A stretch of DNA of 64,000 nucleotides from Aphrocallistes beatrix (taxonomy: Eukaryota > Porifera > Hexactinellida > Sceptrulophora > Aphrocallistidae), in contig OY725489.1 in NCBI GenBank assembly GCA_963281255.1, forward strand, positions 4,030,001 through 4,094,000, in the 5' to 3' direction. How positions within the stretch are numbered: position 1 is the stretch's first letter; every line of letters begins with the position of its first letter. The notes beneath the pieces were generated by a model. That model did not search any database. It worked only from the letters and a program-made list of their open reading frames with translations, and was not told where the DNA came from. This document shows positions 1 to 64,000 of the stretch, one piece after another. Position numbers and translations under genes: made by a program.

Positions 1-130
1 AGCAACATTCAATGAAAAAATTGTATAATACAAACCAAACACTTGGAAGTCCCCTTAAACGGCCTCTGAAAATCACTAAATTTGTCACAAATATAACAAT
101 ATAACCTAATTATTAGCAACCAGTAAAACA
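1..130. repeat. Fragment resembling the arm of the P-like palindromic element
   Basis: The stretch with 'aaacacttggaagtccccttaaacg' split as ACACTTGGAAGT and CCCCTTAAACG, followed by ACAAATATAAC and ATAACCTA, resembles the right arm of the palindromic element at about 3940-4000 (aaacacttagaagtgccc, then acaaatataaccta). No terminal repeat is visible because the window begins here. It is a diverged, truncated fragment. Bases 131-370 show no gene. Confidence 0.35.
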
Positions 131-464
131 ATTATATCGCTGTGCATTTGCAGCCACTTTGGCCACCCCCCCCAGAAGAAATTACTAGCGCAGCCACCGA
201 CCTCCTCTCTTGTTACATTGTCATAATCTCCTATATCCCCACTTCAATTTAACATACTGAACTAAACAAATTTGTTGCTAACACAAGTTGTTGCCTTACT
301 AAATCTTTAATTGTTACAGATATTTAAGAATTCAAATTCACAACAGTATTTATTATTTTTATTCCTTGGATAATATGAGTACTAGCGACGTTACCACCTA
401 CCACTTTGCAAATTGTAATGTTGATCATCTTCGGGGTCACTTCCAGTTATCCAGCAACGGCTGG

Positions 465-965
465 AAGAGTGATGTTTGAAATGCCGATTCCAAATACTTT
501 ACCTTCACCTGCTGTTCGTTTGTCCGGTGAGTGGATTTTTTGATCCCATGATTCTGTTGTCAAGAAATGTTTACAATTATTTTATTTTCAGGAAAGTGTG
601 ATGTTTGAAATGCCGATTCCAAATACTTTACCTTCACATGCTGTTCGTTAGTCCGGTGAGTGGATTTTTTGATCCCATGATTCTGTTGTTGAGAAATGTT
701 TACAATTATATTATTTTCAGGAAAGTGTGATGTTTGAAATGCCGATTCCAAATACTTTACCTTCACATGCTGTTCGTTAGTCCGGTGAGTGGATTTTTTG
801 ATCCCATGATTCTGTTGTCGAGAAATGTTTACAATTATATTATTTTCAGGAAAGTGTGATGTTTGAAATGCCGATTCCAAATATTTACCTTCACATGCTG
901 TTCGTTAGTCCGGTGAGTGGTTTTTTTGATCCCATGATTCTGTTGTCGAGAAATGTTTACATTTG
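465..965. repeat. 129-bp tandem repeat, about 3.9 copies, exon-plus-intron-like unit
   Basis: GATGTTTGAAATGCCGATTC recurs at 471, 600, 729 and 858, an exact 129-bp period. Each unit splits into a 64-nt part ending TCCG and a 65-nt part that starts GTGAGT and ends TTATTTTCAG, a strong splice donor and acceptor. In copy 1 the frame from ATGTTTGAAATG runs open through CGTTTGTCC. In copies 2-4 the same codon is TAG. A short ORF (375-479, 34 codons) leads into copy 1 but is in a different frame. The period divides by three, so the antisense strand stays open for 100 codons; I treat that as a by-product. The last unit ends in ACATTTGTAG and then unique sequence. Confidence 0.9.
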
Positions 966-968
966 TAG

Positions 969-1093
969 GACTCCCGATAACTACGCAGAGGTTAACAATT
1001 GCTGCCAACTCTTCCAAAGGAGCAATGTCCACCTCGGTCCTTAAAACAACAGATTCCATCGGGAGTTCTTTGACCCTCGAGCCTGGTTGTAAA
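969..1093 (+). other. Possible exon after the tandem array
   Basis: After the final array unit, ATTTGTAG acts as a plausible acceptor. An open frame of about 41 codons follows (LPITTQRLTIAANSS near its start) up to GTTGTAAAG, a weak donor. The opposite strand is also open here, so coding is unproven. The scaffold gap at 1156 cuts off any continuation. No family was recognised. Confidence 0.2.
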
Positions 1094-1155
1094 GATTTTT
1101 TTATCAGGATATCGGAAAATATTTATGATGCTTAATAACCAAACAGAAGACAAAT

Positions 1156-1355
1156 NNNNNNNNNNNNNNNNNNNNNNNNNNNNNNNNNNNNNNNNNNNNN
1201 NNNNNNNNNNNNNNNNNNNNNNNNNNNNNNNNNNNNNNNNNNNNNNNNNNNNNNNNNNNNNNNNNNNNNNNNNNNNNNNNNNNNNNNNNNNNNNNNNNNN
1301 NNNNNNNNNNNNNNNNNNNNNNNNNNNNNNNNNNNNNNNNNNNNNNNNNNNNNNN
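1156..1355. other. Assembly gap, 200 N
   Basis: Exactly 200 ambiguous bases. The second gap at 55599-55798 has the same length, which suggests a fixed-size placeholder rather than a measured distance. Frames running through it are meaningless. Bases 1356-1790 show no gene or repeat I can name. Confidence 0.95.
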
Positions 1356-1799
1356 TCCCGGACTAAGCAGTGCCAACGTGAGGGGCGGTGATCCCCCTTG
1401 ACCTTTCGTTCTGCAAGATGTGTATTTTTGCTAATAATTATATTATTACTCGTACAATTCAACATTAACTTAATAACCCCATTAGTTAGCGCATTGTTCT
1501 CCATATAACCCAACAAAAATCCTGCGGACTTTTGTTGGGGGCAATGCGTCTTTTTCGATCCATTCTTTGGATTGCCTTTTTGTTTCTGGATCATAGTGAT
1601 AGATCATGTCTCACATCCCCTGTGAGTATCTCTGAAACAGCTCTAGAAGTGTGAAGAGGCAGTTGATAAATAGTAGTTTATTGATAGCTAGTAACACAGA
1701 TAAGAAATAATAGGATCAGTACTATACGCTAATTACTAGGTACTCCTATATACTTAGGTGTAGCTAGGCCTATCTGAAATAGCCGTGATTGGCCGCCCT

Positions 1800-2440
1800 A
1801 AACTTTTCACAGAAGTACCATTTGCAAATCTTTTAAGCATAATTTCACAAAAATCTACTCGGGACTTTTCTGCTCCAAAGTTAAGGAATGGGGGATCCAC
1901 CGGGCACACACCTTCCTGACATCAAGCTCTTTATGCAAAATATTGTTGATTGTCCCCGATGATAATTTAGTATCATGCTCTAACTGAGCGTACGTTACAT
2001 GTGGCTCTTCCCTTACTAGATCTTGGACTAGCTGCACATTTTCATCGATATTCGAAATATTCAGCCTCAAGCATGTAGGGCATCATCAAGAGTGAAATTT
2101 CCATGCTTGAATTCAGAGTACCATCGCTCAACTGTTCTTAGAGAAGGAGCTACATTAGGGAAATGCTTCTCTAGAGTTTCGTGGATTTCTAGCCTTTTCT
2201 TTTGAAGTTTAAAATTAAGATCATAGCCCTAAAATCACGTTTTGTAAGATCCGAATCTGTTTGCGTAATTTTAGAAGCCATAGGTATTCGATGATGAATT
2301 TTTCAAAAACTGGGCAAAATCAATGAATGAAATTTTCAGTATAGTCTAACTATAAGTATATTGAGAGATATCAAATGAAATATCAATGCTATATACGTAG
2401 TAATAGTTTCATATCAAACGACAAAAATGTCTGAATGCCC
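1800..2440 (-). pseudogene. Mariner transposase, N-terminal half, frameshifted
   Basis: Mariner elements move by cut-and-paste with a DD34D transposase. On the minus strand a start at 2281 gives MASKITQTDSDLTKRDFRAM. A shifted frame then gives LRTVERWYSEFKHGNF (first helix-turn-helix). A third frame (2070-1855) gives SSGTINNILHKELDVRKVCARW and PHSLTLEQK (second helix-turn-helix), then a stop and EIMLKRFANGTS. The catalytic half is missing. An end resembling the other mariners here (GGGCATTCA on the minus strand) lies at about 2432-2440 beside TA. At least two frameshifts and one stop make it dead. Confidence 0.85.
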
Positions 2441-2653
2441 TACGTAAAACCATTCTCGGAGGTGAATAAATCAACTTATTTAGTGGTGCGATTATTCGAG
2501 AGGGCTCCTATTCGAGTAAATACGGAGCATATAATTCCTGATAATTGAGTCCTAACACGTACTTTCGATCATATTATTAATTACTATATACTAGTATGTT
2601 TCCTAAACATAGTAATTTTATTTCACAATATTTGGAGTTCTTTTTTTCCAATA

Positions 2654-3185
2654 CAATCACGCTTCGCTTACTTGATGTTGGCGGATACTTTGTTTCTGCC
2701 AAAGGTGCCCTTTAGGCGCCTGGGGTCACATTGATTAATTATGAGGGAGATAACATCTTTAAATATGTCTGTCTTACTGCTAAAATCGATAATATTCGAA
2801 AAATCATCAAATTCGTCAATTTTTAAACTTTTGATGCGTATGATGACGTCATAACAGAGTGATGAGTCATCATTTTTTGATCATATTTATATCTCATGTG
2901 AAGAATATTTATATATATTATTCAAATTTTATACTTCTATGACCTAAAATGACTGTGTTATAGTTGAAAAACTGAAATTTCTAATTATAAAAATTGTAAC
3001 AATGACGTCATAATTCCATGATAAGTCGTCATTTTCGTCTGAGCTCAGAACTTACTGGAGCCATTGCCAATAGACTCCAAAAATCAGCTTTCTTTGACCG
3101 GCAGTTTCTTCAATCAATTCGTTACAGAGATATATTTATATATATATATATACACAAACATTAATCGAGTTTTGATAGTAAGGAT
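2654..3185 (-). mobile_element. Non-autonomous Helitron
   Basis: The tail is at the left: reading minus, a hairpin-rich GC end finishes GCGAAGCGTGATTG next to T. The body holds the family's ATGATGACGTCATAACAGAG and the CGTTACAGAGATATAT stretch. The head at the right reads, on the minus strand, TCCTTTACTATCAAAACTCG and is preceded by A. This matches the Helitron layout (5' TC, 3' hairpin, insertion between A and T). It has no coding capacity. Confidence 0.75.
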
Positions 3186-4304
3186 CATAGCCTGTATGTA
3201 TTATAGCCTAACTGTATGTATTATAGCCTACTGTATATAATGCCTCACAGTAACTTGTGGATTTGGGATTAGGGATGCGGTAAAAGATGGTTGAACTAAT
3301 ACATGAACTGCCTTAAACCATTAACGGATCAAAATAGAGCTTAGGAATGTACTAACAGCATATATAAAATTGGTGTCAAAGTACAAATATCCGTTGTTTA
3401 AAAATAGATTAGTCACCATATGGGTTGCGCATGAAGTTACAATTGTGGCAAATTTTGTGATTTTCAGGGGTCGATTAAGGGCACTTCTAAGTGTTTTTAT
3501 TATAAAATTTTGTGCATGGAACTGAGATGTAAATGAGTTAATACGAAAAATGTTGACTTTTTTAATGGAATGCTGCTACATTCCAGTGTTGCTATGAAAA
3601 CGTGTTTTGGTCAGTTAGCGTCATATCTTCAAAACCACATGAGCTAGACTTTCATGTAATTCTATTTGATAGCCAATAGAATTATTTGTCTAAATTCAAT
3701 GGTTTACGAGTTATTAGACAATTTATCATGTCGGCGCAATTGGTAATTTGTCCAATATCTCGTAAACCATTTAATTTAGACTTCGAAATTATATTATCGC
3801 TTAATAGGAAGTAGTCTATTTGCTATCAAATGGAGTTACACTTGAATGTCTAGCTATCGTGGTTTTCAAAATATAACCACAACTGACCAAAACACGTTTC
3901 CATTGCAACACTTGATGTAACAACATTATATGGCTAAATTTTACAATAAAACACTTAGAAGTGCCCTTAAACGAACACAAATATAACCTATTGCGCAGCC
4001 ATATGGTGACTGATCCAAATTTTAACAACAGATATGGGTTCTTTGACACCATATTTATATATGCTGGTAATACAGTCCCAAGCTTTATTGTGCTTTGTTA
4101 ATGATTTAAGCTGTTCAACCATCTTCTACTGCATCCGTGGTATTCTGAGGTACCGTGGTATTTTGAGGCACTAGTCAAATTAACCATGGAATTTCTTCTT
4201 GCTTGGTATTCTGAGGCACCGTGGTATTCTGAGGTAGCAACAATCCTGTGGTCATGATGCAATCATTTACAGTTTGTCAACTATTTATTTAGAATTTTAG
4301 AATA

Positions 4305-4420
4305 CCGTATTTCCCTGAATAAGCGCCGGGGGCTTGAATAAGCGCCGGTTTGAATAAGCGCCGGGTCTAAAGGGTGCACGAAATAAATATCCGCCCGGGC
4401 GCTTATTCGAAGTAATACGG
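4305..4420. mobile_element. Small pogo/Tigger-like MITE, CCGTATT family
   Basis: Inverted ends CCGTATTTCCCTGAATAAGC and GCTTATTCGAAGTAATACGG are flanked by TA on both sides (4303-4304, 4421-4422). The core is a run of GAATAAGCGCCGG repeats. It lies inside the Tc1 element, so it is the youngest layer of the nest. A longer relative is at 25417-25824. The pogo/Tigger assignment rests on TA duplication and end style only. Confidence 0.8.
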
Positions 4421-4492
4421 TATATATAATTATGGTGTTCTATACCCTAGAGCAAATTATACTACCTAAAATTGTTCAAAAATGTTCAAATA

Positions 4493-5436
4493 TCAATAAT
4501 CGATTGAGTTCCCATTAGACTCTATCACCATTTTACGACGGTGTGGCATTGACTCCCAAAATAGTTTCAGAAACTCTGGTTTTACAATTCCTCAAATTTC
4601 TTCCAGCATAGATTTTAATTCTTTCATCGATTTTGGTCCTTTTTTCGTTAGTTTTTGCTCTACCCAACTAAACAGATTCTCGATCATTAGTCGCAATATA
4701 ATCACGGGTTAGCCGTGTAGTATGCTTTGGATCGTTGTCCATGACTAATCTCCAGTTGCTCTCAAAAAATATGTTAGCCTGCGAGTGCGTTAGTGAATTC
4801 CTTTCCATTATTTGGATAAACAATCTGCTATTCATATTCTCCTTAAAAGTGCAATTTGGGAAAACTCCCATTGAGCAGAAAGCAGCCCAGACATTTATCT
4901 TCGGGGAATGTTTAGTGGTAGGACTAATTCTTTTTGACCTTTTTTCGTCCACATCCTAATTTTCCCTTTCGAAAGCCAAACCGACATTTCGCCAACAAAA
5001 ATGATTTTGGCCCACTGGTTCTTGAGGTACCTTAACTCTTTAGCCCATTTTACGCTCATTGTTTTATGATTCTCCGTAAGCAATGGAAATTGAATAGGGT
5101 AGGGTTTACAGTAGTTCATATCCCGTAGGCTACTTCGTTCAGTCTCATGTGAGACTCTTGGTTGAAGATTCGAAGCGATACAGCAGAAAGAAAATGTGGT
5201 TTATGTCTAATATAGGCACTAATATTCCTTTTTATTGAATTTCGTAGGGTACGTGGTCTCCCAGCGCCAAGGTTATGGCGAAGGCTTGACCCATTTTTTA
5301 CCCGCCTCTTAACGTTATACACTGTGGTAAGGCTGACAGCAACTTTTTTTGAAATTTGAGCACATGTAAGCGAAGAGCATCTTAGATATTTCTCGATTTC
5401 TTCTCTTTTAGCTAATTGAGACATTAAATCAGTCAA
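4493..5436 (-). pseudogene. Tc1-like transposase, frameshifted
   Basis: From 5436 leftwards: an N-terminal helix-turn-helix (MSQLAKREEIEKYLRC, KVAVSLTTVYNVKRR), then GRPRTLRNSIKRNISAYI, a frame change to KTMSVKWAKELRYLKNQWAK, another to PKINVWAAFCSMGVFPNCTF, and MDNDPKHTTRLTRDYI with the second catalytic Asp. The expected SPDLNPIEN block is collapsed to a few codons, then ENLFSWVEQKLTKKGPKS follows in a shifted frame. It ends NSIDY-stop at 4493. Several frameshifts and the small deletion at the third catalytic site make it inactive. Confidence 0.9.
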
Positions 5437-6544
5437 GTCCTAAGAAAGAAATAGTTTCAACACCCGGTAAAGTACAAGAAAGCTAAAAATTGAAATAATA
5501 ATGACGTCACTATGATATAGCAAGAATAATGAGACTGTATTCAACAAACTACTCTAATATGCTGTGCAAGCCTAAAGAATATACTCTAAAATCACAGCTC
5601 AAACTGTTGAAATAAGTAAAATAACTGCTCTGAGATTGTAATAAGATTTTATTATAAATGTAGATTTTCTAAATAATTAGTTGACAGACTGTACCTAGTT
5701 CTAATTTATGCAATGACTTTCTATTTGAGTGGTGATATTGTACATTTTCTGTTTTCCCTGCTCTAAATAGTTTATTGTGCTTTACGACCTGGAATGCTTA
5801 TTAAATGATATGTTTATTCGTCTCATTTTTAGGACATACAATGTAAATAGAAAAAAATCTGCAAGTACTGTTGCGTGTATTTTGAGATCCTAGTATTAAC
5901 TAACCATGGATTAATTAGTACCGTGGTATTTTGAGATATATCGTGGTATTCTGAGATTTTGTTTAGCTTGCTCAAATGACTTTGTAGTTCAATCGGTTTC
6001 ATCATAACTTGATAACCACCGCCTAATTGTGGCACATGACACAATTTGAGGGCAAGCGACACAATTTAGTGACATGCGATACAATTTACTATTGTAAATT
6101 GTGTCGCGTGCCCTCAAATTGTGTCATGTGCCACAATTTAGTGGCGGTGGTTATCAAGCTATGATGAAACCGATTGAAACAAAGCCATTTGAGTAATCGA
6201 AACAAAATCTAAAAATACCACGATATATCTCAAAATACCACAGTACTAATTAATCCATGGTTAGTTAATACTAGGATCTCAAAAATACCACGCAACAGTG
6301 CTTGCAGAATTTTTTCTATTTGTATTATATGTCCTAATAATGAGACGAATAAACATATTATTTAAAGAGAATTCTAGGTCGTGAAGCACAATACACTATT
6401 TAGAGAAGGGAAAACGTACAAGTATCACCACTCAAATGGAAAGTCATTGCATAAATTAGAACTATGTAAAGGATCGCATCATCATCACAGGATTGTTGTT
6501 ACCTCAGAATACCACTCAACAGTCCTTATATGCAGTAGGCTATG

Positions 6545-7200
6545 TAGGGATATATTTCGATTTTTACATTTCTAACTCCTATATATTCATCAAAAATGTG
6601 ACGAAGATTGTCAGATATAGAATTGGCGCTCTTCATTGCGAAATCTGCTTAATATGGACAAATTCTGAGATTCCATTGACGCCCGAGATAATTTAGAGAA
6701 TTTGGGAATTATTAATGTATACTCTCTATTGAATAGTTGACATTTGTTTATCCTTTTTCTGTATTTAATTTCCAGTTATTCATCCTTTTTTTACACATTC
6801 CCAAGGTACATTTTTTTTGAAATTGGAGAGGATCCTATCTTCTCATATATTAGGAGCATTGCTTATTCTTCTTCGCTCAATCAATCACAGCTATTTATTT
6901 TAATTTTAATTTGAAATTGCACTAAATCGATAAGTGAAATGCTTCAATTAGGGCAAATTCAAATTCAAATTTGATTAATTAAGTTTCAGCACTTTGAAAA
7001 TTCCAATTTCCCTGAATTTCTACACAAAACTTATAGTAATATAGCTAAAAAACTCAGTTTTGGACTAGGCATGGCTGTTGACATGAACAGCCGAGAAATC
7101 AGCAGAGACTTTGTCTCTGTTCATCTTAGAGAGACTCTAGTACGTATATTATCATATTACGCATGAAAACAAAGGTCAATATAGATGTCTCAACAAAGTT
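6545..7200. other. AT-rich stretch, no gene seen
   Basis: Only short ORFs with no recognisable motif occur. No terminal repeats or tandem structure were found. Confidence 0.5.
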
Positions 7201-7204
7201 ATCG

Positions 7205-7370
7205 TGTTAATTATGCTGACGTCATCATGATGACACAGCAATTATTATAAACGGTTAATAGAGTTAAAATAATAGGAAATAGAAATAAACATATGTTGTA
7301 GAAAGTGTTCATTGTAGATGACTATGCGAAACTATGCTAATTAATTATGTTGACGTCATCATGATAACAT
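7205..7370. repeat. Direct repeat pair carrying TGACGTCA
   Basis: TTAATTATGCTGACGTCATC (from about 7207) and TTAATTATGTTGACGTCATC (from about 7341) are near-identical direct copies 134 bp apart, each containing the palindromic CRE core TGACGTCA (7217-7224, 7351-7358). No adjacent gene is evident. Confidence 0.6.
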
Positions 7371-7424
7371 AGCCAAAATTTACAGCCACAATTTTCATCC
7401 TACAAACTTTAATTGATGTAAATA

Positions 7425-7543
7425 AAAAGCCCCTCACAGACGGGCTAGAAGTGTGCTTCCAAATTCCTGGGATGACATGTCTTGTGTCATCATCCAAGGA
7501 ATATGGGAGCACACTTCTAGCCCGTCTGTGAGGGGCCTTTTAA
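7425..7543. mobile_element. 119-bp foldback element
   Basis: AAAAGCCCCTCACAGACGGG, continuing through CTAGAAGTGTGCT, is matched in reverse by AGCACACTTCTAGCCCGTC, continuing to GAGGGGCCTTTT. The arms are almost perfect, about 33 bp, around a 50-bp centre. No clear target duplication separates from the A/T-rich flanks. Superfamily not assigned. Confidence 0.75.
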
Positions 7544-7931
7544 AAACCCTAATTTGACGTGGGGTCTAAGGTATACATAGAAATGCCCCACTTTCATTTT
7601 CAATTTCATTTCACCTTCAATTCAACATTCCTAGGCAAAGTTGGGTTTTAATTAATATTGCCTTTACTTGATGATTTTTAAAAAATTTTGATAGTCCGAA
7701 TTTTGTTTCTGAGCCATTTTATTTCAAATAATGATACCTGATTCGAGCAAATCTTTTTAAGCCTTTCACTTTTGATATATTTTATCATGAAATTTACTTG
7801 CTAGCCGATATGAATACTTATTTTTTTTTAATTTATACTAGAACTGTATTATAATTTCGATTCCACATTATATATTCATTTGCGTATAACGTGCGTAATA
7901 ACTACATGAAGAAAATAGGGCATGGATAATT

Positions 7932-8175
7932 TGCTGGACTTGGATGGGACGGAAAAAGAAACCTATTTTCCGCGGCGGGACGGGACGACTCAAAATGCCT
8001 AATCCCCGGGACGGGACAGAAAGGTACCTAATTTCCCGATAGGGACGATTTTGGACGACTAATTTTCAGGACCGGACGGATTAAGAAACCTAATTTCCGG
8101 GATGGGACAGGATAATTCTCGAAAACTTTGTCAATACTTAATTTGCGGGACGGAATAAAATTTCCTAATTATACA
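7932..8175. repeat. Degenerate GC-rich minisatellite, about 31-bp unit
   Basis: About seven diverged units with consensus near GGGACGGGACGGAAAGAAAC followed by CTAATTTCCC. The purine-rich GGGACGGGA blocks contrast with the AT-rich surroundings. No long ORF. Confidence 0.75.
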
Positions 8176-8564
8176 GATTCGATTCAGTGTATTGTGACAC
8201 TTAGTTAGTTACCCAGTATTTACTAGACTACGTATATTCTTTTAACTATGTATGCTGTTCATTATATTAATATTTATTCTTCAATTTCACAATATTACTA
8301 TATAATTGTTCGGGTACAATGACTCCGCTTAATTAGAATTTTACTCAAGTTGCACTTTGTATACATCTTGTTTTCCATTGTACCTTTGGCTATGAAGAGA
8401 ATCATTATACCCTGTAAAATTAATTAATTATTTTAATTTGATTTAAATCATGATTTTTATCTCTAGAACACATTAATTTATATCATGATTTAAATTTTAA
8501 ATCAAACAACCTGCCTAAATGAGAATCATTCAGCAATTTTGACTTTAATTTTTCAAATTCTTTT

Positions 8565-8825
8565 TAGAGAACAAGCGTTCCTCGCCTTCCAACCAGATAC
8601 CCGCGGGAAAAAAGGCATTTACAGAAATCGAAATGCTCAACTCCCGCGTTGCATCTCTCGAGTCCCTGACCAACTTACAGGCAGGAAAAGATTGTTCTTC
8701 TAGAGCAAGAAAATCAAATATTGAAAAAGAACAATTCTGTTTTGGAGTTGAGAATTATGACCATAGAAAAAGAATTGAAAAAGCTGGATGCCAAGTTAAT
8801 ATCGTTCCACGAAATATCAAATTAG
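8565..8825 (+). pseudogene. Leucine-zipper coiled-coil segment, bZIP-like, one frameshift
   Basis: After an acceptor-like TTTTTAG, one frame reads NKRSSPSNQIPAGKKAFTEI, then EMLNSRVASLESLTNLQA. Shifting by one base at about 8682 gives EKIVLLEQENQILKKNNSVL followed by ELRIMTIEKELKKLDAKL and a TAG at 8823. Leucine or isoleucine appears every seventh residue over five heptads (LEQENQI, LKKNNSV, LELRIMT, IEKELKK, L), a textbook zipper. No basic DNA-contact region is visible just upstream, so a bZIP factor is only inferred. An 18-bp direct repeat (AAATATCAAATTAGTAAG) duplicates a candidate donor GTAAGA at 8825. It may be a genuine exon with a sequencing indel, or a decayed gene. Confidence 0.4.
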
Positions 8826-9469
8826 TAAGAAATATCAAATTAGTAAGAACAACAAATAATATTACATCACATAGTAAGTTTATATTTTTTCCAATGAATT
8901 ACATAACTTAGGGCGGTAACAGAATGATTTTTAATCAAAATACTCGAAATAATTGCCCGCAAAAGTTTACCTTAACGCTCCCGTATACTACTAGTAGTAT
9001 TATTTGTATATAAAGAATTTTTTTTCAAATTTTCAAGTTTATTTTCTTTTTACAGGAAGGTTAGAAAAGGAGTCCTTAACGATTTACAAGGGGTTTGGAG
9101 TTAAATCTTCATTATATTTATACTAATAATGAATGAAAAGATCATTCAGATACAGAAGCGGGAAATATAATTTAAGTCATTTATCCATGGTCCAATGACG
9201 AATGATAATAAAGTAAAATACTTTCCAAAGCCAATTGTTCTTATCCATGGTCCAAAATGCTTCACATGTGAAAGATCAATATTATTTCTAACTAATTGAT
9301 TGTAGATTATTTGGCTTTGAGTAGGCAATGATATATGTAGATCATTTATTTATACATCTGATATCTGCATTTTGGATGAATCGGAGCTCCCTGTACTGTT
9401 TAGAGGTAAACTGTACTCCAAGCCTGGTCTAGTAACGAACATTGATACCATAATTGAAATTTATGTTCC

Positions 9470-9716
9470 TTTCATTTGGAATTACAGTGGGACTGAGAGA
9501 AAATGTGACTGCAGCACGTCCCCCTCTGTCTGCAGGACGCACTCCAGCCGTGAGAAACTCTCCGGCCAAACCGGCCAGATACACAACCAGCCACTTGGGG
9601 TATTCACAGCCCCGGGTGTCTATAACCCAACACCTTCAACTCCACAAGGGGATTTCTTCCACCTAAATTATTCGCCTCCCCATGGAGCTTCTCACACCCT
9701 CCCAATGGTCAAGTGA
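9470..9716 (+). CDS. Possible terminal exon, proline-rich
   Basis: After an acceptor-like TTGGAATTACAG (to 9487), the base composition becomes richer in G+C. A frame runs to a TGA at 9714-9716 with APGVYNPTPSTPQGDFFHLN and SPPHGASHTLPMVK. A second frame is also open to 9666, so the frame choice is uncertain. It could be the 3' exon of the zipper gene upstream, but spacing is the only argument. No domain recognised. Confidence 0.25.
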
Positions 9717-10219
9717 TTAATTACTTTTGATAGAAGTTTTTTGACTAATAACAAATGGAGAAACCAGTCCACCGCCTGGAGCAAGTCTCGGAGGAGAGGG
9801 GGCGAGGGGCTCGGGGTTGGGGGTATGGGACAGGGAGTGACACTGGTACTCAGCTCTGATCAGCCGAACCCATTCTGAATCATCTGTGAATATGACGAAG
9901 TTGACGAAGGCAGGAGAGACGGGAACTGAGTCGTTAGGAGAAAGTTGAGCTGTGCGTTGTGGCGGTGCAGCTTCTCTAGGTCGGAGAGACGATCTGAAGT
10001 TGCAATGAAGGAGGTAGCTAGAGTTACGAGCTTACTGCTACTGCCATTCAGAAGGCAGTCAGGATGCAGGTAAAAGGTGTTGTAGTTAGATGGTAGGGGA
10101 TGCAGATATAGGTTCAGAGATCGCTGTGGATCTCTATTACCAATGAAAAAACATGTAAATATATAATATAAGGCCAGAACAAATATAAAATATTTCAAAT
10201 ATTTTGTTAGCCTCATCAC
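9717..10219 (-). CDS. Type II membrane protein N-terminus, probably frameshifted
   Basis: Starting at 10219 the product begins MMRLTKYLKYFIFVLALYYI with one strongly hydrophobic segment (residues 8-28) behind a short basic cytoplasmic stretch, the layout of a Golgi type II enzyme. A luminal-looking part with NGSS follows (one N-glycosylation site). This frame stops at 9860. A second frame, open from about 9990 to a TAA at 9717, contains FVNFVIFTDDSEWVRLIRAE, which resembles folded protein better than the first frame's end. A one-base shift may therefore split one gene. A glycosyltransferase is a guess from topology only; no catalytic motif was identified. Confidence 0.4.
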
Positions 10220-10399
10220 TAATTTTAATTAGTATACTTCTCTTGGATCAAGACGGCAGTGCATATCCTCGGTTATCCGAACACTTTGGTTCCTTGGAAA
10301 GTTACTAGTTATTAAAACTATTAGAAACGAGTGTTCAGTAGATAGAAATTTATTTGCTTGCTATTCAGTATTAAATATTTATTTTAAATCTAGAAACAG

Positions 10400-10645
10400 A
10401 TTCTTGAGAGGGAGGGAGGCAGGAGAGGTGGGAGCAGAAGCGGGGGCAGAAGCGGGGGCGTTAGAGGCGGGGGGAAGAAGCGGGGGAAGAAGCAGGGGCA
10501 GAAGCGGGGGCGTTAGAGGCGGGGGCTTTAGAGGCGGGGGAAGAAGCGGGGGGCGTTAGAGGCGGGGGAAGAAGCGGGGGCGTTAGAGGCGGGGGCAGAA
10601 GCAGGGGCGTTAGAGGCGGGGGCAGACGGGAGGAGGAGGGGAAGA
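10400..10645. repeat. G-rich minisatellite (GAAGCGGGGGC / GTTAGAGGCGGGGGC)
   Basis: About 20 units of 11 to 15 bp alternate GAAGCGGGGGC with GTTAGAGGCGGGGGC. Runs of five or more G recur every 10-15 bases on the plus strand, which favours G-quadruplex formation. It lies about 200 bp upstream of the minus-strand ORF that starts at 10219, a promoter-proximal position, with the C-rich strand as that ORF's coding sense. Confidence 0.9.
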
Positions 10646-10795
10646 ATGTAAATTTTAATCTTCTAAATTAAGCAATAAATTTTATATTTTACTGCAACTC
10701 CTAGTATAGTAGTTGTCATGATCAATATGGAACGTCGTACTTCACTCGTTGTTGGAAATTATATTGAACTAATTTGGACCAATTTGGGCCATATA

Positions 10796-10860
10796 CACTA
10801 AGCGGACAAAAGTATTTCAACACTTGATTCTTTCCCATACAAATAATGCTAAAATGTGTC
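10796..10860 (+). mobile_element. Solitary Tc1-like end
   Basis: CACTAAGCGGACAAAAGTAT followed by TTCAACACTTGATC begins right after TA at 10794. It closely matches the end of the Tc1 element at 59607 (reverse complement CACTAAGCTGACAAAAGTAT). No transposase or partner end was found downstream. Confidence 0.6.
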
Positions 10861-11199
10861 TATTCATGAAGACGGTTACTTCTAAACGGTATGGGATATA
10901 GCTAATTGGATTACAGATTCGAATAATACGCATTCAAATTAGTCACATATTAATTTTTCTAATTAATATATTATACAGAAACCTCTGGTAATAAGATCGT
11001 ATTGAAAGTAAACGCACATACGCACATGCGATTTGAGGCTAAAAAGTATATACCAGATCGAGTTTACCAAGAATCCGCATTACATTTATGCAAGGATCCA
11101 ATGTCAACTGTATTCATTCGAAATGGGCTTTATTGGGGAGTCTTGTTTCACAACCATGTGCTCCTGGTTCCATGTTTTTCCAAATTTCCGATTTGAGGT

Positions 11200-12330
11200 T
11201 GAAAATTAGAAAACTTGACAATTGATCCAGAATGAAAATCTCCCATTTGAACTTGGTTTACGCCACTTCAATGCCTATTTTTAACATATGTGCGGAACTT
11301 AAAATTATATATTTTCTGTATATACGTACACATAAATAGATATGTAGATAGTATATAGTTGTAATCTTTCTCTGTCACCAGGATTCAACAATTAGCTAAT
11401 TCGCTGTATCAATTCGCTATGATCCAGACAAGTAAATGAAAGCGATCACTTTATGTCTTGGACACCTGTGACTTGCCTACTTCACCTACTAGCAAGAACG
11501 TAAGTGTAATTTATTAATAAAACTATTGCTATGTGTACTGAAAAAATCCCAAATTCCAATGTTAGGACAAATTCCAATCTTAGAGATAGTTGTTTCCACA
11601 AATACATTCTGATGCTACTTTCTAAAAAGATTGAATTCTGTACAGGAAAATCACAAAAATCACAATCTTCCCCCCTGCGGCCTCCTGCTGTTGTGATGCA
11701 TTTGTATTGTTTTGAGAATTCTCATATCTAGTGCAGCTCCAATTATAGGAGATTCTTTATTGTATGGACGGTGTCGAACGCACGTCTGCTTATCATATCA
11801 TAAAATTTAATCATATTTTCACACCTTTTTGTGTAGACATATTTTCTGCTAGAAAAGAAATCTCAATGGCTAATAAGCCTGTATTGTAATTTAGTAAAAG
11901 TAGATTTCGATATTCGCACTTGTAAAATGTTGATATCAAAATTGAACGGTACAATAGCATACATATATCAATATGTACATTCAGAGTCGCTTATTATAGA
12001 CAAATCCTCTGGGTCCCAATTTGACCGGTTCTATAGAATTTCTATTATTTCGATTTCGCTTACTGTGTATGACTCTCTCTCTATTGTGAAAATATTTTGG
12101 GCCCCCATGGGATTCATAATGATATGCGACCCTGACTGTATTTTTCCAATTTCGAAACTATTATTGACTGTTTTTGTGGTGCTTTTCTATCGGTATGTCG
12201 ACCATTATTTTTAATATTAGTGACGCAGTTTCAAATTTCCTGAGCTAGATTGATGCATAGATATTTATTATAGTATAAATGAGCAAACAAGTATATCATA
12301 CTATTATAATGGTGGCATGCTACTACAGAA
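11200..12330. other. Geneless stretch
   Basis: Only short ORFs without recognisable motifs. A tract of (TATA/GTATA)-rich DNA lies near 11310-11360. Nothing further is supported. Confidence 0.45.
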
Positions 12331-12337
12331 ACAATAG

Positions 12338-13003
12338 TTATACAGCTTCTACACAGGACTCGAATTCCAAGTCACATTTCCTACAGATATAAGGATCATC
12401 TCCCACGTCCTTTAGACTGGTATTGACGCATCCACAGTGAAACCATCTCAGGCAGAACTCACAACCTAACCAGTCATCATTCGCCCTCTTTCCCCCGGTT
12501 GGGCAGTCGTGTTGTTCACATTCCTCGCAAACTATTTCAGAGTCATCAGGGTTAACACTCGTGGAAGGTAATTCTTTCATGGCAACAGATGAGAGCTCAG
12601 TACCAAAACCTCCAGATTTATAGGTCGTAGTATCCTTTTCACGTCTACGCCTGGAGGATTCGGCTGCAATGAATTGGGATTTGAGAACTCTCCGACGCCT
12701 CTTTTGAGTAGCCATAACGGCTTTAAGTTTACAGCGGTTCCTTTCTTTATCCATCGATGCTAAGTGTTCAAGAGTTATACGGCTACATTGTACATGTTGA
12801 TCTGACAGAATAGCTGCGAGCATCATTGAACCTTCATTGAAAGTGCACACAGCAATAGCAGCAGCGGCTTGAAGTGACTTTTGTCCTACACGTTTTGTCT
12901 TTGGAGCATTATGCCATACAACTGAATGTAGCGACTCATTTTTCCAATTATGGATGGTGTTTGCATTTCTCAATTTCTTACTAAAGCTAAATTCCAATTG
13001 CAC
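12338..13003 (-). pseudogene. Mutator-like transposase C-terminus with PHD-like zinc finger
   Basis: A 221-codon open frame. Residues about 15-70 (NESLHSVVWHNAPKTKRVG and AAAAIAVCTFNEGSMMLAAI) match the tail of the Mutator-like transposase family of invertebrates, where a conserved NES..VVW...PK block is followed by FN(D/E)G. A basic stretch follows (KRRRRVLKSQF, SSRRRREKDTTTYKSGGF). Residues about 155-210 hold cysteines and a histidine in a C4HC3-like order: CEECEQHDC, CEFC, FHCGC, CRKC. The N-terminal catalytic part is absent; the region upstream (13004 onward) is a hAT MITE and unrelated DNA. It could be an intact final exon or a transposon fragment; I favour the fragment. Confidence 0.65.
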
Positions 13004-13158
13004 TTGGTTGTAACGTGCTTACATATCTACTGTTATGTGTGCACATTGCTATTGTGACATATTGTTGTCTGGGATGGAAAATGGAGCCTTGAATGGGGCA
13101 CCTCCCAATAACGCACACCCTTATGTGGTCTGTAAATAAACTTTTTGTTCGCATAAAA

Positions 13159-13359
13159 CAGTGGTTCCCAACCCCTTTTACCTCGTGCACCTCCTGACAC
13201 CTAAAAATTATTTTGTGCACCCCAGGACCTATGCCAGGATCTAGGAGTAATGTGCATATAATTTCAAAAATAATTCTGTTAAAAATGCTCAATATTCAGT
13301 TCTAATCCTTGTCCCGTGCACCGCTAGGGAGTTCATGCACCCCAGTTTGGGAACCGCTG
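13159..13359. mobile_element. hAT-type MITE with perfect 8-bp duplication
   Basis: Ends CAGTGGTTCCCAACCCC and CCAGTTTGGGAACCGCTG are inverted repeats. GCATAAAA occurs immediately on both sides (13151-13158 and 13360-13367). The length is 201 bp with no coding. Similar ends flank the hAT at 48729-50931. Confidence 0.92.
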
Positions 13360-13367
13360 GCATAAAA

Positions 13368-14540
13368 TATGTTGAAAGTACTCTTAGAGTCCAAACACCA
13401 TCAAGGAAATGTATCTATCTATTTTTGTTGATTATATTTGTAAACGCCTAAATTTTAAACTCGTTGATGCATGTGTCGCCATTTGTGGTCTAGTGACTTT
13501 TGATAATTGTTTGGGGAAATGAGCACGGTTGGACATGTTCAGCATGCTTTTTGTGGTGATTATGTAGACCAAAAGGGATGAATTTGAAATAGACGACATT
13601 TATTCTGAGAAAGTCTCGACCCTGTGCCTGTGGTTCAAAACAAATTATTGCAATCTTGCAATTTGGACGAAATACCCTATTCACAAATCATTGTCAAATT
13701 TAGACCGAGCGGAGTCGCAAGAAGGATAACTCGATAGGGTTCAAACAAGTTTCAAGAATGGAATGTTGTTACATTCCTATGCTGCTATGATGTTGCTAGA
13801 GGGCTAAGTTTGCCGATTAAGACGACGAGAGGCCTCAGATTTCTAGTTACTTGGTTCTAGACTCGGATATTAGCATAGTTTGGCAGTGATATCACTATTT
13901 ATAGTAGAGTAAATAACAAATATCTGATGGGTCTACTCTAGGTGTCCGAATAAACTGACCCCCGCTTATTAATTAATGTTTTTTTCTAGCCCCCCTCCCC
14001 CGTTTATTAAATCTCGTAAATTGACTTTGAAAGTTTTACCCAAAAATGGTTTTTATCGCATGTAGTATTTCATCAATTATCTTCTATCTGCAATAAATAG
14101 AATATTTTATTTCTTATTCTAGATAATGTGTTGAGTACTTTATTACTGTGTGATAGATCAACTAATTTCAAATCAACCCTCCCGTATAACCAACCACTCG
14201 AGTATACTTACAAGCTCCTCTCAAAAATGTTCTAGATTTAAAATGCGAATTCCATGGAAAATCCAGGGAAATTAGTGATGTCTTTTATACTCAGGTCTGT
14301 GCATGCCACTTGCGCCAGGCCGGACTCCAGCACTCATTTTAGAACTGTACTACAATATTACATAGGATCATACGTAGATACAATATAATAATATATGAAG
14401 CAGACAAATGGTATTATGTACGTCTAGTGATATTATTACTAATTTATCAGCAAGTACTTTATTATAATAATAGTTATACTATGTACTAATAGTTGTAAAG
14501 TAATAGCAATGAATCACATGATTGTTACATACATACAAAA
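13368..14540. other. Geneless stretch with a possible P-like fragment
   Basis: The segment near 13752-13795 (AATGGAATGTTGTTACATTC) resembles the arm of the P-like palindromes (compare about 56009). Otherwise no gene, tandem array or terminal repeat is clear. Confidence 0.35.
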
Positions 14541-14541
14541 T

Positions 14542-15051
14542 CTACTCCAAGTAAGTGAGTATCTCTAATTGTGGATAGTCGAGCATTATATCTGCTGGCA
14601 AATACTGTTGCTTGAATTTTTCTTCCCTTTGCTCGAATGTTAGCTTCGGTGGATTCCACCGGAATGCTTTACCATATTGTTTAACATGCTCTTTGTATGC
14701 ATGAAATTGGTCACATCCAAATTCTTGCATGAATTGTTCATCAGTGTAGGACGCGAAGATGTCCAGCCAATAATCAGAATGATGGCGTCTACGACGGATA
14801 TGGGTAGTCAATGTATTTCGTTCTGTTCGGAATGTAAGCTGGAGCTGTTTACTCTCGCCTCCACTCCAGATGTGTTCGATGACGTCTCTGCACAAGTGAA
14901 TATTCTTTTGGCCGGCTCTCTTCTCGATTATTATGTTTTGATTGCACTCCCCAATTCGCAACTTTCCTCGCACTAACTGGATATCATCACTAGAGAAGAT
15001 GTTACATGCACGTTGATATGTACTCATTTTCCCCAACATTTTATTACACAT
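14542..15051 (-). CDS. Hypothetical protein, 169 residues
   Basis: An uninterrupted frame from MCNKMLGKMSTYQRACNI to a stop at 14542. The sequence is soluble and charged, with no signal or membrane segment. A basic patch (THIRRRRHHSDYWLDIF) and an acidic/aromatic part (YTDEQFMQEFGCDQFHAY, RWNPPKLTFEQREEKFKQQ) look like real protein rather than chance. No family recognised. Its isolation among transposons suggests a domesticated or decayed transposon ORF, but a small host exon is equally possible. No splice partner was identified. Confidence 0.4.
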   Translation of the reverse strand: MCNKMLGKMSTYQRACNIFSSDDIQLVRGKLRIGECNQNIIIEKRAGQKNIHLCRDVIEHIWSGGESKQLQLTFRTERNTLTTHIRRRRHHSDYWLDIFASYTDEQFMQEFGCDQFHAYKEHVKQYGKAFRWNPPKLTFEQREEKFKQQYLPADIMLDYPQLEILTYLE

Positions 15052-15333
15052 TTTCAGATTTATTTTGTAGAATGACTTTTATTATTTACTTCGTAATTTG
15101 AGCACGTTTATCGTATTTATCTCTATTTAATAGCTATCCATTTGCAGTTGTAATTGTACGTTGTGTGTCTGTGTATGAGTATTGCTAAATTTAGACATGT
15201 TCTATATATGTAATATATCTATTTTTAGACTAAACTAGCGCTTGTTATTAATTTCAATGCGTATAATGCCTAAAACGTAGCAACCTGTTTGAAGGTTTAG
15301 AACTTGATGGCTTGCATTTTAACTTACAGAAAC

Positions 15334-15505
15334 ACAAGCGCGCTTCGCTTGCTTGCGGACACTTTGTGTTCGCCAGACGCGCCATTTGGGCGCCTGGGCT
15401 CACTGGTTAATTATAAGGTTGATAATCACTCTAATCATGTCTCTCTTACTGTTATAATCTACATCACTGGAAAAATCACCAAATTGTCAATTTTATTTGA
15501 AATCT
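15334..15505 (-). mobile_element. Helitron tail fragment
   Basis: Starts CAAGCGCGCTTCGCTTGCTT next to A (tail of the family in reverse). It contains GGCGCCTGGGCTCAC and the ATCACTGGAAAAATCACCAA block, then stops. Head and middle are missing. Confidence 0.75.
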
Positions 15506-15599
15506 GAGTCCCTAATTTGTGGAACTTGACGGAAACTTTCCGGAATTCTAATTGTAATTGCCTATTTTACGGAATACTCTTTTTCCAGATTATCTCAGT

Positions 15600-15825
15600 C
15601 AGGGCTGTATCAACCCAGTTGGCAAAAACAAGTCATTTTTCATGGAAATTCCTTGCCCACAACTCATTCAACTCTTTCAAAAAATGAGTTGTCTACAGCC
15701 CACTCATTTTCGGAATGATTCATTTGTACTAAATGAACTTGTTTCAACAATTCATTTTCATATGACGGCTATAATCAACTCATTGATATGATTTTGCCAA
15801 CTCAAAATGGGTTGATGCAGCCCTG
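15600..15825. mobile_element. hAT-type MITE with near-perfect 8-bp duplication
   Basis: Ends CAGGGCTGTATCAACCCA and TGGGTTGATGCAGCCCTG are inverted repeats. The flanks are ATCTCAGT (15592-15599) and ACCTCAGT (15826-15833), 7 of 8 identical. ACTCATT-type motifs recur inside in both orientations. 226 bp, no coding. Confidence 0.88.
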
Positions 15826-16297
15826 ACCTCAGTAACCAAACTTGGTGGAACCGATCAGGAATTTTCGGAGGATTAGTTACATTTCTACTATTAACCCTTG
15901 AAAATTTTGAATAAATTCAGTAAATCAGGTGGCAATGTAAAAATTTGCACTTTTTAACGAAAAACGCTCGGTCTAAATTAAGGATATAAATCAATTAAGA
16001 GATATCCGATGTCAAATGAAGTTTCTTAAGATACCAAATAGTTGAATTCGAGGAAAGTTGAAGTATTATTACCTATAGCAACGGAGATTTTGAATTTTTA
16101 AAAATACATCGGGTTCAAATAGTGGTGTCACTGATGTTAGACGCTCATTTTAACTATATTGATATACCCAAGTTGACATATATCACAGTTTATGATAATA
16201 ATTGAGCACAAACCATTTTTCCATTCATACGTAATACAATGGATGTATACGGAAGCGTTAAATATATTAAATATACCTAAGTAAATTAATATTACTA

Positions 16298-16628
16298 CAG
16301 TACACCCTCGCTAATCCGAACCTCGCCTATCCGAACCCTCGCTAACCCGAACACTTCATTCTTAAAATCCGAACACTCAAAATATAATTTAATTTGCCTC
16401 TATGCTTTGAATAAACGTTTATAAACTCAAATTTATCAATAAGATTGAGAGACCTCGTTAAATAAGCAATCATAGCGAAATAATATCTTTAATATTCTAA
16501 CATTGCAAATTTATTATAATTAATGTCCTATTGAATTAGTGTTATTTCACTAATCGGAACAAATTCACTAATCCGAACTTTTTTTCGAACATTGGAACAG
16601 ATGTGTTCGGATTAGCGAGGGTGTACTG
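16298..16628. mobile_element. Pogo/Tigger-like MITE, 331 bp
   Basis: Ends CAGTACACCCTCGCTAATCC and GGATTAGCGAGGGTGTACTG are flanked by TA (16296-16297, 16629-16630). Inside, CTCGCTAACCCGAACACTTC and CACTAATCCGAAC repeat the end motif. A second copy of exactly the same length is at 61301-61631. No transposase. Confidence 0.9.
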
Positions 16629-17061
16629 TATATAGAAGCTTTCCAACGGTGGAAATTCTTGAAATATGACACCTAACGTCCGGACGCGTCCAGAACCTTT
16701 TGGACCGAAAATTCCCTGTTTTGAATTTTTTTCTAACGCCTTGATTTTTCGCTTCTTTTGGGTATACTAAATGTTTTCTAATCTAGATTTATGTTTACTA
16801 CTAACTCCAATTGTCTTAAATACGAATACATCAATAATGGAGTATACTTGGTGTGTCATTGTATTTTCTCATAAGATTGGAGTTCACTCGACTGTTTTTT
16901 TGTTAGTATAATTTTTGCAGTTGTTGCATGCTATCAATTATGTTAAATATTAAACAGCAATATTTTATGCCATTCTTGACTTCTTGAATTGAAATAAAGA
17001 GTTATGGAACAGTTTCAAAAATATCACTCATTATACTTTATTCGCTTTATTAAACATCTCA

Positions 17062-17784
17062 TTGGACAAATATAGCATCCCATTGCACAAATATAATTAT
17101 ACTATCCTTCAAACATATTTCTATGTTTTCTGCCATCTCAATGAGTCTATAAAAGGGTATTGTGTTGAAATCGGGCTACAATTTGGTAATGAAATTGTAC
17201 TAATGCCTCTAAAAATCAAAGATTTCCGATTCGAAAATACCCCAAGCAAAGAGTCAGAGCATGATCATGAGAGAAGACTCTTCCCTGTTTGTCGGTTGTG
17301 TAAATGCCGTCAACCAAACGTATAGACAAAAGAGCACAATTTAAATGGAATATTTCAAATAAATTTCAATCGAATGCTGAATTTGTTTAAAATTAATGAA
17401 GAAAACATGCACTATCCTTCTCTATTTAAAAATCTAATTATTTCTTACCTTTATCGTTTGCCTTGGGAGTTAAACAAGTTAAATTCAGATCATTTCCAAA
17501 CAGAAATTGATGAAGATATTTTATTAGAAGCATTGGCTGATGAATATTTGGAAGTTGATGAAATGGGTGATTTCGAGGTAGATCAATATCAAGAAGATCC
17601 CTTAATAGAAGAAATGACAGCTTTAAATCTGACCACTAACAGTTATACCAAAGATAGTATACATTCGCAAGATTCTTATTCAGATTCATATTTAATAACG
17701 TTTTGGTTCTACAAAAAGTGCCTTTGGCGATGTGGACGAAGGATTCCAATGTCATTATCACATTATTATATGGCATCACCATAG
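17062..17784 (+). pseudogene. Hypothetical ORF with one in-frame stop
   Basis: Two open segments in the same frame (17062-17325 and 17374-17784) are separated only by TAG and 15 codons. The first ends with a Cys-rich FPVCRLCKCRQP. The second has an acidic run (EIDEDILLEALADEYLEVDE) typical of the N-terminal part of some transposases. Codon use is AT-rich like the rest of the window. No domain recognised, so function is unknown. Confidence 0.3.
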
Positions 17785-17979
17785 GTTATATTTAGAAACT
17801 AAGATTTAGCCCCGAAAATAGAAGTTTAACTTCCTAGATGCTAGATGGAGATTGTGAAATTACTCTCACTGCACCGATTGCTAGGTCAGAACGAATTTAG
17901 TATGGTGAACTAATATCTAATAATTAAAATAACTACAAAATGACGTTATAGAAAAGTTTCCTGCCTATTTTTTCTATTA

Positions 17980-18472
17980 CAAGCGCGCTTCGCTTGCTTG
18001 CGGTCTGCGGCTGGTAGGTACATGTGCCCTTCGGATTCCTATGGTCATATTGAACAATTATAAGGTAAAAAACATCTCTAAATACGGCTGCCCTACTGTT
18101 ATAATCGATATCGCACGGAAAAATCACCAAATTTGTCAGTTTTTAAATTTTACACGTGTTATGATAACATCATAACAGAGTGATGAGGCCATTTTTGATG
18201 ATAGTTTAATCATGTCTGAGATATATTAATATGCACATTCTATTAAAATTTCAGCCTTCTATCACTTAAAATGACTGAGTTATAGTAAAAAATACTCAAA
18301 AAGAACCTGATTCTAAAAAAGGGTGATAATGACGTTATAATTCCATGATGTGTCTACAATTCGTCTGAGTTCAGAACTTAGTGGAGCCATAGTGGAAAAA
18401 ACTCCCACATGCCAAAAAATCAGCTTTTGTGCCTGGCAGTTTCTTCAATCAATTCGTTACAGATATATATAT
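17980..18472 (-). mobile_element. Non-autonomous Helitron, head missing
   Basis: Starts CAAGCGCGCTTCGCTTGCTT next to A. It carries the paired blocks ATCGATATCGCACGGAAAAA, GATAACATCATAACAGAG and AATGACGTTATAATTCC, and CAATTCGTTACAGATATATA at its right. The head is replaced by a foldback element beginning about 18475. Both CRE cores are mutated here. Confidence 0.85.
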
Positions 18473-18474
18473 AT

Positions 18475-19034
18475 TCCTGGTGAACAACAAGTTTTGTTAC
18501 ATGCTTGATTGAGTATATAATTTCTTATACTCAACGATCTTAGTTATTATGGTCTTTAGAGATCATATTTCGAATACTTTCAATGATTTTCAAAGATCTT
18601 TCGACTTGATATTTAGAAATGTGTTTAATATGGCGAATATTGAGAAGAAATAATGTGTCCTGGCACCCTGGGAAAATCGCGAATCAGAGTCCACTGCTTT
18701 TCGAATTATTTTTCTAGAGTCTTCAAATTCTAGGAAAAATTAGCGCGCGCATTTTCCTCAAACGCTCTAAATTTTTAGATGTTCTGATCAGTGCATTTTG
18801 AGGACTAATCGGATGATTTGCAATTTTGGGGAATTTTGCAAAATATACCGAATTTGAATTGCAAATGAATAACTTTTTCTCATGTCTGAAAATGAATTCA
18901 GTGGATTCGTGAAATATTTCGATGGTGAATGAAAGGTATCTGGTGTTAAATCATCATAGAATATCCATTAGTATGTAGACAATTTATACAGAAGCAGCGG
19001 GACCTGATTTGCGATTATCGCTGCGTGCCTGGAC
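18475..19034. mobile_element. CAGGGTG-family foldback, right arm truncated
   Basis: The left arm (TTTCTTATACTCAACGATCT, then TAGTTATTATGGTC) matches the complete family member at 46790-47562. The right arm (GAAGCAGCGGGACCTGATTT to GCGTGCCTGGACAC) stops at about 19034, where Helitron sequence begins. The ends are degraded (CCTGGTGAACAACAAG). Confidence 0.75.
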
Positions 19035-19824
19035 ACATTTTTATTCGTACATGTTTTCACACCTCTGCAAAAAAAATGGAAAACAATTTTTCACACCTTT
19101 TCTATACTAAATAAATGACCTACACTATCACAATAGAATTCATTATATAAGTACAACACTACAATATATCGTCATTGTTATTAATACTTCAAAGCCACAA
19201 CTTATGTTTGATCGCTTAAATGTATTATAGTGTATGGCAATAAAAAAATTATCTATATATTTCACATCTTTATATACATATTTTCACACCATTTGATGAA
19301 TTTTGAAAATAATGCTAGAGACTAGCTTCCAACGGCTGACATGGGGTTTTCAGGGGTGTAGATTTCGAATATCATATTTTCAGATTTATATGATAAATTA
19401 TTTGTTTACTTTTGTTTACAATAGATACATAAAGTAAACATATCTCAAAAATATGCCAGAAACTTGCTTTCAACGGTTGACATGGGGTTTTCAGGGGTGT
19501 GGATTTCGAATATCATATTTTCATATTTATGTGATAAATTATTTGTTTACTTTTGTTTACATTGGATACATAAAGTAAACAAATTACAAAATAGCTAGAG
19601 ACTAGCTTCCAATGGTTGACATGGGGTTTTCAGGGGTGTATATTTCGAATATCATATTTTCAGATCCATATGAGAAATTATTTGTCGACCTTTGTTTACA
19701 ATAGTTATATAAAAGAAAGAATTCCAAAATATGTTAGAGTGAGTGACTCTAGGCGCCCGCAGGGCGACTCTGCGGACACGCAGTGTCCGTAAGCCGCGCA
19801 GCGCAAGCAAGCGAAGCGTGCTTG
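19035..19824 (+). mobile_element. Helitron, second subfamily, head missing
   Basis: The tail CGCAAGCAAGCGAAGCGTGC ends TTG at 19824 before T. Hairpin-forming CTAGGCGCCCGCAGGGCG and CTGCGGACACGCAGTGTCCG precede it. The body has GTGTGAAAAAT-type blocks shared with the opposite-strand copy at 57690-58404. Three about 140-bp tandem units lie at 19310-19735. Its 5' end is lost at the junction with the foldback. Confidence 0.8.
19310..19735. repeat. Three tandem units of about 140 bp inside the Helitron
   Basis: TGACATGGGGTTTTCAGGGG recurs at about 19337, 19478 and 19617. Each unit continues with a CATATTTTCAGA-type block and TTATTTGTTTACTTTTGTTT. The copy at 57690-58404 has two such units in reverse. 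Internal tandem repeats are a known feature of many Helitron families. Confidence 0.85.
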
Positions 19825-20049
19825 TATATATATATATTCAGATATTTGATGATTTACATTCGACTATTGCGTATATAATTATTAAATCTCTCTATTGGTT
19901 AAGGTTGGTGTTTCCCATGCGAAACTTGTTTTTTATTATAAATGTGCCCAAATTGCTTTTTTATCATTTTTAGATCCTTATAGGAGTTCTAAAAAATAAT
20001 CCCGATTTTTATAACTCCAGCCCCAATATTTCGCCACTTTGAGCCACTT

Positions 20050-20440
20050 GTATCACCTGGTGTCGCTCTAAAAACGACACATTTTAAATGCGAAATATCC
20101 CACAGCTATAACTTCTTTCAACAGTGTCAGATCATCTTTTTAATGCTGAATTCATGCTCAGAACTAGATTTCCAGCAATTTGATATATATATATTGGCCA
20201 TATTTGGAAACATTTTCGTTTGACCGTGCCTAGCAACGGCCAGGAATTTTTTAACATCCCTGACCGTTGCTAGGAAAAGGCAACCAAAAATATTTCCAAA
20301 TATGGTCAATATATATATCAAATTGCTGGAAATTTAGTGCTGAGTACGAATTCAGTATTCAAATAACGACCTGGCATAGTCAAATAAAGTTATAGGTATG
20401 GGATTTCGGCGGAAACTGTCGGACATGGTCATTTTTGGGC
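20050..20440. repeat. Imperfect palindrome
   Basis: The left arm CCAGCAATTTGATATATATA (about 20171) pairs with TATATATATCAAATTGCTGG (about 20311). TGCCTAGCAACGGCCAGG pairs with CCTGACCGTTGCTAGG near the centre at about 20250. Weaker pairing extends to CACAGCTATAAC on the left and GTTATAGGTATGG on the right. No target duplication seen. Likely an old foldback element. Confidence 0.75.
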
Positions 20441-21480
20441 CCCCAGTGATAACTGTCAACTTTTTCACACTTTTGAAGGTGACATGATGTTAAAATATTT
20501 GATATGTCATATTTTGAAGTTAAGTATTACTATAAGTTGTTGATTTAGGATGTTTTGATGTTATTTATTATCAGAATATAGTAAAACAAATGGAAATCAA
20601 GCCTTTCCGAAGAAAATTGCTTTGTAGCCAGTTTTTAGCACTTAAAAAAATCAATTTACAAAGGAGGAATCTCTAGTTACAAAGGTCGTAGAGTTAAAAA
20701 CTCGACGGTTTTAGAAAGATCTCGTCACGTAGAACAAAATGATAGAGACATTTTTGATATTCTACTTTAGAAAAAAGTTAAAATATTTTTCCTTACGAAA
20801 ATCTGCCTCTAAATTCTGTATAAACGAAATTTGAAAGAAAAATTTTTTTGGGTTAAAATTGAAAATTCTATTCCTATTATTTTCTTTATTCAACCATTTT
20901 GTGCAAGAATAATTGAGTAAAAGAGGCATAAGGCATTAAAGTTTCCCTGAATGTCCTCTATAAATTAGGTCATTTGGGAAAAAAAAAATTTTCTCTTACT
21001 TCTTGGGCTCCCGAAAAGTGTATTTTTGCAGATAACTCATCGAGAATAGTTTCCACCAAAAATTTCAGGATAAAATAATGAAAACTTTTAAAGTTAGTTC
21101 TGGAAGGAAACACCAACCTTAATCGAGGATGTGAATCCGAATTTGATGTCATATTTTGTATATCTAAAGCAGTTCCTAAAATTTACAATTAAACAGTGAA
21201 CTAATGTTAGAGTTAAATTTAATGTTAAATATTTCTAGTGTTTGAATACTTTTTGCCAGGCAGTCTAAGTTTCCAGTTCATATATCTCTCGGTAATATCA
21301 TATTCTCCTATTTTAATATTTTATTTGATGTAAAATTAATTTATCTTTAACTTAAATTTTTTTGTTCCATGAATGAGTAATTAAATTATTCAGATATCAA
21401 ATTTATATGATAAATTTGGCCGGTCGATTTCATTCAATGAAACATCGTCCACAATTGATTTATTTTCTAATTTTTAGGTA
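20441..21480. other. Geneless AT-rich stretch
   Basis: Only short ORFs and A-rich runs. No terminal repeats or recognisable protein were found. Confidence 0.4.
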
Positions 21481-21518
21481 AAACCGAAGATTCGAAGTGC
21501 TCCAGCCTTTTTTATAAG

Positions 21519-22321
21519 ATGAGAATGGTTAAATGTCAAGTTTGTTATAAGCTACGAAATTATCAGAAGTATAATAGGCATTTAGTCTTGCATGTACGAA
21601 ATGGAGACCTTAGCAAAGAAAGACTCAAAAAGCTAATTTTTCAAACAAAATTCACTAGGAAAGATATGGTTGTGAAGCTACCGAATATCCAACGCGGGTA
21701 TTCATGTTCGAATTGTGGAAGAATCGTTGTCAACTTGAGAAGTCATATCATCCAAGAACACCGTTACACACCAAGCCATCAGAATTAAACGACCATTTTC
21801 GAAAATTCCAGAGAAATCTGTAAAAAGATGCATTTCAAATCAGGCAATAATGTTAATTTTAATCCTTTATTTGAATCCTTGGATACCTCAATCAGTGATC
21901 AAACTCTTGATTCTGATTTTGAAGAATCTCCAAAAAATAATTCACATTTAATTTTTCATCCACCCATTGATGAAAATACTCCTCGTATCAGATCTACTGA
22001 ATTTCCCATTAATAATCACTTAGGTATTAACATCTCTGAAAAAGCTTTAATTAAGTTTGTTAAGTGTAATTTGCCATTTTCTCACTGAGAGATGATGAAC
22101 ATGTCTTTGTCAAAAATTTTTCTGATTTGATCTCTAACGTTGCTAACAAGATAACGGTTACGCGACGACAAATTCTTGATCGAGCTTACTCTACCGATGA
22201 ATTTGCACCAATTTTACAAAAATTTAATTTATTTACGAAAAATGAAATAGACACAAAACTTGTCAATAAGGTTCCCACTCTAGGCTATAAGTCTAGAAAT
22301 AACCTTATTTCTAATCAATAG
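21519..22321 (+). pseudogene. C2H2 zinc-finger ORF, decayed
   Basis: The frame starts MRMVKCQVCYKLRNYQKYNR then HLVLH, a finger-like Cys2...His2 spacing. A second one, YSCSNCGRIVVNLRSHII followed by QEH, fits C-x2-C-x9-H-x4-H. A TAA at 21786 interrupts, then the same frame continues (21828-22088) into a Ser/Asp-rich linker. A -1 shift at about 22085 leads to VFVKNFSDLISNVANKITVT and on to a TAA at 22319. It may be the N-terminal part of a transposon protein or of a host zinc-finger gene. An acceptor-like TTTTTAG precedes it at about 21477. Family not recognised. Confidence 0.45.
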
Positions 22322-22549
22322 ACTTTATTACACTACCTATTGCAAACTTCCCCCCAAACTTTACACGCATTATTACACACATTACAAAATCTCCACTAGA
22401 CTTTATATATTATACCTCCACCACAAACTACGTATTACCATATGCAATCTTATATTTTATTTTTGGATTTGGATTTTTCTCGATTCAAATATTTTTGTAT
22501 CGTTGCTGAAATGTATTGCCTTTTGACCTATTTCTATAAGCATATACGT

Positions 22550-22870
22550 GTATGTATCTACATTATATTATACTTGAGTATACTCTGTGAATGAATAACG
22601 TAGTCAAGTAACATGAAATAATGACTGTGGACAAAATGTACTCTGTGGATACATAATGCAGTATGTGAACATTTGACATAATGGGAAGAAAAATGTAAAC
22701 CATAAAATTATCCTGTAATATAGGTACATATGATATAGCCTAAGGACCTTTATTTTTCACTGGGACATATTCTGATCTCTGTGTACAATGTAGTAACTGG
22801 CCAAAATGTGCTCTGGGTAATGCAAACTCACCCACCTATCTAAGTAGCCGTAAAGTATATTTCACATTAT
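22550..22870. repeat. Degenerate about 20-bp minisatellite, left part
   Basis: Diverged units around GTGGACAAAATGTACTCTGT and GGACATATTCTGATCTCTGT occur side by side. The array resumes at 23530 beyond a foldback insertion. No coding. Confidence 0.6.
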
Positions 22871-22971
22871 AAAAATACAAAGATCAGCATTCCTTATCAC
22901 ATTAAACATTGAATATGTCGACTTTTGATAGCAGATGGAGCAACCAACTTGGTATTAAGTAATATGATGTA

Positions 22972-23527
22972 CAGGGTGACACATAAGTTCTGTTACAAGC
23001 TTCATTAGGTATAAACTTTATTATATTCAAACGATCTTAGTTATTATGGTCCTTAGAGATTGTAATTCGAATATTTTCAATGATTTTAAAAGATTTTTCG
23101 ATTCTTTGACTTAGAAATGTGTTTCGTATGGTTAGTTTTGCGAAAAAAAATGTGTCCTTGCACGCAGCGAAAATCGTGAATCAAGGCCCACTGCTTTTCA
23201 AGTTATCTTCCCAGAGTCTTCAAATTCTAGGAAATATTAGCTCACACATTTTCCTCGAACACTCTAAATTTGTAGAGATATAAGATGTTCAGATCAGTGC
23301 ATTTTGAAGACCAATTGGATTAGATTATTTTGTGATGTGAAAAAAAGTGCCATTTGGGGAATTTTGCAAAATGTACCTGATTTGAACTGCGACTGAATAA
23401 CTTTTTCTAGTTTCTGATAACGAATTCAGTGGATTTATGAAATATTTATATAGCGAATGAAAGGTACCTGGTGCTAAATCGTCATGGGACATCGATTATG
23501 AAGACATTTTTTACAGAAGTAGTGGGC
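22972..23527. mobile_element. CAGGGTG-family foldback, right arm shortened
   Basis: CAGGGTGACACATAAGTTCT starts after TA (22970-22971). It is followed by TTCATTAGGTATAAACTTTA and CGATCTTAGTTATTATGGTC as in the complete copy at 46790. The matching right arm ends early, at about AGTAGTGGGCAGTGG, without the inverted end. Confidence 0.75.
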
Positions 23528-23529
23528 AG

Positions 23530-23965
23530 TGGGGACATACAAATTTTCTGACGATATGTAGTGAGTCTGGTGTCATCTAATATACTCTTGTTGTAGATCA
23601 CTTTTCCAGGGTAATAATGCCGTAATTGTCGATATCTAATCTAGTCGAAATAGAAAAATATTGTTTGGATATCCAATGTAGTTGGGTGCACATTTTGTAC
23701 TCTGGAATTATATTGCATATTCTAGTTGCATATAATGAACGACAGGGACATAAAATGTTCTCTGGGCGTATATAATGTAGTGTGTGGACATCGAGTCTAC
23801 CCTAAATAAATTATGTAGTCTAGTGGCAAATAATGGACTCTGGAGACATAGTGTACTATGGTACATTTATATACGGGAGAAATAGTGTATGCTGGGGAAA
23901 TATATTGTAATCTAGGTACATATTTTGCAGGTTTTGGGCAAGAAAGTACTAGGAACTAATGGTGT
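23530..23965. repeat. Degenerate about 20-bp minisatellite, right part
   Basis: Units such as GGGACATAAAATGTTCTCTG, GGCGTATATAATGTAGTGTG, GGAGACATAGTGTACTATGG and GGGGAAATATATTGTAATCT repeat with heavy drift. It matches the left block at 22550-22870 in unit and phase style, so the two look like one array divided by the foldback. Confidence 0.6.
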
Positions 23966-24196
23966 ACTTTGAAGATTAATAATTAACTATGTAGGTTAAA
24001 ATGCGCTGTAATGTTATACAGCTGTTTCATAATTATTTACCATTTTTATTAAAATTTGATTCACAGAGTTATTATCCCGTTTGGTTTTAGTGATCTACTA
24101 CTGTTATTTTTCATTATTTTACACTAAATCAAACATTTTAATATAGATTTTCTTCTTATTTGATATTTATCATTTTTTCATATTATGTTTATTTCT

Positions 24197-24460
24197 CTAT
24201 AAGGTTCCAAAAATAATAATAGACGAAAAATTTGTTAAAATTGATTGGAAAACCTTTGATCCACAATTTATGGGCAACTTCACAAAATCAATGCGGAAGT
24301 GGTGAACCTTGTGTTGGCTGCTGAAAGCAAAATGAGCAAAAATTAAGTAATATTCAATCCAACTGTTACAAGGAGAGTTAGAACGTAGATTGAATTTTAG
24401 AGAATATAGTATATTAACAAATCTTATATTAGGTGTAGTCGAGAGAGTCGATTCGGGCAT
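24197..24460 (-). other. Short ORF, no family
   Basis: An 87-codon frame (MPESTLSTTPNIRFVNILYS onward) without recognisable domain, signal or partner. It may be random. Included only because nothing else explains 24010-24600. Confidence 0.12.
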
Positions 24461-24606
24461 GTTTGCGATGATTTTTTAAAAATTCGATGTGGCAACAACG
24501 AACAATAAGGGGTTATCACGTTCAGCAAACTGGATTCGATTCGTTTTTGTCAAGCTGCTCGTTTGGCGACTTTAAAATATCTTTACAAAGTCGCATTTCT
24601 GAAATA

Positions 24607-25031
24607 CAGTGGAACCTGTATATAACGGCCACCCAAGGGACTGGACAAAATTGGCCGTTATAACACAGGTCACCGTTATATACAGGTGATTGTCTTAATC
24701 ACCAAAAGGTACAACGCAGTGCAATAAATTTAAGTTTTTAGAAATCCATTACTTGAAGTAAATACATGAAACTTGTTTATCTTTCGTACAGGGTCCTGTA
24801 ATAAACACATAAAAAGGTGAAAAAGGTGATGGCCGTTATAGACAGATGATGGCCGTTGTACACAGTTTTAGGGGCAGTAAGGGACTACAAACGGGTGGCC
24901 GCTGGCCGCGTTGAGCAGGTAACCGCTATACACAGGTTCAATATTATGGAATTTCGGACGGGACTGTTCATTGGTGACCGCTATAGACAGGTGACCGTTA
25001 TAAAGAGTGGCCGTTATAGCAGGTTCGACTG
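24607..25031. mobile_element. Pogo/Tigger-like MITE, 425 bp
   Basis: Ends CAGTGGAACCTGTATATAAC and GTTATAGCAGGTTCGACTG are inverted repeats, with TA on both sides (24605-24606, 25032-25033). Inside, GGCCGTTATA and GACCGCTATA motifs occur several times in both orientations. No transposase. Confidence 0.9.
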
Positions 25032-25416
25032 TATAGTGTTTTGAAGGGGAAAAGGAATAAAATACATCTTTTTATTACTTCTGAAAACGATATCTCGAAA
25101 TGCGGACTTGTTTGCTGAATGTGAAAATGCCTTCGGTTCTCTAGTAATGGTGTCACATATGTCATTAGATTGAATTTTTTTGGAAATTCTCACTTATCGT
25201 AACATCCAACTGCCCAGCAAACATTGCCGCACTTTATGCCCATTTTGATCATCTTTCGGCTTTTCTAATAATTTTGGATAGTTTTCATTTAGAACAAAGC
25301 TGTTTTGAAACTTTGTGGGAGCCATTATTTACCTTCTATCAATAATACATATATACAGTACTTTCAGCACATAGAATAAACTCTGGGGCCGTATAATTTC
25401 CATTGGAATTTTAATA

Positions 25417-25824
25417 CCGTATTGCTTCGAATAAGCGCCCGGGCGCTTATTTATTTCGTGCACCCTTTAGACCCGGCGCTTATTCAAACCGGCGCTTATT
25501 CAAGCCCCGGCGCTTATTTTTTTCATTCGCTATTTTGACCCGGCGCTCTTTTTTTTGTTTACTACATTGACTGGCACTTTTATTTTTGCCACAACTGAGA
25601 ATGTTAGTTCTATTAAAAAAGGATAATGTAATGTTTCAAAAAGCACTTCTATCTATGCCACTACTGAGAATACTAGTTTGATATGATTTTCAGAGAACTA
25701 AAATGCCCCGACGTTCGACGCTTATTCGAGCCCCGGCGCTTATTCAAGCCCCGGCGCTTATTTATTTCGCTCACCCTTTAGACCCGGCACTTATTCAAAC
25801 CGGCGCTTATTCAGGGAAATACGG
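25417..25824. mobile_element. Pogo/Tigger-like MITE, CCGTATT family, 408 bp
   Basis: Ends CCGTATTGCTTCGAATAAGC and GCTTATTCAGGGAAATACGG, with TA at 25415-25416 and 25825-25826. CGGCGCTTATTCAA motifs repeat internally. It is a longer member of the family at 4305-4420. Confidence 0.88.
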
Positions 25825-25898
25825 TATGCTCTATGTACATACTATTGCCTTGGAAAAATTATGAATTCTTGGGAGAGACACTCTACTCTCTCTATATA

Positions 25899-26260
25899 CA
25901 CTGCCCTACCAAAAGTATTCGTACACCCTAATAATTCCCATACAAATTGTATAAATCGTATATATTTTGGGAGTCAATATTAATAAATCAGTAACAGTTC
26001 GACTAAATTTGCCTCAAAATTCAAATTCTACAGACTCGATTTACTCATTTAATAGTCTTTCAACTCAATTACTCTATTTTAAAGCTAAAATATTTCAATC
26101 CTTGACACCTAGTGCCACTAACGCCATCATATATAGTGGCACTAATTTATGGTATGTGGCACAATGAAGTAAATGTTCAAATATGTATGTTGGAAATAGA
26201 GTAATTGAGTTGAAAGACTATACAATGAGTAAATCGAGTGTTGACTTATGTAGCTTCCAA
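25899..26260. mobile_element. Tc1-like MITE with internal foldback, right end lost
   Basis: CACTGCCCTACCAAAAGTAT plus TCGTACACCCTAA follows TA (25897-25898) and matches the complete element at 37738-38200. Internally ACTCGATTTACTCATTTAAT pairs with ATGAGTAAATCGAGTG, and GTCTTTCAACTCAATTACTC with GAGTAATTGAGTTGAAAGAC. The right terminal repeat is absent. Confidence 0.7.
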
Positions 26261-26626
26261 ATATAGTATTTTCGATCTTATATTGAAAATTTGTTTACAA
26301 TGCATCACAAAGTAGATGAATTTTTCGGATTAGTGACAGTAACGATATTTTACCCATATATAGGTTTCTGAATTTGTGTATATTTCCTGGAGCCCACATA
26401 GCGACTTTGTGAATACAAAGTGTTCGCTAGTCGTGCTACTCAAGTGCGGGACACGCCTTGTGTTTTTTTAATTGCTTATTTTACAGATTTGTTCAAGCTA
26501 TTCTTTTCTGAAGCTGTGTGTTCATGCATAATTGAGATGACAAATATGAAACTTGAACAATATTTACATGATAATCCTGAGGCCATCGCGAAGAGTTATT
26601 TAACAAAAACTATTTAATAAAATTTA

Positions 26627-26671
26627 CATTAACATAACTATATGCCTTTTAGGTATATAGTTATGTTAATG
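26627..26671. repeat. 17-bp perfect inverted repeat
   Basis: CATTAACATAACTATAT and ATATAGTTATGTTAATG flank an 11-bp loop just before the piggyBac frame. It may be a microhomology scar or a short hairpin; no function is implied. Confidence 0.7.
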
Positions 26672-26673
26672 CA

Positions 26674-27536
26674 ATGTCTAGACAACGATTTTGTAATTTG
26701 TTGCGATTTCTTCGCTTTGATGATCATAGTACAAGATTAGATCGCCTAAAGTCTGATAAATTAGCTCCTATAAGGCATATTTTTGAATCCATCAAGACAT
26801 CTCTATTTGATTCGTATTATACTGGAACTTACCTGACAATAGATGAGAGACTATGTAAATACTGGGATAAATGTACTTTTAGGCAATACTATATGCCTAG
26901 GAAACCCGATAAGTTTGGGTTAAAACTATGGATATTCGCAGACTCCTTAACATGCCATCCTGTTGGCATAGAGGTGTATGTAGGGAAGCAGCAGTTACTA
27001 ATTAGTAACTGAAGTGAAGATGTAGTTGAACGTCTGATGTCTAACCTTAGATGTGGACACGTGATATGCGGTGATAATTATTTTACTTCTCTTTCTCTTA
27101 ATAAAATTTTATCTCAAAAAGGGATTTTTTATTTTAGTACTTTGAGAAAAATTAGACGAGAAGTACCTAAAGGGCTGTTGAATATCAAGGGGATTACTGA
27201 TATTCATCCAAATTTCTTTTTAATGATTCCAATACAATTTTATCCTATGTTCCAAAGAAGAACAGAAGCGTTCTTCTTTTGTCTAATATCCACCACAGTA
27301 TCCAAATAAGCGAAACAATTAAAATGAAACCCAAAATGATTATGGATTACAACAAATATAAATCCGGTGTGGATTTATTAGATCAAAGGTCAAATGCATT
27401 TAGAACATACGGGGCAACAAGAAGATGGCCTTGCGTCCTTTTCTTTGACATATTGGGGATCAGTGCATATGCTTCTTGGGTATTATTTACTATTAAACAT
27501 CCAGAGACACCATTAACTTTAAATACAAATCGATGA
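26674..27536 (+). pseudogene. piggyBac-like transposase, central part
   Basis: piggyBac transposases cut at TTAA using three aspartates. The sequence shows FCNLLRFLRFDDHSTRLDR, then YLTIDERLCKYWDKCTFRQY with the first catalytic Asp, KPDKFGLKLWIFADS, then CGDNYFTSLSLNKIL (second Asp) and YKSGVDLLDQRSNAF (third Asp), and TRRWPCVLFFDILGISAYAS. All three acidic residues survive, but a TGA (27010) breaks the frame after KQQLLISN and a frameshift occurs near 27280. The N-terminal region and Cys-rich tail are missing and no TTAA-flanked ends were found. Confidence 0.9.
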
Positions 27537-27642
27537 GAATTTCTATATCAGCTAGGCCACCAACGTCACTCCTTTGATACGAAAAAGAAAAGAAAAACCA
27601 GACTACAAATATCTACACAGATCTAAAATTATTTATTGATTA

Positions 27643-28010
27643 TCCTTACTATTAAAACTCGATTATTGTTTGTTTATATATACCTATATATAAAAATAAG
27701 CAAGCTGCTTGCGGACACTATGTGTCCGCAGAGTCGCCCTGCGGGCGCCTGGAGTTACTCAATCTAGCATATTTTGGAATTTCTTTTTTATTCAAACAAG
27801 CGCGCTTCTCTTGCTTGCGCTGCGCGGCTGGCGGAGGCTCCCTTCGGTCGCCTGGGGTCACATTGATTAATTAAAAGGGAGATGACATCTTGAAATAGGT
27901 CTGCCATACAGTTACAATTGATATTGCACGAAAAATCGCAAAATTTGTCAATTTTTAAAATTTTGATGCGTAATGATGACGTGATAACAGGGTGATGAGT
28001 CTTCATTATG
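27643..28010. mobile_element. Composite of Helitron head and two reversed Helitron tails
   Basis: A plus-strand head TCCTTACTATTAAAACTCGA follows A at 27642. Within 60 bp comes a reversed tail of the second subfamily (CGGACACTATGTGTCCGC at about 27713, then CATATTTTGGAATTTC). A reversed tail of the first subfamily follows, from CAAGCGCGCTTCTCTTGC at 27797, with body to about 28010. Pieces of three copies are thus joined. Confidence 0.7.
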
Positions 28011-28166
28011 AGCAATTAGAATGTGTATTTTACGAGTTTGAAATATAAAATAGAGTAATCCTTACAGGTTGAGAACATATTCATTTATGAATAGACCCAC
28101 TTTAATACTATTTGTATGGCAGTTTATGTGGTGGTCGAAGACTTTTGTCCGGGTAGTGTATATATA

Positions 28167-28680
28167 CAACGCGCTTCGCTTGCTTGCGCTGCGCGGCAGG
28201 CAGACATTCTGTGTCCGCTGGAGGCGCCCATGGGGCGCCTGGGGTCACATTGATTAATAATAAGGGAAATGACTCCAAATACGTCTGTCCTACTGTTATA
28301 ATCGATATCGCACGAAAGATCACCAAATTTGTCAATTTTTAAAATTTTGATGCGTATTGATGATGTCATATGCGATAGTTGCATCATATGTGTAGTATGT
28401 TGGTATACAGATTCTATTAAAATTTCAGCCTTCTATATATAATGGCTGAGTTATGCTCGAATAACTCTATTGCTTAACTTTTAAAATGTGACAATGACGT
28501 CATAATTCCATGATGAGTCGACATTTTGCTCTGAGCTGTGGAGCCATAGCCTAAAGACTCCCACATGCCAAAAATCAGGTTTTTGTGCCTGGCAGTTTCT
28601 TCAATCAATTCGTTACAGATATATATATATACGTATATATACTATATATATATATATATACAGAAAATGTCTCTGTCTCT
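28167..28680 (-). mobile_element. Non-autonomous Helitron, first subfamily
   Basis: The reversed tail CAACGCGCTTCGCTTGCTTG begins at about 28167 after A. Hairpins GCAGACATTCTGTGTCCGC and GGCGCCCATGGGGCGCC follow. The second CRE core survives in AATGACGTCATAATTCCATG. The element ends in TTCGTTACAGATATATATAT. The head is not seen because the (TA)n tract gives way to other sequence. Confidence 0.85.
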
Positions 28681-29101
28681 CAGTCTATGGATACATTTCG
28701 CAATAAAATGTCCCTATAGATCGCCACGGTTTTCTTGTTTTGATTACAGTTTTGTTCAAGATTATGTCTTGATAGATTGATCTATGGAGACATTTTCCTG
28801 AATTGAGTATTCAAACCCTATATTGCTTTGTGCCAGAAATAATAATAAAATGGGTCTATTAATGGGGCCAATTCATTCAACCCACTAAAGTTACTGAAAA
28901 TCTAACGTCAAATTCGAATTACTCAGCTTTATATGTACTAATCATTTCCCAAAGGTAAAACTTATTCCACATTTCACTTGTCACGACTATCATATTTTAT
29001 GTGAACACTTGTGGATCATAAGTGATTTCAAATATAGGCAGAAAATGTATTAGCTTTAGCTAAATTAAGTCTTCTTCAAAGGGTGTGGTTTTAGATTACT
29101 A

Positions 29102-29139
29102 ATGACGAAGCCAAAGTTTGAGTTTGTGTTATCTTTAGC
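29102..29139 (+). pseudogene. hAT transposase fragment, upstream of the P-like insertion
   Basis: The last codons before the P-like element read KFEFVLSL and continue directly into AYLVDIFEALNKLN after it (31380 onward). The break is at the duplicated CTTTAGC. Further upstream the hAT frame is too decayed to follow with confidence. Confidence 0.75.
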
Positions 29140-29189
29140 CATAGCCTACTCTATATAAGGCCTCACAGTAACTAATGAATATTTGAACA

Positions 29190-31099
29190 TGGATGCGCAA
29201 GTCGAAGTAACTATCACAAACATTTTAATTGAATTTGTGATTCTGAAAATTTGAAGATATGAAACATGATAATTAGCACCTGACATCATGCAATAAAGCC
29301 AAAAATGGCGTTCTAATGGGTCTGTCTGTAAGAAAGATGATAGGAGATAAGAAAAGCCACAATTCTCAGATAGATAATTTGCAATTTGAGGTAACACGAG
29401 GCACGCATGCTTGAAGCTTTTAAATATCTGCTTACTTAATTTCCCACCTTTGTCAGGAAGTGACTCTCAAGCATCCAACCAATAAACGATCCGAGTTAGA
29501 AAAGTAAATTGCTCGTCATTAAACGTCAAAGGCTTAGACATCGGGTCATTCAAACGCACATGTTTATACGGTACGCCGATTTTCTACAGAGACAATAGAA
29601 TCCAAACGAAGACTGAAGTCGCAAATATGGGGTACTCGGGTCTCCAGTTTACAAATGGGCGGAAACAATATGAGAAGTTTCACATTAAGTGGAAAGTTGT
29701 CGCTTGAGATGATATGAACGAATAACCCGCAATGTTCAACATCTTTAATACAAGAGCTGATAATTGCAAATATCTTTTCAGCTGATACAGAAACGCAAGG
29801 CAATAGACGGACAATACAAGTCTATTTCTTATAAAGACTAGACACCATTATAGCGAATACAGTTTTGGTAGGATAATCGGGATCGAGATTAGAACCAAAC
29901 ACTTTGCCTTCTTTGTAAGAGATATCTGATTTGACATGTATTTCATCCATTTGGATAATAACATGCTTCTTCTCAGGAGAAAACGATTGGGTAGCTTGCT
30001 TAAGAAATGGAAGAAAATCGTTTTCAAGCCCAAAAGACGAACACAATTTTTCTAAAGTATTGAAATGGGGGAGAGATAAAGAAGAAATGCTCTGAAGATA
30101 CTTGTAGCAAGCAGGCAAAATCAGATGTGCTCTGAGGGCCAATATTTGCGTCAGTATGTTATATCTCCGCCTGTTTTTGGCCAATATTTGCGTCAGTATG
30201 TTATATCTCCGCCTGTTTTTCGGTACAAGGTTATTTTGAAGCTGACATAGAATGAATTGGAGCCTAGAAACTTCGGAACAATCATGCAATTCGTCATCTG
30301 AAACGGAATCATGGATGTTATCAATAATTTGTTGTATATGGCTTTCTGCGGATACAATATGAGACGCGTTAGAAGAATCGGTAACGGTATCCTTAGTATG
30401 GGTATATATTGGACTAGAAATTTCATCCAGAATCAATTCGAGTTGTCGGGTATCCCTTAGAAAAAATTGGGAGATGGGAACATTTTCACCCTTATGATAG
30501 GTTTTTATGGACAAATCAAATTCTAACAATAGGTAGACATCTACAAGAATTTTATAATTTTCTAAATTAGGACGAATAAAAATTAAAGTACGCTCATCTG
30601 GGTACCAAAGTGACCAGGTTTTAGGAATAGATAGAGAGGGTAGCTTATCTTATAAATCCAGGTAGCTTTTAACCACAAACCTTTCATTCTCTTCATTTTC
30701 TGACCTCTTACTGAGCGTCAATGCTTGATTGAACAGTTCATCATCCTTAGAGTCATGAGACAGACGACTGCGTTTGGTTGCGGAGTGTGAGGAATAATAT
30801 GCTGGACACCCTGGCAGGATAGATGGCACCGTACCTTCTTTCAGCTTCAGTTTTCTTCGCGGAATTTGCCGATCACTCCCGTCTCCATTCGGTACTCTGT
30901 GCGTATATTCAACATCTTCATCTCTAAATTGCTTCACGCAAACGTATACTACCTTGAGCTTATCAATATCATGCCTATAGAAAGCTCGGAGCCAAGCATG
31001 TCTAAGTTGATCTGGTGTTTGAGGCAATTTGGATACAGGAATACGCTCGTCTTTATCATAGTTACTCCTACAGCCAGGGGCAGAGCAATTGCTGGGCAT
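29190..31099 (-). pseudogene. P-element-like transposase with THAP domain
   Basis: From MPSNCSAPGCRSNYDKDE (31099), a THAP zinc finger runs to VYVCVKQFRDEDV and GTVPSILPGCPAY. The usual C-x2-H pair reads C-V-K-Q, so the zinc-binding His is Gln. A TAA at about 30650 interrupts, then the same frame continues: NRRRYNILTQILALRAHLIL, then an RNase H-like start IIQMDEIHVKSDISYKEGKV (candidate first catalytic Asp), and TKTVFAIMVSSL. A TAG at 29822 interrupts, still in frame: VHIISSDNFPLNVKLLILF (candidate second Asp). After a shift and probable deletion comes LQTDPLERHFWLY and MMSGANYHVSYLQI, holding the D-x2-E of the P family. The segment normally carrying the GTP-binding insertion looks missing. 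It cannot make a full-length enzyme as read. Confidence 0.9.
30136..30222. repeat. 42-bp in-frame tandem duplication in the transposase
   Basis: The block encoding KNRRRYNILTQILA occurs twice back to back with practically identical nucleotides. Being a multiple of three, it leaves the frame open. The lack of divergence indicates a recent event in an already dead copy. Confidence 0.85.
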
Positions 31100-31379
31100 G
31101 ATATAATTTGCAGCTAACAAAAAAATGGAAAACTCATTGGTTACAACGAAAAAAGTCAGATAAGAATCAGGTAGATGCATCGAAAATATAGAAGCCAAAT
31201 AAAAATTACATTATGAGCATATACATATCAAGCCATGTTTAAAACTTAAGGTTAATTACAAAATTTATTATTATGGAAAAATATTGTGGTTATTTAATAT
31301 ATTACCTCGAATTGTGCATCCTTGGTCAAATATTTATTAGTTACTGTGAGGTCATATATAGAGTAGGCTATGCTTTAGC

Positions 31380-32188
31380 ATACCTCGTTGATATATTTGA
31401 GGCCTTAAATAAACTCAACCAGCAGCTACAAGGCAGAAACAGCAATAGTATCTGTTATTACGATGCCATTTGAGCTTTTATTGCCAAGTTGGACTTATGG
31501 AAGCGTCGAATCTCGGATAGAAATACAGGGTCCTTTCCATACCTTGATGAATCTTTCGATGATCAACTCTTGATGACAACCTTCAACAATTAATTCAAAC
31601 TCATCTTTAAGTGCTCAGAGATGAATTCTGTCATTTTTTCCGGATATTGAAAAAGAATATGTTGAATAGAAACTCATTAGGAATCCGTATTTCACTGATT
31701 TTGAAGATGTCCCTCAGGACATACAGGAAGAGTTTTTGAATATATGAAGTGCAACTCTTCTGCAAAGGATGATTTCAACAGACTTTCGTTAGAGAACTTC
31801 TGGCTCAAATGTCTAGCCATGTATCAGAACGTTGGTCTATTTGCCTTGCGTGTTATTGTTAGGTTTTCTTCAACATATCTCAGTGAAGCTGCAGTTTCGA
31901 CACTAGTGCTCATAAAAAATAAGCACCGCAACATGATGAATATAGAAAATGATATGCGTTGTGCTATCTCTGAGACACCCCCAAGAATTAAATGAATTGT
32001 TAAAAGAAACAGTTACATCCTTCACATTGATAGAGTGGTTTGATTTAAATAGATATTCTTAATTATATTATAAAATTGGTGTGTTCTCCGAGTTTGGTAG
32101 TCTGAAAAAGTGCAGGTGTAGCCGCGTACGGGGCGCGATAATTCCATTGGCCAAGGGGGGCAAGGGGTCAAAAAGCTTTAGAACCCTG
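31380..32188 (+). pseudogene. hAT transposase C-terminal half (ZBED/FAM200-like)
   Basis: Continues from the P-like insertion site: YLVDIFEALNKLNQQLQG, stop, WKRRISDRNTGSFPYLDE, then shifted pieces (FPDIEKEYVE, YFTDFEDVPQDIQEEF). Then comes LSLENFWLKCLAMYQNVGLF and the hAT dimerisation signature FSSTYLSEAAVSTLVLIKNK with ENDMRCAISETPPRI. The right end AAAAGCTTTAGAACCCTG stops at 32188. The left end of the hAT was not found. Multiple stops and shifts. Confidence 0.85.
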
Positions 32189-32531
32189 CTCTACTATATA
32201 GAGTTAATGGTAAAAATATAATACACATATTCCGTTCAAAATAATTTTTTGAAATTTGGGGCATAAGGCGTACAAGTGTGAAGTTTATGTGGTCAAAAGG
32301 GTTAATTGATCTTGAATTGATTTAAGATATTTCAAAAAGACGTGACAAGAATTGGTAAAATTTTAATTTATAAATGCTAAGTCACCATCACATAATTTCA
32401 GAAATTATATCATATACCAATGCTCCTCTACACTCTGATATGAGGTGTTATGTTGCTCATACCTATAGTTTTTGAAATATAAGCTGTATAGTTTGACAAG
32501 CGACTCCGCATCGATATCACAAAATTTACAT

Positions 32532-33093
<562 letters not shown>

Positions 33094-33095
33094 AG

Positions 33096-33579
33096 CTATG
33101 CAAGTCCACTGTCTCTCAAGTCTTTCAACAATTCTTCCATCTTGTCAATGTAAACTTTAGGTCCTTAAAGGCGGGACACACATGGGATTTCTAGTCCGTA
33201 ACCTGCTCCTCTGTTTTCTTTCTCTTCCATAACCTCAGTAAATGCTTTGTTTACTACTCTTCTCAAAAATTGAGAAAGGCATGGTGCTAGATTATTGGGT
33301 ATGTGTCCTACGATCACATCATCTTTCAGAACTGCAACTGCCTGTTTGTCTTTGTAGTTACTTGGCTCCGGCTTCAATTAGTTCTTGACCTAGCGCTGGA
33401 TTCCAGGTGCCCATGTAAGCATGGTAATCCCGTACATATGAATTGATCTCCAAAACTTGAGGATCATTATCTATACTGTTAAAATTTTTGACTGGCCTTT
33501 TAATAAAGGTTTTTAAGGAGTAAACAAAATGACTTCTCCCGTAACTAGTTAACTTTGACACATGTATAACTACATTCAA
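33096..33579 (-). pseudogene. HIRAN-like domain protein
   Basis: From 33579, MNVVIHVSKLTSYGRSHFVY leads to VRDYHAYMGTWNPALGQEL. A one-base shift at about 33362-33377 gives KPEPSNYKDKQAVAVLKDDV and IVGHIPNNLAP, the HIRAN-like pattern D.(Q/Y)AVAV.K...IVGH(I/V)P. It ends with GAGYGLEIPCVS, a TAA at 33165 in the same frame, and a coherent tail KVYIDKMEELLKDLRDSGLA to 33096. HIRAN domains bind DNA ends in repair helicases; the short stand-alone versions in invertebrates have no defined role. One frameshift and one stop. Confidence 0.6.
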
Positions 33580-33892
33580 AACGATGCATATTGGTTGTTT
33601 TGATAAAAGGGAAGACCATTCTCTGAGAAGCAGTCGATTCTATACAACGAACATAAGTCATGTCCCCAATGTGTCCGTTATTTGGAGAATCCACTGCATT
33701 TAGAACAATTAGGTTGTTTTTCTAGAAACTTTTAAACACTCTTAAGCCCTTAACGTTTGATTTGGTCATGTTTCAAAATTATTAATCACTTTATGCGAAA
33801 TATTGGAATATGGATGATAGAATAATGCTACATTCATCTGTTGCTGGGGAATTGTATATTGATCAAATGAGACCATATCTCGGAAACTACTT

Positions 33893-34534
33893 GGGGCATT
33901 CAAAAAGTTATCTTTGTTAAATAACTTGACAACAAACTACTCACTGGACGAATCTCTACATAAAATATCCGAAATACTCCTCTTAAAAATCTACGGATAG
34001 TTGCAGCTGGTCAATCCACTTTGAACTTTTTAATACTCTTCTTTGTCGATTTAGGTAGCTAGTGCTGAATCCGGTTCCTAGCCGGTGTGGCGTATGAAAT
34101 CAGAGTTGCGCTGTAAAGCAGAAATCACAAGGTGATAGATCTGGGGAGTACGGAGGATGTTCAATCACTTCAAAAAACAAAATCCTCAATTGTATCCTTT
34201 GCATATTTGGAAACGTAGGTCTGGAATTATCGTGGAGAAGTTTGATACCTCGAGCACCTATACGAGGACGTCGCGTTTTGTAGACTTTCTCGACTACTCT
34301 CAGGCATTTGTTTGCGTAAAGTTCTCCATTTAGTCCTTTCCATTTAGGTAAAGGGATTTTAACTACTGGCCCATATGCACCAAAAACATGCTGAAGCGAA
34401 TCTTCTCGTCTCGGAAGTCGGACGTGCCTTTTCGCGGGGTAAGAACCTTTTGGGAGCCATGCTTTGCTTTGTTGCTTACGCTGATGTTCACAAAATTTAA
34501 TCCAAGTTTTATCACTGGTTAAAATTTCATACAA
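33893..34534 (-). pseudogene. Mariner transposase, C-terminal half
   Basis: TSDKTWIKFCEHQRKQQSKA keeps the first catalytic Asp, LLHDNSRP the second and HPPYSPDLSPCDFCF the third. Also visible are KSPLPKWKG-like and YANKCLRVVEKVYKTRRP blocks. The frame stops at 34100. An end resembling the other mariners (GGGGCATTCAAAAAGTTATC) begins at about 33893. The N-terminal half and other end are missing; the upstream DNA is a gag-like fragment in the adjoining frame. Confidence 0.88.
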
Positions 34535-34609
34535 CCTCCGGGAATCACAACCCTTGTATTCTTTGAGTAGTTTCTTCGCGCATGAAACCCACTTCTCCTT
34601 TTGCCTTTC

Positions 34610-34923
34610 TTTTTGTACGGATTTTGGTAATCACCTCGCTGAAATCTTGCCATATTCGAGAATATTGTGTACATATAGACCACTAACCTTTGCATCTTTC
34701 CATCATGGAGGGCTTTGTGTCTCACTAAGAAGAAGTATTCCCCTATGTCCTGTCCAGCTTGCCACTGTAGTTGGACCAATGTCTGTATAGCTATAAACAG
34801 ATCAATTGGATTACCCATCACTTTGAATAAATCATCCAATCATTGAACTCCAGTGCTTCCTTAGTGTCCCCGCTTTTTTTCATTACGACTTTGATCGCTT
34901 CTATATCCGTAGTTGTTTCCATG
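34610..34923 (-). pseudogene. Gag-like fragment of an LTR retrotransposon
   Basis: Starts METTTDIEAIKVVMKKSGDT, continues KEALEFND. After a one-base shift at about 34838 it reads MDDLFKVMGNPIDLFIAIQT and LQWQAGQDIGEYFFLVRHKA, a pattern of retrotransposon Gag (Q..GE....FL..R). No nucleocapsid, protease or LTR is visible next to it. The assignment is by pattern only. Bases 34924-35410 show nothing further. Confidence 0.4.
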
Positions 34924-35418
34924 ATATCACGATATGATGTGCAACAGCTTATTCATTTGGATACATGAACCTTTTAAAAATTATCAACAGATAACTTTAC
35001 TCTAAACTTAAAGTTGCCATTCACGTTGCGTTCAAAGCCGCATAGAATAATCCAACACACAAGATGTAAAGGTTGAATGGAACTTTTCGACATACATCCC
35101 GACACAAATTTGTTGCGTTAAAATTCTTTCCACTGAAGGGAGGAAGCTATCATTTACAATCATGCCTGCTGTCGGTGATTTTGATCACGAGAATTAATAC
35201 GGCGGCTAAACTAATAGCAAATGGAAACCAGAGGGATTAATTTCCTAGGTTTAATTAATACTTATCACCCACTTACATCATGTAAATATTAGCGCATGAA
35301 TGATCATACGTAATTTAAAGTACGGATTGGATATAGCTGTAATGTCAATCATAACCGAAAATAATCGAGGAATCAGTAAATACTACGTGAACAGCGAGGG
35401 ATGTCTATTTAACAAAAA

Positions 35419-35876
35419 CAAGCGCGCTTCGCTTGCATGCGCTGCGCGGCTGGCGGACACTGTGTCCGCCGGAGGCTCTATTCGGTTTCCTGGGGTCACA
35501 TTGGTTAATTATAAGGGAGATAACATCTCTACACATGTCTATCTTAGTGTTATAATCGATGTCACTCGAAAAGTCACCAAATTTTAAAAATTTTTGATGT
35601 GTAATGATGACGTCATAACAGAGTGATGAGTCATCATTTTTTGATGATAGTTATATCATTTATGTGAGGTATATTAATATGCACATTCTAATAAAATTTC
35701 AGCCTTCTATCACTTGAAATGGCTGAGTTATGGCAGAAAAAAATTCTAATTCTAAAAAAATGTGACAATTATGTCATAATTCCATGATGAGTCGACATTT
35801 TCGTCTAAACTCAGCTCTCTGGGCCTGGCAGCCTGACAGTTCCATACACACATTAGTTGAGGATTAATTGTAAGGA
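35419..35876 (-). mobile_element. Complete non-autonomous Helitron, 458 bp
   Basis: Reversed tail CAAGCGCGCTTCGCTTGCAT after A (35418); head, minus strand, TCCTTACAATTAATCCTC preceded by A on that strand. Inside, hairpin GGCGGACACTGTGTCCGCC, TGACGTCA at 35608-35615 and TGAGTCA at 35627-35633. No coding. It sits only 46 bp from a second copy in the opposite orientation. Confidence 0.88.
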
Positions 35877-35922
35877 TAAACAATAAACTGAAAGCGAAAG
35901 TACTATATCTCTGGTTGTTATA

Positions 35923-36669
35923 TCCTTACTATTAAAACTCGATTAATGTTTGTGTATGTAATTATATACGTATATACAGTCGACTCCGCTTAATAGGGTC
36001 ACTGTTTAATCGGGTCAGCCGCTTAATCGGGTCACTTTGGGCAAGACCGGAATAGCTATCATACATAGAGGCTAATATAAAAATATTTTCAGTTAATAAG
36101 GTTCTCCGCTTAATCGGGCCAAATATCCCTCGACCGATGTGACCCTATTAAGCGGAGTCGACTGTATATATATCTGTAACGAATTGATTGAAGAAACTGT
36201 CAGGCCCAGAAAGCTGATTTTTGGCAACGGGAGTCTTTTGGCTATGGTTCCAGTAAGTTCTGAGCTCAGACGAAAATGTCGACTCATCATGGAATTATGA
36301 CTTCATTGTCACATTTTTAAAAGTCAAGCAATACAGTTATTCGAGCATAACTCAGCTATTATAGGAGATAGAAGGCTGAAATTTTAATAGAATATGTAGT
36401 ATATTAATATCCCTCACATATGACCCAACTATTATCAAAAATGATGACTCATCACTCTGTTATGACGTCATCATTACACATCAAAATTTCAAAAATTGAC
36501 AAATTTGGTGATTTTTCGTGCGATATTGATTATGCCAGTAGGACAGGCGTATTTAGGGATGTCATTTCCCATATAATTAATCAATGGTGACCACAGGCGC
36601 CCAAAGGGCGCCTCCGGCGGACACAAAGTGTCCGCCAGCCTCGCAGCGCAAGCAAGCGAAGCGAGCTTG
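35923..36669 (+). mobile_element. Complete Helitron carrying a MITE
   Basis: Head TCCTTACTATTAAAACTCGA after A (35922); tail GCAAGCAAGCGAAGCGAGCT ending TTG at 36669 before T. Hairpins GGCGCCCAAAGGGCGCC and GGCGGACACAAAGTGTCCGCC precede the tail. It carries TGACGTCA and TGACTCATCACTC blocks. A 188-bp pogo-like MITE lies at 35977-36164. Non-coding. Confidence 0.9.
35977..36164. mobile_element. Pogo/Tigger-like MITE, 188 bp
   Basis: Ends CAGTCGACTCCGCTTAATAG and CTATTAAGCGGAGTCGACTG with TA on both sides (35975-35976, 36165-36166). Motifs CGCTTAATCGGG repeat inside. An equal-length copy is at 63008-63195 at the same relative place in another Helitron. Confidence 0.93.
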
Positions 36670-36691
36670 TAGTAATTACGCTATGAACAGC

Positions 36692-38228
36692 CATGATCTA
36701 CTTAATATACGGCTATATATGTCACCGAGAAGGCTATAAAACGAAGAGGCCAGTTTTAACAAGTCAAAATTTAATTAGACCGATAAATCAAAAACTGCTC
36801 CCGATAGACATTTGAAATGTATTAATACCATATACAAACATTATATCAGAGTATCTAATTCCGCAATCAAAAATTTAATATGTTATCATGTGATTGCGAA
36901 ATAGGCTCTTTTTAGAGCGGAAAATGTTGCTGTTCCAGCTTATATTAAACATCGTATCTGCATTTCTATTGCATGATTTTTTGATAGAGCAACAATAAGA
37001 AGACCTCAAGCCAAAAAGTCTGAAAATTTAGTCGGAATGTCTATGCATTCCTCAGTTGCTATGGAAACAAAAACATGTTTAAGTCAAGTCAACTCGAAAA
37101 GTATAGATCGTAGACACTAAGAAATTATACCATTTAATCCATAAACTATTACTTCCTATATGAGAATAATACTATCACACCTATTTGCAATAAGTTCTGA
37201 TTTGTCTAGGATTTTATCACGCTCTATAGAGAAGTGATGAAATGTGACAAAATCCTAGATAACTCTGAACTTATTGCAAATAGACATGTGAATTGTATTA
37301 TTATTATATAGGAAGTAATAGTTTACTGATTAAATGGTATAATTTCTTAGCGTCTACGATCTATACCTTTCGAGTTATGGCTCAACACATGTAATTTTTT
37401 TGTTTCAATAACAACTAAGGAATGCATAGACATTCCAACTAAAATTTTCAGACTTTTTGGCTTGAGGTCTTCTTATTGTTGCTCTATCAAAAAAATCATG
37501 CATTAGAAATGCAGATAACGATGTAACATTTTCCGCTCTAAAAAGAGCCTATTGCGCAATCACATGATAACATATCAAATTTTTGACAGCGGAATTGGAT
37601 ACTCTGATATTATGTTTGTATATGGTAATAATACATTTCAAATGTCTATCGGAAGCAGTTTTTGATTTATCGGTCTTAATTAAAATTTAACTTTGTTAAA
37701 ACTGGCCTCTACGTTTTATGGCCTTCTCAGGGACATACACTCCCTGGACAAAAGTATTCGTACACCCCAATATTTTCCACCCAAATTGTTATAATACTAA
37801 TCAATTTGTGATGTCTTTAACATATAATCAGTAACAGATACACTAAATCTGGCTTAAAATTCGTGTCCTTCACATTCAAATTACTCACTTTATAAGCTGT
37901 CAACTTACAGTAATTACTCTCCTTCAAGATTTAGTATTTTCGGCATTTGCTTCGCTATGGCACATATCACGAGTTATCGCCATTGAATATGATGGCATTA
38001 GTGGTACGGGGTGGCACAGTTTTAAAATATTTAACCTTGTGGAAGATTAATCCAGTGGAAAGATTATAAAATGAGTAATTCGATTTGAAGTTAAATTAAG
38101 CGTATCTCTTACAAATTAAATGCCCTTGACTCGCTAAATACCTTTATAGCTATTTGTATGGTAAATTTTGGGTTGCACGAATACTTTTGAACAGGCAGTG
38201 TATATAGCCGTATATTAAGTAGGCCATG
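36692..38228. mobile_element. Palindromic element related to the P-like family
   Basis: Ends CATGATCTACTTAATATACG and CGTATATTAAGTAGGCCATG resemble CATAGCCTAC...GTAGGCTATG. The flanks are GAACAGC (36685-36691) and GAGCAGC (38229-38235), 6 of 7 identical. The arms pair over about 500 bp around 37225 (for example ATTTGAAATGTATTAATACC with GGTAATAATACATTTCAAAT). The right arm is split by a Tc1-like MITE at 37738-38200. Non-coding. Confidence 0.85.
37738..38200. mobile_element. Tc1-like MITE, 463 bp
   Basis: Ends CACTCCCTGGACAAAAGTAT and ATACTTTTGAACAGGCAGTG with TA on both sides (37736-37737, 38201-38202). The other arm of the host palindrome reads GACATATATAGCCG uninterrupted, giving the empty site. 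Internal inverted motifs (TTACTCACTTTATAAG, ATGAGTAATTCG) echo the copy at 25899. Confidence 0.9.
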
Positions 38229-38235
38229 GAGCAGC

Positions 38236-39200
38236 ATAGATTGTAGTTTAGGAAGTATGGCGAACTATTCCTATTCATACTGAACGAAAATTACATCATA
38301 TATTCAGCAAAACTATGGATATTAATCGTTAAAATCAATAATAATGAGCTTTAACATCAATAATAAAACGCCACAGTACACTTTCGAACTTTGAACGTTT
38401 TTTCGAATCGATTCATTTTCTTTTTGAAATTTCAAAAAATTCACCCTCATTTCGTTGATTTTCCGCATTTGGTAAGGGTTATCTCATTATCCATATGTTT
38501 TAACTCTGAATATAGTATTATCAAGGTATAGGAAACTGCTATTCCTCCAGTTTTTAATCACTAAAGCTAAGCACTAACTGTTGTAGTTTTAAGTTATGGT
38601 ATTTCAACGGACCGCTCAATTGGGAAATTTTGTCCGTATTGCCTGATTTGTTTTTAACTTTTGAACGAATTGTCCCATTTGTAAAATCTTTTCTTTCAAG
38701 TATATATCGAGTTATACTTGACATTTATTAGCTAAAATATCAATTATTAATTAATATCACCAATTCTAAACAATTCCAAAGAGAATTGTGTCAAGAATCG
38801 GATTTTCGGACATCGGCGGTCAAAAATTTGTCCTCCGAAAATTGAACTTTCTTGGACTTTTGGGGTTTTCGTCGATTACTCCTGGACTATAATCTTTGAC
38901 AGTTGTGGACATAGTTTTAATTTGGTTGTTGTGGCGTGAACTAAAGGAACTACTTCGGTATTAAACATTACTCTCGACAAACACGATAAGGTACAACTAA
39001 AGTATTCAACACAGGAATGAGTTTATTTCATAACTGACCTTCGAGATTATTCTAAGGATAATTATAGAACTGTCCAAATAATGAAGATATAAGTTTGAAA
39101 CTTTAAAATCGGACAAATATTGACGAAGTAACGGCCATTTTACTCTTAAAAGCCAACGTCTATGGAATATCTTATCATATAGATTTGTGTGATTTAATAG
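38236..39200. other. Geneless AT-rich stretch
   Basis: No recognisable protein, tandem array or terminal repeat. Scattered short ORFs only. Confidence 0.4.
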
Positions 39201-39222
39201 CACATAATAAGAGAAGACTAAA

Positions 39223-41903
39223 TTAAGTAAAATGCACACTAAACGTGGGTGGACTAACCTTTTTGAACGTTTTCAACCTCTCAAAGTATTGTTGATGAGT
39301 CCCTACCGCGTGATATGTCTGCCACTGCCACCCATACATCAATCGGAAAATTCGGTTGCCTACCGGTGTGAAGGAGGTGCGCCGAGAACTTGGTTGAAGA
39401 GTTCTCAATATTATTGCAATAGAACTTATGATCCATCTCGAGAAGGTACGAAGTGGATCTTGCTGACTGCGCAACCAGCCCAAAGGGTATTGTTCCGTTA
39501 TAGGTTCCACCTTTTCAGTTCCCCTCAAATATACGCTCCACTTCTTGAAAGCAGTGACGAGTGCCCACGATTGTAATTGTCCGGCTGAATAGTTTCTCTG
39601 GGATGGAGTCAGTGAGGAAGAAAAGTATTCAATACGACGAAGATATCCTGTAGATTCGTTTCATTTGGGAGAAAACGGCTGCGAACCCGTTGGTACTTGC
39701 ATCAGTTTCTACAGTGTACTTCCCATTCCAGTTGGGAAATGAGAGGAGTAAAGGTTCTCTGACAAGCTTATAATTAAAAGCTGCTTCACTTTCTTGTGAT
39801 AAGCTCCAAGCGACCCCCTTCTTTGATAGTTCGTAGAGGGGTTCTGCCACAACAACTAGATTCGGCACGTAGGAATGGTAGAAATTGAGGCATCCGAGGA
39901 AGCGTTGCACAGTGACACTTTTGTTTGGAATTTAGGTAATCTTTCTGCTGAAATGAATAAGGCACTCCGACCGTTCTTCGATACCATGCGCTCAAGAAAT
40001 TAAACCTCGTGTTGAACAAACTGACAAGAATTTAAAGTCGATTTTGGCTTGTATCAAACGTTCTAAAACTTGCCCGGTCGGTAAGGTGTTCTCCGAATGT
40101 ATGTGAGTAAATAATACAATCATCAATGCAGAATTCTGTTTGATTCAGTTCATTTAACGTATTGTCCATCATCCTCTGGAACGTCGCTCGAGAATTCACA
40201 AGGCCAAACATGACTGTCATTTCATATTACCCCTAGGTGTATTGAACGCTGTCTTCTCCATATCACATTCACGTTCAGGGACACACCAGTAAGCCGATGA
40301 TACTTGTATATCGATTACCGACAAGTATTGATACCCACGCAATTTGTCCAGTATAGATTGGACTTGTGGAATACTGTATGCATCCATTTTCTTTACATCG
40401 TTAAGCCTACGAGAATTGAGTCAGAGCGTTGTCTTCTTACATCCTTCTTCGAGACCAGTACTACATTGCTGGCCCACGGCGAACAAGACTTCTGTATAAA
40501 TTCTGCTTTAACAGTTCATTCAGTTGCTGGTTGATCTCCTCCAATTTTGGTGGGGATTTGCGAGGACGACTCATTAGAGGTTTCGCATCTCCAGTGTCGA
40601 TCACTGCTCGCAAATTTCGGTTCGTTCAAGTCTCTCGTCGAAAGTGGATCATTTATTCGATGAGGTTATATATTCTCTTCCGCTAGCTCACAGTAACTCT
40701 GGATTGATGATCTTCCTACTGTTATCTGACAAGATTCCTCCACTCGAAACTTTTCTGACAATCTTAGCTCTTCCCAACGGGTCACCGGCAATCACCTTGA
40801 CTGATATAATCAATTTCGACTTTCCAAATCGACAGTTCTTTTGTTCCAGTCGAACATGAAACGACCGAATTGACACATAAACTGCCGTTCTAGCAGAATG
40901 ACTTGATACTCTCTCTCAAGTATGTCAATACGTGAATTGTTTCACCTGGAACTTTTATTGAAATATCTACTACGTACCCAAGAGTTGTACTGGGTACTGG
41001 AAGCGCCGAAAATGCGCCTTTCCGTGGGAATGAACTTTTCTTTTTCGCAGTATTTATCACACAGTTCTGACGTCCATTACTCTAGCTCCCCTATCTAAGA
41101 GGGTTGATCTCCCCTCAATGCTTACCGATTGTTGCCGAACTTTTCGTCCCATCGATTCTCATAATCCACACAATAAACGTTCGTCCGCCTCTGTTCGGAG
41201 GGACTTTGCCAACCCTATACTGGTTGACATCATTTCCTTTATTAATGCATCTGTCCCATATCCTCTCCGGACACTTTTGCTATTGTAGCATGAGGTTCTT
41301 ACCCAACCTTAACGTATAGTTAGATACTCAATTAGGAAGCACTATTCAGATCTAGTTATTGTAGAACTGAACTAACTTATTTCTATTATACGTATATTAT
41401 AATACCTTGTGTCACACTATCCATGACCTTACATACTTTCCACAAGGAAACATTTAAACTTGCCTATCTAATACATGTACTCTGCAGACTTCTTCCATTA
41501 CTTCCTTGAACAGGATTTACAAATTCTTTCATGTCCTTATTCATGTATTATCCTTCGTCTCTGTCCAGCCTTTAGGTGCAGGTTAGTCCCCTTATGGCAA
41601 ATCTCCCACTAAGGCGCGCAAGCATCGCGTTTAGTTGCCGCCTCAAATTTGTCAATAGGAGGGTTCGAGGCTGAGGCACAACAAAATGAACGCATCTTTG
41701 AGCGTCGTTTCCTTGATGGTCTGCAAAACAGTTGATTGCTAATAATCGTTGCGGCAGACTAGGGATGGAAGCATCTGGATTGCTACTTGCTCGTTTGCAT
41801 TGGTCACTAGGGTACTTGTAGCGGCAATGAACAAAGGCTGCCAGTCTTCAATTAGTTGAGCTTCTACCAAAGGAGGGATAGAAACATTGAACGGTGCAGC
41901 CAT
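39223..41903 (-). pseudogene. Ty3/gypsy retrotransposon, gag to RNase H remnants
   Basis: Reading minus from 41903, a Gag-like start MAAPFNVSIPPLVEAQLIED leads to an early stop. A weak stretch follows (40876-40688). Reverse transcriptase appears at 40220-40032 with GLVNSRATFQRMMDN and CIDDCIIYS (the YVDD-type site, with Cys in place of the usual aromatic and of the second hydrophobic position). Then at 39910-39629 come QRFLGCLNFYHSYVPN and the RNase H start VETDASTNGFAAVFSQM. At about 39540-39480, ALVTAFKKWSVYLRG continues RNase H. Integrase and LTRs were not found. Many frameshifts; an old, dead copy. Confidence 0.85.
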
Positions 41904-42032
41904 TATGAGATGACACCAATTTAGTATTATGTGTCAGAACTGTGTTAAATTTAATATGATGATTAGGATTTTATTTTTTTAACATTGTGCCAGTCTTTCA
42001 AAGAGATCCATTAAAAGTTAGGTTTATAAAGT

Positions 42033-42078
42033 AAATCCTGTGAGGTGGTGAGGGCTACCTCACCACCTCACAGGATTT
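42033..42078. repeat. Perfect 21-bp hairpin
   Basis: AAATCCTGTGAGGTGGTGAG plus G, loop GCTA, then the exact reverse complement to 42078. The stem is GC-rich for this window. It lies about 130 bp upstream of the gypsy Gag-like start. Palindrome, transcription structure or tiny foldback cannot be told apart. Confidence 0.95.
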
Positions 42079-42447
42079 CCGAACAGCTGAGCCCTTTTGA
42101 ATTTGAAGGTCCTTTTTGGGATTTTCAATCCTACCAAATCGAGGTTGGTTCCTGGAAGAATATCCACTTTGTTTCATTTGATCCCCTTAACCTCCTTCTA
42201 AAGGTGATTTTCGTATGCCATCTTCTCCAACACTGGGAATTTTCTTAATACTATTAGGGATTACATACTTACAACAGGAATCATTTTTACATCCACATCT
42301 ACTCCTCTTGTTTTGATAATTGAATGAAGGTCATGAAGCAACGGTGACAACAAATATCTACGGTTCATTTTCAGTACAAGAACCTCATCCCCCCTTGAAT
42401 TCTATTGGTGACTTCCCTCGTCAAAATTTTCTTTTTGTTGTAAATGA

Positions 42448-42717
42448 CTAAATGTTTGGCTCGTTCTCCTGCGGCAGCACTTTGTTGTGCTTGGAAAATT
42501 CTACAGGTGAATCCATGGCATTATTAAAAGTGTGATCGCAAATCGGAATCAATAAGTGTTCTTTAATTTTCAAACATATACCATACATAGCATGATGAAG
42601 AGCACTCCTGTACTCGAGTTTACTGATCCATTCATTGTCAAGTTTTTTTTTCATCGACAAGCATAACCCAATAGCACTTAAAAATCTCTTGGTCTTCCAG
42701 TAAACTCCACAAAGCAA
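42448..42717 (-). other. Hypothetical ORF, 89 codons
   Basis: Contains LDNEWISKLEYRSALHHAMY and LLIPICDHTFNNAMDSPVEF, which looks protein-like but matches no family I recognise. No start context or partner exon. It may be part of an old transposon. Confidence 0.2.
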
Positions 42718-42719
42718 TT

Positions 42720-44290
42720 ACTCTTGAGATTATAATCAGTCGATTGCTGCTTCTAAATGCACATAGAACGACACCACTCTAATTCTTTCACCTTCAACAT
42801 TTTGTACCTGTTTGAGATCATCACCGTTGGATTATCATGTCGGAATGTCCACTGCATTCCCGCACGACCAGTTATTTCCACTGCTATATATGTAACCAAT
42901 CGGGATAGACTTCTGTAGACCACCAATTGTTCGAGTTTAAATAATCTGCCATCAATTGAAAAACTTGAGCTTGACCCTAGATTATTTTTGGAAGCACAGC
43001 ACTCTTCTAGCCACTCAAATCACGATTTCCCCTTTCCAGTGCAGAGTCGCATGTGGGCTTAAATTTATGATCACTGCATACAACTTCATCCCAGCCCGTC
43101 CGCGCCCCGCTACCAAGTTATTGGGCAATCAATAAGCTCGCATATATATTTTAGGCCCGTAAGAGGCCTGTATGTAGGTACTCGTATGTGTCTATTTCTG
43201 CTATTTCCGTCAGCCAGTCTTTTTGTTGAGAAAACACCAAACGTCAATTGGCTAATCATTACCCCACAAGCCATCTTGAGGTATCGGATCCCACAGCTGC
43301 ATTTATGGTCTGGCGATGCAAATGGATAGCATATAACTATACCTTGGGGACTGAAATACGCCCATTTAACAATCATGAGCGTTCCGCTACTTCTAAAATG
43401 AGAAGACAACAAAGTTGGACAAAACTTGAAAGAAAAAATTGAATCTTTTGCATAATGCATATATAATAAAATAATTTAAACTATTACCAGTTTTACTAAG
43501 ATTACTAGAATAAGTGGACCTGATCTTAAAACTATTGAATTTGTTGAGTTTTGGCCAGGTTTGTCGAACATGATTGTTTTAGGCAGGATGGTTATAATCA
43601 GGTTAAAACCGCCTGATTTTAAACATGTGGACAAAACCTGCCAACCCCAGTGTTCTCCGAAGGCATAGAAGGCATATTCAACCTTGAGCACCGCCCGCGA
43701 AAAACAAAATGATCTGTCTTAAGGCATACGATAAAAGAAGAGCTATTAAATATATTAAGCCTGGGCACGTATCTCCTTCTAGAATTATTTATGCATTTGA
43801 AACCGCTATTGATTTAGATTTCTAGTTTTGAGATAAACGTAGTGTCTCAAAGTCTACTGTTTCGTTTTTCGCTAGCACATCCTAATGGTAGACACCCGTC
43901 CACTCGAAATATTTTTTAAGACATGCCAAGGAAATAAATGCTTCCAAAATCGAATTATAGAATGTCTATCATATTTGCCACCTCATATGACCAACAGAAA
44001 GTTAAAATGACAAAAATTCTAAATAACATATGGGTCTGAAAAAAGTATCAAAAAACCGCGTAAACGTGTTTTTTTGCATATCAGTAATAATATGAATAAG
44101 TTATAAGACATCGAAAATCGAGTGATCCTACGTTCATCGCCCAATGATATGGAACAACTCTTGAAATTTCAATCCACAATCTTAAAGCAATTTTAACTTG
44201 TGATATTTTAAAGACGGTCAATTTGAAATTTTAAAGTACCGAGATATAGAGATTTCAAGTTTAAATGTTAAGAATAATGTAAAATGATTT
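42720..44290. other. Geneless stretch
   Basis: Short ORFs on both strands overlap without motif. A few GC-richer pieces (43080-43330) are of unknown origin. Nothing supportable. Confidence 0.35.
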
Positions 44291-44298
44291 AGATAACA

Positions 44299-44648
44299 GG
44301 GGCCTTATTCACTAAGAAAACTTAAACTTTTGAATCTTCAAAATTAGAAGAGATTTTGAAAGAATTCAAATAGATGGCTTATTAATTTTAATTGGTACAA
44401 TTGAAATGCTTGACAAATTTTGACTCATTTGTTAAACTTTTCAGAAAGTTACGTAATATTTTATAAGTATGACATCACGAATATTTCGAGAGTGACTTGC
44501 AATATTTCCAGTATTTAGGTAGTTTATATTTCTATTGGTATCATTGAACATCTATTTACCCAAATCGTAATGCAACTCTTCCAAATTTCCACTATATAAA
44601 GTTTTATAAATTAAGCAAATCTTAAGTTTTCTTAGTGAATAAGGCCTC
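44299..44648. mobile_element. MITE with GGGGCCTTATTCAC ends
   Basis: GGGGCCTTATTCACTAAGAA plus AACTTAA pairs with TTAAGTTTTCTTAGTGAATA plus AGGCCTC. The length is about 350 bp, non-coding. No convincing target duplication, so superfamily is open (Harbinger- or hAT-like). Confidence 0.75.
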
Positions 44649-44649
44649 A

Positions 44650-45132
44650 GGCAATTAGGAAAATCAAGCTGCAAAATATTCAGCAGCTAGTAGCGTGCTG
44701 TTTGACTTAGGTTAAATAGTGTATTAGCTTGAGGATATTGAGTGATATAGCATCTACCTTGAATGAAAACCGTTATTCATGGTAGCGGTCGCACCTCTCT
44801 TGGAGAAAAAATGAGTGATTGGAGTTGTTCAAATGCGTCTTGTTTATGCATTAGAGGAGAAATGATTCTCTGATTCACTTGTAAAAGGTGTACGAAGTTT
44901 GGAAGACTGCATTCGGAACATCTCACAGCCTACGTAACTATAGCCTATTCACGGTATTTAACCATGGATTACTTCAAGTCTTATTGTCAAAATACAAACT
45001 GTATAGCATATCTACTATGATTAGCTGAAATTTAATTTAGTGTAATGAAAATATTATATATAAATTCGTTGAATTTACACATTTTGTAGGATGTGGTTAG
45101 ATACATACCTAACTGACTCAGGTCAAGTTTAA
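44650..45132. other. Geneless stretch
   Basis: No ORF or repeat recognised. A single CTATAGCCTATTCACGG at about 44939 weakly resembles the P-like terminus. Confidence 0.35.
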
Positions 45133-45362
45133 CTTAACTCATAGCCTACTACATACAGGCCATTTCACTACTTTAGACCAGGGATAAGATAAAGTCGAGT
45201 TTTTAATACAATGAAATTTAACACAATATCATTTTGATATATTTAATATCGTGTAATTATACATCCTCTACCCCACAATAATGATATTACTGACTGCTGG
45301 CATAATTTAGTTGACGGACAAGGAATACTACATAAATATATAGGTGTATAAATATACATATA

Positions 45363-46761
45363 TTAATTAGAGGTATGTTTAAGTATCTTCCTTTGAGTAT
45401 CTTTGGGACAAGAGGTGGTAGAAGTAATATTATTGGCCTTGTTGTTGAGTAAACAGATACTTGAAGTCATTAAAATACAACGGAGCATATCTTTTCCGTC
45501 AATACAGCAATCAGTACACTCAAAAGCCCAATCCTCACATTCTTCATCCTCAATTTTTAGAATATCCAACTGAGCCTCATCCAAATGCTCCAGGTGCGTA
45601 TCGAAACTGGGCGAGTGGACACATGTGTCATCAACAAATGCCTGTACATTCGGACACCCTCGTAGAGCCTGGTCTACCGCTCGCTGATAGGTAGCCTGTG
45701 AGTTTGACAATCCAAAAGGCATGCGGTTGAATTCAAACTGGCCGCGCGTTGAAACAAACGCAGTGAACTCCCTATGCTTTTCCTTCACAGGCACGCTCCA
45801 GTGTGCGGATGCCCCAACCAGTGTAGAGAATACAGTTGCCCCTCCCATACGATCGAAAACATCTCGGGGATCCGGCATCGGATAGGCATCTCACTTCGTC
45901 ACATCGTTGAGATCCCGGTAATCTACGGCAAATCGATGGGTCCCGTCCTTTTTCTTCACTAAGATCACTCGACATGCTCAAGAGGAAGAAGAGGGACGTA
46001 TGATCCCATTCTCGAGCATTTCATCTATCTGCTTGGATACCTCCGCCTCAATTTCCGGAGGAACACGCAACGGCCGGCTTCTGATCGGCCGCTCATCCAG
46101 AAGAGTGATAACGTGTTCCGCGGTTCGAATTTCGCGCGGGCTCTTCGAGTTCTCCGCGAAAACGTCTTTCCATCTCGACAGCACCTTGCGTATGGCTGTC
46201 TCTTCTCGCGGTGATAGTTTCGGGTTTATATCGAACCTGGCTTCCAAGCTATCTCCCTCCTTTCCCATCTCAGTCTGCATAATTTCTGCTCTAGTCTAGT
46301 CGTGCCGCAGCTAAAGAGGTTTTCCAACAACCACCTAGCCTAACTCTCATGTTTTCCCAATCGAAAGTAGTATTCTTGAAGCGCGCGAGGAACCTTCGTC
46401 CCAATATAACCACCATATTGTTAGTATCGAGTACTTCGATTTCGTGTTCTAGTGGTAGACCATCCCCCACATCTATCGCCACGCAGGCCGTATCACAGAC
46501 CGCAAGCGCTGTCCGCCCTATCCCATACTCTTGACTGTACTTTGTGCTGTAAGGGATATTCATCTTTTGTACGGTGCCTATGTCCACCACCGAAGGATCC
46601 GCCCCCGTGTCCATCATTACATTGCTGGGTTTGCCGTTCCATTTAACTGGTACCACAACCGCTATGCTGCGTCGTGGCCTGAAGTCGCAAATAAAGCACC
46701 GACCCTTCTTAGGGAATCGGCTTGCCGGATACTTCCTTGTAGGTCCATCCCGCCTCCCCAT
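45363..46761 (-). pseudogene. Ty3/gypsy protease and partial reverse transcriptase
   Basis: 46761-46291: a retropepsin with MMDTGADPSVVDI (DTG active site) and VVILGRRFLARF. Then in another frame (46280-45978) comes the pre-RT linker (ITLLDERPIRSRPLRVPPEI, IDEMLENGIIRPSSS). 45960-45560 hold RT blocks: VILVKKKDGTHRFAVDYRDL, MPFGLSNSQATYQRAVDQAL and FVDDTCVHS. RT then breaks off and the frame runs on into unrelated Cys-containing sequence (WAFECTDCCIDGKDMLRC) to a stop at 45363. RNase H, integrase and LTRs are absent. At least one stop and one frameshift. Confidence 0.87.
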
Positions 46762-46789
46762 TGCCCCTTTGCTGCGTGGCGCATCCTTA

Positions 46790-47562
46790 CAGGGTGGCTT
46801 TTAAGTTCTTTCCCAAGCTTGATTAGGTATAAAATTTCTTATACTAAAACAATCTTAGTTATTATGGTCTTTAGAGATTGTAATTCAAATATTCTCAATG
46901 ATTTTAAAAGATTTTTCGAGTCTAAGACCTAGAACTGTGTTTTGTATGGTGAGTTTTGTTGAGAAAATATGTGTCCTGGCGCGCAGCGAAATTCGAGAAA
47001 CGGGGCCCGCTGCTTTTCAAATTATCATTCTAGAGTCTTCAAATTCTTGGACAAATTAGCTCTCACATTTTCCTCGAACACTCAATTTGTAGAAATATAG
47101 GCTGTTTAGATCAGTATATATTGAGAAACATTTGGATCAGATTTTTGGTGATGTGAAAAAAAGTGCCATTTTGGGTGATTTTACAAAATATACCTAATTT
47201 GAACACGCGAAATAATAACTACTATATCTCGTTTCTGATAATGAATTCAATGGATTTGTGAAATAATTCCATGGTGAATGAAAGGTATCTGGTGCTAAAT
47301 CGTCATGGAACATCGATTATAGAGACATGTTTTACAGAAGCAGTGGCCCTGTTTCTCGAATTTCGCTGCGCTCCAGGACACATATTTTCTCCACAAAACT
47401 CACCATACAAAACACAGTTCTAGGTCTTAGACTCGAAAAATCTTTGAAAATCATTGAGAATATTTGAATTACAATCTCTAAAGACAATAATAACTAAGAT
47501 TGTTTGTGTATAAGAAATTTTATACCTAATCAAACTTGGGAAAGAACTTAAAAGCCACCCTG
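46790..47562. mobile_element. Complete CAGGGTG-family foldback, 773 bp
   Basis: CAGGGTGGCTTTTAAGTTCT pairs with AGAACTTAAAAGCCACCCTG; TA flanks both sides (46788-46789, 47563-47564). The arms pair for most of the length around about 47180 (AGATTTTTCGAGTCTAAGAC with GTCTTAGACTCGAAAAATCT). Non-coding. Partial relatives are at 18475, 22972 and a lone end near 57999. Confidence 0.92.
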
Positions 47563-47871
47563 TATATGTATGGATACAGTTGAGAGCTAACATTCAAGAA
47601 CAAATAGAACGTAAAAGTTAAAAGGAACCATATAGCAGAGAAAGAAAATAGCCATAACATTGATATATAATTTATTGGAACGTAGACTAGTTTCATATAG
47701 TTATGCATCAAACAAATGATGAATTAGATTTGGAACAAAAATTATTTATTCATATTATGGGTGCGTAAGAAAATCCACTTTATCTTATCCCTGGTACCAT
47801 GGGAAATTGTTCAGTGAAAAGGCTTTATTGTAGTAGGCTATGCTTAACTATATTTTGCCATGGGTGCCTTC

Positions 47872-48076
47872 CAGGGGTTTATCTAGGTGCTCGGTCGGCA
47901 CTTATAGGTGCCAGCCTGGTATCGTCCGAGGAGCCAAGGTGCTTGCAGTGTGATTCGATTTTGGTCCCGGGTTGCTATCACCCCTGGAATTACAAGATAA
48001 ACCACTGTTTGGGTGCCATATAGCTTTTATCACCTCCAAAAAAGTGCCGGATTGGAAAATCCTAGATAAACCCATG
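47872..48076. mobile_element. hAT-type MITE with perfect 8-bp duplication
   Basis: Ends CAGGGGTTTATCTAGG and CCTAGATAAACCCATG; GTGCCTTC flanks both (47864-47871, 48077-48084). 205 bp, non-coding, GC-richer than its surroundings. Confidence 0.92.
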
Positions 48077-48084
48077 GTGCCTTC

Positions 48085-48720
48085 TCCAACGGAGGATGGT
48101 GCCGACGATACGGACAAACTCCTTGTTGATGAACCTCAAATTTAGGAGCCTTGAGCAACAACATTTTAAATCAGGTACTCTCCCTAGGTAGGTCGGGATG
48201 CCGAACACTGATTGTGTAAATTACTTAAAAATATCAAATGCTAATAAAGGATTTCCTACAAAAAAGTTGATTTACAGAATGCAAAAAATTTACTCCCGAT
48301 AATCGACTAAATGAAAGAAAGTGCATTCAGACCTCCGCTCCACATAGAAAATGAAGCGTGCACCAGGAGTGGCACTCTTTTACTTTTCTGAGTATTGGGT
48401 ATTTGGTTTTGAAACCAACATTCTGGTATGAACCAAATCTAAATCTTTTGACAAATTTACAAATTGCTTTAAAACATATTGTAGTATGAGATATACTGGA
48501 ATATTGTGAAATCACATACAATCTACTCTACTTTTTATGACATACACTACTCATTGGACATATAATTAACTTTAATGAATTCTACAGTTTTGTAGGGATA
48601 CATTTTGTACCATGAAGACATATGTATTCTGAGTAGGCTGGGAGCGTCGGCATTTGAACAGGTCATGCCATTGGATCAATGTTATGTGTTGGGCTTGGAC
48701 GTGCCACGCTGAAAATTTTC
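48085..48720. other. Geneless stretch
   Basis: Only short ORFs and AT-rich DNA; nothing recognisable. Confidence 0.4.
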
Positions 48721-48728
48721 GGGTAGAC

Positions 48729-50931
48729 CAGTGGTCCCTAATGTTGGCAATATCGCCCCCTTGGGGCGAATTTTGACTTCGAGGGACGATTTTTGGATTT
48801 ATGTTTGAAGGGGGTGAAAGGGTCTCGAGGGGGGATTTTGAAAACAACTTTTAATCACATTAATATATTGTTCCCTATCTATCCTTTAGAAAGTATATAG
48901 GGATGCAAATTGAGATTTGACACATGGTAAGTAATTGTTTAGGTTTTGTTTGTAATTATATTCACGCCGCCCTCAATATAATATAGTTTTATCTTTCATT
49001 CAATTAAAAATCTATAAAAATCGACGTTTAGGGGCACTGTTTGATATCATTAAATTCACATTACCTGTTACGAATCAAACTTTGAAAAAGCTTAGAAAAC
49101 GAATATGATCCCAAAAATGTCGTCAGCGTTCTGTCGACTATTAATTATACGGATTTGTCACTGCTCCACACGATGAACAGTTGCCAATGTGTCTCTTGTG
49201 TTCCCAGACATTCTCTGATGAAGCTATGAAACCATCAAGAATGCAGGATCACCTACAAAAGAAGCAAATATTTCCCATTAACCTTTTTTAAAAGTTTCCG
49301 TGATCATTTTCAAGGTAGAAGCACGCTTAAGAATACCATTGAAAGAGTAACATAAAAGTGGAGGATGAATTGATTACTTCTTACAAGAAATCCAACCTCA
49401 TTCCTCAAACGCTAAAGCTGCATATTATAGTTGATTGTTCCTGTTCTGAGGGAAGTTAATTCTACAATAATGCACGAAAATCGAAGAAACGTTATTCAGA
49501 AAATTCATATAAGCAATAATGCAGTAAAAAGAAGAATTAATGAAATGGCAGTAGCTTTGGAGGAGCACTCATAAGATGGAAAAACACAATTTTCTCTTCA
49601 GCTGGATGAACTACGCTTCCTGATAATGAAGCTCTTCTGATGGCATATGTCAGATCTATGAATGTTGGTACTATCAATGAGAAAATGCTTTCTGCAAAAT
49701 CCCTTAAACTGACACTAAGAGTGAAACTGTATTCAAAGTGGTACACTGTATTTGGAAGAGAAAGTCATTCCTTCAGAAAATGTAATTGCTGCAGCAACTG
49801 AAGGGGCACCAGCAATGACTGGTCGTTATCGAGGTTTCATTGCACTTATAAACAATGCTGTTCCTTGAATATTTACTATCTACTGCATTGTTCATCGCCA
49901 ACATTTAGTTGCCAAGAAATCGAGTGGAGTTCTTCATGAGTTACTTAACATTGTTATTAGGGTTATAAACAATATCAAAAACCGCTCATTGAATGATCGT
50001 AAAGGCAATTGTCTGCTTTTCAACACAATTGTCAAATTTTTAGAAGAACATAATAATAATAATCTTTCTTTTAAACTCAAAGCAATTAATCAGGATTTTT
50101 TCTATATGACATATATTTTCGAGAAACTGAATAATGTGAATTTACAATTGCTGAGAGAAAAATGATCCCATTCAATGCAAGAGCGTGATCATACCATTTA
50201 TTGAAAAATTATCTTTGGGTACAAGCAAAATCTCAGCCGTCGTGAATACAGACAGTTTTCAACACTAAAGAAAAGCGCAGACAGTATTGCTGATGATAGA
50301 CTATTATTATATACAGATCACCTAAAAGCAATGCGACAGGATATGCTCGATTGCTTCAGTGATTTAAATCAATAACATATCAATCCGTGGATTAGATCCC
50401 TTCTCAATAGAATCATGTTCTATGTATAATAATCCAAGAGGAAATTAGTGATAAAGTATGACATGGGTGCAGCAAGCAGATTTGAAAATGGCGGTTATCA
50501 TGCATTAGCGACTCACCCTGATATAATAGTGAAATACCCAGTGATGTAACAGAAGGTTAAGTTGTTACTGATTGTATTCCCAACTTCATACCTAGTAGAA
50601 AAGGGTTTCAGGAAAGTGAACAGCCTCTTGACGGATACAAGAAATAAATTAAATGTCACAACATGTGAAGATTTACTGCTGAGTAAATTTAAGCCTGATG
50701 TAGAAAAGTTATGTAAACGACATCAAAACACAGCAATCTCACTGACTATCAATAGGGCATAGCTAATACGTATGCTAGTATCATTGAGTATTTTGTTGTA
50801 ATTAATTAATTTCATTAAATCAAATAAGTAATTTGCAAACTCTAGTGCTCAGGTCAGAAATTACAAAGGAGGCGGTATACAACGAAATTTGGCAAAAGGG
50901 ACGGATGACAAAAAAAGTTTGAGAACCACTG
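48729..50931 (+). mobile_element. hAT transposon with ends and 8-bp duplication
   Basis: Left end CAGTGGTCCCTAATGTTGGC and right end AGTTTGAGAACCACTG; flanks GGGTAGAC (48721-48728) and GGCTAGAC (50932-50939), 7 of 8 identical. It contains a transposase pseudogene. Confidence 0.88.
49110..50762 (+). pseudogene. hAT transposase (ZBED5/SCAND3-like), heavily broken
   Basis: Pieces in three frames can be followed. VFPDIL-type text lies near 49200. Fragments such as FHGYLVSLHL and YCIVHRQHLVAKK fit the DUF4371/hAT region near 49870-49920. The best piece, 50562-50762, gives IVFPTSYLVEKGFRKVNSLL then TDTRNKLNVTTCEDLLLSKF and KPDVEKLCKRHQ, the hAT dimerisation tail. Dozens of stops and shifts. Order and spacing fit a once full-length gene of about 570 codons. 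Confidence 0.85.
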
Positions 50932-50939
50932 GGCTAGAC

Positions 50940-52019
50940 TATATATGAATCATTGATACAAAACATCTATAATTAAGCATTATTAGTGTGCTACAATACT
51001 CCGTGGTACTCAATTTTGTTGATAACGTGGGCAACATTAGAGAAGAGTCTGCTAGTGCTGAGTAATTTCAATGCATTAATCAAATAAATAAAATGTAAGG
51101 CATGGCCATAGTTTGCGTAATTGATTTTAGATATAAAATATAGCAAATTGCAAGAATAAGAGAAGACTAACCAAAAGATGTACTGGTATCACACTTCCAC
51201 TGAAATTTTACAAAAATATTTTCAGGAATTTGTGGATTTGCAATCCACAATTCCTGCAACAGGTGATCAACTAAAGGCCATTAATTCTCTATTTGTAATA
51301 ATGCACGACTGACAGGTAATTGAGGCGAGTTTGAGACATATTGTCTCAGGTACAATTTTACAGCGCGCAATGATGATGCACACAGTTTACTTGTCTTAAG
51401 TATCAAGATGCATTCCACTGAGATGCTAGTGGCAACTTGAACTTTGAAAATGAGTAAAATACCATATTATCATTATAGACGGCAGAAAGGGAAATTTCGT
51501 TCCCTCCTCCATGAGTATGGCGAAGAGATCAATTTATATCGTAAAATCATGTGAATTGAAATCGTCGGCTTATTCTTTAAGAACGAACTGAAAGACTACG
51601 ATGTACAGTTTACCTTTAGCTGCACTCAATAAAGGTATTCTAGTTTTCTAGAACTGTACTGCCTGGCTCAATATCATGTGCGAATGCAATTCAAGATGTG
51701 GTCAACACACTCAAAGTAGATAATGCGATAGTGGTACTCAAGTGTGCTTGCAAAATACTTATTGACTGATTCTACTTCGAATCGAGCTGGTATTTATCTT
51801 TTCGTGGTAACTCAGCTAATTGAACCTCTCCTTCCTCCGCAATTCCAATGTAACGATTTCAAATGGTAAAAAGTTCCACCAGTACGAAACCCTGGCAAAC
51901 TCTTGCAGGTTAAATAGGCAATTCCCTGGAAATCAAAGTCAGTGTGGGATGAATTCAGGAGGTTTTGGTGTAGTTGTTACTATATCGTAGTAGATGCTGT
52001 CTCAATATCAATCCTAATA
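50940..52019. other. Geneless stretch, perhaps old hAT tail
   Basis: No open frame of note. It lies next to the CAGGGCGGATCC end at 52020. Short Asn/Ile-rich pieces on the minus strand could be decayed transposase but cannot be aligned by eye. Confidence 0.3.
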
Positions 52020-53100
52020 CAGGGCGGATCCAGGTGGTTGGGTTTCCTGGGGTTGCAACCACCCACCAAACATTCTCTAATACTAATTGTACCTCCAGAT
52101 CATTGCTGGATATGATCGTGTTTCATTTGTCTTTTAAGTATTTATAAACTTTAATAGAAAATAAAATGCCTAGACAACAATATGAATCTGATCGTGTGGT
52201 TACACTAAAGCTTTTAAGAACTTCTGCGAACATCAGGTTTACATTCGTATTTGTTTGATAAAATAAAGTCAATGTTGCGTAATATCGTGCATGACAACCA
52301 GGATAGTTCCCAGTATTGACAGCTCGATTTGCTCAAAATGATACAATGTATTCATACAATAATCCTATATCCGTCCTTGAAATAGATTTATGAAAGTGTT
52401 CATCGATGCCTTCATACCGCCAAAATGTGCTCGACTTCCTGAGAAGTGGGCTACATCCAATGCTGCATCCAAAAAATCAATGAAAAAGTAGAGGTAGCCC
52501 TAGATTCTTCGAAAGATCTGGGTTGCAATACTGTTCCATATTCCCACCATGTTGGCTGCGCTATCGTAACACTGACCCCGCCAATGATAATATGCACGCT
52601 CATTCTGAGAAACACATTATTTTGACAAGCAAGCAGTAGTATGTATCCCTTAATAAGGTAGACAAATATGACCTTCGAAAATATTCAAGTAGTTCAGATA
52701 TTTCGCCAACATACTGAATACAAGCTGTGTTTTTCTTCTCATTTCAGTGATCAGTGACCTCGTCTGTCAGTAGAGTAAAGAAAGTAGCAGAACTGACACA
52801 TCAGCAGCTATGGACCTGGCAACAGTAATTCTATGATGTTCATTCTGGATTTCAGGACTAGCATGCCTGTTTTCCTTCTTATCTATCTAATTTTGATGTG
52901 ATTTCTCTAATAAAACAAGGTTTTCGAAATTAACACATTGGAGCTTGACAATAAGTTCTTCACGTTGGCTACTTTCACCCTGCTGAATCTCTTCCGTTGC
53001 CAGTGCACTAATTTCAAGTTCATGTGATTTCATCTTAATTATAGATTCTGAAAGAATCACTTCACGAGACTAACAAGAAAACGTCCTCCAATCATTTACA
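52020..53100 (-). pseudogene. hAT transposase, ZMYM1/DUF4371-like, decayed
   Basis: The left border CAGGGCGGATCCAGG is typical of hAT ends. On the minus strand near 52840-52690, LLTDEVTDH then NEKKNTACIQYVGEISELLE appear (usual ADE..D.SNKEQL....RYV). Near 52580-52505, GQCYDSAANMVGIWNSIATQ matches the GQ.YDGA.NM.G motif around a catalytic Asp. Frames change repeatedly. The right end was not identified. Confidence 0.7.
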
Positions 53101-54050
53101 CGGTATTGCGAAAATCTTCTTTCTAAGGCATCTGTTTGCATTATCCCAGTTAAAACGAATTGGAATCCTTCAGAGAGTAAGATCTGAAATAGCATTATTT
53201 GTTAGCTAGAGCGGAGAGGTTTGTTTTGATAAACCAAATTTTGTGAAAGTCTCTCATGTACATAGCCAAGTATTCATTGAATCTAACAATTTAAGTATGT
53301 GATCATTTACAATTATTGCATTTCCTCTTGTGTTGAAATAATAAGGTTCTTTGGCATTAACAATCAACCACCATGTGTAAATCAGATCAAAAAAAGTTAG
53401 GTGTTATTTTATCTTCAGGTAGATACAGTCTAAAAGCAGTCGAAGTTGATTCGTCGAAGATGGCTAACACAAGAGGAACTGAACTACTAAGTCAGGAGAA
53501 ATTGATATGTTGGTAATGGGGGATGACAACTGAAATTCTGGGATTTCAAAGCATTTTATGGCTAGTAGATTATTGAAGATATTCTTTAACAGATGCACAT
53601 TGTCAAATTGAAGGTAAATTTTCATTACTATCGATCGGTTTATTCTAACTATATTGATTTGCAAATCAATAGTTAGAATAAACTGGTTTCAGCAGTACCT
53701 CACCAAGAAATTCGTTTGTTTTGATATCCGCTGGGATCTCTTTACAGCTGTCTCTGAATCTGGTAGTTCATTTTGCTTGACTCCTCGTCACCCCACTTCA
53801 CTCTCTATAATATTGATCTGAAAATATAAAGATCAAAATCTACACCCTTAAAAACTGCATGTCAACAGTTGGAAGATTTTTGTGTGAGTTTCTGTTTTTC
53901 AGAAACCAAAGGTGTAAAATTATGTATAGAGTAAAACCTCTATAAGTCTATATTTAGGGAACCTCTTAACAAAATTTGAGATCGAAATTTTCACATTCCA
54001 GGTCGTTGCTAGGAAGGACCACAAATATCAGATAGATTGAAGTCGAAATA
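53101..54050. other. Geneless stretch with a 24-bp hairpin
   Basis: GGTTTATTCTAACTATATTG (from 53637) pairs with CAATAGTTAGAATAAACTGG (to about 53686) across ATTTGCAAAT. Near 53840 a TCTACACCCTTAAAAACTGC stretch recalls the 140-bp Helitron repeat. No gene. Confidence 0.5.
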
Positions 54051-55480
54051 TCCTGAATATCAAAACTCGATTCATGTTTGTGTGTATATACGTATATACG
54101 TATCAGAAAGCTGATTTTTTGGTTATGCTCCACTAAGTTCTTAGCTCGGAAGAAAATGTCGACTCATCATGGAATTATGACGCCATTGTCACCTTTTTTA
54201 TGATTATAAATTTCAGTTTTTCGACCATAACTCAGTCGTTATAAGTGATAGATGGCTAAAATTTTAAAATAATGTGTATACATAGCCTACTCTAATAATG
54301 CCTCACAGTGGACTGAAAATTATGGACTAGGGATGAGGTAGCAGCCGAATGGATTAATAAATGATTAGCCTAAAATCATTGATCATGCCGAATAGGAATT
54401 AAGAATGTATTACAAGCTTATATAAACATGGTATCAAAGTGCATATATCCGTTGGAAAATTTTGATTAGTCATCATATCATTTCGCAATAGGTCATTCTA
54501 TGGACAATTTTAGCGATTTTCTAAGCTGTTTTAACCATATTTCTAAATGGTATTGAGGTATGATTTTTGTGTAGTTAATTTAAAAATTTAGAATGTTTCA
54601 ATTGAATGTTTTTACATTCCTGCGTTGTTATGGTTAAGCATCTTGGTCAGTTTGGGTCATTTCGTGTAAACTGTAGTAACTAGATCTTCAAATATGATCG
54701 TGTTTGATAGGCAATGGACTACTTCTTATTAGGTGATAATATAACTTGAACTTCTAAATTCAACGAGTTTTGAGGTATGGGTTAAATTTAAGAATGTAAC
54801 CAAAACAATAAATTGTCGCAAAATTCTAGTCTGCGAATTCAGAAGTTTAAATTGTATCATTACCTAATAGGAAATAGCCAATTCCCTATTGTAATACGAC
54901 CAAATTTGAAGATGTCCAGTGGTATTCGCTTAATAACAAGTCGATTTTTGCTCGAAATTATAACCTACTAATAGATGAATATTTGCTGTTAAAGCAATTG
55001 CTAATATGATTAAAACAGCTTCGAAAATCGCCAAAAATTATCCTTAGAATGAACTGTTGCACAATGATATGATTACTAATCGAAATTTTGACAACGGATA
55101 TATGTACTTTGATGCCATGTTTATATATGCTTGTAATACATTCTTAATACCTATCCTACATGATTAACGATTTTAGGCTAATCGTGTATTAATCCATTCG
55201 GCTATTACCGCATCCTTGGTTATTTTATTGTGAGGTATTATTGGAGTAGGCTATGGTGTATATTAATTAATTAATTAAACCCCGCGCTTGGCGAGGTGTT
55301 TTGTAGGGTCATTTCCTGTTTAAGCTATTTTGGGCGGGGAAGCCATACAAGAAGTTTGGGATCTGACTATAAATAGAAAAAATCACTTAGCCAACCGCAG
55401 GTATATTTCACATATGATACAACTATCAACAAAAATGATGATTCATCACTCTGCTACGACGTCATCATTACGCAAAAAAA
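54051..55480 (+). mobile_element. Helitron, interrupted, tail missing
   Basis: Head TCCTGAATATCAAAACTCGA after A (54050). Body GTCGACTCATCATGGAATTA to ATAAGTGATAGATGGCTAAA (54270). The body resumes at about 55408 with TCACATATGATACAACTATC and GACGTCATCATTACGC. Between them lie a P-like palindrome (54281-55255) and a further piece of other DNA. The GC-rich tail is not reached. Confidence 0.7.
54281..55255. mobile_element. P-like palindromic MITE with perfect 7-bp duplication
   Basis: Ends CATAGCCTACTCTAATAATG and ATTATTGGAGTAGGCTATG, followed inward by CCTCACAGTGGACTG and ACTAGGGATGAGGTAGC. GTGTATA is on both sides (54274-54280, 55256-55262). The 975-bp arms pair around 54800. Non-coding. It sits inside a Helitron body. 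Confidence 0.93.
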
Positions 55481-55598
55481 ATTATCCGCAATCATCTGAA
55501 AGTTCAAATAATAGATTTCAAAACCGAAAACCGATTATAGTCCCGAATGAACAACGAGATCGTGCCAACTCACCTTTTCTGATAGTCCGATTTCGGTA

Positions 55599-55798
55599 NN
55601 NNNNNNNNNNNNNNNNNNNNNNNNNNNNNNNNNNNNNNNNNNNNNNNNNNNNNNNNNNNNNNNNNNNNNNNNNNNNNNNNNNNNNNNNNNNNNNNNNNNN
55701 NNNNNNNNNNNNNNNNNNNNNNNNNNNNNNNNNNNNNNNNNNNNNNNNNNNNNNNNNNNNNNNNNNNNNNNNNNNNNNNNNNNNNNNNNNNNNNNNNN
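55599..55798. other. Assembly gap, 200 N
   Basis: Same length as the gap at 1156-1355. It removes the left end of the next palindrome. Repeats on both sides probably defeated assembly. Confidence 0.95.
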
Positions 55799-56762
55799 CA
55801 GCATATATAAACATGGTATCAAAGTATATATATCCGTTGTCAAAATTTCGATTCGTTATCATATCATTGCGCAACAGGTCATTTTAAGCACGATTTTGGC
55901 AATTTTCTAAGCTGTTTTAACCCTATTTCTAAGTGATATTAAGGTGTGAATTTTGTGTAGAACTAAGATTAGTACGAGTTGATTTGAAAAATTTAGAATT
56001 TTTCAATGGAATGTTGTTACAATCCTGCGTTGCTATGATAAAGCATTTTGGTCAGTTTGGGCCATATCCTGCAAACTGTAAGAACTAGGTATTCAAATTT
56101 GATTTTATTTGATAGGCAATTGGCTACTTCCTATTAGGTAATAAAACAATTTAAACTTCTAAATTCACAGACTATAGAGATATGCGACAATTTAGTGTTT
56201 TGGTCACATTCTTAAAATCAACCCATAACTCAAAACTCGTTGAATTTAGAAGTTCAAGTTATATTATCACCTAATAGGAAGTAGGCCATTGCCTATCAAA
56301 CACGATCGAATTTGAAGATCTAGCAACTACAGTTTGCACGAAATGGCCCAAACTGACCAAAATGCTTTACCATAGCAACGCAGGAATGTAACAACATTCC
56401 ATTGAAAAATTCTAAAATTTTCAAATCAACTCGTACTAATCTTGGTTCTACACAAAAATCACACCTTAATACCATTTAGAAATAGGGTTAAAACGCTTAG
56501 AAAATCGCTAAAATTGTCCTTAGACCTGTTGCGCAATGATATGTTGACTAATCGAAATTTTTCCAACGGATATATGTACTTTGATGCCATGTTTATATAT
56601 GCTGGTAATGTTTATATATGCTGGTAAGTTTATATATACTGGTAAGGCTATTCTGCATGGTTAACGATTTCAGGCTAATCGTGTATTTATCCATTCGGCT
56701 ATTACTTCATCCCTAGTCCATGATTTTCAGTCTACTGTGAGGCATTATTAGAGTAGGCTATG
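55799..56762. mobile_element. P-like palindromic MITE, left end in gap
   Basis: The right end is TTATTAGAGTAGGCTATG (to 56762), with CCTAGTCCATGATTTTCAGTC inside it as TAGTCCATGATTTTCAGTCT. The arms pair around 56190: ATTTGATAGGCAATTGGCTA on the left with TAGGCCATTGCCTATCAAA on the right. It is a close relative of 54281-55255. Its left terminus and duplication cannot be seen. Confidence 0.85.
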
Positions 56763-57689
56763 GTCCATCTAATTTGCATCTCAGTATACGATTTTCCAAC
56801 CAGCCACAATTTTGTATTCAATATTTTGAATTGTAATGTCATTCATGAGAATCACAAGATTCAGAACAATTATAGCCAGTATACTTTTCATTTCAATGAG
56901 GTTAAATAAAACTCGGTTAAACTTTTTCGGATATTTATTGACTAGAGCTGTAGTCAATTTATTATTATAAGCTATAAGCTTCTGTTTGTCTCATCTCAGT
57001 TTTAACTTAATTACTAGTCAGAAACGTATTGTTAGACTATTTGATAGGTTTCCCGATTGTTATACGTATATAGAAGAATCGGATAACTTTTACTGACAAA
57101 TAGTATTCGATTTTGTAATACCTTTTTTATTGATCCATCTTGAATCAGTTCGGCACTGGTTGTATAATTTACATTTTTTTACATTTTTCCTTTATTCTTT
57201 GAGTATTTAGAGGCAAATAAAGAAAGGTTTTAATTGAATTCAATTTATTTTCCTCAGAGAAAAGCCTCGGAAACAATCAGATTTATTTAAACACTATGCA
57301 GAAATTTCCAGGTCTTATAAATTCCCGGGAATATTCCCGGAAAGTTTCCACATTTGAAAATTCCCGGGAATTTTGCAACCCTAGTTGGATGAAATATAAA
57401 CTCAATCGAGATGACTCAACAAATAAAATTCTAAAAGGACGATTGGGAGATATTTGGTATTCTATCACCCCAGAAATTCTTGAACCTTATTATAGTTCAA
57501 TGACACGCCGTTGCCAGATGGTAGTAGAAAATAATGGCTATAAGATAAACTATTGATCTTAAACATCCCTATTTGACAATTGAAATATATAAAAGTACTA
57601 ATTAATTAATATAATATGTTAATATTGGTTCAAATATGGAGTTGCAATAATTATGAATTATACTGTAAGTCAGAAGAAACGTGTATTAA
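56763..57689. other. Geneless stretch
   Basis: An 86-codon frame at 57296-57556 contains NSREYSRKVSTFENSREF, which only reflects repeated TTCCCGGGAAT motifs (57318-57375). No further feature. Confidence 0.4.
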
Positions 57690-58404
57690 ATATAGTAAAC
57701 AAATTGATCATCAAATTTACTCGAAATATGATATTCGAAATCTACACCCCTGAAAACCCCATACCAATCGTTTAAAGCAAGTTTCTAGCATTTTTTTGAG
57801 ATTTGTTTACCTTATTGTATCTTATGTAAACAAAAGTAAACAAATAATTTATCATATAGATCTGAAAATATGATATTCAAAATCTACACCACTAAAAATC
57901 CTAAGTCTACCTTTGGAAGCAAGTCTTTCGCATTTTTTTGTAATTTATTTACTTTATGTATCTAATGTAAACAAAGTAAACAAATAATTTATCATATACA
58001 GGGTGGCCCGTAAGTTCTAATAAAATTGGTGTGAAAATATGTATATAAAAGTGTGAAAATATGCACATAATCTTTTTTATTGCCATACATTATAATACAT
58101 TTAAGATATCAAACATACATCGTGGCTTTGCAGTATTAATAACAATGACAATCTTTAGTAGTGTCGTACAATGATATCTATTGTGGTAATGTAGTAATTT
58201 ATTTAGTATAGAAAAGGTGTGAAAAATTTTTGTTCCATTTTTTTGCAAAGGTGCGAAAATTTCGATTAGATCTTAACACTTAATCGTAGCCGTATCATTT
58301 GACGCCTGCATGTCAATTTTCACACCTCTACTACTTGCCAATTTTTCAAATCAATTCGGACAAACACACACACAAAAAAAATCCAAGCGTTTTAATATAT
58401 AAGA
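57690..58404 (-). mobile_element. Helitron, second subfamily, tail missing
   Basis: Head on the minus strand TCTTATATATTAAAACGCTT preceded by A, starting at 58404. The body shares GTGTGAAAAAT, TTATTTAGTATAGAAAAGG and the about 140-bp unit (two copies, 57740 and 57882) with 19035-19824. A lone foldback end CAGGGTGGCCCGTAAGTTCT lies at about 57999 after TA. The left part is truncated before the hairpin tail. Confidence 0.78.
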
Positions 58405-58465
58405 TTTGGTTTCTAGGGTATTTATAGTCCAGAAATAACATTATCCAAAGTTCTATAAGTAGCCC

Positions 58466-59607
58466 TAATACTTGATTGCGTGGCCTTTCATTATTTTAAT
58501 TTCATTCAATCGTTTCGATAGTGTTCTGTATAAATCTCAAAACGTTTCGATCGGGAATTTTTCTCACTCTTCTTTTAGAACGTCTCGGAACTCGACTAGA
58601 GATTTCGGTTGGAACTTCTTCCACCTTACATTTCTGAGTAAAATGTCCCATACGCTTTCGATAGGGTTTTGGTCGGGTGATTGTGGAGGCCATACCAATT
58701 TCTTTATTTTTTTCGATCCAAACCACTTGTCTACAATTTTTGCTGTGTGACATGTAGCATTCTCCTGTATGATTAAGGGGGCTTTTTCTTCCTCCGAAAC
58801 TTTCCCCAGAAAATTTTGAATGGTTCTAAAATAATAGATATATACAGTTGAGAATTTAAATTACCCTTAACTTCAATCAACGGACCCATTTTATCATAGG
58901 AAATGCATCCCAACACAAGGGAACCTACCGCTGGGTTGAAACAAATTAAATCTGGATTCATCTGAAAATATTATGACTTTACAATCCTTCATTACCCAAA
59001 ACCTATGGTTGTTGTAATAGTCTAACCTTTTAAGTATGTTATTTCTTGTTATCAGTGGATTTTTACAAGGTTTGTGTCCGCGAAAACCCTGATAATGCAG
59101 ATTACGCCTCACAGTCTTTTGAGAAACAGAAACTTGTCTGCCAGTATTGAAAAGTTCTGTAATGCTTCGTAAACAATTGGTGCTATTATTTTTCACAATA
59201 GTTTTCAACTGACGTGAAGCCCTAAGAGAAATAGATTTACGTCGCCCAGTCCTTGTCTGATTCATCGTTGAACCGGTCTTTTTATACTTTTGGATTATAT
59301 AATATATTGTAGTGTACATCAAGAATTGTGGCGATTTCTCGAATCGACTTTCCTCCTCTTGAAAGGCCTGCAGCTTGATTCCTCAGAGCCAGCGAGATTT
59401 CCTTGGATCGGGGCATTATGAAAATATAATTGCTACATGTAAATTTTAAAGTTATAATTGAAGTCATTAGGCAATTCCAAATAAGAGAGTATTCAATATA
59501 AGTCGATCTCTTCAATATACAATATTGTAAACTACTATGATTATTTAATATTTTTCATCATGGGATAAAAAAAAGATCACTGTTGAAATACTTTTGTCAG
59601 CTTAGTG
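58466..59607 (-). pseudogene. Tc1-like transposase and one terminal repeat
   Basis: The right end, reverse CACTAAGCTGACAAAAGTAT, ends at 59607 beside TA. The protein reads MPRSKEISLALRNQAAGLSR (start about 59416), a shift, TRTGRRKSISLRASRQLKTI, VSVSQKTVRRNLHYQGFRGH and VIIFSDESRFNLFQPSGR with the first Asp. Then comes ENATCHTAKIVDKWF, where the usual DN(A/D) Asp is Glu, and LVWPPQSPDQNPIESVWDIL with the third acidic residue. Two stops lie in the tail, and GHAIKY ends at about 58470. The left terminal repeat was not found. Confidence 0.88.
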
Positions 59608-59649
59608 TACATACATACATACATACAGACGGACGAGATACTTCGTCCA

Positions 59650-59885
59650 TGCTAAAAAGGTGACAATAACGTCATAATTCCATGATGATTCGACATTTTT
59701 TGATGAATAGAAATGTCAGTTTTTTTCGACTATACTCAGCCATTTTAGGTGATAGAAAGCTGAATTGATAATAGACTATAGCACGTTATTATTTTTCAGA
59801 TATTATATAACTATCATCAAAAATGATGGCACATTACTCTACTATAACGTCATCATTACGCATCAAAATAGTGAAAAATGACAAA
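59650..59885 (+). mobile_element. Helitron internal fragment
   Basis: GTGACAATAACGTCATAATT, TCCATGATGATTCGACATTT and AACGTCATCATTACGCATCA are the paired family blocks. Head and tail are missing. Confidence 0.7.
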
Positions 59886-60400
59886 ATTCCAGATCATGAA
59901 CAAAGTTCATAGATTTGGCCATTTATGAACCTTGGGTTATGGCATGAACTTTTTTTATGACATGAACTTCTCATTTTTGACATGAACATGGCTTTTTTGG
60001 TTTTTGGAAAAATTAATTGGAAATGTTACCAAATTGATCAAATATTGTAAGTGAAATATGTCCTAGAGCTTATTATCAACCATTAAAAGTCAAAATAGAC
60101 CATACACATAGAATACGAATACCCTTAAAAATTTTGTTTGATCGATCCTTTAGTACACTAGTTCTCTATGTTTACTAATGGAACCTGGATTATATGATGG
60201 AGAAACTGCTTCTTATTCCTCAAGTTCAAACTGTTCATCAGCCTTTGGAGTAACTGAAACCTCAAAAAGACCAAAGGTTTGCTAATTTTGTTCGAGGTTT
60301 TAACATTCTAAATATTCCATCTTAATTAAAATAACTTATTCACCTATCATCATCCATATTACAATCATATAAAGGTTGTCATTGGGTGTTTAGCGTGTTT
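59886..60400. other. Geneless stretch
   Basis: CATGAACTT motifs repeat near 59900-59995 (ATGGCATGAACTTTTTTTAT, GACATGAACTTCTCATTTTT, GACATGAACATGG). No gene. Confidence 0.35.
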
Positions 60401-60554
60401 TAGAGGGGGCTGTGATAACTTTTGGACTTCCCAATGTTTCGTATCGGAAACATCGATTATCGCACATAAGTAAGCCCTTTAAATTATTCAAATTAGGCTG
60501 TGAAAAGAAAAGATCTAATTATGTAGCTATTCATTGTAGGCACTGCGACTCGGA

Positions 60555-61044
60555 AATTGTTTGGATAAGAGGAAACGAAGAGGATATAGGCAAAAGTACA
60601 GGAAAGAATGGGAGAAGCAGCCAGAGTTTCATGGTTGGCTCCAGTCAGTCACTACTAACAATAAGAAGGCTTACTGCGTAGCGCGTAGTAAAGAATTAGC
60701 TGCAATTGTAACTGCTCTGAGGAAGCATGCAAGTACCAATTTTAATATAACCAAAGTTAATGAACTAAGAGATCCGACAGTAACAAGAATCACAGAAAAA
60801 TTGATTCCTCCTCACTTGTAAAGAAGTCAGAAATCCGTATGGCTGTACTTGTGGCGGAGCACAATTTAGCTTTACCTTGATGGATCATTTCTCAGATCTT
60901 CTTCCACGATTGTGTCCTGATTCTAAAATTGCTCACAAATTTAAATCGAAGCGTAAGAAGACTGAATCGATAATCACCAATGCCTTGGCTCCATATTTCA
61001 CGAAAACATAGTTGATAAGCTAACCGAGTTAAAGTTTTCGATCC
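60555..61044 (+). pseudogene. hAT transposase N-terminal part, BED-like
   Basis: KRKRRGYRQKYRKEWEKQPE then FHGWLQSVTTNNKKAYCVAR is the BED-type start of hAT transposases. The second zinc Cys of the usual YC.(A/V)C reads Arg. SKELAAIVTALRKHASTNFN follows, then shifted pieces MDHFSDLLPRLCPDSKIAHK and ESIITNALAPYFTKT. The frame reaches DKLTELKFSIL at the mariner insertion and continues beyond it at 62710 as IDEGTDVSR. Several frameshifts. Confidence 0.88.
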
Positions 61045-61239
61045 TACAGGGGCATTCAATAAATGCTAATCACTATATTTCAATGAGAGAGTATTACTAA
61101 CCCAGTCAACTCAATGCAATTACATACGAGTACAAACATATTTCAACTCTATAACAAAACATAGAGGGAGTTGATTACTCAATTATTTCCCGAGTAACAG
61201 TGATTTTAGATATCTACATTTTGGACTATCATATTTTGC

Positions 61240-62639
61240 ATGGCTTCTTGTCCTAATTACTCTGAAATTGAGCAACGGACGTATGTCAAATTTCGCACTA
61301 CAGTACACCCTCGCTAATCCGAATAGCTTTATACCAATGATCTAAAAAATCGTTCGGATTAGTGTATTTGTTCCGATTAGTGAAATAACACTAATTCAAT
61401 GGGGTATTAACTATAAAAAATTTGAATTGTTAGAATATTAGGATAATATTTTGTTATAATTACTTCTTTAATGAGGTTTCTCAATCTTATTGAAGTGTAT
61501 AATATTATAAACGTTGATTTAAAGCATAGAGGCGAAAAAGATTATATTTCGGGTGTTTGGATTGTAAGAATGAAGTGTCCGGATTAGCGAGGAATCGGAC
61601 TAGCGAGGTTCGGATTAGCGAGGGTGTACTGTATCCTCGAAATCCTTCCAAAGTATATTTATGAGGAGCTGGCAATGATATGTGGAGAAGATTCTCTATC
61701 ATATTCAACAGTCAGAAGATGGGTAAACCTGTTTAGGGAAGGTAGGGCCTCTGTCCAAGACGCCCCTCGTCCTGGAGCACCAAAACTGGCGACCAACAGT
61801 GGCAAAGTGAGTGAGGTAAAGGAATACGTCGACTCTTTCCCCCATTCTTCGGTTGAGAACGTAGCTAACAATGTTGGCATTTCAACGGGAAGTGCACACG
61901 CGATTCTGAAGTCGGAGTTGGAACTGAGGAAGGTCCAAGTGCGATGGGTACCACATTGCCTAACTTCTCCACAAAAGGCCGCTAGACTCCAAATTGCCAA
62001 GGAAAACCTCACAATCTATGAACGGTGTGACCCAAGACAGTTATTAGAGATAGTAACAGGGAATGAAACTTGGATACAATTCAAGCCACCGATCAGAAAA
62101 CAAGATGGCAGGGTATGGCTGAAAAAAGGAGAGATGCCCCCAGCTGTTTGTGTGTCCGACTTTCGTGCTCCGAAGGTCTTATACTGTATATTTTTCGATG
62201 GGCTAGGGCCCAGATCTCTGTTCCCAAAGGCCAAACACTTACTGGACAATTCTACGCTGATGTGGTGTTACCTGAGGTTAAGAAATCGTACTTTAAGCGT
62301 CGTCCAAAGACTGGAACACGCGGTCTCAAAATTTTGCATGATAATGCCAGACCACATAAAACTTTGGCTGTCAGGCAGAAAATTAAAGATATGGGTATGC
62401 ACGAAGTCCTGCATCCACCTTACTCCCCTGATATAGCCCCATGTGACTTCTGGCTGTTCAGAAAACTCAAAGATCACCTCTCTGGACGAGAATTTGAAGA
62501 TCAGCTCAGCCTTGGTCGGGCAATTTTCCAATACCTCGAAGTCATACCCAAGGATGAGTATAGGAAGACGTTTGAAAATTTGATTAAAAGGCTAAATTCT
62601 GTTGTAAAGTATAAAGGAGATTACTTTGAACATTCTTAG
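61240..62639 (+). pseudogene. Mariner transposase, split by a MITE
   Basis: Starts MASCPNYSEIEQRTYVKFRT (61240). The MITE sits in the next codon, and the frame resumes as ILEILPKYIYEELAMICGED. SYSTVRRWVNLFREGR and GISTGSAHAILKSELELRKV are the helix-turn-helix pair; RWVPHCLTSPQKAARL follows. The first catalytic site reads VTGNETWIQF, with Asn where mariners have Asp. A shift at about 62230 leads to VPKGQTLTGQFYADV, LHDNARPH (second Asp) and YSPDIAPCDFWLF (third Asp), ending YFEHS at 62639. MITE, frameshift and the Asp-to-Asn change each suffice to inactivate it. Confidence 0.93.
61301..61631. mobile_element. Pogo/Tigger-like MITE, 331 bp, inside mariner
   Basis: CAGTACACCCTCGCTAATCC and GGATTAGCGAGGGTGTACTG ends, TA on both sides (61299-61300, 61632-61633). 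Same length as 16298-16628. Its removal with one TA rejoins the mariner N-terminus. Confidence 0.95.
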
Positions 62640-62709
62640 TAAAAATCATCAAATTTACACAATTATTTTTTGTTTTGGTGGGGTGTGATATTTATTGAAT
62701 GCCCCTGTA

Positions 62710-62975
62710 ATTGATGAAGGAACTGATGTGTCAAGGATTTAGTAGTTTTGTGCGTTTTTATAATGAATGTTCAATGCTTGTAAAGAGTATTTTGTACAAG
62801 CTTATCGAAATATCTAACTCGGACGCCGAGACGCTATTTAAGTGTATCATTGCAGAACTAGAGAGAGATACGATACCAACCAGTAATATAATCGGGTTCG
62901 CCGCTGACACCTGAAATGCAATGATGGGAGAGCACAACAGTGTCCAACAGAGAATGAAGGTAATTGTTCCAAACA
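62710..62975 (+). pseudogene. hAT transposase, middle part
   Basis: IDEGTDVSR, then in a shifted frame FVRFYNECSMLVKSILYKLI and SNIIGFAADT, stop, NAMMGEHNSVQQRMKVIVPN. The GF.(A/S)D(G/T).N.MMG motif is the hAT/DUF4371 catalytic region. It is cut at 62975 by a Helitron. Confidence 0.88.
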
Positions 62976-63580
62976 TTCTTACTATTAAAACTCGATTAAT
63001 CTATATACAGTCGACTCCGCTTAATAGGGTCACATTGGTCAGAGGGCATTTTGACCCGATTAAGCGGAGAACCCTATTAACCGAAAATATATTTGTATTA
63101 GCTTCTATGTGTGATAGCTATTCCGGTCCTGCCAAAAGTGGCCCGATTAAGCGGTTGACCCGATTAAACAGTGGCCTATTAAGCGGAGTCGACTGTATAA
63201 ATATATATATATATCAGTAACGAATTGACTGAAGAAACTGCCGGTCATAGAAAGCTAATTTTTGGCATGTGAGAGTCTTTTGGCTATGGCTCCAGTAACT
63301 TCTGAGCTCAGAGCAAAATGTCGACTCATCATGAAATTATGACGTCATTGTCACATTTTTTAAAGTTAAGCAACACAGTTATTCAAGCATAACTCAGCCA
63401 TTATAGGGGATAGCACACTGAAATTTTAATAGAATATGTATACTAACATATCTCACATATGATGCAACTATTATCAAAAAATGATGACTCATCGCTTTGG
63501 TATGACGTCATCATTACTCATCAAAAATTTTTAAATAGACAAATTTGGTGATTTGCAGCGCAAGCAAGCGAAGCGGCTTG
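62976..63580 (+). mobile_element. Helitron inserted in a hAT frame, 605 bp
   Basis: Starts TTCTTACTATTAAAACTCGA after A and ends GCAAGCGAAGCGGCTTG before T. Deleting it gives VPNIFIMYCICHTAHL in one frame, as expected for hAT, with no duplicated bases. It holds TGACGTCA twice and a 188-bp MITE. The head has TT in place of the usual TC. Confidence 0.93.
63008..63195. mobile_element. Pogo/Tigger-like MITE, 188 bp, inside Helitron
   Basis: CAGTCGACTCCGCTTAATAG and its reverse at the right, TA on both sides (63006-63007, 63196-63197). Same length and same relative position as the copy at 35977-36164. Confidence 0.93.
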
Positions 63581-64000
63581 TATTCATTATGTACTGTATT
63601 TGCCATACCGCTCATCTTTGTGCACCCTATGCATCTAAGAAGCTTCCACGAACAGTGAAAGAGTTGGTGAGGGATATATATATACTCATATCTTTCCCAC
63701 AATTCTATGAGACAAGCCGCATTCAAACAGTTTCAACATTTCGCCGAGGTGGAACCACATAAATTGCTAAGGCCGTGCCAAACCAGATGGCTGTCACCCC
63801 ATATGTGTGTGTGACGCGGATAGTGGAACAATGGGATGCTTTAACTAGCATTTTTAATGCGCGGCAGAACAGGATCACCTCCTAGTTTAGCAAAGAATTA
63901 GCGGAATATTTCAGAATCACATTTTAAAGTTGTATTTTTACTTCCTAGATTTTGTGCTACCAAAGTTCACGCACTAAAACCTTCTTTTCCAGAGTTCCCA
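63581..64000 (+). pseudogene. hAT transposase, C-terminal part, runs off the window
   Basis: IMYCICHTAHLCAPYASKKL then PRTVKELVRDIY, and in shifted frames KQFQHFAEVEPHKLLRPCQT with RWLSPHMCVTRIVEQWDALT. This matches the LCHSLHLCA..A...LP and (V)EPHK.LRP.QTRWLS blocks of hAT proteins. The dimerisation tail would lie beyond 64000. Confidence 0.88.

Follow-up and report, generated by a model that had tools for sequence, protein, structure and literature searches.

The P-superfamily element and its insertion site

The window, the whole 64,000-nucleotide stretch analysed here (G000:C2:4030001-4094000 of a 28-contig genome of 100.5 Mb), contains a P-superfamily element of 2,233 bp at 29140..31372, delimited by its ends, its target-site duplication (TSD) and a tblastn match to the transposase of a relative, L040. 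The transposase is encoded on the minus strand. Terminal inverted repeats of 71 nt occupy 29140..29210 (plus strand) and 31302..31372 (minus strand) and are 89% complementary to each other, and the 7-bp sequence CTTTAGC stands directly outside them on both sides (29133..29139 and 31373..31379). These features bear out the exact ends and 7-bp duplication proposed by the first-pass annotation. The repeats have CATAGCCTAC as their tip on the left (29140-29149) and its reverse complement on the right (31363-31372); given these tips, the outer 8-mers differ (TCTTTAGC versus CTTTAGCA).

Relics of a hAT transposon, both on the plus strand, lie to the left (29120..29139) and right (31380..32028) of the insertion. 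They were recognised by alignment with L150, the one hAT paralogue aligned across the whole stretch; the right relic also gives a weak Pfam match to Dimer_Tnp_hAT (E 0.1). Joined with a single CTTTAGC, the flanks read ...FVLSLAYLVDIFEALNKLNQQLQG..., and a query of 47 residues spanning this junction returned 56 matches, the best of which beyond the window is L150 on C1 (72%). At the DNA level, L150 matches the joined flanks at 71% over 671 columns, covering 20 nt to the left of the junction and 649 nt to the right, ungapped at the junction and with a single CTTTAGC. Counted along this alignment, 17 of the 20 nt on the left are identical, and no hAT homology was seen in it further to the left. 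Since L150 has CTTTAGC once, at an ungapped junction, the second CTTTAGC arrived with the insertion. The element therefore lies within a hAT sequence that is restored when it is removed with one CTTTAGC, as had been claimed, and CTTTAGC is not a repeat of the hAT itself. A long AAT-type trinucleotide microsatellite lies beside the hAT relic, at 32540-33000 of the window and beyond. A search of the whole window with Rfam at gathering scores gave no match.

Transposase remains in the window copy

The transposase starts with an ATG at 31099. The first 149 codons (30653..31099, minus strand, as are all coding parts below) contain a THAP domain (Pfam E 2.1e-10; weak matches to DUF5647, PcF and Acyltransf_C in the same piece were under the Pfam cut-offs and were ignored) and end at an in-frame TAA, codon 150 (30650..30652). 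A 275-aa open stretch follows (29825..30649), in which the RNase H-like domain begins and which holds the first catalytic Asp codon (29947-29945), as well as a 42-bp tandem duplication (30137..30220) that adds 14 residues in frame. It is closed by an in-frame TAG, codon 426 (29822..29824), after which an 85-aa open stretch (29567..29821) carries the remainder of the N-terminal half of the RNase H-like part and the second catalytic Asp codon (29701-29699). The first-pass annotation placed two stops between the THAP domain and the RNase H-like part; there is only one, the TAA, and the TAG falls within the latter, beyond the first catalytic Asp. The Pfam match to the RNase H N-terminal domain in this broken copy (E 2.7e-4) is under the Pfam cut-off.

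The C-terminal part of the transposase lies at 29209..29619. The tblastn comparison with L040 gives two matches, to residues 1-482 (64.5% identity) and 599-738 (65%), and the gap between them marks an internal deletion junction at 29603..29619. Residues 483-598, which are missing from the window copy, correspond approximately to the region of the GTP-binding insertion domain (GBD; residues 491-612 in the relative L066). All three catalytic codons (D, D and E) survive, the last (29313-29311) out of frame. With premature stops, the 42-bp tandem duplication and the loss of the GTP-binding domain region, the window copy is unable to make a complete transposase.

Transposases of related copies

Relatives elsewhere in the genome have open frames that run through the conserved region without stops: L040 (908 aa, open at the end of the locus), L049 (804 aa) and L066 (813 aa). 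All three contain a THAP domain (Pfam E 5.8e-14 to 8e-11) and an RNase H N-terminal domain (E 1e-8 to 1.2e-13). L040 aligns over residues 307-726 with the Drosophila P transposase (PDB 6p5a; whole-sequence E 5e-5), and, as counted along this alignment, its D368, D450 and E704 fall on D230, D303 and E531, which the available sections of the P transposase report give as the catalytic triad (PMC7776569). The assignment of the window element to the P-type THAP transposases in the first-pass annotation is upheld by the two Pfam domains and by this alignment. The sequence evidence confirms that the window family should be placed in the P superfamily in the broad sense (P, 1360, Galileo and THAP9).

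The GBD is matched less consistently in these proteins. The Pfam GBD model matches L066 (E 6.6e-6) and neither L040 nor L049, with the region being aligned in L040. The same sections of the P transposase report list K385, K400, V401, S409, F443, D444, N447 and D528 as GTP contacts (PMC7776569). K385 cannot be placed in L040; of the seven contacts that can, V401, N447 and D528 are identical, while K400, S409, F443 and D444 are replaced by N, H, W and K, a placement that is reliable around QNVKL and IFN and less certain in other parts at this level of identity. Among the three open-frame proteins, N (400) and W (443) are invariant, while position 409 is H, N or C and position 444 is K or R. Because four contacts are unmatched and the GBD model matches only one of the three relatives, the mechanism of this family may differ from that of P in the GTP step.

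Length of the target-site duplication

Copies used to measure the duplication were selected by both exact tips or by an end-to-end match to a palindromic copy, never by their flanks. The sample was made up of 20 regions on C1, from about 28 pairs spotted by eye among the first 100 CATAGCCTAC places listed, together with 20 of the 40 copies scored in one palindrome family and 10 of the 40 in another. Copies already counted (L005, L044 and L063) and two cross-pairings (L086 329-3969 and window 54281-56762) were excluded. An exact 7-bp duplication is present in 49 of 57 copies, and none of the 57 is exact at 4-6 or at 8-11 bp. Addition of L060 and L062, which were outside the set of 57, brings the count to 51 of 59; the eight others comprise four with one mismatch at 7 bp, one with two, and L072, L083 and L088 with six, four and four, respectively. 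When left and right flanks were taken from different copies, 3,192 such pairings gave four matches at 7 bp and none at 6 or 8. Five of the six transposase-bearing copies with both ends (the window copy, L059, L060, L062 and L081) are exact at 7 bp; the remaining one, L075, differs at two positions. The check on other copies thus yields 7 bp, not the 8 bp of the P element, and the 7-bp duplication is a property of the sampled family. Families with other tips are under-sampled, since most copies were chosen by exact CATAGCCTAC tips; near some transposase loci there are sequences that differ from the tip by one or two bases (e.g. CATGGCCTAC in L040 and L050).

Target site preference

Pooled over both strands, the 49 exact sites show the consensus TA-n-[GTTNAAC]-n-TA with A/T-rich flanks. 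On a single strand, the letters of GTTNAAC lead in all six informative columns of 51 sites, with TA at -3,-2 in 30 of these sites and at +2,+3 in 24. The sites match GTTNAAC at a mean of 3.25 of six positions, whereas 7-mers drawn from their flanks match at 1.71 on average (z 10.5). Other motifs scored z 7.5 (GTCNGAC), 5.2 (GTANTAC, the motif of Galileo) and -3.4 (CAANTTG); since other palindromic motifs also outscore the flanks, GTTNAAC is to be regarded as a preference rather than a strict site. None of the 11 distances at which single sites were compared with shuffled pairing for self-complementarity showed a clear excess (16 versus 19.0 shuffled at distance 2, for instance, and 31 versus 28.8 at distance 6), so the target palindrome is a trait of the average site.

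Family size, palindromic copies and a subterminal motif

The CATAGCCTAC 10-mer occurs 1513+1469 times on the two strands of the genome, versus 49+50 for the reversed control, and a pattern of 28-30 nt describing the ends occurs 604+596 times (1,200), versus 0+0, which points to roughly 600 copies or more. A protein search of the genome with the RNase H-like part gave 154 matches, pieces being counted separately, on many contigs and with many long open frames.

Most of the elements examined, 22 of 28 distinct ones, have no transposase match. Ten of the 28 are palindromic from end to end (83-95.5% identity to their own reverse complement), none of these ten has a transposase match, and many near-complete palindromes measure about 1.04-1.08 kb. 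In one palindrome family, all 40 scored copies match the query both ways round. The six transposase-bearing copies that were measured have inverted arms of 31-133 bp. Among the matches listed, ends of 58 bp (90-93%) are common to the palindromes L069, L070, L073 and L077 and the transposase-bearing L059, L062 and L075, and 59 bp of end (83%) to the palindrome L078 and the transposase-bearing L081.

The pattern A[AGT]GGAT[AG] is common to most of the aligned ends: of 58, 55 have it begin between 35 and 75 nt from the tip, in the same orientation, and none has it there in the opposite one. In the window copy, it is represented by ATGGATG (29189..29195, plus strand) and AAGGATG (31317..31323, minus strand), each 50 nt from its end. 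As controls, 8 of 352 interior stretches contained the pattern, and 200 shuffles gave on average 2.0 of 58, with a maximum of 6. The ends are related and the pattern was picked after they had been viewed in alignment, so the counts cannot be taken as independent. By its position, the motif is a candidate transposase-binding site.

Some copies appear to be associated with one another. A palindromic copy at C2:1176391-1177470 (L133/L134) has the 7-bp duplication CCATAGC, after which its right flank continues with CTACT; a family match of 60 bp adjoins it at C2:1177472-1177531, and by its look this copy was inserted into the tip of another family member. In the window, 54281-56762 comprises two elements of the CATAGCCTAC end type with long inverted arms, which appear to be nested or fused; a separate 7-bp duplication, GTGTATA, belongs to 54281-55255.

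Comparison with known P-superfamily elements

An 8-bp duplication is what is normally given for P elements, whose ends start with CAT. The element 1360 is also named Hoppel or ProtoP. In the available sections of the respective reports, which are the basis of all comparisons below, 8-bp TSDs are given for the Drosophila P element (with GTCCGGAC; PMC3276498, PMC7776569), the P elements of Anopheles gambiae (PMC1562414) and zebrafish Pdre2, which has ends of CATACCTGTCAAC and a THAP transposase (PMC10983969). A 17-nt stagger is reported for cleavage of the P donor (PMC7776569). On the other hand, 1360 of Drosophila melanogaster has a modal TSD of 7 bp (274 of 279 sites) with the motif GTTNAAC (PMC3276498), and Galileo, also of the P superfamily in Drosophila, has a 7-bp TSD, rarely 8, with the motif GTANTAC (PMC4168063, PMC2775673) and long foldback-like ends (PMC3688188).

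The window family shares with 1360 the superfamily, the 7-bp TSD and GTTNAAC, the likeness being one of TSD and motif only; the host differs, and kb-long palindromic derivatives are abundant in the window family. With Galileo, as far as the cited sections describe it, it has in common the 7-bp TSD, an AT-flanked target and foldback-like non-autonomous copies. However, GTANTAC fits its sites less well than GTTNAAC, and the arms of Galileo measure 0.5-1.2 kb, much longer than those of the six transposase-bearing copies measured here. The Drosophila P element resembles it in the THAP domain, the RNase H-like DDE triad and the homology to L040, and differs in its 8-bp TSD and in the four of seven placeable GTP contacts that are unmatched here. 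Zebrafish Pdre2/THAP9 likewise has ends beginning with CATA and a THAP transposase, and the Anopheles gambiae P elements and P-MITEs likewise include non-autonomous relatives that share ends (PMC1562414); both nevertheless differ from the window family in making 8 bp.

The suggestion that 7 bp would set this family apart holds with respect to P, Anopheles P and Pdre2, and does not hold with respect to 1360 and Galileo, whose 7-bp duplications, as given in the cited sections, refute it as a novelty for the superfamily (PMC3276498, PMC4168063, PMC2775673). As none of 57 copies is exact at 8 bp and 49 are exact at 7, the window family falls outside the strict definition of an 8-bp P element, and its mode of insertion resembles that of 1360 and Galileo. 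Open-access full texts that pair "P element" with "7-bp TSD" concern Galileo. Among the open-access literature matches listed, none described a P-type family with 7-bp duplications from a host other than Drosophila, in a search that other wordings escape and that lies apart from Repbase. What is new is the extent of the expansion in what appears to be a non-fly animal, the kb-long palindromes sharing ends with transposase-bearing copies, the common subterminal motif, the differences at GTP contacts, and a related family that contains retroelement protease and reverse transcriptase sequence.

The occurrence of a very abundant 7-bp family with the motif of 1360 in what seems to be an animal other than a fly would mean that duplications of this length extend beyond Drosophila. 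Its many close natural insertions offer material to find what sets 7 versus 8 bp in the transposition complex, and comparisons that exploit the differing GTP contacts could test what GTP does in P-type transposition.

Origin of the element and alternative explanations

With a probability of about 0.94, we regard the window element as one dead member of a large cut-and-paste family of the P superfamily: it has undergone an internal deletion, and it had inserted into a hAT transposon older than itself. This reading draws on the ends, the duplication, the empty site, the 7-bp length across the family, the target preference, the domains, and the catalytic residues as placed by alignment. Most likely, the transposase of the open-frame relatives would use its THAP and HTH parts to bind the GGATG-type subterminal site and the CATAGCCTAC tip, and its RNase H-like DDE site would cut the element out. 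Both ends would then be joined to the target strands with a 7-bp stagger, at a preferred TA-n-GTTNAAC-n-TA site, and host repair would produce the 7-bp duplication. The same transposases would also mobilise the non-autonomous copies, including the kb-long palindromes.

Two alternatives concern the junction itself. An 8-bp P element could seem to have a 7-bp duplication through one miscalled or mutated terminal base, and the 8 bp made by P, Anopheles P and Pdre2, as well as the CATA start that Pdre2 shares (in the sections cited above), would fit such an error. However, 49 of 57 copies are exact at 7 bp and none at 8, and the hAT empty site gives separate evidence of where the junction lies, which makes this explanation extremely improbable. 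CTTTAGC could instead be an internal repeat of the hAT, with the inserted stretch not a single transposition unit: it does lie within hAT-coding sequence, where the left homology is short. We give this idea almost no weight, since L150 has one CTTTAGC at an ungapped junction and the same ends are found with other 7-mers in other copies.

Other alternatives concern what the family is. The CATAGCCTAC palindromes could derive from another superfamily and resemble the tips of the P-type copies by chance, considering that so many distinct elements (22 of 28) have no transposase match and that foldbacks occur elsewhere, as with Tetris, which is assigned to Mutator in the accessible part of its description (PMC4079207). 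The palindromes nevertheless share ends of 58-59 bp with transposase-bearing copies among the matches listed, show the same 7-bp TSD, and carry the subterminal motif, which was found in 55 of 58 ends of both kinds, so we hold a separate origin to be very unlikely. It is also barely conceivable that some of the THAP-RNase H frames are host THAP9-like genes, and the window copy a relic of one. THAP9 genes exist in animals, according to the available sections of PMC7776569, and several of the genomic frames are long and open, but a single-copy gene fits badly with the inverted repeats and TSD of the window copy and with 154 matches (pieces counted) scattered over many contigs.

With the window element taken as a dead P-superfamily copy, a broader scenario can be put forward tentatively, though we doubt that all of its parts hold together. 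The 7-bp duplication and GTTNAAC might be a heritable trait of an old, pre-fly branch of the P superfamily beside the 8-bp P/THAP9 branch. In this genome, the branch would have an altered GTP pocket (400, 409, 443 and 444 unlike P), with strand transfer perhaps not needing GTP in the manner of P, and would drive large palindrome families and at least one family with retroelement protease and reverse transcriptase cargo.

Other elements in the window and genome

A second element with CATAGCCTAC ends lies at 45140-47842 of the window and has the 7-bp duplication CTTAACT. It contains a retroelement protease at 46294-46800 (Pfam gag-asp_proteas, E 1.6e-7) and a reverse transcriptase at 45366-45890 (RVT_1, E 1.1e-12), both on the minus strand. 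No direct repeats of at least 20 nt were found in window 45000-48000. Of the forty places scored for this element, one is the window itself and the remaining 39 match it at 93-97%; 34 of all forty start at the exact end. We infer that it represents retroelement sequence moved as P-type cargo. Within it, a 220-bp inverted repeat (96%) is found at 46788-47564. This part is likely a secondary insertion, because positions 1650-2424 of the element are matched at only one other place among the matches listed (C17:3113905-3114656, 87%).

Remains of other DNA transposons are also present. Fragments of a piggyBac-type transposase occupy 26653-27533 (DDE_Tnp_1_7, E 8.7e-21 for 26653-27009; the continuation at 27201-27533 was judged by eye). 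A piece of a Tc1-type transposase lies at 58897-59382 (HTH_Tnp_Tc3_2, E 2e-11), and a mariner-like piece at 61588-62433 (HTH_29, E 4.6e-7; HTH_48, E 3.9e-4, under the cut-off). Elsewhere in the genome, the 17,996-bp contig C28 (L155) is mitochondrial. Among PDB chains, an 861-base piece of COX1 in it has its best matches in mammals (1occ, E 7e-140), followed closely by a plant chain (7jro, E 2.8e-135) and more distantly by yeast chains (6giq, E about 1e-116). The features of fly COX1 and the number of contigs speak against a fly, while the genetic code points to an animal, probably a bilaterian: the COX1 piece reads TGA as Trp and has six AGA codons, several of which are presumably at places that are usually Ser.
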